This document shows, piece after piece, positions 1-64,000 of a stretch of DNA of 64,000 bases. Under the pieces are notes generated by a model, which was not told the DNA's origin, searched no databases, and saw nothing but the letters and a program-made list of their open reading frames with translations. The position numbers and the translations under genes were made by a program. The number at the start of each line of letters is the position of its first letter. Positions within the stretch are counted from its first letter, which is position 1. This DNA is from an uncultured Enterobacterales bacterium (GTDB taxonomy: Bacteria > Pseudomonadota > Gammaproteobacteria > Enterobacterales > CALYQQ01), in the NCBI GenBank assembly GCA_945288535.1, contig CALYQQ010000005.1, forward strand, positions 1 to 64,000, given 5' to 3'.

Positions 1-196
1 GGTGCGATGTTGCTTGTAATTGTGCTTTACGTGCTTTGGCACGCGCAATTGCCTCACTAACAGCATGTTTACGTTGTTGCGTTTCTGTTGGGTCCGTTGG
101 CGAAACAGCTGTGTCCGTGGTTAGTGGTGCCTTATCATTAGGGTGCGATGTTGCTTGTAATTGTGCTTTACGTGCTTTGGCACGCGCAATTGCCTC
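1..196. repeat. Direct repeat inside rsxC (unit of 141 bases)
   Basis: Bases 1-55 recur without a mismatch at 142-196, a period of 141 bases or 47 codons. The repeat encodes the Ala/Lys/Arg-rich tail of RsxC ([17 protein letters not shown]...). RsxC tails of this kind are known to carry repeats, so the position fits. Perfect identity over 55 bases suggests recent duplication or gene conversion. More copies may lie beyond the left edge. Confidence 0.9.
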
Positions 197-1828
197 GACT
201 AACATCGTACTTTTTATATTATTGCCGCCATTGCTGACAGTAGATAGATTATTTTGATGTAATCCAATCTCGTTAGAGGCTATTTTTTTATCATCTAAGT
301 TTTGTTTTTGCCTAATTCGTGATAAAGCCGCCTGAATAGCGTCTTTATTATATTCAGTTGTTCTTATCGCTGCTTGTTTATGTTTTTGGGCGATAAGTTG
401 TTTTTGCTGCTCAATTCGTTGTTTTTTTGCTTCAAAACGTATTTTAGTCTGTTGTTTTTTTATTGTATCCTTTTTAATTTCCCGCAAGGCAAATTTTTCT
501 TGGCGATAGTAATGAACCAAAGGAATATTACTTGGGCAAACATAAGCGCATGCACCACATTCAATACAATCATTGAGAGAATACTTTTCTGCTTTTTCAT
601 GTTCTTTACTTTTACTAAACCAATAAAGTTGATGAGGAAGTAATCCAGTTGGGCAAGCATCTATACATAAACCACACCGAATACATGGTTGTTCTTTATC
701 AGTTAAAGGTATTTCTTTATTATCTGGTGCTAGTAAACAATTAGTAATTTTTACGATAGGCACATTGCTATGTGGTAATACGAATCCCATCAAAGGCCCC
801 CCCATAATTAATCGAGGTGTTTGATCGCAAGATATGCTACTGGTATCGAAATCGCATTGTGCTAAAACATGTTTTATTGGTGTGCCGATAGGTAGCCACA
901 CATTCCCTTTTTTTCCAATAGCATTACCCGTTAATGTAACGACCCGTTCAATAAGGGGTTCACCATGGAGGATTGCTCGCTGAATTGCAAAAACCGTACC
1001 TACATTTTGCATTAGGACGCCAATATGAGCAGAATGCTGGTTATATGGTACTTCACGACCTGTCAAGATCTTAGTTAATTGTTTCGCTCCTCCTGACGGA
1101 TACTTCGTTGGAATAACACGAACAATAATATTAGGCAATCCACTGATTGCTTTGGTCATGCTTGCAATTGCTTCAGGTTTATTATCCTCAATACCAATAA
1201 TAGTCAATTTCGGTTTTAATATATGCTGTAATATTATACAACCTTCAACAATCTCTTTAGCATGTTCTTGCATAAGTCGATCATCGGCAGTGATATACGG
1301 TTCACATTCGGCACCATTAATAATCAATATTTCAATCTGTGATAGGGCATTTATTAATTTTTCTGCAGTAGGAAATCCTGCTCCACCAAGACCAGCAATA
1401 CCAGATTGATGTAAATAATTTATAAGAGTATGGGGAGGATAAGTTTGATAATTATCAATACCTTTATGCGGGATCCATTCATCTTTGCCATCCGCGTCAA
1501 TGGTAATACAAATGTCAGATAAACCAGATGGATGGGCTACTGTTGCCGGACCTATGTGGCTAACAATACCTGATGTTGGTGCATGTACAGGCAAACAAGG
1601 CATTTTTCCCTGCGTAAGAGCCTGCCCTTTTAAAACAGTATCGCCTTTTTTTACTAATACATTTCCTGGTTCCCCAATATGTTGGGTTAGTGGCACAATA
1701 AAATGTTTAGCAAGAGGCAAGCGGCGCAATGGAATATGTTTTGATTGATGTTTCATTTCGGGTGGATGAATGCCACCTTTAAAATGCCATATACGTTGTT
1801 TATTTTTTTTTCTGAATAAATTAATCAT
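1..1828 (-). CDS. rsxC: RsxC, electron transport complex subunit C (cut by window edge)
   Basis: Peripheral iron-sulfur/flavin subunit of the Rsx (Rnf-type) membrane complex. In E. coli the complex keeps SoxR reduced; Rnf relatives couple ferredoxin and NADH to an ion gradient. The frame opens at an ATG at 1828, overlapping the end of rsxB by 8 bases, and stays open to base 1, about 609 codons (E. coli RsxC is about 740). Visible: the N-terminal RnfC start ([14 protein letters not shown]), the GAGFPTAEK glycine-rich NADH/FMN-type region near residue 140, and two 4Fe-4S motifs, [12 protein letters not shown] near 380 and [12 protein letters not shown] near 420. A basic Ala-rich tail follows, carrying the 47-residue repeat. 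The C terminus and the rest of the operon (rsxDGE) lie outside. Confidence 0.95.
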
Positions 1829-2399
1829 GGCTGGAATTCTCTAATTGTGGTGCTGGCAAGATTGATTTCCAATTCCAGTTAGACGGTGTTATTGCAATAG
1901 CACGTTTTTCAATACAATTCATTGGACAAGGTGAAATACATAAATCACATCCGGTACATAAATCACTTATTACAGTATGCATAAATTTTTTTGAACCAAT
2001 GATGGCATCAATAGGACATGCTTTTGCACATTTGGTGCAACCAATACAATTATTTTCATTAATGAAAACTACATGGCGTTCAGGTGGTATTGTCGTCGCT
2101 TCGTGAGGAGTATATTGTGGCTCTATAGTCATAACTTCGGCAATCTTCAGCATCACAGGTTTGCCACCTGGAATACATTTATTTATTGCTTCACCTTGAA
2201 CAATCGCTTCGGCATAGGGACGACAGCCAGGATAGCCACACTGTGCGCATTGACTTTGTGGTAATAGCGTATCAATAGTATCAATAATAGGATCACGATC
2301 ACTATCGGTATGAAAGTGCTTCGCCGCATAGCCAAGAATAATGCCAGCAAGACAACCTAATAAAGTAAGGACAATAATACCTGAAAAAAATGAAAACAT
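1821..2399 (-). CDS. rsxB: RsxB, electron transport complex iron-sulfur subunit
   Basis: Iron-sulfur subunit of the Rsx/Rnf complex, passing electrons between RsxC and the membrane subunits. The 192-residue length is normal for the family. A hydrophobic N-terminal anchor ([25 protein letters not shown]) precedes a Cys-rich cluster motif ([16 protein letters not shown], near residue 50). Two ferredoxin-like 4Fe-4S motifs follow ([12 protein letters not shown] and [12 protein letters not shown]). The start overlaps the rsxA stop in an ATGA arrangement and the end overlaps the rsxC start, so the three genes are translationally coupled. Confidence 0.97.
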
Positions 2400-2980
2400 C
2401 AGAATTTCACCAATCCATTAAATCCCATAAATGCTAATGACATCAAACCTGCTGTAATCAATGCGATTGATGAACCTTTAAAGGGCGCTGGAATGTCAGC
2501 TAAGGAAAGTCGTTCACGGAGTGTAGCAAAAATGATTAATACAAGAGAAAAACCTACCGCTGCACTAAACCCATAAATAGTAGATTGTAATAATGTAAAT
2601 GATTGATTCGCATTAAGTAACGCCACACCAAGCACAGCACAATTCGTTGTAATTAACGGTAAAAAAATACCTAATAAACGATAAAGGTGAGGACTGACAT
2701 TATGTATAAAATACTCAGTAAATTGAACTACAACAGCGATGACAAAAATAAATACAAGTATTCGTAAGTAATAGAGATGAAAAGGTAATAAGATATAATG
2801 ATCGACAAACCAACTGCATATTGATGCAAGTGTTAAAACAAAGGTTGTTGCCAGCCCCATACCAATTGCCGTGTTTAGATTTTTGGATACCCCCATAAAT
2901 GGGCATAAGCCTAGAAATTTGACTAGTACAAAGTTGTTAATAAATATGGTACTAATGAATAGGATTAAATAGTTACTCAT
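2399..2980 (-). CDS. rsxA: RsxA, electron transport complex membrane subunit A
   Basis: Integral membrane subunit of the Rsx/Rnf complex. It has 193 residues with about six hydrophobic segments. Family landmarks include [17 protein letters not shown] near residue 15 and the [13 protein letters not shown] segment near residue 110; NCAVLG-type cysteines are conserved in RnfA/E. It is the first gene of rsxABC here. The ATG lies only about 13 bases downstream of a terminator hairpin that ends the fhs transcript, so the rsx promoter must overlap or lie just upstream of that hairpin. The Shine-Dalgarno is weak (AGGCTGAT). Confidence 0.97.
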
Positions 2981-2992
2981 TTATCAGCCTGA

Positions 2993-3030
2993 AAAAGATA
3001 AAAGCCGCCGTATGATTTATGCATGGCGGC
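2993..3030 (-). terminator. Rho-independent terminator after fhs
   Basis: Read on the minus strand, GCCGCC (3030-3025) pairs with GGCGGC (3009-3004) across a 15-base loop. TTTTATCTTTTT follows directly. It lies 42 bases beyond the fhs stop and just before the rsxA start, insulating the two units. Confidence 0.8.
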
Positions 3031-3071
3031 CAGACTATAACATAGAATTTGTATTGCTATTACTGCATAAA

Positions 3072-4772
3072 TTAGGTTAAGCCAATTATGTTACCATACT
3101 TATCTATATCAATATGAGGATAAGATGGTTGTGAGCCTAACCCTGGCATTGTCATAATATTACCTGAATAAAGGCGAATAAATCCAGCACCAGCAGAGAC
3201 TTTAATAGCAGTAATATGCATGACAAAATCATGTGGTACATTTTTTTGTTTAGGATCGTCACTGATTGAAAATTGTGTTTTTGCCATACAAAGTGGTAAA
3301 TGACCAAAACCGGCATTTTCTATTTCAATTAATTGTTGTTGTGCTAAAGGCGTTAATTCAGCTGCTTTGGCGCCATAGGCTTTTTGGACTTGATGTTGTA
3401 TTTTATCCGCTAAAGACAAGTTATCAGGATAGGGGAGATTAATATCATGAATATGTTGATGGCATGCATTTATGACATGTTGGGCAAGTTCGCGCGTGCC
3501 TTCGCCCCCTTTGCTATAGGCTTCACTTATTTCACATGCAAATGCACCACAGGACTTGGAAAAATGAGCAACAAAATTTAACTCTTCAGGTGTATCTGTT
3601 GGAAAGCGGTTTATTGCTATCACTACAGGTAAACCATAACTTTTTGCATTTTCAATATGCCATTTTAGATTTTCACAACCAATTTGTAATAATTCTAAAT
3701 TACGCTCCATAATTTCTTTAGGTAAATTCTGACCTGGTTTAATATCAAATTTACCACTGTTTGCTTTAATGCTACGTAATGTTGCAACAACTACAACACA
3801 TGATGGTTTAATTCCAGATTGGCGATATTTGATATTAAAATATTTTTCCATTCCCATATCAGAGCCAAAACCAGCTTCAGTCACGACATAGTCGGCTTGT
3901 TGCATACCGATCCTATCAGCTAACACAGATGAATTACCATGTGCAATATTAGCAAAGGGACCTGCGTGAATAAGAACGGGTGTATTTTCACTAGTTTGCA
4001 TTAACGTAGGTTGAATAGCATCTTTCATTAAGACTGTCATTGCACCAGCAACTTTTAAGTGTTCAGCGGTTATAGGTACCCCTGTTTTACTATATGCTAA
4101 AATGATACGTCCTATGCGTTGTCGCATATCCTGCAACCCTTCAGATAGTGCAAGAATAGCCATTAGCTCTGATGCAGCAGTAATTTCAACGTGCTCTTGA
4201 CGTTCAATACCATTTGTACCATTACCTACACCAATAGTGATATTGCGTAATGCCCGATCATTATGATCAATGACTCTATTCCATACAATACGATTAACAT
4301 CAATATTTAACGGCTCCAGTCCAGTTTTTGTCTTAAAGTCATCGCCTAATTGTTGTTCATGATATAATCTGGCATCAAGAGCTGCTGAAGCTAGGTTGTG
4401 TGCAGCAGTAATAGCATGAAAATCACCAGTAAGATGTAAATTAAGTCGTTCCATGGGTAATACTTGCGATTTTCCGCCTCCTGCTGCACCACCTTTAACA
4501 CCAAATACAGGGCCTAGGCTAGGTTGTCGTATACATGCTACGGCTGAATACCCAAGTTTATTAAGTCCTTGACTAAGTCCAATAGTAGTAACTGTTTTAC
4601 CTTCGCCCAGTGGAGTAGGCGTTATGCTAGTCACCAGAATAAGACGTCCGTTAGTAGGTGATTGTGATAAAATAGTCGGATTGACTTTAGCAATATCATA
4701 ACCGTAAGGAAGCAAATAGTTTGCAGGGATGCCCAATTTTTGGGCGATTTCATGAATAGGTTTTAGTTCCAT
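3072..4772 (-). CDS. fhs: Formate-tetrahydrofolate ligase
   Basis: Makes 10-formyltetrahydrofolate from formate, ATP and tetrahydrofolate, feeding one-carbon units to purine and fMet synthesis. At 566 residues it is full length for the family. The P-loop [16 protein letters not shown] lies near residue 51, followed by [19 protein letters not shown] and the family signature [15 protein letters not shown] near residue 297. The C terminus [11 protein letters not shown] is typical. The ATG at 4772 has GGA about 10 bases upstream. E. coli lacks this enzyme, so it is an accessory trait relative to the enteric core around it. It stands alone with its own terminator. Confidence 0.96.
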
Positions 4773-4940
4773 CAGCGTTATATCCAGTCAGTATAAAATT
4801 AATTCAGGACACCAGATGAATGTCGATTATGCCATAATTGAGGGGAAGGAATAACTATTTATTACCCAATAACACATTACTTTTATATAGTTCACTATAA
4901 CAATCTATTTATCTGGCTTTTTTGTTGAGGTTATTATTTC

Positions 4941-5927
4941 ATGTCTATTAAGCAGTTCCGTCTTGACCCGTTTTTAATATCAATAATTAGTGTCGTTATA
5001 TTGGCAACGCTCTTTCCTTGTCAAGGTGAAATAAAAGTTTTTTTTAACTATTTGACAACAATAGCTATAGCATTACTCTTTTTTATGCATGGTGCAAAAT
5101 TATCGCGAACAGCATTGATGACTGGTTTTGGCCATTGGAAATTACACCTAGCTATTTTTTGCAGTACATTTATATTATTCCCCTTATTGGGTATAATTAT
5201 GAAACCAATAACAATAATTCTAATTACCCCATTGATTTATAATGGGTTTTTATATCTTTGTAGTTTACCTGGAACGGTTCAGGCTGCTATAGCCTTTACA
5301 TCTGTTGGAAAAGGTAATGTTCCTGCCGCTATTTTTAGTTCAACACTTTCTAGTATATTAGGGGTTTTTTTGTCCCCGTTATTAGTCACGTTATTATTAC
5401 ATCAACAAGGTAGTGGACAAGAGCTAGGCAGGGCTATTTATTCTATTATAATGCAATTAGTCGCCCCTTTTGTTGTTGGTCATTTAAGTCGTCCTTTATT
5501 AGCGGCATGGGTTGAACGCAATAAAACGTGGATAAGTAAAATTGATCGCTCATCTATTTTATTAGTTGTTTATACTGCATTTAGTGAAGCGGTTGTTGGT
5601 GGAATTTGGAAACAAGTAAGCCCTTATACCTTGTTGGCAATCATCGTTGTTTCTTGTTTGTTATTATCCCTGGTTATATTTATTAATATTCTTATTGCAA
5701 GATTATTAGGATTTTCATTGCCAGATACAGTGACGTTAGTTTTTTGTGGTTCAAAGAAAAGTTTAGTTAATGGTATTCCAATGGCAAATGTATTATTTCC
5801 AGCAGCATCAGTAGGAATAATGGTTTTACCTCTTATGTTATTTCATCAATTGCAAATGATTGTTTGCGCCTTTTTAGCCCAACGTTATGCAATCAAAATT
5901 GAGAAATTAGAATCTGAAAAAAAATAG
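4941..5927 (+). CDS. yfeH: Bile acid:sodium symporter family transporter (YfeH-like)
   Basis: A 328-residue membrane protein with about nine to ten hydrophobic segments. The sequence resembles the E. coli YfeH type of the SBF-like family: LLFFMHGAKLSR near residue 45, LPGTVQAAIAFTSVGKGNVPAA near residue 108, and VFCGSKKSLVNGIPMANVLF near residue 268. The two polar helix breaks around residues 115-130 and 268-280 correspond to the substrate/cation crossover region of the fold. The substrate is not known. It is divergent from fhs across 168 bases. The symbol rests on resemblance only. Confidence 0.82.
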   Translation: MSIKQFRLDPFLISIISVVILATLFPCQGEIKVFFNYLTTIAIALLFFMHGAKLSRTALMTGFGHWKLHLAIFCSTFILFPLLGIIMKPITIILITPLIYNGFLYLCSLPGTVQAAIAFTSVGKGNVPAAIFSSTLSSILGVFLSPLLVTLLLHQQGSGQELGRAIYSIIMQLVAPFVVGHLSRPLLAAWVERNKTWISKIDRSSILLVVYTAFSEAVVGGIWKQVSPYTLLAIIVVSCLLLSLVIFINILIARLLGFSLPDTVTLVFCGSKKSLVNGIPMANVLFPAASVGIMVLPLMLFHQLQMIVCAFLAQRYAIKIEKLESEKK

Positions 5928-5980
5928 TCATTGATTCATTTATTCAATCTGTGTTTGTTGCTAGAATATTTTTAATGATT

Positions 5981-6006
5981 GATAATTTTTTTTAATAAAA
6001 ATTATC
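5981..6006 (+). terminator. AT-rich perfect inverted repeat after yfeH
   Basis: GATAATTTTT (5981-5990) pairs perfectly with AAAAATTATC (5997-6006) around a 6-base loop, 54 bases past the yfeH stop. It lacks the G+C-rich stem of a strong terminator and has no clean T tract beyond the stem. The outer GATAAT/ATTATC ends recall a Fur half-site, but the spacing is wrong. It is probably a weak terminator or structural element. Confidence 0.4.
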
Positions 6007-6130
6007 ATATTATAACGCTGTTATAGAACTCTATTCCTAATAAGGTGTCAAATAGCGTGAAAATTTTGTTTAACCTCATAAGTTGTGTTATTACGATAGT
6101 AAAAATGTTTTGAGGTTATGTGCAAATTAA

Positions 6131-6157
6131 GCCTCTAATTTTATTTGGTTAGAGAGG
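6131..6157 (+). other. Leader hairpin of the divergent cold-shock gene
   Basis: CCTCTAA (6132-6138) can pair with TTAGAG-A-GG (6149-6157) with one bulged base, 21 bases ahead of the AAGGAG ribosome-binding site at 6178. Cold-shock genes often have structured leaders. Whether this one is thermosensitive is inference. Confidence 0.35.
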
Positions 6158-6188
6158 AAATTGCTTATTACATTAATAAGGAGAAAAA

Positions 6189-6395
6189 ATGCGACTACAT
6201 TTAGGTTATGTTAAATATTTTGATGATACCGAAGGTATCGGTTTAATTATTACCGACCATGATGGTCAAGAGATTTACGTAAATCGTCGTTCGATTGCTA
6301 CAGAAGATAAATCATTAGTGGTAGGTCAGCAGGTTGAATTTGGTGTATACCGTGGTTATCATGGTTTAACTGCATCCGATGTGCTTGGTTTATAA
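6189..6395 (+). CDS. Divergent cold-shock-domain protein
   Basis: A 68-residue single cold-shock domain, the usual CspA-family length. The beta-barrel pattern is clear: GYVKYFDDTEGIGLII at residues 6-21, EIYVNRRSI at 28-36, GQQVEFGVYRGYHGLTASDVLGL at the end. The RNA-binding motifs are altered: RNP1, normally KGFGFI, reads EGIGLI, and RNP2, normally VFVHF, reads IYVNR. Stacking aromatics are therefore lost at several positions. A strong AAGGAG lies 5 bases before the ATG. Function is unassigned; it may bind nucleic acid weakly or serve another role. A canonical Csp lies at 8918. Confidence 0.85.
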   Translation: MRLHLGYVKYFDDTEGIGLIITDHDGQEIYVNRRSIATEDKSLVVGQQVEFGVYRGYHGLTASDVLGL

Positions 6396-6597
6396 ATCAA
6401 ATTAATTATGTTAATATAGTAGAACGATGTATTAAGTTAATACACAGATTACACAGATTTTTTAAAACCGTTTAAATCAAACAAAAGATATAAGTACTTA
6501 TATTGTTATTCCTAGAGGTTATTAGTTATTTCAGGAAAATAATTCTGTTAATATAGATGTGTTTTGATTAATTACCCCCTATATTCAGGATTATAAA

Positions 6598-7395
6598 ATG
6601 TCTTATCAATGCCCTCTTTGTTTTCAATCATTGTCATTACATAATGCAGTGTGGCAATGTCAAAATAGACACAGTTTTGATCAGGCAAAAGAGGGGTATG
6701 TTAACCTATTGCCTGTTCAACATAAGAACTCTAAACTTCCTGGCGACAATTCAGATATGATAGCCGCGCGTCGTTTATTTTTAGATGCAGGCTTTTATCA
6801 TCCCCTTAGAAAACAGCTTGTTGATTTAGCTTTATCCTATACGGTAAAAGGTGAAGGAAATATTTTAGACATTGGCTGCGGCGAAGGATATTACACCTCA
6901 GCGATTGCAGATGCTCTGCCTGATCGAGATGTTTATGGTGTAGATATTGCAAAAATTGCTATTAAAAATGCATCAGCACGTTATAAAAACGTCAATTTTT
7001 GTGTGGCTTCTAGCCAGCGACTACCTTTTGAGTCTCAGTCCATGGCCGCTATTCTAAAAGTCTATGCACCTTGTAATTCAACAGAGCTGCATAGAATACT
7101 TAATGACAAGGGGATCGTTATTACTGTTTCTCCTGCAGCCGATCATTTATATCAGTTAAAAGGGCTTATTTATAAAAAGGTACAACAGCATAAACCAGAA
7201 AAATCTTTAACAGGTTTTAAAATATTGGATAAGATTTATGTATCCTATCCTATGACATTAACCGGAGATCATGCGATAGCATTATTACAAATGACGCCTT
7301 TTGCTTGGCGTGCCTCCGAATACGTATGGCAACAATTGAAAAATATGGAGCAAATGGTATGTCAGGCAGATTTTTGTTTAACTATTTACCAATAA
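6598..7395 (+). CDS. rlmA: 23S rRNA (guanine745-N1)-methyltransferase
   Basis: Methylates G745 of 23S rRNA using S-adenosylmethionine. The N-terminal zinc finger is intact, with Cys5, Cys8, Cys21 and His25 at the positions known in E. coli RlmA. The Rossmann motif I follows (LDIGCGEGYYT, near residue 92) and then GVDIAKIAI. The length, 265 residues, fits the family (269 in E. coli). It is followed by convergent ygbA 32 bases away. Confidence 0.95.
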   Translation: MSYQCPLCFQSLSLHNAVWQCQNRHSFDQAKEGYVNLLPVQHKNSKLPGDNSDMIAARRLFLDAGFYHPLRKQLVDLALSYTVKGEGNILDIGCGEGYYTSAIADALPDRDVYGVDIAKIAIKNASARYKNVNFCVASSQRLPFESQSMAAILKVYAPCNSTELHRILNDKGIVITVSPAADHLYQLKGLIYKKVQQHKPEKSLTGFKILDKIYVSYPMTLTGDHAIALLQMTPFAWRASEYVWQQLKNMEQMVCQADFCLTIYQ

Positions 7396-7427
7396 TACTT
7401 TAGTTTAACAAATATGTAACGCATCAT

Positions 7428-7751
7428 TTATTTAATTAAATTCTTATAAAGATGGCGAATAGCACTTATTGGATGAAAGAATAACATTCTTGGCCCAGCA
7501 TAACGCATAACTTGTTTTATTTGTTGCTTATAATCAGACCGATAACAATGACGAACACATTTTTCACAGGTTGTTTTCTCCTCACCAAATCGACAAAATG
7601 TTAATCGTTGTAATGCGTAATTTTGCAATGATTGACAGGATGAACAAAGATTAGAGGTATTTTTATGGTGATGATAGCAATAAAGTGCAATCATCTGTTT
7701 AACAGTTTTTTTTTCTTGTTGTATCTGTGGGCCAGTATTGCTGACAGGCAT
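7428..7751 (-). CDS. ygbA: YgbA-type nitrous oxide-stimulated promoter family protein
   Basis: A 107-residue Cys-rich soluble protein of the YgbA_NO family. Visible landmarks are KTVKQMIALYCYHHH near residue 16, CSSCQSLQNYALQRL near 36, then C-x7-C-x2-C (CRFGEEKTTCEKC) and the signature QVMRYAGPRMLFFHP near residue 80. In E. coli the gene responds to nitric oxide through NsrR. The Cys arrangement suggests a metal site, but the biochemical role is not settled. The start at 7751 has no strong Shine-Dalgarno. Confidence 0.85.
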   Translation of the reverse strand: MPVSNTGPQIQQEKKTVKQMIALYCYHHHKNTSNLCSSCQSLQNYALQRLTFCRFGEEKTTCEKCVRHCYRSDYKQQIKQVMRYAGPRMLFFHPISAIRHLYKNLIK

Positions 7752-7853
7752 AAGTTCTCTGCTCGGCTAATGTAAAATAGAGAGTATAACAAGTGTTTAT
7801 TATCTCGACCAGATCTCTTTTATGGGTAACTATATAATTAAAAAGGAAATACG

Positions 7854-8027
7854 ATGTTTCTTAATATGCCATTATTAAATCATGAACAACAACAACAGGC
7901 GGTAGAAAAGATCCAAGAACTTATGGCTCAAGGCATGAGTAGTGGGGAAGCTATTAAAAAAATAGCCAATGAATTAAGAGAAATAAATAATACTCATAAT
8001 GTTAACGTTATATTTGATGATGAATGA
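7854..8027 (+). CDS. yoaH: UPF0181 family protein YoaH
   Basis: A 57-codon gene, ATG at 7854 and TGA at 8025-8027, preceded by AAGGAAAT. The product starts [20 protein letters not shown] and continues [20 protein letters not shown]. It closely matches the E. coli YoaH family core ([25 protein letters not shown]). It ends in an acidic DDE, as the family does. Function is unknown. In E. coli it also sits in the rlmA/cspC part of the chromosome. It is transcribed divergently from ygbA. Confidence 0.9.
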
Positions 8028-8917
8028 TTATGAATTAATATGATTATTATGAACACTTACTGAACATATCATTTTTTGATAATTAGCCTTATATAAATTT
8101 CTATAGTGGATTAACTGAAATTTATCGGATAGTTATTATAGATAACTTTATTATTGAATAATAGAGCAAATAACAAGGTTCAACGCATATTTAAATTTTT
8201 ACAATATGAAAAATTTAAATATGAAAAGATGCTTAAATTAACTTATAGGTTAAATAATGTCTATTTTAATAATTAATTTTTAAATTCATTTTATTTTTAT
8301 AATATTTTTTAGTTAATAATATGTTAAAAAATATTATTATGAAATGAAAATGATATAATGATTTTTTAAATTATTTCATATAAAACAAATAGTTATCTAT
8401 TTAAACGCTAACTTTTATTGCAGCTAATAAAAAGTCATTATTTAACACACTATTATTAGTGCGGTAAATAACAAGTATTTTACATTTATTTTTTTCAAGT
8501 TTGTGAAATTTTCTATGTCTGTTTAATTGATCAATCACTACTTATAAAAATGAATAGAATTATTTTATCTTTTATTGGCTAATATTTATATAGTTTTCTT
8601 TTTTAATTGTTTATTCGTCAATTCTTTCTAGAATAATATAATATTAGTCTTATTATTTCTTTATAAAACATCTAAAAATAATTTTTTTTCGATACTTTCT
8701 TTGTTTTGTGATAAAACAACTTGCCTTTATGTAAAGAATATGAGGTAATGTCTATGACCATTAGTTAGTTGCTGGTTAAGATTATAATATTTGGTAAATT
8801 GCCCAAATCTAAATATTATTTAGATAGTGTTAATATTAGTTTTAACATTCAACGCAGCATATTGAATGGTCTGATATTGCCTGTGAAGGCATTGATATAG
8901 TTATAGGAAAAAATCAA
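8028..8917. other. Gene-free AT-rich stretch before cspE-like gene
   Basis: About 890 bases with no credible reading frame on either strand. It is very AT-rich, with long A and T runs. A small hairpin TGCCT-GTGA-AGGCA lies at 8878-8891, about 27 bases before the cold-shock gene start, and may belong to its leader. The promoter of that gene presumably lies in the last few hundred bases. Otherwise I see nothing definable. Confidence 0.5.
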
Positions 8918-9127
8918 ATGAGTAAAAAAACTGGCCACGTTAAGTGGTTCAACGAGAGCAAAGGTTTTGGCTTTATCACTCCAACTGATGGAAGTAAAGA
9001 TGTATTCGTACATTTCTCTGCTATTAATGGTAATGGCTTCAAAACTTTGTCTGAAGGTCAGCACGTTGAATTCTCTATCCAAGATAGTCCACGTGGCCCG
9101 TCAGCGGTAGATGTAATTACGCTGTAA
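8918..9127 (+). CDS. Cold-shock protein, CspC/CspE type
   Basis: A 69-residue single cold-shock domain with canonical nucleic-acid-binding motifs: [16 protein letters not shown] (RNP1 KGFGFI) and DVFVHFSAI (RNP2). It ends in the usual SAVDVITL. Members of this group act as RNA chaperones and transcription antiterminators. The Shine-Dalgarno is AGGAAA at 8905-8910. CspC and CspE cannot be separated by eye, so no symbol is given. It ends at a bidirectional terminator shared with rnb. Confidence 0.93.
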
Positions 9128-9155
9128 AATAGTATACATCAAAATCATCTTGAAA

Positions 9156-9176
9156 ATGCCGCCACTTTGGCGGCAT
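9156..9176. terminator. Bidirectional terminator between csp and rnb
   Basis: ATGCCGCCA (9156-9164) pairs perfectly with TGGCGGCAT (9168-9176) around a 3-base loop, between the convergent csp and rnb genes. On the minus strand the stem is followed by TTTTC; on the plus strand by AATCATTTAT. It is therefore stronger for rnb. Confidence 0.8.
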
Positions 9177-9207
9177 AATCATTTATATATAGAAATAATT
9201 GTGATTG

Positions 9208-11157
9208 TTATAATTTATCCTGATCGCTGACTGGGCGAGCAATAATACTACGTGTTTCTTTACGAATTTCTGCAAGTGTTACCATTAAACTGTCACCTAA
9301 TTGATATGCTATATCACCTTTGATAGATATTTGACCATTTTCTGCATTACAAAGTAATTCTTCTTTAACGGGATGAATAAAAGCTAAAGGAATAAATACG
9401 GTTGCACCATTTTCCCTCAGTTTAGCCCGAATACCTCCACGGCTTATATCAAAAATTACCGCAGTATAAGTCATATCTTTATTAGGCTGATCAGATAAAT
9501 AACGGGAATAAAGCCAATCTGAAACTTCTCGTTCTGCTATCCGATTTGTTCGACGGCGTTCATTCATTTGCTGAATTATTTCAACCGCTGGTGGGGTAGA
9601 TTTAGTTTGGTTTATGATTGACTTAATTACTCTATGATTAATCATATCACCATATTTGCGGATAGGTGATGTCCATGTTGCATAAGCAGGTAAACCTAAA
9701 CCAAAATGAGGTTGCGGTGTAATAGAAATATCGACATAAGAAAGGTATTTTCTGATACGAATATCCAGATAATCCGTTGATAATTGATCAATTTGCCGAC
9801 GTATCTTACAGAAAGTTGGTAAGGTAAAAAGTGTTTCAGCATCAAACTCTATATTATGTTTTCTTAATAAAGCGATTAAGGCATCTGTTTTTTGTGGATC
9901 GAATCCAGCATGGGTATTAAAAATACCAAATTCTGATTGTGCTGATATATATTTTGTTGCACAAATATTTGCCATAATCATGGCTTCTTCTATTAAGCGA
10001 TTAGCAATTCGGCGAGGTTCTATATGAATAGCTACAACATCACCCGAGGCGTTTAATTCAAATTGATAATCAGGTCGATCTTTAAAAACTAATGCATGCT
10101 GATGCCGCCACTGTAGACGAAGTTCAGTAATCTTATGCAATAATGTCAACTGATTTGCTAGGATCTCACTATCAGGTTGCCATGTGCCTGTTTTTTCAAG
10201 CCAGTCGGATACATTGTTATAAACTAATTTGGCTTTTGAAACAATTAATGCGCTAAAAAATTCAATATTGTCGGACAGTGAGCCATCAGCATTGATGATG
10301 GCGCGGCATACTAATGCAGCACGTTTTTCATTTGGTCTTAAGGAACATAAATTGTCAGCAAGTATACGGGGTAACATTGGAATATCGAAACCCGGTAAGT
10401 AATTAGTAAATGCACGTTGTTGAGCAATTTTATCAAGAGGACTATTTTCTGTAATATATGCAGTCGGATCAGCAATAGCAATCATGAGTTGATAGGCATT
10501 ATCACCATAAGGTTCCACATAAATTGCATCGTCCATATCTTCCGTAGTGGCGCTATCAATAGTAATAAAGAAATGATCAGTTAAATCTTGACGTTCTTTT
10601 ATATTATCAATAAATTCGGATGACTCATATTGAGGTGCATGTCGTTCAAGTTTATTACGATCTAATGTTACCCACCATGGCGCAAAGTGATCATCTGCTT
10701 TTGTAATGAATTTAGTTATTTCAGCTAAAAAAGCTTGTTTATCCCGAAGTGGATGGTGGCGTAATTCAGCGATAACCCAATCACCGTCCTCTAACTGTTG
10801 TGAAAAGTTGGATGGTATTTTACAAGGTAATGTGTTTTTGAATCCAGGAATATCAGGTAATATAAAAAGGCGTTTGTCATTTTTTTGAATACGGCCAACA
10901 AAGCAGGATAAAAACGGCTCGATCAGTGTTTCTGGTTCAACAAGTTCCCTATTGTTTTCTTGCTGAACACGAGCCGTAATTCGATCACCATGCATAACCT
11001 TTTTCATTTGGGGAGGTGGAATGAAATAGCTTTTCTGATCGTCGGATTCTAAAAAACCGTACGTTTTATCAGTTGCTCTCACAGAGCCTTCTACTCTAGG
11101 AGCATTATCGTGTAATTGTTGCTTTAATTGTGCTAGCAATGGATTATTTTGAAACAT
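9208..11157 (-). CDS. rnb: Exoribonuclease II
   Basis: A processive 3'-5' exoribonuclease that degrades mRNA, 649 residues (E. coli 644). Domain order is cold-shock-type OB domains (VRATDKTYGFLESDDQKSYFIPP, residues 23-45), the catalytic RNB domain, then a C-terminal S1 domain (TYTAVIFDISRGGIRAKLRENGATVFIP). The catalytic acidic motif is IDSATTEDMDDAIYV near residue 200, with the metal-binding aspartates present. WTSPIRKYGDMINHR near 518 is the late RNB signature. No clear Shine-Dalgarno precedes the ATG at 11157. It follows fabI on the same strand, as in enteric genomes. Confidence 0.97.
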   Translation of the reverse strand: MFQNNPLLAQLKQQLHDNAPRVEGSVRATDKTYGFLESDDQKSYFIPPPQMKKVMHGDRITARVQQENNRELVEPETLIEPFLSCFVGRIQKNDKRLFILPDIPGFKNTLPCKIPSNFSQQLEDGDWVIAELRHHPLRDKQAFLAEITKFITKADDHFAPWWVTLDRNKLERHAPQYESSEFIDNIKERQDLTDHFFITIDSATTEDMDDAIYVEPYGDNAYQLMIAIADPTAYITENSPLDKIAQQRAFTNYLPGFDIPMLPRILADNLCSLRPNEKRAALVCRAIINADGSLSDNIEFFSALIVSKAKLVYNNVSDWLEKTGTWQPDSEILANQLTLLHKITELRLQWRHQHALVFKDRPDYQFELNASGDVVAIHIEPRRIANRLIEEAMIMANICATKYISAQSEFGIFNTHAGFDPQKTDALIALLRKHNIEFDAETLFTLPTFCKIRRQIDQLSTDYLDIRIRKYLSYVDISITPQPHFGLGLPAYATWTSPIRKYGDMINHRVIKSIINQTKSTPPAVEIIQQMNERRRTNRIAEREVSDWLYSRYLSDQPNKDMTYTAVIFDISRGGIRAKLRENGATVFIPLAFIHPVKEELLCNAENGQISIKGDIAYQLGDSLMVTLAEIRKETRSIIARPVSDQDKL

Positions 11158-11394
11158 AAATTTTAACTATATTTATAAAAAGGAATTATCTGCTTACCAA
11201 TTGGATCTGACATTTTGGACTAGGTAAGCTGTATGAAGCTCATTTAACTATTTATACTATATAAGTTATTAATACCAAAGAATAGCGCGAGCATCTGCTT
11301 TATTTATTTGGTTTTATTATATATTAATTCAGTATGGTAAGAATAAGTTCTTACCTTAAGTAATAATACAATAATTTATTGTAGGTAAAATAAT

Positions 11395-11421
11395 AACGCC
11401 CTGCTATTTTAGCAGGGCGTT
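11395..11421 (-). terminator. Rho-independent terminator after fabI
   Basis: A 12-base-pair perfect stem (11395-11406 with 11410-11421, AACGCCCTGCTA/TAGCAGGGCGTT) with a 3-base loop. On the minus strand it is followed by ATTATTTT. It lies 28 bases beyond the fabI stop. Confidence 0.85.
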
Positions 11422-11449
11422 GAATCAATGCCTAGTTTTATACATATTA

Positions 11450-12235
11450 TTATAATTCTAGCTCATTCATTGCTGTAATGTTAAATCCACCATCCACGTG
11501 AACGACTTCACCAGAAATACCACTAGCTAAGTTTGAGCATAAAAATGCTGCGGTATTTCCCACATCTTCGATAGTGACTGTACGACGAATAGGTGTTACC
11601 GCTTCACAATGAGATAGCATTTTTTTGAAATCTTTAATACCAGATGCGGCAAGTGTTCTGATTGGTCCTGCTGAGATAGCATTAACACGAATGCCTTCTG
11701 GTCCCATAGCATTTGCCATATAGCGCACATTAGCTTCTAAAGATGCTTTTGCTAATCCCATTACATTATAGTTAGGGATAGCACGTTCAGCACCTAAATA
11801 AGAGAGCGTTAAAAGAGCCGAATTAGGATTAAGCATTGAACGACAAGCTTTAGCAATAGCAACAAAGCTATAGGCACTAACATCATGGGCAATTTTAAAG
11901 CCATCACGCGTAACAGCATTCACATAATCGCCATCAAGTTGCTCCGCGGGTGCAAAACCAATAGAATGGACAAAACCATCAAATGTTGGCCACACTTTAG
12001 ACAGTTCACTAAATAGTGATTCGATGCTCGCATCTTCAGAAACATCACACGGCAGAACGATTGACGAATTAAATTCACTAGCAAATCCTTCAACACGCGG
12101 TCTTAATTTTTCGTTCTGATAAGTGAATGCGAGTTCAGCACCTTCACGGTACATTGCTTGAGCAATACCATAGGCAATAGAACGATTGCTGGCAACACCA
12201 GTGATCAAAATACGCTTACCGGTAAGAAAACCCAT
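11450..12235 (-). CDS. fabI: Enoyl-[acyl-carrier-protein] reductase (NADH)
   Basis: Performs the last reduction in each fatty-acid elongation cycle, and is the triclosan and isoniazid-type target. It has 261 residues, the family length. The short-chain dehydrogenase fold shows the FabI cofactor motif [15 protein letters not shown] at residues 10-24, [11 protein letters not shown] near 90, and the catalytic Tyr-x6-Lys (YNVMGLAK) near 156-163. The C-terminal [11 protein letters not shown] is typical. The ATG at 12235 is preceded by AAGGA nine bases upstream. It sits between rnb and the sap genes. Confidence 0.97.
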
Positions 12236-12395
12236 AGAAAATGATCCTTTTATAAAGTTACATATTCAAAAAACAAATTAAATGTTTAATGATCATGACA
12301 AATACATGGTAATTCTATCATAGCTTAATCAAATATTGCATTTATCTTATTATAAGATGTGCTAATTAGTTAACTTATTTTGCTGTTTAGCTATA

Positions 12396-13223
12396 TTAAA
12401 TTAATTCATCACTGTTTTTACGCCAAAGATCTGCTGATAATGTTTCATCAAAATGGCTTGTTATTAAACGCCGAGTAAACTCATGGAGTGGCGAGGCTAA
12501 TACCTCAGCAGTATTACCACGTTCAACAACTTCACCTGCCTGCATAACCAGAACCTGATCACTAATATGCTTTACCAGGCCCAAATGTTGGCTAACATAA
12601 ATATACGCTATTCCAAATTTCTCTTGCAATTCTAACATAAGGTTAATCAATTGTGAGCGAATAGACATATCTAAAGCCGTTACTGCATCATCGGCGATAA
12701 TAATTTTAGGTTGTAAAATTAAAGCTCTTGCTAAAGCAACACGTTGTTTTTGGCCAGAAGCCAACATAGAGGGATAATAACTTGCATGTTCGGAAGATAA
12801 TCCTACTTGCGCTAATGTCTTATAAACTTGTTGTTGTCTCTGTTCGACATCCATTTGCGTATGTAATATTAGTGGTGTTTCAAGTATTTTTCCGATACAA
12901 CGGCGTGGGTTAAATGAGGTATCAGGATTTTGTAGAATCATTCTAATTTGTTGGCTGCGCGTTTGATAATCGCCGAATTTTAGTGGAATTTCATTAATGA
13001 ATATTTCACCTGTTGTTGGCATAGTCATTCCCGCAATCATTTTAGCAAGAGTCGACTTACCTGAACCATTTTCACCAATGATAGCTAGTGTTTGTTGTGC
13101 TTTTAAAGTGAAATTAACAGGTTTTACGGCTTCAATTGTCCGTTTATGAAAAAAACCGGTACGAAAACGAAATATTTTACTTAAATTTCGTACTTGCAAT
13201 AATATTGTATCGCGGGCCTTCAT
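12396..13223 (-). CDS. sapF: SapF, ABC transporter ATP-binding protein
   Basis: Second ATPase of the Sap transporter, 275 residues. Walker A GENGSGKST near residue 50, an ABC signature that reads LASGQKQRVALARAL instead of LSGGQ, Walker B IIIADDAVTALD, and the switch histidine in VSQHLG. The family Sap/Dpp-type F subunit pattern NPDTSFNPRRCIGKILETPL is clear. The start shares one base with the sapD stop (TAATG), so translation is coupled. It is the last gene of the sap cluster. Confidence 0.94.
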   Translation of the reverse strand: MKARDTILLQVRNLSKIFRFRTGFFHKRTIEAVKPVNFTLKAQQTLAIIGENGSGKSTLAKMIAGMTMPTTGEIFINEIPLKFGDYQTRSQQIRMILQNPDTSFNPRRCIGKILETPLILHTQMDVEQRQQQVYKTLAQVGLSSEHASYYPSMLASGQKQRVALARALILQPKIIIADDAVTALDMSIRSQLINLMLELQEKFGIAYIYVSQHLGLVKHISDQVLVMQAGEVVERGNTAEVLASPLHEFTRRLITSHFDETLSADLWRKNSDELI

Positions 13224-14218
13224 TAAGAGATATCCTCAATATTCAAGGGAAAATGGCAGGCACATGCAAAATATTTCGTTGTTTTAAAAATAGGTTTTTT
13301 AATGCATTTTCGTTGAGCATAAGGGCAGCGAGGACCAAGACGACACCCCACAGGAAGGTGTTCTAAAGAGGGAATAGTTCCTGGTAACGTATTTAAACGG
13401 CTTTTATGTGGGATCGCTTTACCAAAGTCAGGCATAGATCGAAGTAATGCTTGTGTATATGGATGATGTGGGTGTGACATTATAGTATTACTTGCTGCTG
13501 ATTCCACCATTTGCCCGCAATACATCACATCAATACGAGACGTCCACTTGCTCATCATTTCGAGATCGTGACCAATTAATACAATGGTAGTATCATTAAT
13601 AAGGTTCATTTTTGATAATAGTCTAAATATTTGTGCTTGCGTGGTAGGTTCCATCGCATTAGTTGGTTCGTCTGCAATAAGTAATTTAGGTTGATTTGCC
13701 AGTGCAATAGCAATCATTACTTTTTGACATTCACCCGCTGTCAGTTCATATGGAAAACTGGCTAAAAAATCATTATGATCTTTAATCCCTACACGGTGAA
13801 GTAATTCAATAGCACGCTGTCTACGCCAAGTTAAACATTGCCACCACTCTCCTTTAAACGTTCGATTTGGAATGGCTTGTATTAGCTGTTTACCAATAGT
13901 TTCTGCAGGATCTAAACAAGTTTGTGGTTCTTGAAAAATCATTGACACATCATTACCAATGATTTTGCGACGTTGTCTGGGTGTCAATCTTAATAACTCT
14001 ATATTATTGAAACGAAAACGATCAGCCGTTACCTTCCAGTTATCATTGGTGATACCACATATTGCTTTTGCTATGAGACTTTTACCTGATCCGGATTCAC
14101 CGACTAAACCTAAAATTTCACCTTGAGTAATTGTCAAGCTTACCCGATCAACGGCACGTAATGGTCCTTGAGGGGTCATAAACTCAATACTTAAATTATG
14201 AATATCCAAGAGTGCCAT
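13223..14218 (-). CDS. sapD: SapD, ABC transporter ATP-binding protein
   Basis: First ATPase of the Sap system, 331 residues. Walker [12 protein letters not shown] near residue 38, a degenerate signature [17 protein letters not shown], Walker [13 protein letters not shown], and a C-terminal oligopeptide-type extension with the cysteines of [16 protein letters not shown]. In E. coli SapD also supports Trk potassium uptake. It follows sapC by 6 bases. Confidence 0.94.
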
Positions 14219-14224
14219 GGTAGT

Positions 14225-15112
14225 TTAACCTTGTCTGGAAAATAATTGTTGCATGCCATTGGCTAATAAGTGAATAAACAGGACGGCCAGTAAAATTGCA
14301 ATACCTGGAAAAATAACCACCCACGGTGAACTATACATCATATCTAAAGCATCGTATAAAATACATCCCCATTCATTAGAAGGTGGTTGTGCACCCAAAC
14401 CAAGAAAGCCAAATGTGGTAATATATATTAAGCCTGCAGTCCAATTTTGCCGACAAACGCTAATAATATTAGGTGTTATATTTGGGAGTACAGCATATTT
14501 TAAAATATACCATGTTGATGCACCTTCAAGCCTTATTGAGGTAACATATTCTTTTTCCAATTCATTATGAACGGCATGTTGAATAGTTCTTACCGTTTGC
14601 GGAAGCAAAACAAGTAATATAGCGATGATTACTGCATATAAACTTGGCCCAATAAACGTTACTATTGCTAGCAAGATCAATAGGGAAGGAATAACTAAAA
14701 AAATATCAAATATATGGGTCAATAAAGCAGCAGGTAAACCATGCTTAATTCCAGATATGATGCCAAAAAAACAACCAATTGAACTTACAATAACCATAAC
14801 GAGTATTGATGAGCCAAAGCTAGGTAATATTCCACAAATAAGCCGCGTAAGAATATCTCGTCCACGATCATCAGTACCTAAAAAATAAGCAATATTTCCT
14901 TGATCTGACCATGCTGGCGGTAAAAGAGGAGTTGTAAAATGCGTTAAATCTTTTGGGAAAGAAATAAGTAGATCGTTAGCAATCATTAAAATTACTAACA
15001 TCAAAATACCGTAAAAGCCAATGATAATATTAATATTACGGTGAACATCATGCCACAGTTGTTGCATTCTTTTAACTAAAGGCTTGTTTTGATAATTAGT
15101 ATTAATGTACAT
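14225..15112 (-). CDS. sapC: SapC, ABC transporter permease
   Basis: Membrane permease of the Sap system, 295 residues, with an N-terminal membrane helix (IIIGFYGILMLVILMIA), the LGTDDRGRDILTRLICG segment near residue 78, and the EAA-type loop EYVTSIRLEGASTWYILKYAVLPN near residue 188. The start overlaps the sapB end by 11 bases. Confidence 0.94.
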   Translation of the reverse strand: MYINTNYQNKPLVKRMQQLWHDVHRNINIIIGFYGILMLVILMIANDLLISFPKDLTHFTTPLLPPAWSDQGNIAYFLGTDDRGRDILTRLICGILPSFGSSILVMVIVSSIGCFFGIISGIKHGLPAALLTHIFDIFLVIPSLLILLAIVTFIGPSLYAVIIAILLVLLPQTVRTIQHAVHNELEKEYVTSIRLEGASTWYILKYAVLPNITPNIISVCRQNWTAGLIYITTFGFLGLGAQPPSNEWGCILYDALDMMYSSPWVVIFPGIAILLAVLFIHLLANGMQQLFSRQG

Positions 15113-16064
15113 AGAGTTCTTTATATTTCAAAGGATTAGAAATTGATCCAACAATATCTGTAACAAGATTTACCAAAATAACCATACTACCTAAAGTAAT
15201 AATCCCAGCAGAAATTGTCGGAAAATCTTGATGCCGTAATGCGTAAAATAAACTATTACCAATACCTGGCCATTGATAAATAATTTCTACCACCATAGTT
15301 AATGTGAGTAATGTTGAAAATTGGATACCAAATTGGGGAATGATAGGAGGAAATGCATTATGTAAAATGTAACGGTGAATAATCGTAAACCGTGATAATC
15401 CACGACTGGCGGCTGCTTTAATATAGTTTTGCTTTGCTATATTGATAACGCTTTGTCTTAAGAGATAAATAATTTCTGACATAGGTGCGAGTGATAAAAC
15501 AAATACGGGTAATGACATATGTTTGCACATATCAAGTAATATATGATAGTTGATCTGATGAGATGAAAACATCGCATTAAAAATAAGAAAACCATTTTTG
15601 TTAATAACAGTAAAATCAGGATTATAGTGTGCTGGATTAGGGATCCAACCAAGGTAATACGAAAACAAAACTAAAAATAGCAAAGCTAACCAGAATGTCG
15701 GAATAGAACTCGCTAATAAAACAAAAACATTAATACATCTATCGATTAGTTTGTGTTTATAAATGCCGGCTAAAATAGCGACAGGTACACCAATAGTAAA
15801 AGCAACAATTAATGATAATATGCATAACTCAAGTGTTACGGGTAATGTCATCATCATGTTTACTGTCAAAGAATTACCACTTATATTGGATGTGCCCAAA
15901 TTCCCTTGTAATAAATTGTATAAATAGATGGCATAAGCCTTATATACTGGTTCGGTGGTGAGTTCAGAGCCAAATGGATAGTAAACAAGGCCAAAACCGA
16001 CAAATGTCAAAATTAGTAGAGTTATAAGAGTAAGTAAGATGCGACGCAATATATAGATGATCAT
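15102..16064 (-). CDS. sapB: SapB, ABC transporter permease
   Basis: First gene of the sap cluster here, 320 residues with about six membrane helices. The N terminus MIIYILRRILLTLITLLILTFVGF and the EAA loop NYIKAAASRGLSRFTIIHRYILHNAFPP match enteric SapB. In E. coli SapBCDF was reported to export putrescine without needing SapA. The usual upstream gene sapA is absent; only 269 non-coding bases separate this start from pspF. Confidence 0.93.
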   Translation of the reverse strand: MIIYILRRILLTLITLLILTFVGFGLVYYPFGSELTTEPVYKAYAIYLYNLLQGNLGTSNISGNSLTVNMMMTLPVTLELCILSLIVAFTIGVPVAILAGIYKHKLIDRCINVFVLLASSIPTFWLALLFLVLFSYYLGWIPNPAHYNPDFTVINKNGFLIFNAMFSSHQINYHILLDMCKHMSLPVFVLSLAPMSEIIYLLRQSVINIAKQNYIKAAASRGLSRFTIIHRYILHNAFPPIIPQFGIQFSTLLTLTMVVEIIYQWPGIGNSLFYALRHQDFPTISAGIITLGSMVILVNLVTDIVGSISNPLKYKELYVH

Positions 16065-16333
16065 AAGCTGCGTTCCGCTGATTTTAAATAGCTATATAAA
16101 TAATGAATTATCAATTAAATACGATGAATTAATTACTAAATTCATCATACTGCTTATATCAATAGTAGATATAGTGAAATAAATATACTAAAGGGCAATA
16201 TTGCTAATTGTAGTGCATAATAGCGTGATCCGTATACAATGATAGAGTAATTATATTAATTAGTTACTTAAATTATTAAGTCAGAAAACATACCATGTTA
16301 CCCTGTTTTTATGATCTAGGTAAAGAGGGAAGA
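16065..16333. other. sapB upstream gap; sapA missing
   Basis: In enteric genomes sapA, a binding protein of about 540 residues, directly precedes sapB. These 269 bases between pspF and sapB hold no reading frame and no recognisable SapA remnant. The region is AT-rich except for a short G+C-richer patch (CAGCGGAACGCAG on the minus strand) just before the sapB ATG that may carry its ribosome-binding site. The sap promoter must be here. Confidence 0.6.
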
Positions 16334-17329
16334 TTATATTGATTTTTTTCGCATAATCCCACGTAGCTGGTGATATGTCAGTCCAAGTAAGATAGCGGCT
16401 TTTCGTTGATTAAAATTTGTTTGCTGCAACGCTTTTTGGATAAGATTATCTTGTTGCTCAGCAAGGTAGTGTTTTAAATTTATAGGAAACTGTATTGGTT
16501 GTAATGATGATGCTTCAGGTGAAACAAAGGATGTAGTAGGATTGGCTACTGGAGCTAACTGTTTAAAAGGATTAATAATAATATTATCTAATTGTTCTTT
16601 TATTGAACCATGTCGATAAACTGAACGTTCGACAACATTTTTAAGCTCCCGAATATTACCAGGCCAAGCATAATTAAGTAATTGTTGTTCAGCATTTGTA
16701 GTAAAACCGGGAAATAAAGGCTGATTAAGCGCTCTGCTAATCTGAATAGCAAAATAGTTCGCTAATAACATAATGTCTTGCTGACGTTCTCGTAATGGTG
16801 GTAAGTTAATAACATCAAAAGCTAATCTATCCAGTAAATCGGCACGAAACTTGCCTTTAGCGGTTAACGCAGGCAAATCTTCATTTGTTGCACAAATGAC
16901 TCTGATATTAATAGTGATGGACCTATCGCCACCGACACGTTCTAACTCGCCATACTCAATTATGCGTAGAAGTTTTTCTTGTAGTGACATAGGGGCTGTT
17001 GCTATTTCGTCAAGAAATAGGCTTCCTTTATCAGCACGCTCAAAACGCCCTTGATGGCGCTTTTGCGCGCCTGTAAAGGCACCGGCTTCATGACCAAAAA
17101 GTTCTGAATCAAGTAAATTTTCATTGAGAGTTGAGCAATTTAGCGAAATAAAAGGGTGCTGCCAGCGCCCAGACAAATAATGTAATCGGTGCGCAATTAA
17201 TTCTTTACCGGTTCCTCGCTCACCAATAATTAATACAGGTTTATTAATGGGTGCTAGCCAAGAAACATGCTCTAACACTTCAAGAAAGTTGTTTGCTTCA
17301 CCAAGCAAACTATCATTATTTATATTCAT
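16334..17329 (-). CDS. pspF: PspF, sigma-54 activator of the psp operon
   Basis: AAA+ enhancer-binding protein that activates sigma-54 polymerase at pspA and is held inactive by PspA. 331 residues (E. coli about 325), with no N-terminal receiver domain, as expected. Walker A GERGTGKELIA near residue 36, GAFTGA loop (HEAGAFTGAQKR near 80), Walker B GSLFLDEIA, and arginine-finger region NIRELKNVVERSVYRHG. A C-terminal Fis-type helix-turn-helix is present (NFNQRKAAILLGLTYHQLRGIMRKK). It is divergent from pspA. The start has no strong Shine-Dalgarno, consistent with low constant expression. Confidence 0.96.
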   Translation of the reverse strand: MNINNDSLLGEANNFLEVLEHVSWLAPINKPVLIIGERGTGKELIAHRLHYLSGRWQHPFISLNCSTLNENLLDSELFGHEAGAFTGAQKRHQGRFERADKGSLFLDEIATAPMSLQEKLLRIIEYGELERVGGDRSITINIRVICATNEDLPALTAKGKFRADLLDRLAFDVINLPPLRERQQDIMLLANYFAIQISRALNQPLFPGFTTNAEQQLLNYAWPGNIRELKNVVERSVYRHGSIKEQLDNIIINPFKQLAPVANPTTSFVSPEASSLQPIQFPINLKHYLAEQQDNLIQKALQQTNFNQRKAAILLGLTYHQLRGIMRKKSI

Positions 17330-17447
17330 GGTATAATTTTACACTAAAAGCGGTTAAATTAGCTACTAATTAGTTAAATTAACCATAAGCGTATTTTCAA
17401 TAAAGCAAATAAATTAATAATTTCTTATAAATCAATTTGATAAAAAG

Positions 17448-17464
17448 TTGGCACGTAATTTGAA
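17448..17464 (+). promoter_or_regulatory. Sigma-54 promoter of pspABC
   Basis: TTGGCACG at 17448-17455, a 4-base spacer, then TTGAA at 17460-17464. The sigma-54 consensus is YTGGCACGrNNNTTGCW, so the -24 element matches in seven of eight bases and the -12 element in four of five. It lies 39 bases before the pspA ATG, with a divergent pspF upstream. The 110 bases further upstream should hold the PspF and IHF sites, which I could not delimit. Confidence 0.87.
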
Positions 17465-17503
17465 TAAATATGAATAAATAACACAAAAAAAGAGGGTTAA
17501 ATC

Positions 17504-18163
17504 ATGGGGATTTTTTCTCGTTTTACGGATATCGTAAATTCAAACATTAGTGCATTATTAGATAAAGCTGAAGACCCATATAAAATGGTTCGATTGATGA
17601 TTCAAGAAATGGAAGATACGTTAGTTGAAGTACGTTCAACATCAGCAAAAACATTAGCTGAGAAAAAACATATTCAGCGTAAAATTGAAGTGGGTGAAGC
17701 GAATGCTGTTAAATGGCAAGAAAAAGCTGAACTCGCGTTGCGTAAAGGTCATGAAGATTTAGCACGTGCCGCATTGATAGAAAAACAACGTTGTCAGGAT
17801 TTAGTGAGCCATCTAACATCTGAACTTACGCTTATTGACGAAAGTATTAATAAATTACGTAATGAAATTAGTGAGTTAGAGGCTAAGATCACTGAAACGA
17901 GAGCGCGTCAGCAATCATTAATATTACGTCAACAAGCGGCTTCTACTTCAGTTGATGTTCGTCGACAACTTGATAGTGGTAAACTTGAACAAACGATGGC
18001 ACGTTTTGAACAATTTGAGCGACGTATTGATCAATTAGAAGCCGATGCTGAAGTTGTTAGCTTTGGTAAACAAAAAAGTATAGAACAACGTTTTGCTGAA
18101 TTAAAGGCTGATGAGCAAATTGACAAAGAACTTGCTGAATTAAAAGCTAGGCTAGAAAAATAA
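17504..18163 (+). CDS. pspA: Phage shock protein A
   Basis: Membrane-associated ESCRT-III-like coiled-coil protein that stabilises damaged inner membrane and inhibits PspF. 219 residues (E. coli 222). The amphipathic N terminus [25 protein letters not shown] is followed by nearly continuous heptad-rich helix to the C terminus. AGGG precedes the ATG. It is first in pspABC behind the sigma-54 promoter. Confidence 0.97.
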
Positions 18164-18228
18164 GTTAACTTGTTTCATTGGAATAAGCCGCCTGCTTACT
18201 GGTGGCTTAGTTAACTAAGGAGAATTAA

Positions 18229-18471
18229 ATGGCCTTTATGGTTATCATAATTTTATTTATCATCATCTTTAGCTTATTTGCCTTTTTTGTATTACCTATT
18301 TGGCTGTGGATGCATTATCGTAATCAGCGTTATCAGCGGACGCACATTAATAAGCAAGATATGTATAATATTGAAGAATTAACTGAACAAGCACAACGAA
18401 TTAATCAGCGTATTAGTGTTATTGAAGCGATCCTAGATGAGGATCAACCTGGATGGAGGGAACGTTTATGA
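18229..18471 (+). CDS. pspB: Phage shock protein B
   Basis: Small inner-membrane protein of 80 residues, one N-terminal transmembrane helix (VIIILFIIIFSLFAFFVLPIWLWMHY) and a cytoplasmic leucine-zipper-like helix (EELTEQAQRINQRISVIEAIL). Together with PspC it senses membrane stress and sequesters PspA from PspF. TAAGGAG lies just upstream. Its stop overlaps the pspC start (ATGA). Confidence 0.95.
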   Translation: MAFMVIIILFIIIFSLFAFFVLPIWLWMHYRNQRYQRTHINKQDMYNIEELTEQAQRINQRISVIEAILDEDQPGWRERL

Positions 18472-18884
18472 GGCGATATCGTCGAAACTGTTGTCACTCT
18501 CGTTCACTTTTATCACGATGGGGAAGAGGTAAGTTATATCGAATTCCAGATGAAAGTGTGATCAATGGGGTGTGTGCAGGAATTGCGCATTATTTAGGTT
18601 TACCTATTTTTATTATTAGAGTTGTAACAATAATAATTAGCTTGTCTGGTTTTTTCATTTTTACCGTTATTGGTTATATTGTATTGAGCAAAATACTTGA
18701 ACCAGTACCAGCTTATTATGCGGACAAGAATAATCATTATGGTGGCTTAGATAGTTATTCTGCTATACAACAAATTAATAAATTACAATATTCGATTAAT
18801 GAGAGTGAAATGCGCCTACGTGAGCTCGAACGTTATATTACATCTGATTCTTATAATTTAGAAAGACGATTTCGCGATCTATAA
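18468..18884 (+). CDS. pspC: Phage shock protein C
   Basis: Inner-membrane stress sensor, 138 residues. The PspC domain signature LYRIPDESVINGVCAGIAHYLGLP (near residues 22-45) is followed by a transmembrane helix (VVTIIISLSGFFIFTVIGYIVLSKIL) and a C-terminal coiled coil. I choose ATG 18468 because GGAGGG lies 7 bases upstream and the overlap with pspB gives ATGA; an in-frame earlier start at 18453 would be inside pspB without a site. No pspD or pspE follows. Confidence 0.94.
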   Translation: MRRYRRNCCHSRSLLSRWGRGKLYRIPDESVINGVCAGIAHYLGLPIFIIRVVTIIISLSGFFIFTVIGYIVLSKILEPVPAYYADKNNHYGGLDSYSAIQQINKLQYSINESEMRLRELERYITSDSYNLERRFRDL

Positions 18885-18931
18885 ATATAATTATTTATTA
18901 TCTATATCCAAGAAATACCTCTCTAGTGTTT

Positions 18932-18970
18932 ATAAAACAGAGCACCATTCGGTATCTCTGTTTTATCTTT
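18932..18970 (+). terminator. Terminator of the psp operon
   Basis: ATAAAACAGAG (18932-18942) pairs perfectly with CTCTGTTTTAT (18956-18966); the loop can add ACC/GGT. The stem itself ends in a TTTTATCTTT run. It lies 48 bases past the pspC stop. Confidence 0.8.
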
Positions 18971-19150
18971 ACGTATGGTCAGCAGGAATTGTGCATCATA
19001 GCTTTTGAATTTTCATGATAAATGTTAACTAGCAAACTTAAGGTGATTAGCTTATTAGTTTTCTTTTTGACTATAGCTGGCATGTTAATAAAGTTCAGTA
19101 CTTAGATTATGATAAACTATAATCATCAGTTGAACGTAACAGGGCTTAAA

Positions 19151-20545
19151 ATGAGAAGGTTGCAAAGAGAAGTTAAGACACTGATTGATAGAAGTCGTGA
19201 TAGCCATTTGCGGCTTGCAGTAACAGGATTAAGCCGGAGTGGTAAGACAGCATTTATTACAGCATTAGTGAATCAATTGCTTAACATAAATAATGGTGCT
19301 CGATTACAGCTTTTCTCAGCAGTACGCGATCATCGTATCCATGGTGTTAAACGTATTCCTCAACAAGATTTTAGTGTTCCGCGTTTTGCTTATGATGAAT
19401 CAGTCGCTACACTCTGTGGTAATCCACCTAAGTGGCCTTCATCTACACGAGGTATTAGCGAAATTCGTTTGGCTATACGATTTAAACCAGAATCGACATT
19501 TAGTCGTTTATTAAATCGCTCAGTATTATATTTAGATATTTTTGACTATCCTGGAGAGTGGTTGCTAGATTTGTCAATGTTGTCGAAAAATTATTTTACC
19601 TGGTCACATCAAATGACAACACTTATTCAAAATAGTCAACGAACAAAATTAGCTGAACAATGGTTAGCATTATGTCAACAATGTGATCCTCTCGCTCCTG
19701 CCAACGAACAGCAATTAGCCATACTTTCTAAGGTTTATACAGATTATTTATTGCATTGCAAAGCAGAAGGTCAACACTATATTCAACCAGGGCGATTTGT
19801 TTTACCTGGTGAGCTGGAAGATGCACCTGTTTTACAATTTTTCCCTTGGCCATTTGATGTTGATAGTAATGATAAATTAACACAACTAGATCCTCGTACA
19901 AATCTAGGTATGCTAAATAAGCGCTATGATTATTATTGTCAAAAAGTTGTTAAACGATTTTATAAAAATTATTTTACAGGATTTGATCGCCAAATTGTTT
20001 TAGTTGACTGTTTAACGCCCTTAAATGATGGGATACAAGCTTTTAATGATATGCGTCTAGCATTGGGGCAATTAATGCAAAGTTTCCATTATGGTAAACG
20101 AACTTTACTACGTCGGTTATTTTCACCTCATATTGATAAACTTATGTTTGCGGCAACCAAAGCAGACCATATTACGCCTGATCAACATGCTAATCTTGTA
20201 TCACTACTGCAAGAATTAGTTTATGAAGCTAAACAGTATGCTGCATTTGAAGGAATTAGTATTGATTGTGTTGCGCTTGCGTCTGTACAGGCAACACAAT
20301 TTGGTATGGTAGAAAAGAAGGGTAAGCGCCTTCCAACATTAAAGGGGTATCAATTGGAAAATGGTCAACCGTTATTAGTTTATCCTGGTAGTGTTCCCGC
20401 AACATTGCCTGCAAAATCTTTTTGGCAACAGCAATCATTTCATTTTGATAGTTTTAGGCCTTTTCCTATGAACCGTGATAAAGCATTTCCACATATTCGC
20501 ATGGATGCAGTAATGGAATTTTTGTTAGGGGATAACCTGTTATGA
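19151..20545 (+). CDS. ycjX: YcjX-family P-loop protein
   Basis: 464 residues (E. coli YcjX 465), a DUF463 P-loop NTPase associated with the phage-shock regulon. Walker A is GLSRSGKTAFITALVNQLL near residue 25, then YLDIFDYPGEWLLDL near 128 and MFAATKADHITPDQHANLVSLL near 334. ATG 19151 is preferred: the product then begins MRRLQREVKTLIDRSRDSHLRL, matching E. coli, and ACAGGG lies 6 bases upstream. It overlaps ycjF by 4 bases. Its cellular role remains poorly defined. Confidence 0.94.
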   Translation: MRRLQREVKTLIDRSRDSHLRLAVTGLSRSGKTAFITALVNQLLNINNGARLQLFSAVRDHRIHGVKRIPQQDFSVPRFAYDESVATLCGNPPKWPSSTRGISEIRLAIRFKPESTFSRLLNRSVLYLDIFDYPGEWLLDLSMLSKNYFTWSHQMTTLIQNSQRTKLAEQWLALCQQCDPLAPANEQQLAILSKVYTDYLLHCKAEGQHYIQPGRFVLPGELEDAPVLQFFPWPFDVDSNDKLTQLDPRTNLGMLNKRYDYYCQKVVKRFYKNYFTGFDRQIVLVDCLTPLNDGIQAFNDMRLALGQLMQSFHYGKRTLLRRLFSPHIDKLMFAATKADHITPDQHANLVSLLQELVYEAKQYAAFEGISIDCVALASVQATQFGMVEKKGKRLPTLKGYQLENGQPLLVYPGSVPATLPAKSFWQQQSFHFDSFRPFPMNRDKAFPHIRMDAVMEFLLGDNLL

Positions 20546-21591
20546 ATAAATCAATTAATCAACGAATTGTATTTGATTATGATGAAGGATCTAATAATCC
20601 TCCGGCGTTTAATCAAAAACAATTATTTGATCTGGGCGATTTATCACAATTTTCATCAATAGAAAGTGATATAGACACAGAACAACAAAACAGTGAATTA
20701 GAGGGTGTGCTTCAACAAGCATTAAAGCCTCATTATAGTATGTGGCAAAAAATGGTGATTGCCGGAATAAGTCTATTATTTATTAGTGGTATTGCTCAGG
20801 CTATTCATTGGCTTTTAGTTGCTTGGCAACAACAAAATTGGATTGCATTAACGACAACATTAGCGACTACGTTAATTGTTTTTGCTGCTATCGGTGCCAT
20901 TATTACTGAATTTCGCCACTTATATTGTTTACGCCAACGAGCGGACGAGCGTGATACTGCCACGCTATTATTAGCAAGTCATGATCGAGAAAAAGCGAAA
21001 CCTTTTTGCCAAAAATTAATTCGGCAAGCGGGCCTCGATGATGATCACCCTGCCGTCGTGCGATGGTATGCAGCCTTACATGATACACAAAATGATCGAG
21101 AAATTGTTACCCTTTATGCCAAACTCATTCAACCGGTATTAGATGAACGTGCCAGATATAATATTAGTCGTTTTGCTGCCGAATCGGCATTAATGATCGC
21201 TGTAAGTCCACTAGCATTAGTTGATATGTTGTTTATTGCTTGGCGTAATCTTAAATTAATTAATCAAATAGCAAAAATTTATGGCATTGAATTAGGCTAT
21301 TTAAGCCGTATCCGTCTTTTAAAATTAATATTAATTAATGTTGCTTTTGCGGGGGCTACAGAATTGATTAGAGAAGTCGGTATGGATTGGATGTCTCAAG
21401 ATCTCGTTGCTAAATTATCAGCGCGAGCAGCCCAAGGTATAGGCGCCGGATTATTAACTGCTCGCTTAGGTATTAAAGCAATGGAATTATGTCGGCCCTT
21501 ACCGTGGATGAATGATCGACCTAAATTGAGCGAATTTCGTCTTGAGATCTTTAATTTACTTAAGCAAACATTACCTAAAAAGAAAAATTGA
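20542..21591 (+). CDS. ycjF: YcjF-family inner-membrane protein
   Basis: 349 residues (E. coli about 353). A hydrophilic N terminus of about 70 residues, two membrane helices (MVIAGISLLFISGIAQAIHWLL and IALTTTLATTLIVFAAIGAII), and a DUF697-type C-terminal domain (FAAESALMIAVSPLALVDMLFIAWRNLKLINQIAKIYGIELGY). It starts within the ycjX stop (ATGA). The pair is normally followed by tyrR in E. coli; here a metal transporter operon follows. Confidence 0.94.
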   Translation: MNKSINQRIVFDYDEGSNNPPAFNQKQLFDLGDLSQFSSIESDIDTEQQNSELEGVLQQALKPHYSMWQKMVIAGISLLFISGIAQAIHWLLVAWQQQNWIALTTTLATTLIVFAAIGAIITEFRHLYCLRQRADERDTATLLLASHDREKAKPFCQKLIRQAGLDDDHPAVVRWYAALHDTQNDREIVTLYAKLIQPVLDERARYNISRFAAESALMIAVSPLALVDMLFIAWRNLKLINQIAKIYGIELGYLSRIRLLKLILINVAFAGATELIREVGMDWMSQDLVAKLSARAAQGIGAGLLTARLGIKAMELCRPLPWMNDRPKLSEFRLEIFNLLKQTLPKKKN

Positions 21592-21634
21592 CATAATTTA
21601 CAAATTTACTTTTTACATAACTACTTATATTAAT

Positions 21635-21673
21635 AATACAGGCTATGCTTAAAAACATAGCCTGTATTTATTT
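21635..21673 (+). terminator. Terminator after ycjF
   Basis: A 13-base-pair perfect stem, AATACAGGCTATG (21635-21647) with CATAGCCTGTATT (21656-21668), an 8-base loop, then TATTTG. It lies 44 bases past the ycjF stop. Confidence 0.85.
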
Positions 21674-21734
21674 GCATGACGAATAGTGTGATACCAATAG
21701 GTTCTAATTTTCAGTGTAATTGGTTTTATCAGAA

Positions 21735-21774
21735 TTGACTTATAAAATTTTTAATGATAATAATTATCATTATC
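21735..21774 (+). promoter_or_regulatory. sit promoter with Fur box
   Basis: TTGACT at 21735-21740 can serve as -35 and TAATAA at 21758 as -10 (17-base spacing). Bases 21756-21774 match the 19-base Fur consensus (GATAATGATAATCATTATC) at 17 of 19 positions and cover the -10. Binding would block polymerase, so iron repression of sitABCD is expected. An additional MntR-type control cannot be excluded. Confidence 0.87.
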
Positions 21775-21803
21775 ATTTATTTTGTTGTTATAAAAGGTAA
21801 GTT

Positions 21804-22733
21804 ATGCGTATCAACTTAATTTTTAAGTATTTATTTGAAATAGTTCTCATTGCCGTTCTTTTATACTATTGGTTATTTATGCCTGTACATGCAACAACAA
21901 ATGGCGATCATAAATTTAAAGTTATTACTACATTTACCGTAATTCAAGATATCGCACAAAATATTGCTGGTGATGCAGCGATAGTTGAATCAATCACTAA
22001 ACCTGGTGCAGAAATTCATGGTTATGACCCAACGCCTAAAGATATTATCAAAACACAATCAGCTAATTTAATATTGTGGAATGGTATGGGATTAGAGCGA
22101 TGGTTTAATCGTTTTTTTGATAATATCACTGATGTTCCTGCCGTTATAGTAACAGAAGGTATTGAAGCACTTCCCATCCGTCAGGGACCTTACCATAATC
22201 AGCCTAATCCTCATGCTTGGATGTCATCTAAAAATGCCTTAATTTATATTGAAAATATTCGCCAAGCCCTAGTGAAATACGATTCAGCTAATGCCAACAC
22301 TTATAATAATAATGCTAGAGCCTATAGCGAGAAACTAATAGCTATTGATAAATCATTACGTCAACGTATAAATAAAATTCCATTAGAAAAGCGTTGGTTA
22401 GTAACAAGTGAAGGGGCATTTAGCTACTTAGCCAAGGATTATCAATTTAGAGAGGCTTATTTGTGGCCGATTAATGCTGAGGAACAAGGTGCACCCCAAC
22501 AAATACGCGCAGTAATTGATATTGTTAAACAACATAATCTTCCCGTTGTATTTAGCGAAAGTACGGTATCGGATAAACCCGCTAAACAGGTAGCAAAAGA
22601 GACAAGTGCACGTTATGGTGGTGTTTTATATGTTGACTCGCTTTCTACTGCTGATGGTCCTGTTCCCAGCTACCTTGATTTATTAACCGTGACAATAAAC
22701 ACTATTGTTAAGGGATTTGAAAATGACCGATAA
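21804..22733 (+). CDS. sitA: SitA, metal-binding protein of a Mn/Fe ABC transporter
   Basis: Periplasmic solute-binding protein of the cluster A-I metal family, 309 residues. A hydrophobic signal segment ([21 protein letters not shown]) is followed by [21 protein letters not shown]. The four expected metal ligands are visible: His in [11 protein letters not shown], His in QPNPHAWMS, Glu in [14 protein letters not shown], and Asp in LYVDSLS. This set is typical of Mn(II)/Fe(II) binders rather than zinc binders, which usually carry a His-rich loop. First gene of sitABCD. Confidence 0.93.
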
Positions 22734-23640
22734 ACCAATTATGCAAAACGCTCAAACACCAATCAAATTAGTTGTTAATGATATTACAGTAACCTATGGT
22801 AATGGCCATACGGCGATCCATGATGCTTCATTTACTTTACATGGTGGTACTATTTGTGGTTTGGCGGGCGTGAATGGTAGTGGGAAATCTACATTATTCA
22901 AGGCTATTATGGGACTCGTTAATCCAGGAAAAGGACAAGTAACGTTAGATGATAAATTAATAGGTAATGCGTTAAAGCAAAATCGCATTGCTTATGTTCC
23001 ACAAAGTGAAGATGTTGATTGGAATTTTCCTGTTTTAGTCAAAGATGTTGTCATGATGGGACGTTATGGCAAAATGAATTTTTTAAGATTACCGACTAAA
23101 CCTGATTATCAATTAGTTAACCAAGCATTATGCCGGGTTAGTATGCAAGATTATCAATATCGTCAAATTGGTGAATTATCTGGTGGACAACGAAAACGTG
23201 TATTTTTAGCGCGCGCATTAGCACAACAAGCCGATGTTCTATTACTTGATGAACCCTTCACAGGCGTTGATGTGACTACTGAAAATGCAATCATTGATCT
23301 GTTAAAAGCATTACGCAATGAAGGTCATCTTATCTTAGTATCCACCCATAATTTGGGCAGTATTCCTGACTTTTGTGACCATGTTGTCTTTGTTAACAGA
23401 ACTGTCTTAGCCGCAGGTAGTATAGCAACAACCTTTACGCAGCAAAATTTACACCAGGCATTTGGCGGTGTATTACGTCATATAGACTTATTTGGTGATC
23501 AACTTCATAACGACGATGATAATAGAATTGTTTCTGTTGTCATGGATGATGAGAAACCGGTTATTTTTTATGGAGAACATCAACAACAAAAGCTAACCAT
23601 GTATCAAAAATCCATAGGCGGTAAGCATGGATCTGATTAA
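22723..23640 (+). CDS. sitB: SitB, metal ABC transporter ATP-binding protein
   Basis: ATPase of the Sit transporter, 305 residues from the ATG at 22723. Walker [12 protein letters not shown] near residue 51, Q-loop [12 protein letters not shown], signature [15 protein letters not shown], Walker [13 protein letters not shown], switch VSTHNLG. I choose the ATG at 22723 over an upstream TTG at 22705 because TAAGGGA sits 8 bases before it. It overlaps sitA by 11 bases. Confidence 0.94.
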
Positions 23641-24484
23641 TACATTTTTATTACCGTTTCAGTATGATTATATGCTTAAAGCGATCGTAGTGAGTGCTGG
23701 TGTTGGTGCCGTTTGTGCCTTTTTGTCTTGTTACCTTATGTTAAAAGGCTGGTCTCTTATGGGGGATGCATTATCACACTCGGTCGTTCCTGGAGTGGCA
23801 GCAGCTTACGTCATTGGCTTCCCTTATGCAATAGGCGCATTTTTAACAGGAATATTAGCTGCATTAGCGATGACATTTATTAGTAATGCCACTCGACTTA
23901 AAGTAGATGCTATTATAGGTTTCACTTTTTCTACCTTTTTTGCTATTGGTTTACTAATTGTTTCGCTTTACCCAACTTCAGTAAATATACAATCAATTAT
24001 TATGGGCAATATTCTAAGTATTGCTGATAATGATATTTGGCAGTTGGTAATTATTGTTATTGTTTCTTTTGCTATTATGCTGTGTTATTGGAAAGATTTA
24101 TTAGTTGTTTTTTTTGATGAACAACACGCAACAACACAAGGAATATCACCTGTTAAATTAAAAATTCTGTTTTTTACATTATTAAGCGCGTGTACAGTAG
24201 CGGCATTACAAACAGTAGGAGCAATATTAGTTATTGCTATGGTGATCACTCCTGGTGCTTCAGCATTTTTACTTACTAAACGCTTTGGAATACTTATTAT
24301 TTTATCTGTTATTATAGGTACATTAACTTGTGCTATTGGAGCATATCTAAGCTTTTTTCTTAATGGTGCAACGGGTGGATTAATTGTTAGTTTACAAACA
24401 TTAATTTTCTTCATTATTTTTACTTACACTCGTTACAGTGTCACGAAAAAGAAATATTCTTCAGCTATAGGAGAACAAATATGA
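23627..24484 (+). CDS. sitC: SitC, metal ABC transporter permease
   Basis: Membrane subunit of the Sit transporter, 285 residues with about eight hydrophobic segments. The family start [20 protein letters not shown] is at residues 40-59 and the conserved [21 protein letters not shown] near 190. It overlaps sitB by 14 bases and sitD by 4. Confidence 0.94.
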
Positions 24485-25347
24485 TAGCTGATTGGATCGC
24501 ATGGCTAACAGAGCCTTTTCATTATCCATTTATGCAACGTGCGGTTATTGCGGCATTAGTTACGGCAACGGTATGCTCACTTTTATCTTGTTATTTAGTG
24601 CTGAAAGGTTGGTCATTAATGGGTGATGCCATTTCTCATGCCGTATTACCCGGTATTGTTCTAGCTTATTTATTGGGGATCCCCTTAGCTATTGGTGCAT
24701 TTTTATCAGGTTTATTTTGTGCTGTGCTTACAGGATATTTACGTCAGCATTCTGTTTTAAAAGAAGACACATTAATGGGAATTGTATTTTCAGGTATGTT
24801 TGCGTTTGGTATTGTATTATTTACCGCCATTGATACTGAACAACATCTTAGTCATATTTTATTTGGGAATATTCTAGGAATAACGCACACAGAATTAATT
24901 CAATCAATAGTCATAGCCTTATTCACTATGGGTATTTTACTGATAAAACAACGCGATCTATTAGCTTATTGTTTTGATCCTCTGCATGCTAATGTAATTG
25001 GTTTACCCATTAGAGTGCTATATTATGGTTTGTTGAGTTTATTATCATTGACGATTGTGGCTTCAATTCAAGTTACTGGTGTTATTCTTGTCGTTGCAAT
25101 GCTGATTTCGCCGGGTATGACGGCACTTATTTTAACCAAGCGTTTTAACATTATGCTTTGTCTAGCACTGAGTGTATCATTGATTTCTTCCTTGTTTGGC
25201 ATCATTGTCAGTTATCACCTTGATGCCTCTACTAGCAGTTGTATTGTTTTAGTTCAGGCTTGTCTTTTTATTATTTCGTGTTGTTATAAAAAAATGAATC
25301 AAGTGATATCTATACTGAATCCACCTAAGATAAATGAACAAATATAA
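24481..25347 (+). CDS. sitD: SitD, metal ABC transporter permease
   Basis: Second permease of the Sit transporter, 288 residues, a paralogue of Sit[35 protein letters not shown] near residue 41 and VTGVILVVAMLISPGMTALILTKRF near 199. It starts in an ATGA-type overlap with sitC. A perfect hairpin shared with mfd follows 46 bases after the stop. Confidence 0.94.
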   Translation: MIADWIAWLTEPFHYPFMQRAVIAALVTATVCSLLSCYLVLKGWSLMGDAISHAVLPGIVLAYLLGIPLAIGAFLSGLFCAVLTGYLRQHSVLKEDTLMGIVFSGMFAFGIVLFTAIDTEQHLSHILFGNILGITHTELIQSIVIALFTMGILLIKQRDLLAYCFDPLHANVIGLPIRVLYYGLLSLLSLTIVASIQVTGVILVVAMLISPGMTALILTKRFNIMLCLALSVSLISSLFGIIVSYHLDASTSSCIVLVQACLFIISCCYKKMNQVISILNPPKINEQI

Positions 25348-25392
25348 CCTATTAGCTAGGTTGTTAAAGAAGTAAATGAGCTTATTTAACTC

Positions 25393-25421
25393 ATTATGGC
25401 GATCAAAAAGATCGCCATAAT
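25393..25421. terminator. Bidirectional terminator between sitD and mfd
   Basis: A 12-base-pair perfect stem, ATTATGGCGATC (25393-25404) with GATCGCCATAAT (25410-25421), around an AAAAA loop. It lies between convergent genes, 7 bases beyond the mfd stop. T tracts beyond the stem are poor on both sides. Confidence 0.75.
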
Positions 25422-25427
25422 TACTTG

Positions 25428-28400
25428 CTAGTGTGTGATGGGATGAGCTTCAAATTGGCTCAATAAATCATCAATAAAAGCTATACGTTTAGGACGCTCA
25501 GCTAGTCCCGCTAAAAATTTTAATTTTAGCGGGCCATCCATTTTAAAACAGACTGATTTTGTTTGTAATAAACCAATTAGAAAAATTGGATCAACATAAT
25601 TTTTTTCATTAAATTCAACAAATCCACCTTGTTCATTCGCTTCAATGCGTTTTATTCCAAGTGATTGTGCTCGTTGACGCAAAGTAGCAATTAACAATAG
25701 ATTGTGTGCAGCTTCGGGTAATTTACCGAACCGATCGATTAATTCTACTTTAAGTTCATCTAATTCACTACGCTGTTTAGCACTAGCAATTCGTTTATAA
25801 AAGGATAAACGCATATTCACATCGGGCATATATTCATCAGGTAAAAGGGCTGGAATACGTAACTCAATATCTGTCAACGTGTAAGTTAAATCATTTAAAG
25901 AAGGTTGACGTCCTTCTTTTAAAGCATTTACGGCATCTTCTAATAATTCCATATAGAGTGAAAAACCAATAGTAGTAATTTGTCCACTTTGCTCTTCACC
26001 AAGGAGTTCACCCGCACCACGAATTTCTAAATCATGTGTGGCAAGTACAAATCCTGCACCTAATTCTTCTAATGAAGCAATTGCATCTAATCGTTTATGT
26101 GCATCCTTTTTCATTGCTTTAGCAGGGGGCGTTAATAAATACGCATATGCCTGATGATGTGAACGACCTACACGACCACGTAGTTGATGAAGTTGTGCAA
26201 GACCAAATCGATCAGCGCGCTCAATAATAATGGTATTCGCATTTGGAATATCAATACCGGTTTCAATAATGGTTGTACACACCAAAACATTAAAACGTTG
26301 ATGATGAAAATCATTCATAACTCGTTCCAGATCACGCTCATGCATTTGGCCATGAGCAATAGCAAAACGTGCTTCAGGAACTAATTCACAGAGTTTATCT
26401 ACTGCTTTTTGGATACTTTCAACATCATTAAAAAGATAATAAACTTGTCCACCGCGTAAAATTTCACGTAAAATTGCTTCGCGGATCACGAGATTGTCAT
26501 ATTCACGGACAAAGGTCTTTACTGCTAATCGACGTGCTGGCGGAGTAGATATAATTGATAAATCGCGAATAGCACTCATAGCCATATTTAAAGTACGTGG
26601 AATAGGGGTTGCAGTTAGTGTAAGAATATCGACATTAGCACGCATCGCTTTAATCTGTTCTTTTTGCCGTACGCCAAAACGGTGTTCTTCGTCGACAATT
26701 AATAAACCGAGATCTCGCCATTTGATATCATTTTGTAATAATTTATGCGTACCAATTAAAATATCAACTTTACCATCAAGCGTATCTTGTAAAATTTGTT
26801 TTTGATCTTTCGCCGTTCTGAAACGTGAAATAACTTCGATGCGAATAGGCCAACTCGCAAAACGATCGCGGAAGTTATCATAATGTTGTTGAGCCAATAG
26901 AGTGGTAGGTACTAAAATCGCGACTTGTTTATTGTTAATTACTGCCAAAAAAGCCGCTCGCATGGCTACTTCTGTTTTACCAAAACCGACATCACCACAA
27001 ACTAATCGATCCATTGCTTGAGGTTGACACATATCATTTAATACAGCAGCAATAGCTTGCTTTTGATCGGGTGTCGTATCATATGGAAATGCTTCACAAA
27101 ATAGTTGATATTGTTCATGCTCCTGTTTGAATGAAAATCCTTTAGAATTTTGTCGTTTAGCATAGACATCTAATAATTCGGCAGCAACATCGCGAATTTT
27201 TTCCATTGCTTTCTGGCGTGTTTTTGACCAAGTATCACCACCTAACTTGTGGAGTGGTGCATGTTCCTCTTCACCACCAGTATAGCGACTAATTAAGTGT
27301 AATGACGATACAGGAACATAAAGTTTGTCATTACCTGCATAATTTAGGATTAAATATTCAGCCGCAATACCACCCGCGGTAAGTGTTGTTAATCCACCAT
27401 AGCGACCAACACCATGTTCTAGATGTACAACAGGTTGACCGGTATGTAACTCTGCCAGATTTCGAATTAATGCATCAGGATTAATGGTTCGCTTGTTATC
27501 CTGACGACGTTGATGAACACGTTCACCTAATAAGTCTGCTTCACAAATAAACGCCGTATGATGCGCAGTATCAATAAAACCATGTTCACAGCTACCGATC
27601 ATAATATAATGACCAGATGATGTTCCTTCCGATAAGTAATTAATCATTTGAGGCCGTAATTTAATTCTGCTTAATAATTCTAGTAATGTTTCTTTACGAC
27701 CTTCACTTTCTACAGAAAAAATAATTTTACCATCAAAGGATTCAATAAATCGCCGCAATGCATCGAGGGGGGCTTTATGCTGAGGTTCTACTTGTAAAAA
27801 AGGCAATGGCTGAAAAGCAAGATTATCCTGACCCGCTTTTTTTACTACAGAGGTGCTTTTTAGCTCAACTCTTGGCCATTTTTTTAATTCACTAAATAAT
27901 AAATCTGGTTTTAACCATAAAGTTTCCGGTGTTAATAGAGGACGCATTGGATCAACACGACGACTATCATAGCGTTGCTCAATATCTTGCCAAAACCGTT
28001 CCGCCGCTGGAAATAACTCACCACAACTGATTAGTAAGGTTTTTTCTGGTAAATAACTAAATAAAGTTGTTAGTGGATGTTCAAAAAAGAGGGGTTGCCA
28101 GTACTCAATACCCGGTGGTAATATTTGTTTACTTACTTGTTGATAAATGTGTTCAGCGTCACGACGCACCTCAAAGCGCTCTCGCCATTGACTACGAAAT
28201 AATTCAATAGCTGCTTTATCAGTAGGAAATTCATGGGCTGGTAATAAATTGATCTTATCAACTTCATTTTTCGTACGCTGGCTATCAATATCAAATGTCC
28301 GAATGGTATCTATTTCATTATCAAAAAAATCAAGGCGATAGGGATCATCACTTCCCATTGGAAAAAGGTCGAAAAGGGCACCTCTTGTTGCAAACTCTCC

Positions 28401-28877
28401 ATGCTCAATAACTTGATCTACCGCGCGATATCCTGCTTGTTCTAATTGGCTACGTAGGATATCTCGTATTATTGTTTGATTTTTTTGTATAATAAGTGCA
28501 TGACCCATAAGAAAACTATGTGGACATACTTTTTGCATTAATGTATTAATGGGGAGAATTAGCACCCCTTTTTGCCTAGTAGGTAAATGGTATAAGCAAG
28601 ATAACCGAGCTGAGATGATATCTTGATGTGGTGAAAAACTATCATAAGGTAGCGTTTCCCAATCGGACAACATCGAAATGGGTGCTGAAGTAAATTGTTT
28701 TATTTCATCTGATAAACGTAATGCATATTGCATGTCGTGCGTCACTAAAACAACAAGACTATCATGTTGATCGATAATATTTGCTGAAATTAGAGAAATG
28801 GACGATCCAAGCAAATTTCCTACTTGGCGGACATCGCCAGCGCGTTTGGGTAATACAACTAAATTTTTTGATGGCAT
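25428..28877 (-). CDS. mfd: Transcription-repair coupling factor Mfd
   Basis: Removes RNA polymerase stalled at lesions and recruits UvrA. 1149 residues (E. coli 1148). An N-terminal UvrB-homology module is followed by the RNA-polymerase-interacting domain (VVHLEHGVGRYGGL near residue 480). The superfamily 2 motor shows Walker A VCGDVGFGKTEVAMRAA near 625, DEEH box LLIVDEEHRFG near 725 and motif VI QLRGRVGRSHHQAYAYLL near 885. The C-terminal regulatory domain closes the protein. It is divergent from lolC. Confidence 0.97.
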   Translation of the reverse strand: MPSKNLVVLPKRAGDVRQVGNLLGSSISLISANIIDQHDSLVVLVTHDMQYALRLSDEIKQFTSAPISMLSDWETLPYDSFSPHQDIISARLSCLYHLPTRQKGVLILPINTLMQKVCPHSFLMGHALIIQKNQTIIRDILRSQLEQAGYRAVDQVIEHGEFATRGALFDLFPMGSDDPYRLDFFDNEIDTIRTFDIDSQRTKNEVDKINLLPAHEFPTDKAAIELFRSQWRERFEVRRDAEHIYQQVSKQILPPGIEYWQPLFFEHPLTTLFSYLPEKTLLISCGELFPAAERFWQDIEQRYDSRRVDPMRPLLTPETLWLKPDLLFSELKKWPRVELKSTSVVKKAGQDNLAFQPLPFLQVEPQHKAPLDALRRFIESFDGKIIFSVESEGRKETLLELLSRIKLRPQMINYLSEGTSSGHYIMIGSCEHGFIDTAHHTAFICEADLLGERVHQRRQDNKRTINPDALIRNLAELHTGQPVVHLEHGVGRYGGLTTLTAGGIAAEYLILNYAGNDKLYVPVSSLHLISRYTGGEEEHAPLHKLGGDTWSKTRQKAMEKIRDVAAELLDVYAKRQNSKGFSFKQEHEQYQLFCEAFPYDTTPDQKQAIAAVLNDMCQPQAMDRLVCGDVGFGKTEVAMRAAFLAVINNKQVAILVPTTLLAQQHYDNFRDRFASWPIRIEVISRFRTAKDQKQILQDTLDGKVDILIGTHKLLQNDIKWRDLGLLIVDEEHRFGVRQKEQIKAMRANVDILTLTATPIPRTLNMAMSAIRDLSIISTPPARRLAVKTFVREYDNLVIREAILREILRGGQVYYLFNDVESIQKAVDKLCELVPEARFAIAHGQMHERDLERVMNDFHHQRFNVLVCTTIIETGIDIPNANTIIIERADRFGLAQLHQLRGRVGRSHHQAYAYLLTPPAKAMKKDAHKRLDAIASLEELGAGFVLATHDLEIRGAGELLGEEQSGQITTIGFSLYMELLEDAVNALKEGRQPSLNDLTYTLTDIELRIPALLPDEYMPDVNMRLSFYKRIASAKQRSELDELKVELIDRFGKLPEAAHNLLLIATLRQRAQSLGIKRIEANEQGGFVEFNEKNYVDPIFLIGLLQTKSVCFKMDGPLKLKFLAGLAERPKRIAFIDDLLSQFEAHPITH

Positions 28878-29248
28878 AATAGTATGTTCACATCTCTTTT
28901 ACTGTATTGCTATAAAAAGGCAACTGATGAATTATGGCGAACCATAGACTTTTATTATATAACGGATCGACAATGGTAAGGTCATGTGTTCGAAGCGATA
29001 TTATTTGTGTTAAGCTAACGTTATGACCTAATGTTAACGGATGATTGTGTTTAGCATAATGAGATCGCTATGTGTTAACAATACCTGTATTACATATATT
29101 GATATACGATTAACATTTGTATTGCGAGTTACTTTGGATTTTATTATGCTGATAACCATAAATTATGTTTACTATCTTATAATCAAATAATAATATTTAC
29201 TATTATAAGCATATAATAAACGCATCTTAACAAGAGCAAACAACACTA
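28878..29248. other. mfd-lolC divergent promoter region
   Basis: 371 bases between divergent genes with no credible reading frame. It must contain the mfd and lolC promoters. It is AT-rich; I see no operator that I can name. Confidence 0.5.
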
Positions 29249-30439
29249 ATGTATCAACCTGTTACCCTGTTTATCGGATTACGCTATATGCGCGGACGCT
29301 CATCCGATCGTTTCGCACGTTTTGTTTCTTGGTTATCAACGATTGGTATTGCACTCGGCATAATTGCACTAATTATTGTGACGTCTGTCATGAATGGTTT
29401 TGAGCAACGGCTTAAAAATAGTCTATTATCGTATATGCCTCAGGCAGTAGTGACTACACCAAAAGGTATTTTAAATCCGCAGCAATTTCCCGTAACCCGT
29501 TTAGCATCGCTCCAAGGTATTACACGTATCGTACCATTAACAACGGCTGAAGTTGTTATTCAAAGTAGGGGGCATATTTCGGTAGGTTTTATGTTAGGGG
29601 TTAATCCAAAAGATGATGAGCCTTTAATGCGAATGAATTATTTTGCCAAAGAAGATACACTTGAGCCTGGTAGTTATCGTGTCATTGTCGGTCAACGTTT
29701 AGCTGACCAACTTAATATATTTCCCGGTGACCAAATTCGTCTTTTAGTACCGAGTGTCGCACAGCTTACCCCATTAGGAAGAATACCGAGCCAACGTTTA
29801 TTCACAGTGGTAGGCATTTTTTCTTCAAAAAGTGAAGCAGATGCTACGCAACTTATTGTTAATCAACAAGATGCATCGCGATTAATGCGCTATCCCAAAG
29901 GCTATATTACTGGATGGCGATTATATTTAGATCAGCCGTTAAATATTGCTGTATTAAGTAATCAGCCACTTGACAATGGATTAGTTTGGCAGGATTGGCG
30001 TAGTCAAAAGGGTGAACTATTCCAGGCTGTTAAAATGGAAAAAGGTATGATGGGACTATTAATTAGTTTAATCATTATTGTTGCGGCATTTAATTTAATT
30101 ACTTCGCTTGGATTATTAGTGATGGAAAAACAAGGCGAGGTAGCTATTTTACAAACACAAGGTTTAAAAAAAGGCCAAATTATGCGGGTCTTTATTATCC
30201 AGGGCGCGACAGCAGGCATTATTGGCACACTATTAGGTACAGTAATAGGGGTCGTTTTGGCCATTAATTTGGATGCAATTGTGCCAACAATGAGTGGTAT
30301 TCGTTTACCCATTGTTATTGATCCAATACAGATTATTGCCATTGTTGTGTTTTCTATTATGCTATCTTTAGCTGCGACACTTTATCCCTCATGGCGTGCT
30401 GCTAAGGTAGAACCTGCTATAGCATTACGGCATGAATGA
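29249..30439 (+). CDS. lolC: LolC, lipoprotein-releasing system membrane protein
   Basis: Inner-membrane subunit of LolCDE that recruits LolA and releases outer-membrane lipoproteins. 396 residues (E. coli 399). A first transmembrane helix ([28 protein letters not shown], from residue 28) precedes a periplasmic domain of about 200 residues. Three helices follow in the C-terminal third, ending in [30 protein letters not shown] precedes the ATG. Unusually, 211 bases separate it from lolD. Confidence 0.96.
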
Positions 30440-30650
30440 CAAATTATTAAAATAATATTAGTAAAAATAGCAGTTAAATAAGATGGTTTATTTCTTCAAT
30501 AAAATAGTAAGTGTTTTTTAGATAATTAGATAAATTAATTAATCATGCTGCTGCATAAAAAATATTATACAATATTAAACATTATCATAGTAGATATTCT
30601 TTCTGCATTAGTAGAGCCTACTAACGAGATTGTATGGGCATTAATATAAA
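30440..30650 (+). other. Unusual lolC-lolD spacer with hairpin
   Basis: In enteric genomes lolC, lolD and lolE are packed or overlapping. Here 211 non-coding AT-rich bases separate lolC from lolD. A hairpin TTAGTAG-AGC-CTACTAA lies at 30608-30624, about 27 bases before the lolD ATG. It has no T tract, so it may be an operator or an mRNA structure over the lolD leader. A second promoter for lolDE is possible but not demonstrated. Confidence 0.5.
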
Positions 30651-31388
30651 ATGAATAATATTGCTACATCGCCAGTCATACTCCCGCACTCAGCCACACA
30701 ATTGTTAGAGTGTATCGGTTTATCTAAAACCTATCAGGAAGGTAAATTATCGACTACTGTATTACATAATGTCTCTTTTAGTATGGATAAAGGAGAATTA
30801 TTAGCGATTGTTGGTAGTTCTGGTTCAGGTAAAAGTACATTGTTACATCTGTTAGGCGGATTAGATCAACCAACTCAAGGTAAAGTTATTTTTCAACAAA
30901 ATGATTTAACCCGTATGTCAGCAAGCGCGAAAGCTGAATTGCGTAATCAAAATTTAGGGTTTATTTATCAGTTTCATCATTTATTGCCAGATTTTAGTGC
31001 GCTAGAAAATACCGCAATGCCATTATTGATTAGTGGTGTGCCCGTTAAGCAAGCTAAAGCACGGGCGATAGAAATACTAAACGCGGTTAGCTTATCGCAT
31101 CGTGTTAGTCATCGGCCAGCGGAGCTGTCGGGAGGTGAACGTCAACGTGTTGCTATAGCTCGCGCCTTAGTTAATAATCCCGCATTGGTGATGGCCGATG
31201 AACCAACAGGAAATCTTGATCAACGCAATGCTGAAAGTATTTTTGAATTACTTCAAACATTAAATCAACAACATGGTACGGCCTTTCTTGTCGTGACACA
31301 TGATCTTAAACTTGCTCAACGAATGAATCGTCAACTAGAAATGCGAGATGGACAATTGACTCTATCTAGCCCAGCGAGGGAAACATAA
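30651..31388 (+). CDS. lolD: LolD, lipoprotein-releasing system ATP-binding protein
   Basis: ATPase of LolCDE, 245 residues. Walker [21 protein letters not shown] near residue 50, the LolD signature [17 protein letters not shown] near 104, ABC signature [19 protein letters not shown], Walker [13 protein letters not shown]. The first 18 residues have an extension relative to E. coli. No good Shine-Dalgarno is seen before the ATG, and lolE follows directly with no gap. Confidence 0.96.
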
Positions 31389-32654
31389 ATGAGCAAATTA
31401 CCCCTCTCTTTATTAATTGCTTTACGATTTAGCCGGGGTCGACAACGTAGTAGTTTAGTTTCGTTAATATCTATTATCTCTACATTAGGCATTGCACTTG
31501 GCGTAGCTGTACTTATTATCAGCTTAAGCGCGATGAATGGTTTTGAAAGAGAGCTTAGTAATCGCATTTTATCTGTCGTTCCCCATGCAACAATTACTCC
31601 CGATGAACAGCCTTATCTTACTTGGAAAAAAGATATCGAAGATTTATCCACTTCACCACATATTGTTGGTGCTGCACCTTACATTCTTTTTACTAGTTTG
31701 TTGGAGCAAGGCACGAAATTAAAAGCTGTACAAATTCGTGGTATTGATCCGCAACAGGAGCAAAAAATTAGTCAGCTTAATCATTATATTGATGCTGAGG
31801 TTTGGCAACGTTTTTCTGTAAATCATCAACAAATTATTCTTGGTAAAGGTGTAGCGGAACATTTAGGCGTAAAAGCAGGTGATTGGCTTACTATATTAAT
31901 TCCTACAAATCCGGATAATCAAGATGATTTAGAAAAATTAGTTCAGCCTAAACGTATTCGTCTTCAAGTTATCGGTATTTTTGATATGGTGGGAGAGTTA
32001 GGTGCCAGTTTTGCGATTGTGCCTTTAGCCGATGCTCAAGATTATTTAAGTATGGGTGACAGTGTCACAGGTATTTCAGTTAAATTTGATGATGTATATC
32101 AAGCAAACACATTAATTATACAAGAAGGTAAACAATATTATCATGGCCCTGAAGCGACTATTTCTACGTGGATACAAAATTTTGGTCATATGTATCGCGA
32201 TATTCAGTTAGTTCGTACCATTATGTATATTGCTATGGTGCTAGTGATTGGCGTTGCTTGCTTTAATATTGTTTCAACATTAGTCATGGCGGTGAAGGAT
32301 AAAAGTAGCGATATCGCGGTATTACGAACGCAAGGGGCGAAAGATAGCCTTATTAGAACTATTTTTATTTGGTACGGATTATTGACAGGAACACTAGGCA
32401 GTGTTTTAGGTGTCATTATCGGTATCATAGCCTCATTAAATTTGACTGACATTATTCGACTGATTGAATCAATATCACATTATCATTTTTTGCAAGCCGA
32501 TATTTATTTTGTTGATTACTTACCATCAGAATTGCATATGACCGACGTGATTATTGTTCTAATTACAGCATTATTTTTAAGTTTATTAGCCAGTGGTTAT
32601 CCCGCACAACGTGCTTGTCGAATAAATCCTGCACAAATATTAAGTGGGCAATAA
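31389..32654 (+). CDS. lolE: LolE, lipoprotein-releasing system membrane protein
   Basis: Second membrane subunit of LolCDE, binding the lipoprotein substrate. 421 residues (E. coli 414). [37 protein letters not shown] is the first helix region, followed by a large periplasmic domain and three helices ([37 protein letters not shown] near 275). It starts on the base after the lolD stop. Confidence 0.96.
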
Positions 32655-32729
32655 TAACGAATGATTTTTATTCCTTAAAATGGAGTTAACCTAATAAACC
32701 TTATCTTGATATAAAAAAGGATGTGTTGT

Positions 32730-33641
32730 ATGTATTATGGTTTCGATATGGGTGGCACAAAGATAGAAATGGGTGTATTTGATGATGCTTTAAATCGCCT
32801 TTGGACAAAGCGTGTCGCTACACCGAAGCGTGATTACTTAGCACTATTACGCGTATTTACGGAATTAACGAAAGAAGCTGATAACTATTTTAACTGTATT
32901 GGTCAAATCGGGGTTGGTATTCCTGGATTGATCGATCGTGATACCGGACTTGTATTTACAACAAATGTCCCTTGTGCTAAAGAAAAACCATTTGTAAGTG
33001 ATTTGCAAGACTATTTACAACGTCCTGTTATGATTGATAACGATGCTAATTGCTTTGCTCTTTCAGAAGCATGGGATATAGAATTTCAACAGTATCCTAG
33101 TGTGTTAGGAATGATTCTGGGTACTGGATTAGGTGGCGGCTTTGTTCTCAATGGTAAAGTTTTTTCTGGACGTAACTCGACGGCTGGAGAAATTGGACAT
33201 TTAAGATTACCCGTTGATTTACTCAAAATATTAGGATTTGATATTCCATTATTAAAATGTGGTTGCGGTCAGCATGGTTGTGTAGAGAATTATCTTTCTG
33301 GTCGTGGTTTTGAATGGTTATACCATCACTATTATCATGAAACGTTGTCAGCAAGTCAGATTATTGAGAATTATTATAAAAATAACAATAATGCAGCTGA
33401 GCATATCGATCGTTTTTTACGTTTGATGTCTGCTTATTTAGGAAATATTCTTACAATAATCGATCCGCATTTATTAGTTATTGGTGGTGGATTATCAAAT
33501 TTTGACCTATTGTATTCTGAATTAGCAAAACAAATACCTGCTTACCTTTTTGATATTGCTAAGGTCCCACGAATTGAAAAAGCACGTTATGGTGATGCAG
33601 GTGGTGTAAGAGGTGCCGCTTTTTTAAATTTAATTCACTAA
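32730..33641 (+). CDS. nagK: N-acetylglucosamine kinase
   Basis: ROK-family sugar kinase that phosphorylates N-acetylglucosamine at O6, recycling the amino sugar. 303 residues from ATG 32730 (E. coli 303). MYYGFDMGGTKIEMGVFDDA carries the phosphate-binding motif, IDNDANCFALSEAWD the catalytic Asp, and CGCGQHGCVENYLSGRG the zinc site. The in-frame ATG at 32721 is rejected because AAAAAAGG abuts it; the same site sits 9 bases before 32730. It lies between lolE and cobB as in E. coli. Confidence 0.96.
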   Translation: MYYGFDMGGTKIEMGVFDDALNRLWTKRVATPKRDYLALLRVFTELTKEADNYFNCIGQIGVGIPGLIDRDTGLVFTTNVPCAKEKPFVSDLQDYLQRPVMIDNDANCFALSEAWDIEFQQYPSVLGMILGTGLGGGFVLNGKVFSGRNSTAGEIGHLRLPVDLLKILGFDIPLLKCGCGQHGCVENYLSGRGFEWLYHHYYHETLSASQIIENYYKNNNNAAEHIDRFLRLMSAYLGNILTIIDPHLLVIGGGLSNFDLLYSELAKQIPAYLFDIAKVPRIEKARYGDAGGVRGAAFLNLIH

Positions 33642-33682
33642 TTCTGTATATTCATATAATTGGCATGAGATACTGAATCTAT

Positions 33683-34504
33683 ATGAAGCTTATACGAAAT
33701 AATAGACGCCGTAGACGCCTTTATCAATTACAACGCAAGCGATTAGGATTATTTCATACTCATTTGATAAAAGCTCACTCAATCTTACCTAATATTGTCG
33801 TGCTAACCGGTGCAGGTATTTCTGCCGAATCAGGCTTAAAAACATTTAGAGCTTCAGATGGATTGTGGGAAAAATATCGTATTGATGATGTTGCAACACC
33901 AGAAGGTTACCAACGTGATCCCTTACTTGTTCATCATTTTTATAATGAACGACGTCGTCAATTATTTCATCCCTCAATAAAACCAAATCCAGCTCATATT
34001 GCACTTGCGCGACTTGAACAACAATTAATGGGGCATGTGCTAATTATCACTCAAAATATTGATAATTTACATGAACGAGCTAATAGTAATAATATTATTC
34101 ATATGCATGGGCAACTGTTAAAAGCACGTTGTCCTGTGTCTGAACAACTTTATGATTGCTATGATGATTTACCGACTGATGAACCTTGTCAATGCTGTCA
34201 ACCTGCGCATCGTTTACGGCCTCATATTGTTTGGTTTAATGAAATGCCTTTGGAATTATCGCGTATTTATCATGCATTAACACAAGCTGATTACTTTATT
34301 TCAATCGGTACTTCTGGAAATGTTTATCCAGCAGCCTATTTTGTTCAATATGCTAAACAGCATGGCGCCTATACCATTGAAATAAATCTTGATACCACAA
34401 AAAACACATTATATTTTGATAAACATTATTATGGTAAAGCGTCTGATATTGTGCCTACATGTATCGATAATTTATTGCATGAAATTATGCAAAAGTATTC
34501 CTAA
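33683..34504 (+). CDS. cobB: NAD-dependent protein deacylase (sirtuin) CobB
   Basis: Class III sirtuin removing acetyl and succinyl groups from lysines. 273 residues (E. coli long form 279), with a basic N-terminal extension (RRRRLYQLQRKRLGL). VLTGAGISAESGLKTFRASDGLW is the NAD site, ITQNIDNLHERA follows, and the catalytic His is in IHMHGQLL. Tyr and Arg of FYNERRRQL correspond to Tyr92 and Arg95, which allow desuccinylation in E. coli. The zinc region is Cys-rich (CPVSEQLYDC...CQCC). It lies 41 bases after nagK. Confidence 0.96.
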   Translation: MKLIRNNRRRRRLYQLQRKRLGLFHTHLIKAHSILPNIVVLTGAGISAESGLKTFRASDGLWEKYRIDDVATPEGYQRDPLLVHHFYNERRRQLFHPSIKPNPAHIALARLEQQLMGHVLIITQNIDNLHERANSNNIIHMHGQLLKARCPVSEQLYDCYDDLPTDEPCQCCQPAHRLRPHIVWFNEMPLELSRIYHALTQADYFISIGTSGNVYPAAYFVQYAKQHGAYTIEINLDTTKNTLYFDKHYYGKASDIVPTCIDNLLHEIMQKYS

Positions 34505-34514
34505 TTTTGTACAA

Positions 34515-34571
34515 TTTATCTCACTATAATAAAATAGTTATGTCTAAAATGGCTTTATATAGTGAGATAAA
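34515..34571. terminator. Inverted repeat between cobB and pyrC
   Basis: TTTATCTCACTATA (34515-34528) pairs perfectly over 14 bases with TATAGTGAGATAAA (34558-34571), loop 29 bases. It sits between convergent genes and probably terminates both, although the stem is AT-rich and the loop long. Confidence 0.6.
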
Positions 34572-34582
34572 ATTTAGTTTAT

Positions 34583-35620
34583 TTATATTAGACTCCAAGA
34601 CAAGGTTTCTCCGGCCATAAAAGGAATTAATTTTTCACCGTTACTTATTTTATACTCATTGGGAACAATAAAAGGTTTTTTAACGAGTGTTATGGTCTGT
34701 TCGTTTACGGGTAATCCATAAAAAGTAGGGCCATTTACTGAGCAAAATGCCTCTAACTTATCTAAGGCATCAGCCTGTTCAAAAATACTCGCATATAATT
34801 GTAACGCAACAGGCGCATTAAAAATGCCCGCACAACCACAGCTATTTTCTTTCTGATGTTGTGTGTGGGGCGCAGAATCTGTCCCTAAAAAAAAGCGACG
34901 GCAACCCGATGTTACGGCATCAACTAAGGCTTGTCGGTGATGTTCTCTTTTCAAGATAGGTAAGCAATAATAGTGGGGTCTAATACCCTCTTTGAATATA
35001 GCATTACGATTTAACATTAAATGCTGTGGTGTTACTGTCGCGGCAATATTATCAGGCGCTTCAATAATGAATTCGGCTGCGTCTTTTGTGGTAACATGTT
35101 CCAAAACGATGTTTAAATTAGGTAATTTAGTCAATAATGGTAATAATTGTGTTTCAATAAATCGCGACTCTCGATCAAAAATATCAACCTCAGCTGAGGT
35201 GACCTCACCATGAATAAGTAAGGGCATGCCGTGTTCTTGCATTTGTTCTAATATAGGTAAAATTACTTCAATTGAACTTACACCTTGAGCTGAATTTGTT
35301 GTTGCATGTGCAGGATAAAGCTTTGCAGCAGTAAAAATGCCTCGCTTAAAACCATCAATTAATGTGGTCACATTTGTATCATCAGACAAATAACAGGTCA
35401 TTAATGGAGTAAAATTAATATGATAATTATCTGCAGAGAGAATACGTTGGCGATACTGTTCTGCTTGAGCAATTGTTTTAATAGGTGGAATAAGATTAGG
35501 CATGATAATAGCGCGATGACAAAAGGCATGACTAAAAGGTAAAACATCATTTAGCATACTATTATCACGTAAATGTAAATGCCAGTCATCGGGTTTACGG
35601 ATTGTTATTTGTTGAAGCAT
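34583..35620 (-). CDS. pyrC: Dihydroorotase
   Basis: Third step of pyrimidine synthesis, cyclising carbamoyl-aspartate. 345 residues from the ATG at 35620 (E. coli 348). Metal ligands: DDWHLHLRD near residue 14, the bridging Lys in FTAAKLYPA near 100, His in LIHGEV and LEHVTTKDA, and Asp in FLGTDSAPH. Class II features [11 protein letters not shown] and [13 protein letters not shown] are present. An ATG six bases upstream (35626) is also in frame, but AGG lies only 3 bases from it and 9 from this one. Confidence 0.95.
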
Positions 35621-36046
35621 TATCATTTACCTATTGTTGAACAGAAACGTTGATAACGATTATACCTATCAGCCTAGATAAAATGCCAGCATAAACCCCG
35701 GTTAATATGCTATAAAGTACGTTAATAGGGTGATAATCATAGTTAAATGCGCGTAGATCGTGATGATTTTTTTTATAGAATATACAGAAGTTATAATTGT
35801 ATAACGGTAGTTATCATGAAAAATAAGCATGATAAATAAATTTAAAAAAATAAACTTTGCCGAATCAGAATTGAAAATGGGATGACGGCTGATACAAGTT
35901 TTTAGAGATAAACTATGCTCATCGCTATTTTCTACTGTATCTTAACCTAAGACTCATCAATTAGCCCAAAATAGTGCATATAAAAGGGGAATGGTATAAT
36001 GGGCTGAGCAAAGTATTAATCAACCCATTATTTATCAATAAGTAAA
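35621..36046. other. pyrC upstream / potD downstream region
   Basis: About 420 bases without a gene. On the minus strand a good -10 (TATAAT, 35666-35661) lies 41-46 bases before the pyrC start. At 35996-36031 an inverted repeat ATAATGGG...CCCATTAT, extended by TGA/TCA after one mismatch, lies just past the potD stop and may end the pot transcript, though no T run follows. Confidence 0.5.
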
Positions 36047-37090
36047 TTATCGCCCCGTTTTTAACCGTTGATAATATTTCTCATATATTTCATTTGCTTG
36101 CCCAACATCATTTTGCCATTCCCCTTTTTTAAGGATTTCTGGATCAGGATATAATGATTTGTCATTTGCTATTTGTTTAGGCAGTAATTGCCTGGCAGTT
36201 AAATTAGGTGTGGGATAACCCACTTCAAGAGAGATTTTCGCTGCAATATCAGGGCGTAGAAGAAAGTCTATTAACTTTAATGCGCCTTCCACATTTTTCG
36301 CTTTAGCTGGGATTGATAAACTATCCATCCAGAACACGGCACCATCTTCAGGCCAAATGAAATGCATAGCAACACCTTCTTTACGCGCAATATAAGCAGA
36401 ACCATTCCATATCATACCAATATTAACTTCACCTTCTATAAAAGGATTGGCCGGTGAGTCAGAATTAAAAGCGCGTACATTAGGCATTAATTTTTTTAAT
36501 TCTTGATAGGCTTTTTCAATTTCTTCAGGATTAATCGTATTGCCTGAATACCCTAATTTGTGCAGTGCGATGGCAAAAACTTCTCGTGTATCATCTAATA
36601 ACAATAGTTGATCTTTATATTCATCACGCCAAAGATCCGCCCATGATTTAATTGTATTAGGATTTATTTCATCGCTATTGACACCTATCGCACTGCCACC
36701 CCAAAAATAAGGTATGGAATATTGATTTTCTGGATCAAAAGATTGATGTAATAATGCCGGATCAAGATGTCGATAATTTGATAATTTGTTATGATCGATC
36801 TTTTGCAACATACCTTCTTTAGCCATTTTTTTGATAAAATAGGTAGAAGGGGTGATTAAATCATAACCACCATCAGGGTGGGTTTTTAACTTAGCGTAAA
36901 GGGTTTCATTTGACTCATAAGTTGAGTAAATAACGCGTATGCCGGTTTCTTTTGTAAATTGTTCCAGCAATCCTGGAGGGACATATTCTGACCAGTTATA
37001 AAAGTAAATTACATCGGAATGAGATGCATATACATTATTGCCTAATAACATAGTAATTGTTACTAGAGTGATGTTTAGCCATTTTTTCAA
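36047..37090 (-). CDS. potD: PotD, spermidine/putrescine-binding protein
   Basis: Periplasmic receptor of the PotABCD importer, 347 residues (E. coli 348). A signal peptide MKKWLNITLVTITMLLGNNVYA precedes DVIYFYNWSEYVPPGLLEQFTKETGI. Ligand-site regions YESNETLYAKL, STYFIKKM, and WMDSLSIPA are all recognisable. The start codon is TTG at 37090, supported by CAGGAG 9 bases upstream and by alignment with the E. coli MKKW start. 121 bases separate it from potC. Confidence 0.96.
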   Translation of the reverse strand: MKKWLNITLVTITMLLGNNVYASHSDVIYFYNWSEYVPPGLLEQFTKETGIRVIYSTYESNETLYAKLKTHPDGGYDLITPSTYFIKKMAKEGMLQKIDHNKLSNYRHLDPALLHQSFDPENQYSIPYFWGGSAIGVNSDEINPNTIKSWADLWRDEYKDQLLLLDDTREVFAIALHKLGYSGNTINPEEIEKAYQELKKLMPNVRAFNSDSPANPFIEGEVNIGMIWNGSAYIARKEGVAMHFIWPEDGAVFWMDSLSIPAKAKNVEGALKLIDFLLRPDIAAKISLEVGYPTPNLTARQLLPKQIANDKSLYPDPEILKKGEWQNDVGQANEIYEKYYQRLKTGR

Positions 37091-37211
37091 TGTAGTTGTC
37101 TCCTGATTAGATTACCATTTGCGGTCCGGTTTTTGACGGATTAAACCTGCTGACGACTGATGAGCAGATAAGAAAACAGTGAATGACATAAGGTATAAGT
37201 TAAACAAAATA

Positions 37212-37994
37212 TCAGCTATTTGACTGTGCTGATCGTTTTAAAATGACTTGACTCATGATAACAAGTAACAACGTTAGTAATAACATTATGGTGGCTAATG
37301 CATTAACTTCGGGTGATACACCAACTTTAACCATAGAATAAATTTTTATAGGTAAAATTTCATAAGTTGGCCCTGTTACAAAGGAAGAAACAACAACATC
37401 ATCCATAGATAAAGTGAAACTAAGTAACCAACCTGCAGCTACAGCAGGCATGGCAATCGGTAAAATGATTCTTCTTAAAATGGTTAATTCATTTGCGCCA
37501 AGATCTCTGGCCGCTTCTAGCATGCGAACATCAAAACCTTTTAAGCGTGAATAAACAGTGATCACAACAAAAGGCAGGCAAAATGTCACATGAGAAAATA
37601 ACAATGACCAAAAACCTAACGAAACACCTAATAATATAAATAAAGCAAGTAATGAAATAGCCATAACGATATCTGGTGATGTCATCACAATAAATAACAT
37701 TCCGCTCACAAAAGGTTTGGCACGAAAATGATAGCGGAACAAGGCAATAGCAGTAATAAAGCCCATTAATGTGGTCAATGTGGCTGATAATGTCGCGATT
37801 GTTATTGAGTGACCGGCAGCCTGAATTAATCCATCATTATTGAATAATCGATGATACCAATTGAGCGTAAAACCAGACCATTTAATTCCAGAACGAGATT
37901 CATTGAAGGAATTAGCAATCAAAATAATAATAGGGATATATAAATAGGCATAAATTATACTCATAAATATGGTTGATAAAAACCGTTTGCTCAT
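37212..37994 (-). CDS. potC: PotC, spermidine/putrescine permease
   Basis: Inner-membrane permease, 260 residues with six helices. MSIIYAYLYIPIIILIANSFNESR is the first, and the EAA loop [31 protein letters not shown] lies near 160. It overlaps potB by 4 bases. Confidence 0.95.
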   Translation of the reverse strand: MSKRFLSTIFMSIIYAYLYIPIIILIANSFNESRSGIKWSGFTLNWYHRLFNNDGLIQAAGHSITIATLSATLTTLMGFITAIALFRYHFRAKPFVSGMLFIVMTSPDIVMAISLLALFILLGVSLGFWSLLFSHVTFCLPFVVITVYSRLKGFDVRMLEAARDLGANELTILRRIILPIAMPAVAAGWLLSFTLSMDDVVVSSFVTGPTYEILPIKIYSMVKVGVSPEVNALATIMLLLTLLLVIMSQVILKRSAQSNS

Positions 37995-38860
37995 TCCAAC
38001 TCCACCTTTTTATTAAGTAATTTTCCTGCACGAAAATAAATAAATAAAAGAATGCCCATAACGAGAGTGAGACAAATACTTGTTGCAGAACCAAATGGCC
38101 AATCACGCATACGCAAAATTTGATCTTTAATGACATTACCAACCAGTAAATTTTTTGCACCACCTAATAAATCGGAAACATAAAACATCCCCATGGCCGG
38201 CAAGATAACTAATAAACATCCGGCAATGATACCTGGTGTAGTTAATGGTAATATTACTTTAATAAAACATTGTAATCGGGATGCTCCAAGGTCACGCGCA
38301 GCTTCAATATAATTTTTATCAAGTTTTTCAATGCTCGAATATAACGGCAGGATCATGAAAGGTAATAAAATATAGACTAAGCCAATAATGACCGCCTGCT
38401 GAGTAAACATGAGCCGTAATGGTTTTTCAATAATACCTAAATTCAGTAATAGGGTATTTAATAAACCTTTGGCACCAATAAATCCTTTTAATCCATAGAT
38501 ACGGATCAATGAGTTAGTCCAAAAAGGAATAATTAATAAAAATAGCATGATAGGCTGAATTTTTTCTGGTAACTTGGCCAGTATAAAAGCAAATGGGTAA
38601 CCCAGAAGCAAACATATTATTGTAGTTATTATGGCCATATTTAATGAGTGCCACACCACTTCTGCATAAAGCGGATTAATTAATTGATAATAATTATTAA
38701 ATGTAAAAGTAAATGAAGCTAAATTTTCTTCATTACTTGTCATAAAACTCATAATAATAACCATCAAATTAGGGAATAGCACAAAGAGACTAAGCCACGT
38801 GATCACGGTGATAATAATCACACATTTAACATTCTGAGGTTTCAGAAAATTAATTTTCAT
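37991..38860 (-). CDS. potB: PotB, spermidine/putrescine permease
   Basis: Inner-membrane permease, 289 residues with six helices. [19 protein letters not shown] near residue 110 and the EAA loop [31 protein letters not shown] near 183 match enteric PotB. It overlaps potA by 11 bases. Confidence 0.95.
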
Positions 38861-39959
38861 TAGGCAATATAACCTCCCAACTAGGAACCCAATTGATTAC
38901 CATTTTTTGCTCAAGTTTATGGTCAAAATCAGGATCATCTTCATTGAAAAATTCACTTACCAAAACAATTTTACCACTTTCAAGTTCAACGACTGAATCT
39001 AGTGTAACACCTTTATAATTACGTTCACGAATATAACCAATGATCCCTTCAGCAGCTTCGCTATCATTTATTTCTTCTACGCGGAGATCTTCTGGTCGTA
39101 ACAATACATGAAACTTATCGCCCATTTTAAAATCTTTATCAGTGTAAATGTTACATTCACATCCCTCAACATTTGCTCGGATATGCTGTTCATCTATGCG
39201 ATATAACGCAGTCGCGTCGAATATATTAATTTCACCAATAAAACTCGCTACAAATAGATTTTTAGGTTCTTCATAGATTTCTCGAGGAGTACCATCTTGT
39301 TCAATTTTACCTTCTCTCATGACAACAATACGATCTGACATACTCAATGCCTCTTCTTGGTCATGGGTGACAAAAATAAACGTAATATTTAGTTTGCGTT
39401 GTAGGGCTTTTAATTCGTTCTGCATTTGTTTACGTAATTTATAATCAAGTGCAGATAGACATTCATCAAGCAATAATACTTTAGGTTTATTTACTACAGC
39501 GCGCGCAATCGCCACACGCTGTTGTTGACCACCTGATAATTGATGAGGTCGTCTATAGGCAAATTCCTCCAATTGTACCATACGTAATGCTTCTAAGACC
39601 CGAGGTTTAATTTGAGCTGCGGGAGTCTTTTGCATACGTAAGCCAAAAGCAATATTATCAAAGACCGTCATATGAGGAAAAAGCGCATAACTTTGAAATA
39701 CTGTATTAATACAACGGTTCTCAGCGGGTTGTTGGGTTATATCTTGACCAGTCAGCATGATCTGTCCATGATCAATGGATTCTAATCCTGCTATGAGGCG
39801 TAAAATCGTTGTTTTTCCACAACCAGATGGACCGAGAATGGTTAAAAATTCACCATCATTAATGGTTAAATTAAAGTCGTTAATAATTGCTTTATTAGCA
39901 AAGCTTTTATTTATATTGATAAGTTCAATAACTGGATAAGAAGAAAAAGAGTCAGTCAT
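38850..39959 (-). CDS. potA: PotA, spermidine/putrescine import ATPase
   Basis: ATPase of the polyamine importer, 369 residues. Walker [20 protein letters not shown] near residue 43, Q-loop [23 protein letters not shown], signature [19 protein letters not shown], Walker [13 protein letters not shown], and a C-terminal TOBE-type domain ([12 protein letters not shown]). Walker B reads DEC where most family members have DEP or DES. First gene of potABCD, divergent from pepT. Confidence 0.96.
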
Positions 39960-40277
39960 TTATTTTATATCTCTATCCCGTCGAATAAAGCAGATAGGAC
40001 CTGTTACCAGAAAAGACCGTAATTCAATAATAGTTGATTATTAGAAACTGGTAACACCATGATGCTTATAATAATTAAGCTTGCGCATAATAGACGCTGT
40101 TATACTTAATTGAAAGTAATATCATGCAAATTTATTACTCTTTTTTGCTAAAGTGTATTTTTTTAAAATAAATGATAAAAAAAGTAACAAAAAAAGCAGC
40201 CTATTGAGTCGAGAATTCGTTACTATACCCATCATTATTATTTTATATATCATCAATAACTTACACTGAGTAGTGTT
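39960..40277. other. potA-pepT divergent promoter region
   Basis: 318 bases, AT-rich, no reading frame of note. It must carry the potA and pepT promoters. pepT is FNR-activated in Salmonella; I found no convincing TTGAT-N4-ATCAA site here. Confidence 0.5.
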
Positions 40278-41516
40278 ATGGACAAACTTTTTGACCGTTT
40301 TTTTAGTTATATTAGTGTTGATACACAATCAAAATCTACTAGCCGCCAAACGCCAAGTTCTGAAGGACAACGTAAGCTGGCTAACCAAATTAAACAAGAG
40401 CTTACGGCACTTGGATTAACACAAATTAATCTTACTGAGCAAGGCTATTTAATGGCAACATTACCAGCAAATGTTGACTGGAAAGTGCCAACAATTGGTT
40501 TTATTGCTCATCTAGATACCTCACCAGATTTTAGTGGTAAACAGGTTACGCCACAATTAATCGAAAATTATCGAGGAGGCGATATTGCGCTAGGTATTGG
40601 TGATGAAGTCCTTTCGCCAATAATGTTTCCTGTATTACATCAGCTTCTTGGTTACTCATTAATCACTACAGACGGTAAAACCTTATTAGGTGCTGATGAT
40701 AAAGCAGGAATAGCCGAAATCATTACAGCGATGAGTTATCTTAAGCAACATAATATTCCACATGGTGATATTCGTATCGCTTTTACGCCAGATGAGGAAA
40801 TAGGGAGAGGTGCTCAGCATTTTGACGTACCCTGTTTTGATGCTGATTGGGCTTATACCGTAGATGGGGGTGGAATTGGTGAATTAGAATATGAAAACTT
40901 TAATGCAGCTAGAGCAATTATAAAAATTTCAGGTAATAATGTGCATCCTGGTACAGCTAAAGATGTAATGGTAAATGCATTACAATTGGTAACGCAATTT
41001 CATCAACAATTGCCGATTGAAGAAACACCTGAAAATACCGAGGGTTATCAGGGATTTTTTCATCTTACTGAAATAAAAGGTAATGTTGAATATGCAGAAA
41101 TGCATTATTTGATCAGAGATTTTACACAAGATGGCTTTGAAGCACGTAAACGAAAACTCATTGATCTTGCCAAGTTGCTAGGTAATAAACTTAATAAGAA
41201 TTGTTATATTGAAGTTGATATAACAGATACTTATTATAATATGAAAGAACATATTGTTAAGCATCCACATATTGTTGAACTTGCTAAACAGGCCATGCTT
41301 GATTGCGAAATAACACCTGTTATTAAACCTATCCGAGGTGGGACAGATGGTGCTCAGCTTTCTTTTAAGGGCTTACCATGTCCCAATCTCTTTACAGGCG
41401 GTTATAATTATCATAGTAAGCATGAATTTATTACCGTAGAAGGAATGGAAAAAGCTGTACAGGTTATTGCTAGAATAGCTGAACTTACCGCACTTAAAAC
41501 TAAACCTCGTACGTAA
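40278..41516 (+). CDS. pepT: Peptidase T (tripeptide aminopeptidase)
   Basis: Cytoplasmic M20 metallopeptidase releasing the N-terminal residue of tripeptides. 412 residues (E. coli 408). Zinc ligands and catalytic residues are visible: [13 protein letters not shown] (His/Asp near residue 78), [11 protein letters not shown] (bridging Asp), [10 protein letters not shown] (catalytic and metal Glu), [12 protein letters not shown], and HSKHEFI (final His). In E. coli it also neighbours potABCD. Confidence 0.96.
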
Positions 41517-41529
41517 AAGCGCATATAGC

Positions 41530-41571
41530 CCTATCAACAAAAAGAGGATTAAATCTCTTTTTGTTGATAGG
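41530..41571. terminator. Bidirectional terminator overlapping the NUDIX gene end
   Basis: A 17-base-pair perfect stem, 41530-41546 (CCTATCAACAAAAAGAG) with 41555-41571, around an 8-base loop. The second arm encodes the last codons of the convergent NUDIX gene (ATYQQKEI, stop at 41549-41551). The arm itself carries CTCTTTTTG, giving a T tract to pepT transcripts. Confidence 0.8.
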
Positions 41572-42115
41572 TCGCAATAAATTTCCATAAAGGTGCGGCC
41601 ATTAATGCCTGGATAATTTTGCCTTGCATTAATAATGATTTTATTTCGTCTAAGCTAAAAAGATGAACGCGTAAATCTTCAGTTTCATCTAGATGGGGCT
41701 CACTAATTTTTTCTACATCGGTCGCTAAAAATGTATATGTCAGATTATTATGATTAGATGGATTAGGCGATAACACCATAAATTGTTGCCAGTGACCATA
41801 TCCATAGCCTGTTTCTTCAAGTAGCTCACGTTGAGCAGAGTATAAGGGCGTTATATCTTTTTCGTCACAAATACCTGCACAAAGTTCATAATTGATGCTT
41901 TGTAACCCATGCCGGTATTGAGATACCAGTATAAATTGACTAGCTTTAGTGATAGCTATGGTATTTACCCAATGGGGATATTCAAATACATAATAGTTTG
42001 GAATAGTACTGCCATTAGGTAAGTTAACTCTATCGCGTCTTACTGTAAGCCAGGATTCCTGATGTATATACTCACTTTGTATTATCTGCCAATGCATAAT
42101 TTCATGTTTTTTCAT
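41549..42115 (-). CDS. NUDIX hydrolase (ADP-ribose pyrophosphatase-like)
   Basis: 188 residues. The NUDIX box is GICDEKDITPLYSAQRELLEETGY near residue 90. The metal-binding REL-x-EE-x-G core is intact, but the spacing from the first Gly is one residue longer than the classical G-x5-E-x7-REUxEExGU. The preceding ELCAG and the ISQ-type YRHG context (LVSQYRHGLQSINYELCAG) resemble ADP-ribose pyrophosphatases such as NudF/NudE. Its substrate cannot be assigned. No strong Shine-Dalgarno. Convergent with pepT. Confidence 0.85.
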   Translation of the reverse strand: MKKHEIMHWQIIQSEYIHQESWLTVRRDRVNLPNGSTIPNYYVFEYPHWVNTIAITKASQFILVSQYRHGLQSINYELCAGICDEKDITPLYSAQRELLEETGYGYGHWQQFMVLSPNPSNHNNLTYTFLATDVEKISEPHLDETEDLRVHLFSLDEIKSLLMQGKIIQALMAAPLWKFIATYQQKEI

Positions 42116-42337
42116 ATTAAAATTATCTTATATCTTATTTATTATTTTTCTAATCTTGATTGTCTATTTTGTGTAAGTAAGCACAAATAATTTGATAAAA
42201 TAAACTATGTATCATTATAAGCGTGTAACTTTATAATAAAACTACACGCCTTTGTTTGTTTGTCGCTTATTTGTAATATAATGATATAATTACATAATCT
42301 ATTATCTATAGAAAAACTAACACATTTATCGTGTAAT

Positions 42338-43462
42338 TTAATAGTCAGAAAAATACCAATAACCACTATTGATCAGTTCTGTTAAGAGCGCAATAAAGCT
42401 TTTACTTTCCATGGCGCTTGCAATTAATGCTGCGTTAATTTCATGATATTTACACAATACATCCAAGACATCTGTATGTGAGCTAATAATGGGCTCACCA
42501 TTTACAAAATAGCGTCCACCAACATGTAAAACGCGCAAACCATTCAATCGAATAAGCGTTTCTCCCTGTTTTAATAAATCATAAACATCGTCTTTTTGAT
42601 AAGCAGGATCTGGCCGAACGATATCTAATTCATGTAATGGCGTTGTAATAAAACGGCCTAACCAATCATTAAACGTATCAGGTTGTTGTATTACATCAAT
42701 CATTAATTGGCGTAGTTTTTCGATTTCTTTAGGCGAGACATCTGCAGTTGAGATAGGAAGCATAAGTTCTGGATCAGTATAATGTATATTACCTAAATCA
42801 TGCTCAAGAACGTAATCAGCAAAGCTACTAATAAGTTCACGTCCGTTAGGGGCACGAAAGCCAATAGAAAAACTCATTGCTGTTTCAATAGTGTAACCTT
42901 CGTGTGGGAACCCAGGTGGAATATAAAGAATATCACCACTTTCCAAAATAGTATCAATAATCGCATCAAAAGGCTCAACATGTAACAATGCTGGATGTGG
43001 ACACCACTGTTTTAACGGTAGCGCATCACCTACACGCCAATGCCTTTTGCCACTCCCTTGAATAATAAAAACATCATAATTATCGATATGAGGACCAACA
43101 CCACCTTTAGGGGTAGAAAACGATACCATTAGATCATCAAAGCGCCAGTCAGGGAGTCGCTGAAAAGGGGGAATTAATGCGGCAGAAGGTTGATGCCAAT
43201 GGTTTACTGCCTGAACAAGTAAAGACCAGTTAGTTTCTCCAAGATTATTAAAAGACTCAAATGGTCCATTAGCGGCTTGCCAATGCCCATTATTATGGCT
43301 GATTAATCGGCTATCGACATCCGTTTCCATCGCTAAACCGGCAAGTTCATCAGCAGAGATAGGATCAATAAATTGTTTAAATGCGTGCTTTAATATAACT
43401 GGCTTTTTTTGCCAGTATTCCTTCAAAAAATTGTTCCAATCAAGATCAAGTTGATAATCCAT
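42338..43462 (-). CDS. roxA: Ribosomal protein uL16 3-hydroxylase RoxA (YcfD)
   Basis: JmjC-type 2-oxoglutarate/Fe(II) oxygenase that hydroxylates an arginine of ribosomal protein L16. 374 residues (E. coli 373). The iron-binding His-x-Asp is in GGVGPHIDNYDVFIIQGSGKRHWRVG near residue 125, the distal His in PPGFPHEGYT near 187. The N terminus NFLKEYWQKKPVILKHAF is typical. It follows the pepT region as in E. coli, but without phoQP next to it. Confidence 0.95.
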   Translation of the reverse strand: MDYQLDLDWNNFLKEYWQKKPVILKHAFKQFIDPISADELAGLAMETDVDSRLISHNNGHWQAANGPFESFNNLGETNWSLLVQAVNHWHQPSAALIPPFQRLPDWRFDDLMVSFSTPKGGVGPHIDNYDVFIIQGSGKRHWRVGDALPLKQWCPHPALLHVEPFDAIIDTILESGDILYIPPGFPHEGYTIETAMSFSIGFRAPNGRELISSFADYVLEHDLGNIHYTDPELMLPISTADVSPKEIEKLRQLMIDVIQQPDTFNDWLGRFITTPLHELDIVRPDPAYQKDDVYDLLKQGETLIRLNGLRVLHVGGRYFVNGEPIISSHTDVLDVLCKYHEINAALIASAMESKSFIALLTELINSGYWYFSDY

Positions 43463-43661
43463 AATTGCGTTTCCAAAAAAGCAGATAAGAAAAAAATATT
43501 ATAGGCTAACTATTTTTTTCCGGTTAGCTAAATAAAGTTAACTGTGCTATAAAATTGCTTTTTTCGCAATTGGCTATCACGTTAACTATAACAACTCGAC
43601 ATTATTATAGCCAATGCACTACCAAAAATTTTATAAATTACTACTTAGTAAAGGTATAAAT

Positions 43662-44528
43662 ATGTCGATTTCCCATCAAATATCTATCTCGACACCAACG
43701 ATTTACGATTTACATAGTCATACGATACATTCTGATGGTAATTTGACTACCGAACAACTTATTCAACGAGCGATCAATGTTGGCGTCAATGTTTTAGCGA
43801 TAACAGATCATGACACTGTAGCCGCATTACCCGAAGCGGAAATAATTATAAAAGAACATACCTTACCTTTAACCTTAATTAATGGGGTTGAAATTTCTAC
43901 TGTTTGGCAAGGTTTTGATATTCATCTTGTAGGATTAAAATTTGATTACAAACATCAATCCATTATTAATTTATTATATCAACAACAGCAAAGTCGAATA
44001 ATACGTGCTAAAGAAATTGCTAACAAGCTAGAAAAAAAAGGTATTCCTAATGCATTTGACGGCGCTAAGCATTTTGCAGGAGACGGGCAAATTACGCGTG
44101 CGCATTTTGCCCGTTATTTAGTTCGTTTGGGAAAAGCTAAAACACAAGCACAAATTTTTAACTATTTTTTAACGAAAGGAAAAATAGGATATGTTCCTCC
44201 TATGTGGTGTGATATTGCTCAGGCAATCGATACTATCCATTCGGCGGGTGGACGAATCGTATTAGCTCATCCAGATCGCTATAAGTTATCTGCAAAATGG
44301 TTACGTCGCCTAATTTTCGATTTTAAAGAATGTGGTGGCGATGCGATTGAAGTTGCTTCTTGCCGGCAAGCACCGGATCGTCGTCAGCAACTTGCACGGT
44401 ATGCACAGGAATATCAGTTATTAGCATCACAGGGCTCAGATTTTCATATTATTGAACCATGGATAGAATTAGGTCGAGGTCTCCATCTTCCCAAAGAAGT
44501 CAAACCCGTTTGGTTTGACTGGGAATAA
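43662..44528 (+). CDS. rnm: RNase AM / PHP-domain 5'-3' exoribonuclease (YciV/TrpH)
   Basis: PHP-family phosphoesterase known in E. coli to trim 5' ends of rRNA and degrade short oligonucleotides. 288 residues from ATG 43662 (E. coli 293). Motifs in order: YDLHSHTIHSDGNLT, AITDHDTVAAL, NGVEIST, VLAHPDRYKLS, GSDFHIIEPW, covering the three-metal site. ATG 43662 is chosen because AAAGG is 7 bases upstream; an earlier in-frame ATG at 43614 would add a 16-residue tail absent from the family. It is not next to trp genes here. Confidence 0.95.
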   Translation: MSISHQISISTPTIYDLHSHTIHSDGNLTTEQLIQRAINVGVNVLAITDHDTVAALPEAEIIIKEHTLPLTLINGVEISTVWQGFDIHLVGLKFDYKHQSIINLLYQQQQSRIIRAKEIANKLEKKGIPNAFDGAKHFAGDGQITRAHFARYLVRLGKAKTQAQIFNYFLTKGKIGYVPPMWCDIAQAIDTIHSAGGRIVLAHPDRYKLSAKWLRRLIFDFKECGGDAIEVASCRQAPDRRQQLARYAQEYQLLASQGSDFHIIEPWIELGRGLHLPKEVKPVWFDWE

Positions 44529-44616
44529 CAACATTATTTCTTGAATCATGATATACTCATGTCTGTTTAATGTTCATCTGGTTGAAATTAATACTGACTA
44601 GATGAAAGGAGGAGTT

Positions 44617-45237
44617 ATGAGTCAGTTTTTTTATATTCATCCAGAGAATCCACAACCAAGGTTAATTAAGCAATCGGTGGAATTATTAATGCAAGGTGGT
44701 ATTATTGTCTATCCTACCGATTCAGGCTATGCATTAGGTTGTAAATTGGAAAATAAACCTGCGATGGAGAGAATTTGTCGTATAAGGCAATTACCAGCGA
44801 ATCACCATTTTACTTTAGTATGTCGTGATTTATCGGAAGTATCTTCATATGCTTATGTAAATAATATAACCTTTCGTCTTATGAAAAACAATACGCCGGG
44901 AAATTATACATTTATATTAAAAGCAACAAAAGAAGTACCGCGCCGTCTGATGAATGAAAAACGAAAAACAATTGGTTTGCGGGTGCCATCAAATCCAATC
45001 GCTCTGGCTTTACTTGAACAACTCAACGAACCTTTAATGTCGACAACTTTGATGTTGCCAGAAGAGGAACAAGCTTACTCTGATCCTGACGAAATCCGCG
45101 AACATTTAGAGAAACAGGTAGACTTAATTATCCATGGTGGTTTTTTAAGTCAAGAACCGACAACGGTGATAGATTTAACCGAAGATTCTCCCGTGATCAT
45201 TCGGGTAGGTAAAGGTGATATTATGCCTTTCCAATAA
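44617..45237 (+). CDS. yciO: YciO, Sua5/YrdC/YciO family protein
   Basis: 206 residues (E. coli 206). MSQFFYIHPENPQPRLIKQ at the start, VYPTDSGYALGCKLENKPAMERICRIRQLP near residue 36, and KNNTPGNYTFILKATKEVPRR near 95 follow E. coli YciO closely. The fold binds double-stranded RNA and ATP-like ligands, but its function is not established and YciO does not replace TsaC. ATG 44617 follows AAAGGAGG at 44604; an in-frame ATG at 44602 precedes that site and is rejected. Confidence 0.95.
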   Translation: MSQFFYIHPENPQPRLIKQSVELLMQGGIIVYPTDSGYALGCKLENKPAMERICRIRQLPANHHFTLVCRDLSEVSSYAYVNNITFRLMKNNTPGNYTFILKATKEVPRRLMNEKRKTIGLRVPSNPIALALLEQLNEPLMSTTLMLPEEEQAYSDPDEIREHLEKQVDLIIHGGFLSQEPTTVIDLTEDSPVIIRVGKGDIMPFQ

Positions 45238-45333
45238 GAGTGACCTACGATTATTATTAAAGAGTAATTTACCGTCAGTTAAGACTGATATTTGGATAAT
45301 GACGCCTGTGAAGGTGACAATAGAGGTAGCTCA

Positions 45334-46203
45334 ATGAGCGAAAAGTTACAAAAAGTGCTAGCCAACTCCGGCCATGGCTCACGCCGTGAAATTGAAACAA
45401 TGATCCGTGATGGACGCATTAGTGTTAATGGTCAAATCGCTATCTTAGGCGATCGCATTGATGTAAATCAATCAATTAAAGTGCGTATTGATGGACATCT
45501 TGTTAATTTACGTAGTAATGAAGATGCTTGGTGTCGGGTATTACTTTATTATAAACCAGAGGGCGAACTTTGTACTCAACGTGATCCTGAAGGTCGACCT
45601 ACAGTATTTGCCCGATTACCAAAAATTCGGGGGTGCCGATGGATAGCAGTAGGGAGATTAGATATTAATACTTCCGGACTCATGTTGTTTACGACAGATG
45701 GCGAATTGGCAAACAGATTGATGCATCCGCGTCATGAAGTAGAACGTGAATATGCAGTCAGAGTCTTTGGCGAACTGACAGATGAAAAGTTGAAATCACT
45801 ACGGACAGGGATCCAACTTGAAGATGGACCAGCGGCCTTCAAGAAATTAGTTTATGCAGGTGGTGAAGGTATTAATCAGTGGTTTAATGTGACACTGACG
45901 GAAGGGCGTAATAGGGAAGTCAGGCGATTATGGGAAGCGGTGGATATTCAGGTAAGCCGTTTAATCCGTATTCGCTATGGTGATATAAGTCTGCCTAAAG
46001 GTTTACCTCGGGGTGGCTGGCAAGAACTTCATTTAAATGAAATTAATTATTTACGTCAATTAGTTGGTTTGCCGGTAGAATCAACAAGTAAAATTGTTGC
46101 GAATAAAGATCGTAAACGTGTAAAGGCAAGCCAGGTGCGTAGAGCTGTTAAACGACAGACACAACGCGCTATGAACAAGGTAAGCCAAAGGGCAAAAAGA
46201 TAA
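45334..46203 (+). CDS. rluB: 23S rRNA pseudouridine(2605) synthase
   Basis: Isomerises U2605 of 23S rRNA. 289 residues from ATG 45334. An S4 RNA-binding domain ([31 protein letters not shown]) is followed by the catalytic domain, with the nucleophilic Asp in [23 protein letters not shown] basic tail ([25 protein letters not shown]) closes the protein. The upstream TTG in the same frame (45292) is rejected because MSEKLQKVL is the E. coli start and AGAGGTAG precedes it. Confidence 0.96.
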
Positions 46204-46262
46204 TACGTAGTTATCAGCTCAAGTAGGTATATTACTATGACGAGCGGTTAATCTTATTATAT

Positions 46263-46301
46263 ATGTAATAAAGTGTGATGATACATCATACTTTATTACA
46301 T
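46263..46301. terminator. Bidirectional terminator between rluB and yciK
   Basis: A 17-base-pair stem, 46263-46279 with 46285-46301 (ATGTAATAAAGTGTGAT against its complement with one G-T wobble), loop 5 bases. It separates convergent genes. btuR, which lies here in E. coli, is absent. Confidence 0.75.
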
Positions 46302-46310
46302 TATCTATTT

Positions 46311-47069
46311 TCATTTGTTACTCGGCTTTCTATCTGGCTGAGCATCTAAGCAACGGCCATTAATATTAAGGCTATCATTTCCCATAAGATAAAGATAAGC
46401 AGGCATAATTTCGGCCGGTTTACGTAGTGTTTCAGGATCTTCATTAGGAAAAGCCAGTGCACGCATTTTTGTGCGTGTAGCTCCAGGGTTAATCGCATTG
46501 AAGCGTAAATGCGTATCTTGATATTCATTTGCCAAAATTTGCATTAATCCTTCTGTTGCAAATTTAGATACGGAATAGGCACCCCAATTTTTTCGTCCTT
46601 GTTGACCAACGCTTGAACTTGTAAAAATAACGGAAGGATGTGTAGCCTTTAATAATAAAGGTAATAATGCTTGAACCAGCATAAAGTTAGCATTAACGTT
46701 AACTTGCATTACTTGATGCCAAATTTTTGGGTTTTGTTGTTCAATAGGTTTAATTTCACCTAAGATACCTGCATTTAATAGTAATCCATCAAGATGTGGG
46801 ATCTGTTTTGAAATATCATTAGCTAGTTGTTTATAATCATCAGGTTTAGCGTTAAGTAAATCAAATACAATGGCTGTATGGGCGTGTTTACTAAACGTAG
46901 CGATATTGTGTTTGAGTTGTTTTAACTTGCTAATAGAGCGGCCCAATAATAATAACCTTGCACCATAAGCGGCATAAAATCGGGCGGCTTCAAAACCAAT
47001 CCCATCACTGGCTCCGGTAACTAAGATTATGCGATCTGTCAGCAAGTCCCTGCTGGGTTCGTAACTCAT
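46311..47069 (-). CDS. yciK: YciK, short-chain dehydrogenase family oxidoreductase
   Basis: 252 residues (E. coli 252). NAD(P)-binding ILVTGASDGIGFEAARFYAAYGA at residues 15-37, NAGILGEIKPIEQQNP, catalytic Ser in FTSSSVG and Tyr-x3-Lys in YSVSKFA. The substrate is unknown. TCAGGAG lies 8 bases before the ATG. In E. coli it sits between btuR and sohB on the same strand as btuR; here it faces rluB. Confidence 0.95.
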   Translation of the reverse strand: MSYEPSRDLLTDRIILVTGASDGIGFEAARFYAAYGARLLLLGRSISKLKQLKHNIATFSKHAHTAIVFDLLNAKPDDYKQLANDISKQIPHLDGLLLNAGILGEIKPIEQQNPKIWHQVMQVNVNANFMLVQALLPLLLKATHPSVIFTSSSVGQQGRKNWGAYSVSKFATEGLMQILANEYQDTHLRFNAINPGATRTKMRALAFPNEDPETLRKPAEIMPAYLYLMGNDSLNINGRCLDAQPDRKPSNK

Positions 47070-47473
47070 AACATATTTCTCCTGATAATAGAAGTTAAAC
47101 TATAAAAGGAATATCATTCAATGTATTTGTAACAGCAATCTTACCTAGTTTATTACTAATAATATAGGGGTTCTAACATTATAATATCGAAAGCTGGTAT
47201 CTGTATTATTAAATTAATCATCAATTAGGTTCATTTTATGATAGATAACAATTTTACGCATTTTTTATAGCAATCCAAAAAAGAAATAAGTTTAAATTAA
47301 AAATAACGATTTTATTTAACAATATGTTAATGTAAGAGATTGATGACGACTAATGCCGATAAACGTAATAGCTAGAATTTATTGCATATTATTTCTATAG
47401 GTTTTGTTTGCCATCAGTGGAGAATTTGCTACAGTACAAAACAATTTCTTTAGATTGGAATAGGATTATATTT
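47070..47473. other. yciK-sohB divergent promoter region
   Basis: About 400 AT-rich bases between divergent genes, with no credible reading frame. It must hold both promoters; nothing more specific stands out. Confidence 0.5.
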
Positions 47474-48532
47474 GTGGATTTTATATATCAATATCTGTTT
47501 TTTTTAGCTAAAGCAGTCACCTTTGTTATTGCATTTGGTGCCGTTATTGCTTTAGTCGTAAATGCACGCCATAAGAAAACCAATAAACAAGGCACGATGG
47601 AATTACTCGATCTAAGCGAGCAATACCATGAAATGAAAAAAGATATGCAAATGCGTTGTTTAGATGAAGATCAGCTTAAAGCATGGTGTAAGTCTGAAAA
47701 AAAACAGGCAAAAATAACGGCTAAACAGAAAAAAGCTGAAGCAAAAAAAGGCATTAGTAATGAAACTGATAATAAACAAAAATCACGATTGTTTGTTATT
47801 AGTTTTAAAGGAAGTGTTGATGCACATGAGGTTGAATCATTACGTCAGGAAATTACTGCCGTTTTAGCCATTGCACAAGCAGACGATGAAGTGCTCATTA
47901 AATTAGAAAGTCCAGGCGGCGTCGTACATGGTTATGGATTGGCTGCATCACAACTTGATCGAATTAAGCAACGGGGATTACGTTTGACTGTAGCTATTGA
48001 TAAAGTTGCTGCAAGTGGTGGTTATATGATGGCATGTGTTGCCAATAAAATTGTTTCAGCGCCTTTTGCTATTGTAGGATCTATTGGGGTGGTTGCGCAA
48101 ATTCCTAATATCAATCGATTGCTAAAGAAACATGATGTTGATATTGAATTACATACTGCTGGTGAATTTAAACGTACCTTGACTGTGTTAGGTGAAAATA
48201 GTGAACAAGGTCGTGAAAAATTCAAACAGGATCTTAATGAAACCCATGGTTTATTTAAAGATTTTGTAAGCCAACATCGTCCTACTTTAGATATCAATAA
48301 TGTTGCTACTGGGGAATATTGGTTTGGTATACAGGCTAAACAAAAAGGATTGGTTGATGAGATCACTACCAGTGATGATTTAATTTTACAGCATATAGAA
48401 GATAAGCAAATTTTAGCAGTTCATTATATTCAGCGTAAAAAATTAGCTGAACGCCTTAGCTTAAGTATGGCTGAAGCGGCAGATCGCTTATTTTTACGTT
48501 GGTGGCAGCGTGGGCAAAAACCTTTGCTATAA
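47474..48532 (+). CDS. sohB: SohB, S49-family inner-membrane protease
   Basis: Signal-peptide-peptidase-like serine protease facing the periplasm. 352 residues from a GTG at 47474 (E. coli 349). The N-terminal helix (YQYLFFLAKAVTFVIAFGAVIALVVNA) is followed by a charged linker and the protease domain: FVISFKGSVDAHEVESLRQEI, LESPGGVVHGYG, catalytic Ser in KVAASGGYMMACVA, VGSIGVVAQIPN. The C terminus RLFLRWWQRGQKPLL matches E. coli. GTG is preferred over an upstream TTG (47408): TAGGA lies 8 bases before it and the length fits. Confidence 0.94.
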   Translation: MDFIYQYLFFLAKAVTFVIAFGAVIALVVNARHKKTNKQGTMELLDLSEQYHEMKKDMQMRCLDEDQLKAWCKSEKKQAKITAKQKKAEAKKGISNETDNKQKSRLFVISFKGSVDAHEVESLRQEITAVLAIAQADDEVLIKLESPGGVVHGYGLAASQLDRIKQRGLRLTVAIDKVAASGGYMMACVANKIVSAPFAIVGSIGVVAQIPNINRLLKKHDVDIELHTAGEFKRTLTVLGENSEQGREKFKQDLNETHGLFKDFVSQHRPTLDINNVATGEYWFGIQAKQKGLVDEITTSDDLILQHIEDKQILAVHYIQRKKLAERLSLSMAEAADRLFLRWWQRGQKPLL

Positions 48533-48565
48533 TTCGCTATCAAATAAAGATCATATAAATCAATT

Positions 48566-48589
48566 AAAAAGGGCAGAAATGCCCTTTTT
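48566..48589 (+). terminator. Rho-independent terminator after sohB
   Basis: AAAAAGGGCA (48566-48575), a GAAA tetraloop, and TGCCCTTTTT (48580-48589): a 10-base-pair perfect stem with built-in T tract, 33 bases beyond the sohB stop. Confidence 0.93.
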
Positions 48590-49213
48590 GTTATTAGAAT
48601 TGCTATGGCTTAGACCGATTATTTTTAATTACTTTAAATCAAGCTATTTATTGATACACTGTTTAACTTTTTGTTTTTTTAATTCTAATTATTTATTTAG
48701 CAATCTAAGTAAGTTACTTATTTGAAGTTAGCTAATACAGATAAAATAGTGGATTATTTGTTAGTAAATCTATTGTCATGTTCTTGACGAAAGCTAAAGA
48801 TTGGCTTGCTACAATCAAAACTAGGCTAGCTTTTTTACTCACAAGGCTAAGTAAATCACCTTGTTTATCTAATTATTTATTATGATATAAAAGTTACGAA
48901 ATAGAAATGGATAAGCTGCTCACGCTATTTCTATCAACTTATAAGGATCTATTACTTTTATACTTAAATACGTTTAATTTTTATTCGCTCACCTAAGTTT
49001 AATAGTAAGTGACATCAGTTTTTATCATTTAATGTGATGTATAGCTGATTTTTATTTATCTACCGAGTAAGCGACCCCCTCATTATGTTAGCTTTTTGCT
49101 CATATAAAATCCTTAATTATGTACATTCGTACAGAAAGAGTGTGGCTATGAGCATTAGTAATTTACTATATAGTCTCTCTAATAAAAACTATAACTTATT
49201 CTTAAATCTGATA
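48590..49213 (+). other. Gene-free stretch before the LexA box
   Basis: About 620 AT-rich bases with no credible gene. Small hairpins occur (for example CAAGG...CCTTG around 48840-48865), none with terminator character. The -10 of the radical-SAM operon (TATACT, 49212-49217) sits at its right end. Confidence 0.5.
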
Positions 49214-49233
49214 TACTGTTTATATATACAGTA
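49214..49233 (+). promoter_or_regulatory. LexA (SOS) box
   Basis: Reads TACTGTTT followed by ATATATACAGTA: CTGT-N8-ACAG with an AT-rich core. Only one of 20 bases differs from the E. coli consensus TACTG(TA)5CAGTA (T for A at position 7). It overlaps a -10-like TATACT at 49212-49217 and lies 19 bases before the ATG at 49253. Position and match quality imply tight LexA repression of the following two genes. Confidence 0.92.
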
Positions 49234-49252
49234 TATTTATTTAGAGGATATA

Positions 49253-50554
49253 ATGAGAAAAGATATTCTCCATAAACTTCAGATTTTAGCCGAGTCAGCA
49301 AAATATGATGTTTCGTGTGCATCAAGTGGTGTAACACGAAAAAATCGCGCTGGTGGTATTGGTAGTGCCAATGGTTGGGGAATTTGCCACAGTTATACCG
49401 CCGATGGACGTTGTGTTTCATTATTAAAAATAATGCTAACTAATTTTTGCTTGTTTGATTGTGCTTATTGTATTAATCGACATAGTAATGATATTGAGAG
49501 GGCGGCTTTTACTCCTAATGAGCTGGTTGAATTAACCATTGAGTTTTATCGTCGTAATTATATTGAAGGACTATTTTTAAGCTCTGGCATTATAAAAAAT
49601 CCTGATCATACCATGGAAAAAATGCTTAGAGTGGTAAAAGCGTTACGTACGACACATCAATTTAACGGCTATATTCACATGAAGAGTATTCCAGGCGCGA
49701 GCCAGGAGTTAGTTCATCAAGTGGGATTATATGTTGATCGTATGAGCGTCAACATCGAAATCGCCACAGAGCAAAATTTAAAATTACTTGCACCGGACAA
49801 AGATCACCAAAGCATATACCAACCTATGCAATTTATACGGCAAGGTATCTATGAAAATAAGGAAGATCGACGTAAATTTAGATCTACACCGCGTTTTGTG
49901 CCTGCTGGGCAGAGTACTCAAATTATTGTGGGGGCCAGCAATGAAAATGATAAGCAAATTTTACAATTATCAACTTTACTTTATCAACGCAATGATATGA
50001 AACGTGTCTATTATTCTGGGTTTATTCCTGTAAACAGTTATGATCGTCGTTTACCTGTTGTGCAAGATGTGCCTTTAAAACGTGAAAACAGACTTTATCA
50101 AGCTGATTGGTTAATACGTTTTTATCATTTTTCAGCAAGTGAATTGGTTGATGAGAAGCATTTAAATCTTGATTTAGACATAGATCCTAAATTGGCATGG
50201 GCAATTCGTCATCCTGAATTTTTTCCTATTGATATTAATCGTGCTGATTATCAACAGATCCTTCGAGTACCAGGTATCGGTATCAAGTCAGCTAAATTAA
50301 TTGTATCTGCGCGTAGGCATAACCGATTGACATCTGAATTGTTAAGAAAAATAGGTGTAGTTATGAAACGAGCAAAATATTTTATTAGTTGTGGTGAATT
50401 AAAAGCGCCAACTATTCATGACGTTACACCTGACGCTATTAAGCAGTTATTTTCAATATCGCACGCTGAAATAAAACAAAATGCATTACAAGTGAATAAA
50501 CGAGCAATAATACAACCTAAAATAGAGCAGTTAATGTTTTCATTTGACGAATAA
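49253..50554 (+). CDS. Radical-SAM protein with C-terminal HhH, putative DNA repair/modification
   Basis: 433 residues from ATG 49253, with AGAGG 5 bases upstream. The radical-SAM cluster motif C-x3-C-x2-C is at Cys66, Cys70, Cys73 (NFCLFDCAYCINR), preceded by CASSGVTRKNRAGGIGSANGWGICHSY near residue 22 and followed by LFLSSGIIKNPDHTM. A helix-hairpin-helix DNA-binding motif lies near residues 330-360 (DINRADYQQILRVPGIGIKSAKLIVSARR). This architecture is that of the family I recall as TIGR03916, a putative DNA modification/repair radical-SAM protein linked to a uracil-DNA glycosylase. No substrate is known. Its own LexA box and the partner gene 44 bases downstream define an operon. A longer frame from 49085 would start upstream of the promoter and is rejected. 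Confidence 0.92.
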   Translation: MRKDILHKLQILAESAKYDVSCASSGVTRKNRAGGIGSANGWGICHSYTADGRCVSLLKIMLTNFCLFDCAYCINRHSNDIERAAFTPNELVELTIEFYRRNYIEGLFLSSGIIKNPDHTMEKMLRVVKALRTTHQFNGYIHMKSIPGASQELVHQVGLYVDRMSVNIEIATEQNLKLLAPDKDHQSIYQPMQFIRQGIYENKEDRRKFRSTPRFVPAGQSTQIIVGASNENDKQILQLSTLLYQRNDMKRVYYSGFIPVNSYDRRLPVVQDVPLKRENRLYQADWLIRFYHFSASELVDEKHLNLDLDIDPKLAWAIRHPEFFPIDINRADYQQILRVPGIGIKSAKLIVSARRHNRLTSELLRKIGVVMKRAKYFISCGELKAPTIHDVTPDAIKQLFSISHAEIKQNALQVNKRAIIQPKIEQLMFSFDE

Positions 50555-50598
50555 TTTGATGTGTCTAAATATTTTTGTTTAATGTGGTAATAGCTAAT

Positions 50599-51363
50599 AT
50601 GAATATATTTTCTTATGATAAAACCTTTGAAGGATTATTAACGGCTATATTTGATGCCTATTCTTTAAAAATTTATCCAGATCAATTAATTTCTACACAA
50701 GTTATTCCTCCTTTATTTTATAATTATTTACATACCGTGGTCAGTAAAGAAGATAAGGCAAATCGTGTTTGGAATACATTGCAAAAAAAAGTATCACGAC
50801 GTGGGTGTAATCATATTATCTATGCTTGGCAGTCAGAGGTAGATACAAGTGATATGCTTATTTTTCGCTATATTCGTAAAATTGTAGATTCGCCAAAAAT
50901 AATAGAAACTGATTTTACAGATCCTGATATTCTTGAAATGCGACAATTAGCCAAAAAAGTGAGTAAAGAGCTCCATGCCATGATGCAATTTGTTCGTTTT
51001 CAAAAAACAAAGGAAAATGTGTACTTTTCGCTGTGCGCACCTAAATTTAATGTACTCCCTTTTGCTATCAGACATTTCACTGATCGTTTCGCTGATCAAT
51101 GTTGGGCAATTTATGATGAAATACGGCAATTCGGTTATTTTTATAATAAAAAAAAGGTTGCAGAAATAGTTCTTGATGCAGATGCTATTCAATATGGTAA
51201 GCTTAATAAGCAGTTACTCGCAGATGATGAAATTGTATTTCAACAGTTATGGCGACGTTATTTTGAGTCCATCAACATTAAAGAAAGAGCTAATCCAAAG
51301 GTACAACGAAGTTATATGCCTAAACGTTTCTGGCACTATTTACCAGAAATGCAAATAAACTGA
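50599..51363 (+). CDS. TIGR03915-type partner of the radical-SAM protein
   Basis: 254 residues. The start MNIFSYDKTFEGLLTAIFDAY and features such as RISR-type positively charged helices, PLFYNYLHTVV, HAMMQFVRFQKTKENVYFSLCAPKFNVLPFAIRHFTDRFADQCWAIYDEIRQFGYF match the family recalled as TIGR03915, a probable DNA-metabolism protein encoded beside TIGR03916. In many bacteria this module is fused to a uracil-DNA glycosylase domain; this copy ends at residue 254 with RFWHYLPEMQIN and has no glycosylase domain. ATG 50599 is chosen over TTG 50575 by family start; the Shine-Dalgarno is weak. Molecular role unknown. Confidence 0.88.
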   Translation: MNIFSYDKTFEGLLTAIFDAYSLKIYPDQLISTQVIPPLFYNYLHTVVSKEDKANRVWNTLQKKVSRRGCNHIIYAWQSEVDTSDMLIFRYIRKIVDSPKIIETDFTDPDILEMRQLAKKVSKELHAMMQFVRFQKTKENVYFSLCAPKFNVLPFAIRHFTDRFADQCWAIYDEIRQFGYFYNKKKVAEIVLDADAIQYGKLNKQLLADDEIVFQQLWRRYFESINIKERANPKVQRSYMPKRFWHYLPEMQIN

Positions 51364-51770
51364 TTGTTATATCGCTAATATAACTCAAAAATAATAAATA
51401 CTTGGTATTTTTTACCCATATGAGTTAATAAAATACAGCCCTAGAAATGCTTTATATACAAATGGTTAAGCTGATTTTTTATGTTAAGTAAGAAAAAAAT
51501 GAGTAATAGCTAAATAATGTATTGAAAAATGTAATTTGCGAATTACAATACCCGCCTATTTTAATTTCGATAGTACAGTTACCGTATTATCTAAAAAATC
51601 ACTCTGTGATGATCTGAATTGTTTTACAGTAAACTAATTGTATAGAGTATGAATAAATGTCCATACTCAAAATGGTGTTAGTAGCATGAGAATGCTTATT
51701 ATACAGTTTTCTTTATTTGCTATCTGACAGTTTTATTGAAAAATTAACTGTTTGGTTAGGAGACATGGCT
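51364..51770 (+). other. Upstream region of amidohydrolase with palindrome
   Basis: About 400 non-coding bases. At 51530-51547 a palindrome TGTAATT-TGCG-AATTACA has the size and symmetry of a repressor operator. No gene for a dedicated regulator is adjacent. The rest is AT-rich without recognisable signals. Confidence 0.45.
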
Positions 51771-53498
51771 ATGATAACTCGATCTGCCGATATTATTCTG
51801 CATAATGCATGCATTTATACTATGGATCAGAATAATACTATTAAGCAGGCAATTGCTATAAAAGAGGGTTATATTATTGCCACAGGCAGTAATGACGAAA
51901 TTCAGCAATATGCTTGTGATACAACAAAGCAAATTGATCTGCAGGGGCAAATGGTAATACCCGGCATTATTGACAGCCATTTACATCCATTTTGGGGTGG
52001 ACAACAACTTGCTAATTGTAGTCTTGAATATCGAGAGTTAACATTACAAGAAACACTTAATTATATTCAAAAACATTTAGATAATGATCCATTAACAGGA
52101 GAAAATGATTGGTTTCAAGTGAGAGCGTGGTTACGTTCAGCAATGTTACCACCTGGCACAGATATCACGCGAGCCGATCTAGATACATTAAATTCAAAAC
52201 GACCTATCATTGTCTTTGCTAATGATTGCCATACATTAGTCGCTAATAGTAGAGCGTTAACACTGTTTGGTTTGGATGAATCAACACCTGAACCAGCTGA
52301 TGGTAAATTAGGTAGAACCGCCGACGGAAAACTTAATGGTATCCTTGAAGATGCTCCTGCAATGCGTGCATATGACAGTATTCCCCCATTATCAAAAGAA
52401 CAAAATGCTATTATTGCTGACAATGTACAAAAAGTCCTAAATCGTCAAGGTGTAACTACAGTATTTGACGCTAGGTTATTAACAGTACAATTAGATGCGT
52501 TTGGTGAATTAAAAAGACAAAATAAACTCAATTTACGTTATATCGGGGCAAAAGAAATCACGCCTGATGATGTTATTGCACCTGAAAATGCTGCGGCTAC
52601 ATTACAAAACGTAGTACAATTCGCGAAGAAATACACTACAAATGTAATGACACCGTCACCAGAAATTTCAATAAGTAGTATTAAATTATTTGTTGATGGG
52701 GTATTACAGGCGCCAATGATGACAGCATCTTTACTCCAGCCTTATCGCGAGAATAAAGGATCTGAAACACATCCTGACTGGCAACCGTCTGAACGATATG
52801 GTGATCTTTATTTTCCAATTGATGTGCTTAATGCGATTGTTAATGAGACGGCTAAAGTTGGTTTAGATATTCATTTACATACCGTAGGTGATGGCGCCAT
52901 AGAAGTGATGCTTGATGCTGTTGCGTCTATGCGTAAAGATTTTCCAAATAAAGATATCCGTCCTGCTTTTGCGCATAATGAATTAGTAGCCCCACATCAA
53001 TTTAAGCGATTTGCCGATCTAAACGCAACTGCGGTATTATCATTTCAGTGGGCTGCGATGCCTGAGATGATTATACATGAAGAAGAATTACTTTTAGGTA
53101 AAGAGCGTAGCCAATATTTAGAGCCGGCAGGACGTTTTATCGATGCGGGGGCCAGAATATCTTATGGAAGTGATTGGCCAATCGATAAGCTAGATCAATG
53201 GTATAACTTCCAAGTTGGAGTAACAAGAACGGGACGGGCACCTGTGGGTGATAAAGGTTTTAGATTAGCAAATGATCGCGATCTTAGCATAACAGAACTA
53301 TTAAGAGCGATTACCATTGATGCAGCTTATGTCTTGCATATGGAGAAATATATTGGCTCTTTAGAAGAAAATAAATTTGCTGATTTAATAGTTTTAGACA
53401 GGAATTTATTTGAAATAGATAAATTCGAAATTGAAAATACAAACGTTTTAATGACGATGGTAGGTGGTAATATCGTCCATCAAAGTAATGAGGATTGA
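51771..53498 (+). CDS. Amidohydrolase family protein (YtcJ-like, Amidohydro_3)
   Basis: 575 residues. Metal-dependent hydrolase fold: N-terminal beta-sandwich start ADIILHNACIYTMDQNNTI, first metal motif GIIDSHLHPFWGG (His-x-His) near residue 65, the carboxylysine-type region SISSIKLFVDGVLQAPMM, DIHLHTVGDGAIEVML (metal His), RPAFAHNELV, and the catalytic Asp in YGSDWPIDKLDQWYNFQVGVTR. The group acts on N-acyl or amide bonds of varied small molecules; substrate unknown. No signal peptide, so cytoplasmic. ATG 51771 lies 8 bases after TAGGAG; ATG 51765 is too close. The gene is probably functionally paired with the downstream permease. Confidence 0.88.
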   Translation: MITRSADIILHNACIYTMDQNNTIKQAIAIKEGYIIATGSNDEIQQYACDTTKQIDLQGQMVIPGIIDSHLHPFWGGQQLANCSLEYRELTLQETLNYIQKHLDNDPLTGENDWFQVRAWLRSAMLPPGTDITRADLDTLNSKRPIIVFANDCHTLVANSRALTLFGLDESTPEPADGKLGRTADGKLNGILEDAPAMRAYDSIPPLSKEQNAIIADNVQKVLNRQGVTTVFDARLLTVQLDAFGELKRQNKLNLRYIGAKEITPDDVIAPENAAATLQNVVQFAKKYTTNVMTPSPEISISSIKLFVDGVLQAPMMTASLLQPYRENKGSETHPDWQPSERYGDLYFPIDVLNAIVNETAKVGLDIHLHTVGDGAIEVMLDAVASMRKDFPNKDIRPAFAHNELVAPHQFKRFADLNATAVLSFQWAAMPEMIIHEEELLLGKERSQYLEPAGRFIDAGARISYGSDWPIDKLDQWYNFQVGVTRTGRAPVGDKGFRLANDRDLSITELLRAITIDAAYVLHMEKYIGSLEENKFADLIVLDRNLFEIDKFEIENTNVLMTMVGGNIVHQSNED

Positions 53499-53611
53499 AT
53501 AAATGCAAATGATTAATATTTATCGCGCGTTTATGTGGGTGGCATGGTTAACCAAATCTTATTATACCACTCTTATGTTTGTCATTTGTCAAATAAAAAA
53601 TTCAATTCTTA

Positions 53612-53629
53612 GTCTGGCTATAGCCAGAC
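53612..53629 (+). terminator. Palindromic hairpin after the amidohydrolase
   Basis: An 18-base perfect palindrome, GTCTGGCTA|TAGCCAGAC. As RNA it gives a 7-base-pair G+C-rich stem with a TATA loop, followed by AATTCTTTATT. It lies 113 bases past the stop. It is probably a terminator, with an operator as an alternative. Confidence 0.6.
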
Positions 53630-53848
53630 AATTCTTTATTAGCAATCCTCGAAGTTGTTCTCCATGAGTATCACTTGAATGTTATTGGCGCATTAGGCGC
53701 ACATCGTCTGATTTTACATAGTTAGCAAAATGTAGATAGAGTAAATAAAACATTTAAGATGTGTGATTCATCTATATTGCTTTATTATTTTAGGAAAATT
53801 TTTTCCTCTTTCTTTTTCACGTTCCGCATTTTGAAGGATATCATTATT

Positions 53849-55201
53849 ATGGGGAAGCATACTGTACAAATGCAACGAATTTTAGGTACTCCCGCATTAG
53901 TTGCTTTTGGCTTGGCGTATATGGTGCCATTAACGATATTTACCACTTATGGTGAAGTCACTGTTCTAAGTCAAGGGCATTTACCTGTGGCTTATATAAT
54001 TACATTGGCAACAATGATTTTTACTGCGCTCAGTTATTGTAAAATGACAAGTACCATTCCTTTGGCAGGCTCAGCATATTCCTATGTACAGAAAACATTT
54101 GGCAATAAAACAGGTTTTATTGTTGGTTGGGCACAAGTTCTTGACTATTTATTTTTACCAATGATTAATCATTTAGTTATTGGACTTTATTTAAGTGAGC
54201 GTTTTCCAGAAATCCCGGCTGCGGCAATCATTCTAATATCAATTAGTTTAGTCACATTTTTGAATCTTGTTGGGATCAAACTTATTACTTCAGTAAACTT
54301 TATATTAATTGCCACACAATTTGTGTTTATAGGTTTACTTTTGGCATTATCATGTTCTTCAATAGAATTTACGCCAGAAAGCTTATTAAAGCCTTTATTA
54401 TTGCATAATGGTCAGGAAATATCAGGATTGTTAACCGGCGCAGCAATGCTATGTTTAGCTTTTCTTGGTTTTGACGCGATAGCAACGATGACAGAAGAGG
54501 CGCGCGATGCAAAGAGAAGTGTACCAAGAGCCATTTTATTAACCGTCTTTATTGCTGGTATTATCTTTTTAGTTATTTCCTATGTTACCCATTTAGCTTA
54601 TCCAAATTGGGAAAACTTTAAAGATAATCCGGATACCGCTAGCTTAATGGTGATCACAGCTATCGCCGGTAAATTTATGGGGAATTTCTTTCTAGCGGCT
54701 TATTTATCTGGTGTATTCACTTCAGCGATGAGTGCTCAGGCTAGTGTGTCTCGCATTTTATTTGCTATGGGACGTGAAGGTGTTTTACCGAAAAAAATCT
54801 TTTTTAATTTAAATAAACGTTTCCGGACACCACATTTTTCTATTTTATTTGTCTCGACATTATCATTATCTGCATTATTTATTAGCTTACCTTTAGCTGT
54901 TTCTATGATTAGTTTTGGTGCATTAGTTGCCTTTACTTTTGTAAACTTATCTGTCATAAAGCATTTTATTATTAATAAAAAAGTACGTAATGTCAGCGGA
55001 TTGGTGCAATGTGGATTGTTACCGTTAATTGGCGTATTACTCTGCTTATGGTTATGGACAAGTCTTGGTCATTTAGCTATTAAGATTGGTGTTAGTTGGT
55101 TAACGATTGGTTTAATATATCTACTATTCCTGACGAGAGGCTTCAAAAAAGAACCGCCTTCTGTTAGTGAAGATGAATATAACGATCTTATTAATCATTA
55201 A
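53849..55201 (+). CDS. APC-superfamily permease, PuuP-like
   Basis: 450 residues with about twelve membrane segments. GTPALVAFGLAYMVPLTIFTTYGEVT near residue 15 is the first APC helix motif. GWAQVLDYLFLPMINHLVIGLYLSERFPEIP near 93, CLAFLGFDAIATMTEEARDAKRSVPRAI near 200, and SAQASVSRILFAMGREGVLPKKIF near 297 follow the E. coli putrescine importer PuuP helix by helix. Putrescine or a related amine/amino acid is the likely substrate. ATG 53849 has GAAGGA 10 bases upstream; an in-frame earlier start at 53759 has none. Confidence 0.88.
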   Translation: MGKHTVQMQRILGTPALVAFGLAYMVPLTIFTTYGEVTVLSQGHLPVAYIITLATMIFTALSYCKMTSTIPLAGSAYSYVQKTFGNKTGFIVGWAQVLDYLFLPMINHLVIGLYLSERFPEIPAAAIILISISLVTFLNLVGIKLITSVNFILIATQFVFIGLLLALSCSSIEFTPESLLKPLLLHNGQEISGLLTGAAMLCLAFLGFDAIATMTEEARDAKRSVPRAILLTVFIAGIIFLVISYVTHLAYPNWENFKDNPDTASLMVITAIAGKFMGNFFLAAYLSGVFTSAMSAQASVSRILFAMGREGVLPKKIFFNLNKRFRTPHFSILFVSTLSLSALFISLPLAVSMISFGALVAFTFVNLSVIKHFIINKKVRNVSGLVQCGLLPLIGVLLCLWLWTSLGHLAIKIGVSWLTIGLIYLLFLTRGFKKEPPSVSEDEYNDLINH

Positions 55202-55224
55202 AAACAATTTTATTATTTTAATAG

Positions 55225-55254
55225 AAAGCAGCTCTTTAATGGGTTGCTTTTTTT
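55225..55254 (+). terminator. Rho-independent terminator after the permease
   Basis: AAAGCAGCTC (55225-55234) pairs with GGGTTGCTTT (55241-55250) including two G-T wobbles, a 6-base loop, and a run of seven T. It lies 24 bases past the stop. Confidence 0.88.
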
Positions 55255-55422
55255 ATATTCGTTTTATCAAAACAGAATAATAACTTTATTATACTATGTT
55301 ATAGTGTAGTAATTATTTCATCATATTGTTTATACTCATCGCTAAATTATTATTTAGTTTTTTACGTGGGAATTAGAAACTCGAAATAGTGACATTGGTC
55401 TAATAAAATAGTGGGAATTATA

Positions 55423-56547
55423 TTAAGCCATATGAATAATAGTATTCCGAAAGCGAATAAGTGAAATGACAAATAAGATACAGCCAATCACAATTAACCA
55501 TAAAAACGAATGCCATACAATATCAATTCCGGCTCCACGATAAAGAATAGCTTGGCTTAACTCGACAAAATGGGTTGTGGGTGCAGCTAGCATAATATCT
55601 TGAACAAATTTAGGCATACTTTCTCTTGGCGTAGAACCACCTGATAACAGCTGTAATGGTAATAATGTCAATATAAGTAGCATACCAAACTGAGGCATAT
55701 TTCTGGCTAATGTTGCTAAAAATATTCCCATAGATGTTGTAGCAAATAAATGTAAACATATTCCCATAATAAATAAGCCAATAGAACCTTCAATTGGCAC
55801 ATGTAATGCCCACTTTACAATAAGAAAAACCGAAAGTGATGAGGCTAATAAAACAATTAATCCCATGGACCATACTTTTGATAGCATAATTTCTGCCGGC
55901 GTCACTGGCATAACCAGCAAATGTTCAATTGTTCCACGCTCTCGTTCTCTAATTAATGCCGCCCCGGTAAGAATAATAGAAAGCATAGTAACGTTATTGA
56001 TTAATTCCATTACCGAGCCAAACCATGACTGTGTTAAATTAGGATTAAAACGAATTCGCATAGCGAGTTCAATTGGCAATGTCTGATCGCTTCGGTAACG
56101 TTGTATAAATTCATTGACTTCCGATATAATAATTTGTTGTATATAAGTATTTCCAGTAAAAGCCTGACTCATTCTTGTCGCATCAATGTTAAGTTGAAGA
56201 GTAGGTGATTTCTTCGCTAAGGTGTCTTTTTGGAAATTTGGTGGAATATCTAAAACAAATGTATATTTATCAGTGTCCATACCTCGATCTATTTCTGTAT
56301 ACGAAATAAGCGTAGGGGGAGTAAAATAGGGTGGATAAAAAGCAGCTATTATACGTTTAGATAAAGGGGAATGATCTTCATCAACCACAGCAATGCTTGC
56401 CTTATGTAATGATTCAGGTATTGCTGTTGCTGCTGTATAGATTGCTACCGTAAATGTGTAAATAATCAAGATCAACATAATAGGATCACGAACTAAGCTC
56501 CAAAGTTCTTTCACACCTAATCGATAAATATTGGCTAATTTATTCAT
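55423..56547 (-). CDS. yhhJ: YhhJ, ABC-2 type permease
   Basis: Membrane permease of 374 residues, the same length as E. coli YhhJ. An N-terminal helix (LWSLVRDPIMLILIIYTFTVAIYTAA) is followed by a periplasmic domain and five C-terminal helices. The motif ALIRERERGTIEHLLVMPVTPAEIMLSKVWSMG near residue 198 is the ABC-2 signature. Last gene of yhiI-rbbA-yhhJ, 4 bases after rbbA. Confidence 0.94.
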   Translation of the reverse strand: MNKLANIYRLGVKELWSLVRDPIMLILIIYTFTVAIYTAATAIPESLHKASIAVVDEDHSPLSKRIIAAFYPPYFTPPTLISYTEIDRGMDTDKYTFVLDIPPNFQKDTLAKKSPTLQLNIDATRMSQAFTGNTYIQQIIISEVNEFIQRYRSDQTLPIELAMRIRFNPNLTQSWFGSVMELINNVTMLSIILTGAALIRERERGTIEHLLVMPVTPAEIMLSKVWSMGLIVLLASSLSVFLIVKWALHVPIEGSIGLFIMGICLHLFATTSMGIFLATLARNMPQFGMLLILTLLPLQLLSGGSTPRESMPKFVQDIMLAAPTTHFVELSQAILYRGAGIDIVWHSFLWLIVIGCILFVISLIRFRNTIIHMA

Positions 56548-56551
56548 AATT

Positions 56552-59323
56552 TCAGTGATCTTGTTTTTTCAATAAGACAATGGTCAATAGTAATATAATG
56601 GGCGCAGTTATGAGTAAAATAGTGATTGCGCCATATAAGGAGTTAAATCCAAGCGCCTTATTAAAGATACCTCGGCTAATTATTAGCATATGTGTGGTTG
56701 GGTATATTTGGCCGATGGCTTTACCTGCACCTTCTAATGATGAAACTGGGTTAAGCATGCCAGAAAATTGTACAGCGGGTAAAATAGTACCAATCATAGT
56801 AAAAAACATTGCAGCAATCTGGCTCCGAGTAAAGGTAGAAGCTAACATACCAAACCCTGTGGTGATCACACTATAGATAAAGGTTGCTAATGTTAAAGTT
56901 AAGAAATCACCTTTTAATGGCACACCAAATATTGTCACGGCCATCAATGTCATTAAAAAAAAGTTAACCATAGCTAAGACGATATAAGGTAGCTGCTTAC
57001 CTAAAATAAATTCACTACGTGTCACTGGCGTCACGTAAAGATTAAGGATTGAGCCTAATTCCTTTTCACGAACAACAGCAAGAGCAGATAACATTGCAGG
57101 TAACATTAATAATAAAATTGGAATGACCGCAGGTACTATTGCCGGTAAACTTTTTACATCTGGATTATATCGGTAACGGCTTTCTATATTAGCTAAGGGG
57201 GAAATATTCACGCTTGTACTATGCTTTACTTGCTCTACTAACCACTGCTGATGCATAGCCTGAACATAACCTCGAATGGTTTCAGCACGCTGAGGCATAG
57301 CGCCATCTATCCATACACCAATTTCAGGTGGATGTATTGCGCCATTAGCATCTCTTGCAAATCCCGGCGGTATTTCTATTGCTAAGGAGAGCGTATTATT
57401 ACGCATACGTTTATCGAGTTGCTGATAATTTTCAATAGGTGGCATTTCAGTGAAGTAACGAGACCCTGATAAGTTCAATTCATAATTATGGCTTAATTGT
57501 GTTTTATCGTGATCGAGTATTGCAAAGCGTAAATTTTCCACATCAAGACTAATACCAAAGCCAATAACAATCATGAGTAACATTGATCCTAAGAGGGCTA
57601 ATGTTGCGCGTACAGGATCACGTTGTAACTCTAATGTCTCACGCCACATATAACTTATCATTCGATTAAGGCTAAAAAAAGGTTGTTTTGGTAATGGGGA
57701 GTATATTCTGTGTTGTGTAGATATTTGTTGTTGATGTATGACGGGGTTATTCTCAGGCTGGATATATTTTTCTTTTTTAGTTTCATCTGCTCCCGCATCA
57801 ACTAAATAACGAATAAAAGCTTGTTCTAAACTATTGGCGTGTTTTTCCTTCACGAGGTCACCAGGTGGGGCACTGGCGAGTACTTTACCCGCATGCATTA
57901 ATGATATGCGATCACACCGTTCGGCTTCATTCATGAAATGTGTTGTAATAAAAATAGTGACACCGTCACGTCTTGATAGCTCAATTAATAATCGCCAGAA
58001 ATTGTCACGAGCCACAGGGTCAACACCAGATGTTGGTTCATCAAGAATTAACATTTCTGGACTATGAACAACGGCTACTGCCAATGATAGACGCTGTCTT
58101 ATGCCTAGTGGTAGCGCATCGGGGAGCATGTTTAATACATCATGCAAAGCAAAGCGTTTGATTACGTTATCTAATTGTGTAGCGATCTTATCGTCTGCAA
58201 CGTGAAATAAATGCGCATGTAATTCCAAATTCTGCCAGACAGTTAATTCGCTATAAAGTGAAAAGGCTTGTGACATATAACCAACTCGCCGTCGGCTATT
58301 AATATCGTTTGGATCGACTACATGACCAAATAACCATGCTTTACCTGATGTAGCAGGTAATAATCCTGTTAACATTTTCATTGTCGTTGATTTGCCACAA
58401 CCATTTGAACCTAAAAAACCAAAAATTTCTCCACGTCGAATACGAAAATTAACATGATCAACAGCAACGAAATGACCAAATTGCATCGTTAAATTTTGAG
58501 CTTCAATAGCGATATCATCTTGTTGTATCAAATTTAAAGGGGGAACTTCTACAGGTTGATAACCTAAACGCTTTTCTTCAGGCAGAAGACGAATAAAAGC
58601 GGATTCAAGTGAATCACAACACGTTTTTTTCAATATATCTTGAGGGGAGGCAGTATCAAGAATTTTGCCCTCATCCATGACGATTAACCATGCAAAACGC
58701 TGTGCTTCATCCATATAAGCCGTCGCGACGATAACACTTATACCGGGGCGCTCAGCTCGTACATTTGTAATAAGATCCCAAAATTGAGCTCGAGCAAGCG
58801 GATCGACACCCGTTGTCGGTTCATCTAAAACAACTAAATCGGGATCATGAATTAACGAACAACACAAGCCTAATTTTTGTTTCATTCCGCCAGAAAGCTT
58901 ACCTGCCTGGCGATCTAAAAATGGATAAAGGCCAGTACTCTGCGTTAATTGATCTATACGTTGCCGGCGTTCTTTCGCACCATAACCAAATAACCGGGCA
59001 AAAAACTGCAAGTTTTCTTCTACTGATAAGGTGGGGTAAAGGTTTTTACCTAAGCCTTGAGGCATGTAAGCAATACGAGGACAAACAGATTCACGATGAG
59101 CTCTATTTGCCATATCGCCTTGTAATGTATGGATAGTACCTTGCTGAATTTTACGCGATCCTGTCAACAGCGATAACATACTGGATTTACCAACGCCATC
59201 AGGTCCAATAATGCCAACAGTAATGCCTGAGGGAATATCTAAACTAATATTATTTAAAGCAATTGTTTTTCCATAGCATAAGCTAACTTTTTTCAAGGAA
59301 ACGACTGTTTGTGCTACACTCAT
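56552..59323 (-). CDS. rbbA: RbbA, ribosome-associated ATPase / ABC transporter fusion
   Basis: 923 residues (E. coli 911): two ABC domains followed by an ABC-2 permease domain. Domain 1: [16 protein letters not shown] near residue 40, signature [15 protein letters not shown], Walker [14 protein letters not shown]. Domain 2: [19 protein letters not shown] near 310, a degenerate signature [15 protein letters not shown], Walker [14 protein letters not shown]. The C-terminal half has six helices with [36 protein letters not shown]. coli RbbA was reported to bind ribosomes and stimulate tRNA release. Overlaps yhiI by 4 bases. Confidence 0.94.
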
Positions 59324-60405
59324 TTTTTATCCTTCTCAGTGGCAATAACTGTCAATTTTTCAGGCCACGTTGCGTTAGGATCTAATTTAACCCAAGTTAT
59401 ACCCGGTAAACCTGTTTTGATATGGGGCAAATATTTTAATAAGAAATCACGATCGATTTGTGCTTTGGCTTTAAACATCAATTTTTGACGTTCATTTTTC
59501 GTTTCAACCGTTTTTGGCGTAAACTGAGCTGCGCTAGAAACAAATGAAATGTGTGCCGGAATAACATAATCGGGTACGGCATCCAGTATAATTCTTGCTT
59601 CACTACCAATAATTACTTTTCCTGCTGCCATTTCAGGTAAAAAAATTGTCATATAGACATCCGATAAATCAAGCATATTGAGAACTTTACCACCAGCAGG
59701 TAAAACTTCACCCGGCTGAGCAACTTTAAACTGAACGCGGCCATCACGGGGTGCCGTGAGTTTACTATCATTAATGTCAGCCTCTATTCTGGCAATACTT
59801 GCTTCAGCTGCTTTTATAGCTGAAGCAGAGCTAATAGCTTGTGCTTTAGCTGTTTCAATAGCAGCATCTGTTGCTGTTACTTGTGCTTTGGCTGAATCAA
59901 CAGCTGCTTTAGCGCTATTTAATTGAGCACGATCATCATCTAATTGTTGTTGAGATAATGCATCGCGTTTTGCAAGCGCCTGACTTCGATTAAATCTACG
60001 TTGTGCTGCATCTAATTCGCTTTCATATTGTACAACAACAGCTTCTGCAGCAATTTTATTACTTTTTTGTAAATCAATTTGGGCGCGACTACTGACTTCA
60101 TTATTAATCGCTTGTTGATGCTGTGCAATTGCTTCTGCTTTTTCGGCTTCTAATACCTGGATTTGCATATCAGCAAGTAATTGTCCTGCTTTTACAAAAT
60201 CGCCTTCGTGAATAAAAACATTGTTTACACGACCTGCAAGTTTAGCAGCAATATCAATTTCAGTAGCTTCTATTCGGCCATTGCTTTGAATAAAAGTCTC
60301 ATCTGTATGGTTATCATGAAACATTAACCACACAATCAAACCGATAATAATGATAGCGACAATAATAGGGATAATAATCTTTTTGTTACGTATTACTAAA
60401 GTCAT
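59320..60405 (-). CDS. yhiI: YhiI, HlyD-family membrane fusion protein
   Basis: Periplasmic adaptor of the YhiI-RbbA-YhhJ exporter, 361 residues (E. coli 355). One N-terminal anchor ([22 protein letters not shown]), the lipoyl half [39 protein letters not shown], a coiled-coil hairpin from about residue 85 to 190 rich in Ala/Gln, and the second lipoyl half [42 protein letters not shown] 60405 has AGAGG 5 bases upstream; ATG 60420 lies before it. Confidence 0.92.
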
Positions 60406-61748
60406 AACAACCTCTGCCATAAAAGGTTAAAGAGCGTAAATGAATACTATAGAATGTTTAACTTGGCGAAATCGTATATAACAACAAGATAACTAATAAT
60501 AAAGGATATAGACATCAATCAAACATGATAAATGCTATGTGTAATACGCTAATAATAATTAATAAGGTTGTGGCAGTAGCTAACTTTTTATCTAAGTATG
60601 CTTAAAGCTGTAAGCCATGCTATTTTGTTATTATTAGTGCTAAATACAATACTAGGCATTGCGAATGCTATTTACTATCTGTGATCGCAATCATAGATAA
60701 TGGTATAAGTATAGAATGTAATATTATTTTGTAATGTGTAATTAATTAATATTTATCATCAACTACAATTTTAAACTTAAACAACTAAGTTATATTCCAT
60801 AAAATTTCTAGCATTCTTACAATGTATAATGTGATATGAAAAAAGAGTTTATTAGCTTATTAATAAAGTAATAGATTTATCCTTTATGATGTATTTAAGA
60901 GTAGATGTTTATTGATATAAATAACCTTTTGAAATAATACATTTTATGCAACTTATGCGATAAAGTGTGTCATCCAATTACATCGCCTAGACTATTTAAC
61001 ATTAACTTAGATGCATTTTTCTGGTAAACGGGTTGGTAAGATACAAAATTCTTTATTAACAAATGCGTTTCCTGAAAATAAAAATAACATATTCTTTTCT
61101 GGGTAACATTCTTTTAGATCACATCTTGTTAAGAGTAAATATTAGAAAATACATAGCCAGGTAAGCGTATATGTAATCAGAAGGCTAAGGGGATAATGAC
61201 TATAACATATCAAGCGAATCAATATAATAAAGAGGATTATTACTTTGCTCAAGATGTATGCGATAACATTATCTGTAAAGTATTCACTTAAAATTGAATA
61301 AGGTATGAAGCATGACGTGTAAATCCAAATACTCGTTGAGTACATAATAGCGTATTAAGTTTTTCATGTTTGACATAAACACGCGACGAGTGGTATATCT
61401 GCAATGATCTAAGTCAACCTAATAAAAAATAGGACATATTTTTACTTAGCAGAATAACCTAGTTATATCTGGTTTAAATATAAATCATCAAAAAAAACAA
61501 TAAGGTAATAAAAGAGTTAGTACAAATTTTATTATATTTTATTGTGTTAATACCAAGACATTCTATTGCTTAACAGTTCATTTAAGGGAGATAACGAGTA
61601 ATTTGTTTTCGGTTATTTTATCAATTATCCTCATTTATCCTTAAAATAATCGTGAACGAAACCATAATAAACAATTGTTTGTCAGTTGCGCCTAGATTGG
61701 CATAATTTGCTCTACGCCAAATTAATCTTCATATCAAGGTATTATGTA
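60406..61748. other. Gene-free stretch of 1.3 kb between yhiI and icd
   Basis: No reading frame here has codon use, a start site or a composition that would convince me; a minus-strand frame at 61142-61345 encodes only a low-complexity hydrophobic peptide. A hairpin TATCTGTGAT-CGCA-ATCATAGATA (one wobble) lies at 60676-60699. The last 200 bases must contain the icd promoter. The whole stretch could be decayed genes, but no homology is visible by eye. Confidence 0.55.
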
Positions 61749-63014
61749 ATGAGTGAAAAAATAACTTTTCTAAATAATAAACTTCAGGTACCTGATCAAC
61801 CAATTATTCCTTTTATTGAGGGCGATGGGGTTGGCCGTGAAATATGGCAATCAGCACGTGCTGTTTTTGATCATACTATTAATGTACTTTATCAAGATAA
61901 ACGAAAAATTGTCTGGAAAGAAGTGTTAGCTGGAGAAAAAGCGTTTGAACAAACGGGACAGTGGTTACCAGAAGAAACATTAAATGCATTTAAAGAATAT
62001 CGTGTTGGTATTAAAGGGCCACTCACTACACCGGTAGGTGAAGGAATACGGTCTTTGAATGTCACCTTACGTCAAACATTAGATTTATTTGTCTGTTTAC
62101 GTCCAGTAAGATGGTTTAAAGGTGTTAGTTCGCCAGTTAAACGTCCTGATAAAGTAAAAATGCATATTTTCCGAGAAAATACAGAAGATATTTATGCGGG
62201 TATTGAATGGATGCAAGGTACAGAGGAGGCAAAAACATTACTCAATTTTCTGCAACATGAAATGGGCGTTCATCAAATAAAATATCCTAATACCTCATCA
62301 TTTGGGCTTAAACCTGTTTCTATTGAAGGGTCAGAACGACTTATTCGTGCAGCTATTGAATATGCGTTAACCTTTAAATTACCAAAGGTAACATTAGTGC
62401 ATAAAGGTAATATTATGAAATTTACCGAAGGCGGTTTTAAAAAATGGGGTTATGCATTGGCAGAACGAGAGTTTTCGAATAACGTTTTTACTCAAAATCA
62501 GTATGACCAGATTAAGAAATCCGTGGGTAAAATAGCTGCTGATCAGGCCTTAAAAGAGGCAAAGCGCCAAAAAAAAATTATAGTAAATGATGTCATTGCA
62601 GATGCTTTTTTACAAAATACATTACTAACGCCTGAACAGTATAGTGTTATTGCAACACTTAATTTGAATGGTGATTATATATCGGATCAATTAGCTGCAA
62701 TGGTGGGTGGAATTGGGATTGCGCCTGGCGCTAATATTAACTATGTAAGTGGCTATGCTATTTTTGAAGCAACACATGGTACAGCGCCTGATTTAGCTGG
62801 TTTAAATCGGGCGAACCCATCATCTTTATTATTATCAGGTGTTATGATGTTTGATTATTTGGGGTGGACAGAGGTAGGCAAAAAAATTATTACCGCCATG
62901 GAAACATTATTTCAGTCTGGTCAGGCAACAATTGATTTAGCCAGGTTCATGCCAAATGGTGAAGAGCTAACAACACAAGAATTCACTCAAGCACTTTTAC
63001 GTGAAATTCGCTAA
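61749..63014 (+). CDS. icd: Isocitrate dehydrogenase, predicted NAD+-dependent
   Basis: Oxidises isocitrate to 2-oxoglutarate in the TCA cycle. 421 residues (E. coli 416). Substrate residues are intact: the regulatory/substrate Ser102 in GIRSLNVTLRQ, arginines of that helix and of CLRPVRW, Tyr149 in DIYAGIE, Lys219 in VHKGNIMKF, and the metal aspartates in NDVIADAF and NGDYISD. The cofactor pocket differs from E. coli: Asp348 for Lys344, Leu349 for Tyr345, Ala355 for Val351, Ile395 for Tyr391, Tyr336 for Cys332; only Arg399 (Arg395) stays. Asp at the first position selects NAD+ in known enzymes. An insert of about 13 residues (VFTQNQYDQIKKSVGKIAAD...) is absent from E. coli Icd. ATG 61749 follows AAGGT by 8 bases. 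Confidence 0.93.
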   Translation: MSEKITFLNNKLQVPDQPIIPFIEGDGVGREIWQSARAVFDHTINVLYQDKRKIVWKEVLAGEKAFEQTGQWLPEETLNAFKEYRVGIKGPLTTPVGEGIRSLNVTLRQTLDLFVCLRPVRWFKGVSSPVKRPDKVKMHIFRENTEDIYAGIEWMQGTEEAKTLLNFLQHEMGVHQIKYPNTSSFGLKPVSIEGSERLIRAAIEYALTFKLPKVTLVHKGNIMKFTEGGFKKWGYALAEREFSNNVFTQNQYDQIKKSVGKIAADQALKEAKRQKKIIVNDVIADAFLQNTLLTPEQYSVIATLNLNGDYISDQLAAMVGGIGIAPGANINYVSGYAIFEATHGTAPDLAGLNRANPSSLLLSGVMMFDYLGWTEVGKKIITAMETLFQSGQATIDLARFMPNGEELTTQEFTQALLREIR

Positions 63015-63785
63015 TGAACAAAAAGAGTTAGCTTAATAACGTCTTTTATTTTCTTAATACATATAGAATACACTTGTTTTATTTCCATACTAAAAAATTG
63101 GTGTGGAAATAATTTATATGGCACTTTCTAATACAACATGCATCTTAAATAATAACTTATGCCTTTGCACTAAAAAATAATGTTACTTAACATTATATTA
63201 ACGCTGTTTTAGTAAAAATAGATTAATGTAGATATACGTTATTTTTATATGTGAACAATGTTAGTAAATACGATTTATCATTACTTTTAAAAGTGTAGGG
63301 CATATATTACAAGCTAAAGAATGAACAAACGAATTAGTAGATTAAATATCAAATCTTATATAAGATGGAGGTGTAAAAAATAAATTAATTATTGCAGGGT
63401 TCATAATTAGTATGCATTTTGTAAACAGATTTCATGCCACCACATTTAATCCTTTATTCAAAAATAGAAAGAGGCTTATTTTTTTAAATTTTTAAAATGA
63501 AACCGTGAGGTTATTCATATTCACAGCGCACATCTATTATGTTAGTAAAACTATTTTAAGCTAATCAGTTGAAAAGGGCATTATTTTCTTGGCCTAATAA
63601 ATTAGAAATGCAAATTCATTCGACTTAAGAAACTGATATATTTATAAATGTACATCAAATAGTTATTTCAGAGAGTGTTTAATCATCTTATTTCCAAGAA
63701 AACCTTTTTCAAGAAAACCTTCTTGTTTTTACACATCGAATAATATTAGCTAAGTGATGTCGTAATTTTGATGGTGTAGGCGTTG
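63015..63785. other. Gene-free stretch after icd
   Basis: About 770 AT-rich bases without a gene. ATTTCCATAC (63081-63090) pairs with GTGTGGAAAT (63101-63110) with one wobble, 10-base loop; it is a possible icd terminator but without T tract. A short direct repeat CAAGAAAACCTT occurs twice around 63697-63722. Otherwise nothing. Confidence 0.5.
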
Positions 63786-64000
63786 AAACTATCAAAATCG
63801 GACGCTAAAATTTTTGTAAATTCTGTCGGGCATAGTGGCATTAAAGCAATCTTAGCGGATAGCCTAAAGAAAAATAGGGATGGGCGATAAAAGGCAATAT
63901 TTTATAACGTTCTGGATGAGCCGATAACAGGTTTAACCTTACATAGGGATGGTGAAAAAGTTATTTCTTTTTTTTATGAACGCTTAAACAGGTTCATGTA
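63786..64000 (+). pseudogene. Decayed fragment resembling a UvrA-type ABC ATPase (runs off the window)
   Basis: One frame from 63786 reads KLSKSDAKIF..., GHSGIKAILADSLKKNRDGR, a TAA stop at 63888-63890, then KAIFYNVLDEPITGLTLHRD and GEKVISFFYERLNRFM to the edge. LDEPITGL resembles the Walker B of UvrA-family proteins (LDEPTTGLH). GHSGIKAILADSLKK could be the eroded signature segment, SGGEAQRIKLA-type, that precedes it at about the same distance. The in-frame stop and the lack of a start indicate a dead gene. It could also be a degenerate fragment of another ABC ATPase; the call is by eye only. Confidence 0.4.

Follow-up and report, generated by a model that had tools for sequence, protein, structure and literature searches.

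The window analyzed in this study, that is, the whole 64,000-nt stretch of DNA, carries an ORF at 6189–6395 (+) that encodes a cold-shock-domain protein of 68 amino acids (MRLHLGYVKYFDDTEGIGLIITDHDGQEIYVNRRSIATEDKSLVVGQQVEFGVYRGYHGLTASDVLGL), with exactly the boundaries proposed in an earlier reading made without database searches (hereafter, the sequence-only reading). Its AAGGAG ribosome-binding site, read directly at 6178–6183 (+) and located 5 nt upstream of the ATG, is a good one, in agreement with what had been claimed. The cold-shock domain PF00313 was recovered at 41.9 bits (cut-off, 27) over profile positions 3–64 of 66, and the protein fell below the cut-off of every NCBIfam Csp model, the best being CspE (44.7 vs 120). 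Both RNA-binding motifs are altered in the manner first described: RNP1 reads EGIGLI (residues 15–20; codons at 6231–6248, +) and RNP2 reads IYVNR (residues 29–33; codons at 6273–6287, +), where the canonical Csp encoded at 8918 has KGFGFI and VFVHF, and the canonical motif pair is therefore absent from the 6189 protein. We also considered and rejected a retron effector, given that model NF038236 yielded 33.2 of 82 for this protein and a higher score, 55.1, for the canonical 8918 Csp.

The order of genes in the window is fhs, SBF, the 6189 gene, rlmA, ygbA, yoaH, cspC, rnb, and fabI. Upstream lie a gene at 3072–4772 (−), which we take to be fhs (formate-tetrahydrofolate ligase), and an SBF-like transporter gene at 4941–5927 (+; PF13593, 327.4 bits), also identified by synteny. 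The gene immediately downstream, at 6598–7395 (+), is rlmA, encoding 23S rRNA (guanine745-N1)-methyltransferase (NF008300, 374.8 bits; cut-off, 303), an assignment likewise supported by synteny. A ygbA-family gene (PF11756) occupies 7428–7751, between rlmA and yoaH. The genes beyond cspC are presumably rnb and fabI. The canonical CspC/CspE-type Csp at 8918–9127 (+), so classified by NCBIfam and by its position in the tree, scored 133.8 bits with the CspC model (cut-off, 137) and 131.5 with the CspE model (cut-off, 120). Although this Csp is of the CspC/CspE type, a cspA thermoregulator RNA (RF01766; 99.4 bits; gathering threshold, 78) is found at its gene, at 8825–9183 (+). The 6189 and 8918 proteins share the fold family, length, and order of motifs and are 31–32% identical, but the complete set of stacking residues and the thermoregulator RNA are found on the 8918 side only. 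Only one other cold-shock-domain gene was detected in the 2.52-Mb assembly (96.6% complete), giving three in total: this third gene encodes CspD, lies on another contig, and has a neighbor that we presume to be clpS.

The earlier statement that the barrel pattern and length are kept held up well, as judged by the Pfam match, the length of 68 amino acids, and a structural model. More specifically, the AlphaFold model (pLDDT, 94.8; 31 aligned rows) has five strands (residues 3–12, 17–22, 28–32, 48–56, and 59–67); its best Foldseek match was Salmonella CspE (3i2z; TM, 0.91), and VIA-align superposed it on CspA (1mjc) with a Z score of 14.5 and an rmsd of 1.2 over 68 residues. The protein is thus predicted to form a five-stranded OB/cold-shock barrel.

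Phylogenetic analysis, together with the ORF, Pfam, profile, and model data, assigned the 6189 gene to a group of Csps previously named group IV. In a tree of 108 rows, its product grouped with 36 group IV-type proteins (support, 100/100), and the same clade was recovered after the RNP1 and RNP2 columns were removed (100/99.7). A group IV profile built without the 6189 protein gave it 82.6 bits, vs 48.4 with the canonical profile, while the 8918 Csp displayed the reverse pattern (84.6 and 122.5 bits, respectively). Membership in the clade is therefore well supported by sequence comparison. We are unsure of the exact place of the protein inside or beside the clade, its terminal branch being very long (0.89–1.09). 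Placement immediately outside the remaining group IV rows was not rejected (p = 0.308; RNP columns removed), and one free tree put it beside Proteus (94/85); a constraint joining it to the group IV proteins encoded next to rlmA was not rejected either (p = 0.56) and gave a likelihood 1.56 log units above that of the free tree. E. coli CspF and CspH formed a separate branch (100/100) among the non-IV rows, with the 6189 protein elsewhere.

Group IV was described by Yu et al. 2019 (PMC6719143), the available portions of which list three Yersinia patterns (YPTB1423, YE1547, and YE105_C2577), give the RNP2 as VYVSNK, use the label "CspB," and call the group Yersinia specific. Table 1 of that paper places groups III and IV in subclade IIc, found mainly in Yersiniaceae and annotated as "involves in stress response in vivo." We read the printed VYVSNK as VYV[SN]K and decoded the RNP1 entry for IIc as [KE]G[FY]GFI. 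Our collection includes a Yersinia-like locus (L117) encoding a 69-amino-acid protein with VYVSK behind a canonical csp, and this protein fits both VYV[SN]K and the clade. From the presumed correspondence of L117 to YPTB1423 (compare the adjacent numbers YE1546 and YE1547), we infer that the clade is the Yersinia group IV. The 6189 protein shares with these Yersinia proteins an RNP2 lacking His-Phe, in which it has Ile in place of their Val and Arg in place of their Lys (IYVNR vs VYV[SN]K); unlike them, its RNP1 is EGIGLI, although RNP1 is descriptive for the group and not its basis. Indeed, other members of the clade also depart from [KE]G[FY]GFI, such as those of Proteus (GYGLI) and locus L131 (GIGLI).

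At growth points II–IV, transcripts of yptb1423 were reported to be more abundant in the cold (3°C, compared with 28°C), at a low level, in the available part of a study that terms the gene "an odd one out" (PMC6277586), and a human-plasma array study, likewise available in part (PMC2631605), tabulates the gene with a value of 0.579. Our search of the literature on YPTB1423, YE1547, and group IV, which covered these sources in part, found no direct activity test of a group IV protein, and a search for lpxK and ycaR with cold shock found no paper. Altered RNP motifs with loss of aromatics are also seen in E. coli CspF and CspH (group VI), whose function is given as unknown in the portions consulted of PMC6719143 and PMC4956666. 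These two are the reverse of group IV, however, in that they retain the RNP2 His and have lost Trp10 and the RNP2 Phe.

With regard to distribution, a two-protein alignment search of named genomes returned 48 loci, 47 of which were of the group IV type; they came from Proteus, Serratia, Providencia, Photorhabdus, Moellerella, Morganella, Arsenophonus, Fukatsuia, and one Enterobacteriaceae strain. Judged by sequence, the clade is therefore wider than Yersinia, and the tree of 322 Enterobacteriales Csps in Figure 4 of PMC6719143, a source seen here in part, may hold other members. A first scan of contigs gave no match; the second was run in part with the pattern [DL][GE]Q[ED]IYVN, which biases that part toward sequences having Asn as residue 32; the genome searches carried no such bias. 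In a census of one family (f18), 76 of 392 genomes (hand count) had a match of at least 91 bits, with the next matches (≤87.3 bits) being intermixed with canonical Csps. At an E value of 3e-25, 7 of 394 genomes matched at the level of the order (six of f18 and the window's own) and 1 of 369 at the level of the class (again the window's own), so that at this threshold none was found outside f18 and the window's own family. Since the 6189 protein itself scores only 82.6 bits when left out of the model, diverged members would be missed by the census and by the order and class searches. We rejected the idea that the gene is cargo of a mobile element: five phage matches were only 33–37% identical, and all of the plasmid matches (112 records) were below 60%, the best two being the Proteus mirabilis records of ~4.1 Mb in which tblastn of the plasmid collection found a full-length 46% match. 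The size and gene content of these plasmid-filed records (L034 and L127; NZ_OL790811.1) indicate that they are likely chromosomes.

Group IV genes occur at two main locations. Among 68 scored loci, a set that includes some genomes twice, the gene follows lpxK in 62, either by itself or preceded by a canonical csp; of the rest, three lie at rlmA, two before ycaR-kdsB without a detected lpxK, and one elsewhere. In Yersinia, the gene is located between lpxK and ycaR. In the genome of the window, lpxK, ycaR, and kdsB are adjacent and no csp is present there; the 6189 gene instead lies by rlmA, with no canonical csp directly before it. The addition of seven further loci brought the rlmA type to ten (L128, L131, L140, and L143–L149), and in the window and all ten of these, rlmA directly follows the group IV gene. 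Each of the ten contains fhs (70–72% identical to that of the window), an LpxL/LpxP-family gene (acyltransferase identity tested in two of them), a canonical csp, the group IV gene, rlmA, yoaH, and cspC; SBF was found in seven (two as partial matches) and rnb in nine. The genes shared with the window have the same order and orientation. ygbA was sought in the ten syntenic stretches without a match, and most of them have sdaA and nudL-like genes at that place. The rlmA-type proteins (43–50% identical to the 6189 protein in nine of ten cases) resemble it in an RNP2 of the form (L/V)(Y/F)V(D/N)R, in unusual RNP1s (GIGLI in four, GFGLI and GFGWI in two each, and GVGLI and CVGLI in one each), and in a loop that lacks one residue relative to most members from the lpxK locus. 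They differ from it in having kept Trp10 and in being encoded immediately downstream of a canonical csp; in the window, neither the acyltransferase gene nor a canonical csp lies directly beside the group IV gene.

The pair formed by a canonical csp and a group IV gene adjoins lipid A genes at both locations (lpxK-kdsB and the LpxL/LpxP-family gene), as seen at L131 (8480–10309), L115–L118, and L125 (1558–2502). E. coli cspE likewise adjoins a lipid A gene, pagP. This adjacency may be due to chance.

The structured leader attributed to the 6189 gene was not borne out, as four overlapping segments folded no better than shuffled sequences (z, −0.49 to −1.24). Rfam gave no family match at this leader, the cspA thermoregulator lying instead at the canonical gene, and the number of promoter-like matches near the 6189 gene (5) was that expected by chance (5.3). 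Hence, of the grounds on which the gene had been called probably expressed, the ribosome-binding site stands, and it is now joined by conservation. In an Rfam scan of seven other loci, the thermoregulator was present at the canonical csp of five (L116, L117, L118, L131, and L143), in which the group IV gene has such a csp as its neighbor, and was not found in the other two, L034 and L064; no match occurred at any group IV gene in these loci or the window. A terminator-like hairpin at 6224–6240, comprising codons before and in RNP1, produced 2 overlapping matches vs 0.2 expected. We dropped this candidate because 6.6% of synonymous-codon shuffles fold equally well, and it is not common to relatives: among the 11 group IV relatives listed, only that of L133 had z < −2.

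The activity of Csps, which are textbook RNA chaperones, is attributed to aromatic residues that form a patch on the protein surface. An alignment of homologues, the check that the sequence-only reading had itself named, showed that the RNP2 changes are conserved across the clade. We compared 55 distinct group IV proteins (out of 82 records; E. coli CspE numbering), leaving out an unrelated Rhodobacteraceae match (L111) and one canonical row of L147 that the group IV profile had picked up at 88 bits. His32 is kept in a single protein (that of L132) and is thus missing from 54 of the 55, but is present in all 71 non-IV rows. Position 33 is never aromatic (Arg in 42, Lys in 8, Thr in 4, and Ser in 1) but is Phe or Tyr in 68 of the 71 non-IV rows, the exceptions being CspF, CspH, and L020; position 41 is also aromatic in none of the 55. 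Conversely, positions 10 and 11 are aromatic in all 55, position 30 in 52, and position 17 in 47, and position 19 is Phe in 35.

The base-stacking sites of Bs-CspB, according to the consulted part of PMC4493011, are N1 (Phe30 and Phe38), N2 (His29), N3 (Phe27), and N4 (Phe17). In our alignment, they correspond to CspE positions 33 and 41, 32, 30, and 19, respectively. The 6189 protein has Tyr10, Phe11, Glu15, Ile17, Leu19, Tyr30, Asn32, Arg33, and Asp41; accordingly, N1, N2, and N4 are lost, and only N3 is aromatic. Both Phe residues of RNP1 are replaced (by Ile and Leu, the second being site N4), and the RNP1 Lys position is Glu. The net charge (K+R−D−E) is −4, compared with a clade mean of +1.2. 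The L132 protein (~4907–5113, from a genome of ~2.2 Mb) has IYVHK, with the RNP2 His kept and the Phe lost, and represents a possible reversal or intermediate.

The relatives of the 6189 gene show purifying selection by sequence comparison. We estimated dN/dS for pairs of relatives within and between genera, drawn from families other than the window's own, and 20 of 23 pairs gave values, all from 0 to 0.25 (two were of unequal length and one was saturated; one of the 20 is nearly saturated, with a dS of 3.0). This implies that the remodeled face is maintained in those relatives. In a crude neutral simulation that started from a relative and had no indels, 800 of 20,000 runs still had an open frame at 0.5 changes per site, 392 at 0.75, and 296 at 1.0. 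Given that the RNP2 change is fixed in the whole clade and that so few neutral runs stay open, more than chance is involved; with the conserved RNP2 changes and the purifying selection in the clade, the face looks remodeled rather than eroded. Collectively, the 6189 gene is a genuine variant, conserved in relatives, within a cold-shock group that has been described in part, and is neither an artifact nor a new kind of protein.

Since the replacement of several of the RNA-gripping aromatics is stereotyped, the 6189 protein probably handles RNA differently from its normal sister Csps. On balance, we favor the view that the 6189 protein is a folded group IV paralogue, in its rlmA-upstream version, that probably binds single-stranded RNA weakly over a short footprint, with little or no melting. 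Tyr10, Phe11, and Tyr30, along with the basic Arg33 and Arg34, would still contact single-stranded RNA, and the loss of N1, N2, and N4 stacking would lower affinity, shorten the footprint, and leave little or no strand melting. The protein would then act beside the canonical Csps as a specialized RNA binder or modulator and not as an RNA chaperone. Melting by CspE reportedly requires Phe17, Phe30, and His32 (work of Phadtare), and of these positions only 30 is still aromatic in the 6189 protein, in support of the absence of melting. Arg33 (Arg or Lys in 50 of the 55 members) could suit a phosphate contact; the net charge of −4 and the Glu at the RNP1 Lys position weaken this idea. More tentatively, it is possible that the clade as a whole swapped N1/N2 stacking for a conserved basic patch and a different mode of RNA handling, and that a subclade including the 6189 protein also gave up RNP1; one example would be a nonmelting binder that moderates or steers the canonical Csp whose gene is often its neighbor.

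The suggestion that the protein may have lost binding or gained another partner stands in part: the conserved, remodeled face speaks for altered binding, whereas the aromatic residues at positions 10, 11, and 30 speak against its complete loss. We regard it as rather unlikely that the protein has lost single-strand nucleic acid binding and works through a protein partner. The single aromatic stacking site and the negative charge would suit such a role, and proteins can bind canonical Csps, as in the solved CspC-endolysin complex (8h1i). Nevertheless, the positions of Trp10, Phe11, and Phe30 stay aromatic in nearly all of the clade, and no partner was found among the neighbors scored at both types of locus, where the only recurring genes are those of lipid A and, at some of the loci, the canonical csp, neither of them directly beside the 6189 gene in the window. 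That the protein is an ordinary, fully active Csp in which the changes are tolerated appears improbable. The YB-1 cold-shock domain does bind nucleic acid despite having Gln in place of both Phe30 and Phe38, but it retains the equivalents of His29, Phe27, and Phe17, for which the 6189 protein has Asn, Tyr, and Leu (PMC4493011, in the part consulted). The cold induction of yptb1423, taken for a relative (PMC6277586, consulted in part), agrees with an ordinary Csp, while the His kept in every non-IV row does not; moreover, the portion consulted of PMC10819108 does not consider CspF and CspH, which lack conserved RNP aromatics, to be true RNA chaperones.

A decaying gene heading for loss would explain the very long terminal branch and the identity of 50–53% to its 15 best relatives, whereas the 8918 Csp is 88–90% identical to cspC of the ten syntenic loci. 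Yet the frame and ribosome-binding site are intact, few of the neutral runs stayed open, and the relatives are constrained, so that we give decay very little credence. Finally, the 6189 and 8918 genes lie within ~3 kb on one strand, and E. coli cspC is directly upstream of rlmA, as might be expected if the 6189 gene had arisen by local duplication of the 8918 cspC, had diverged alone, and had come to look like group IV by convergence. We consider this scarcely credible: a clade constrained to contain the 8918 gene was rejected by the AU test (p = 0.0046; RNP columns included), as was one with 8918, E. coli CspC and CspE, and L023 (p = 0.017), the group IV placement survives removal of the RNP columns, and in ten other loci this place is occupied by a group IV gene, with cspC present in addition.

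Our findings extend a group described as Yersinia specific to a number of other genera in the order. Because part of the aromatic patch has undergone a stereotyped replacement throughout a conserved clade, nature has provided an experiment by which binding, melting, and antitermination could be told apart, and the 6189 and 8918 proteins, encoded in one genome, provide a ready-made pair for that comparison.
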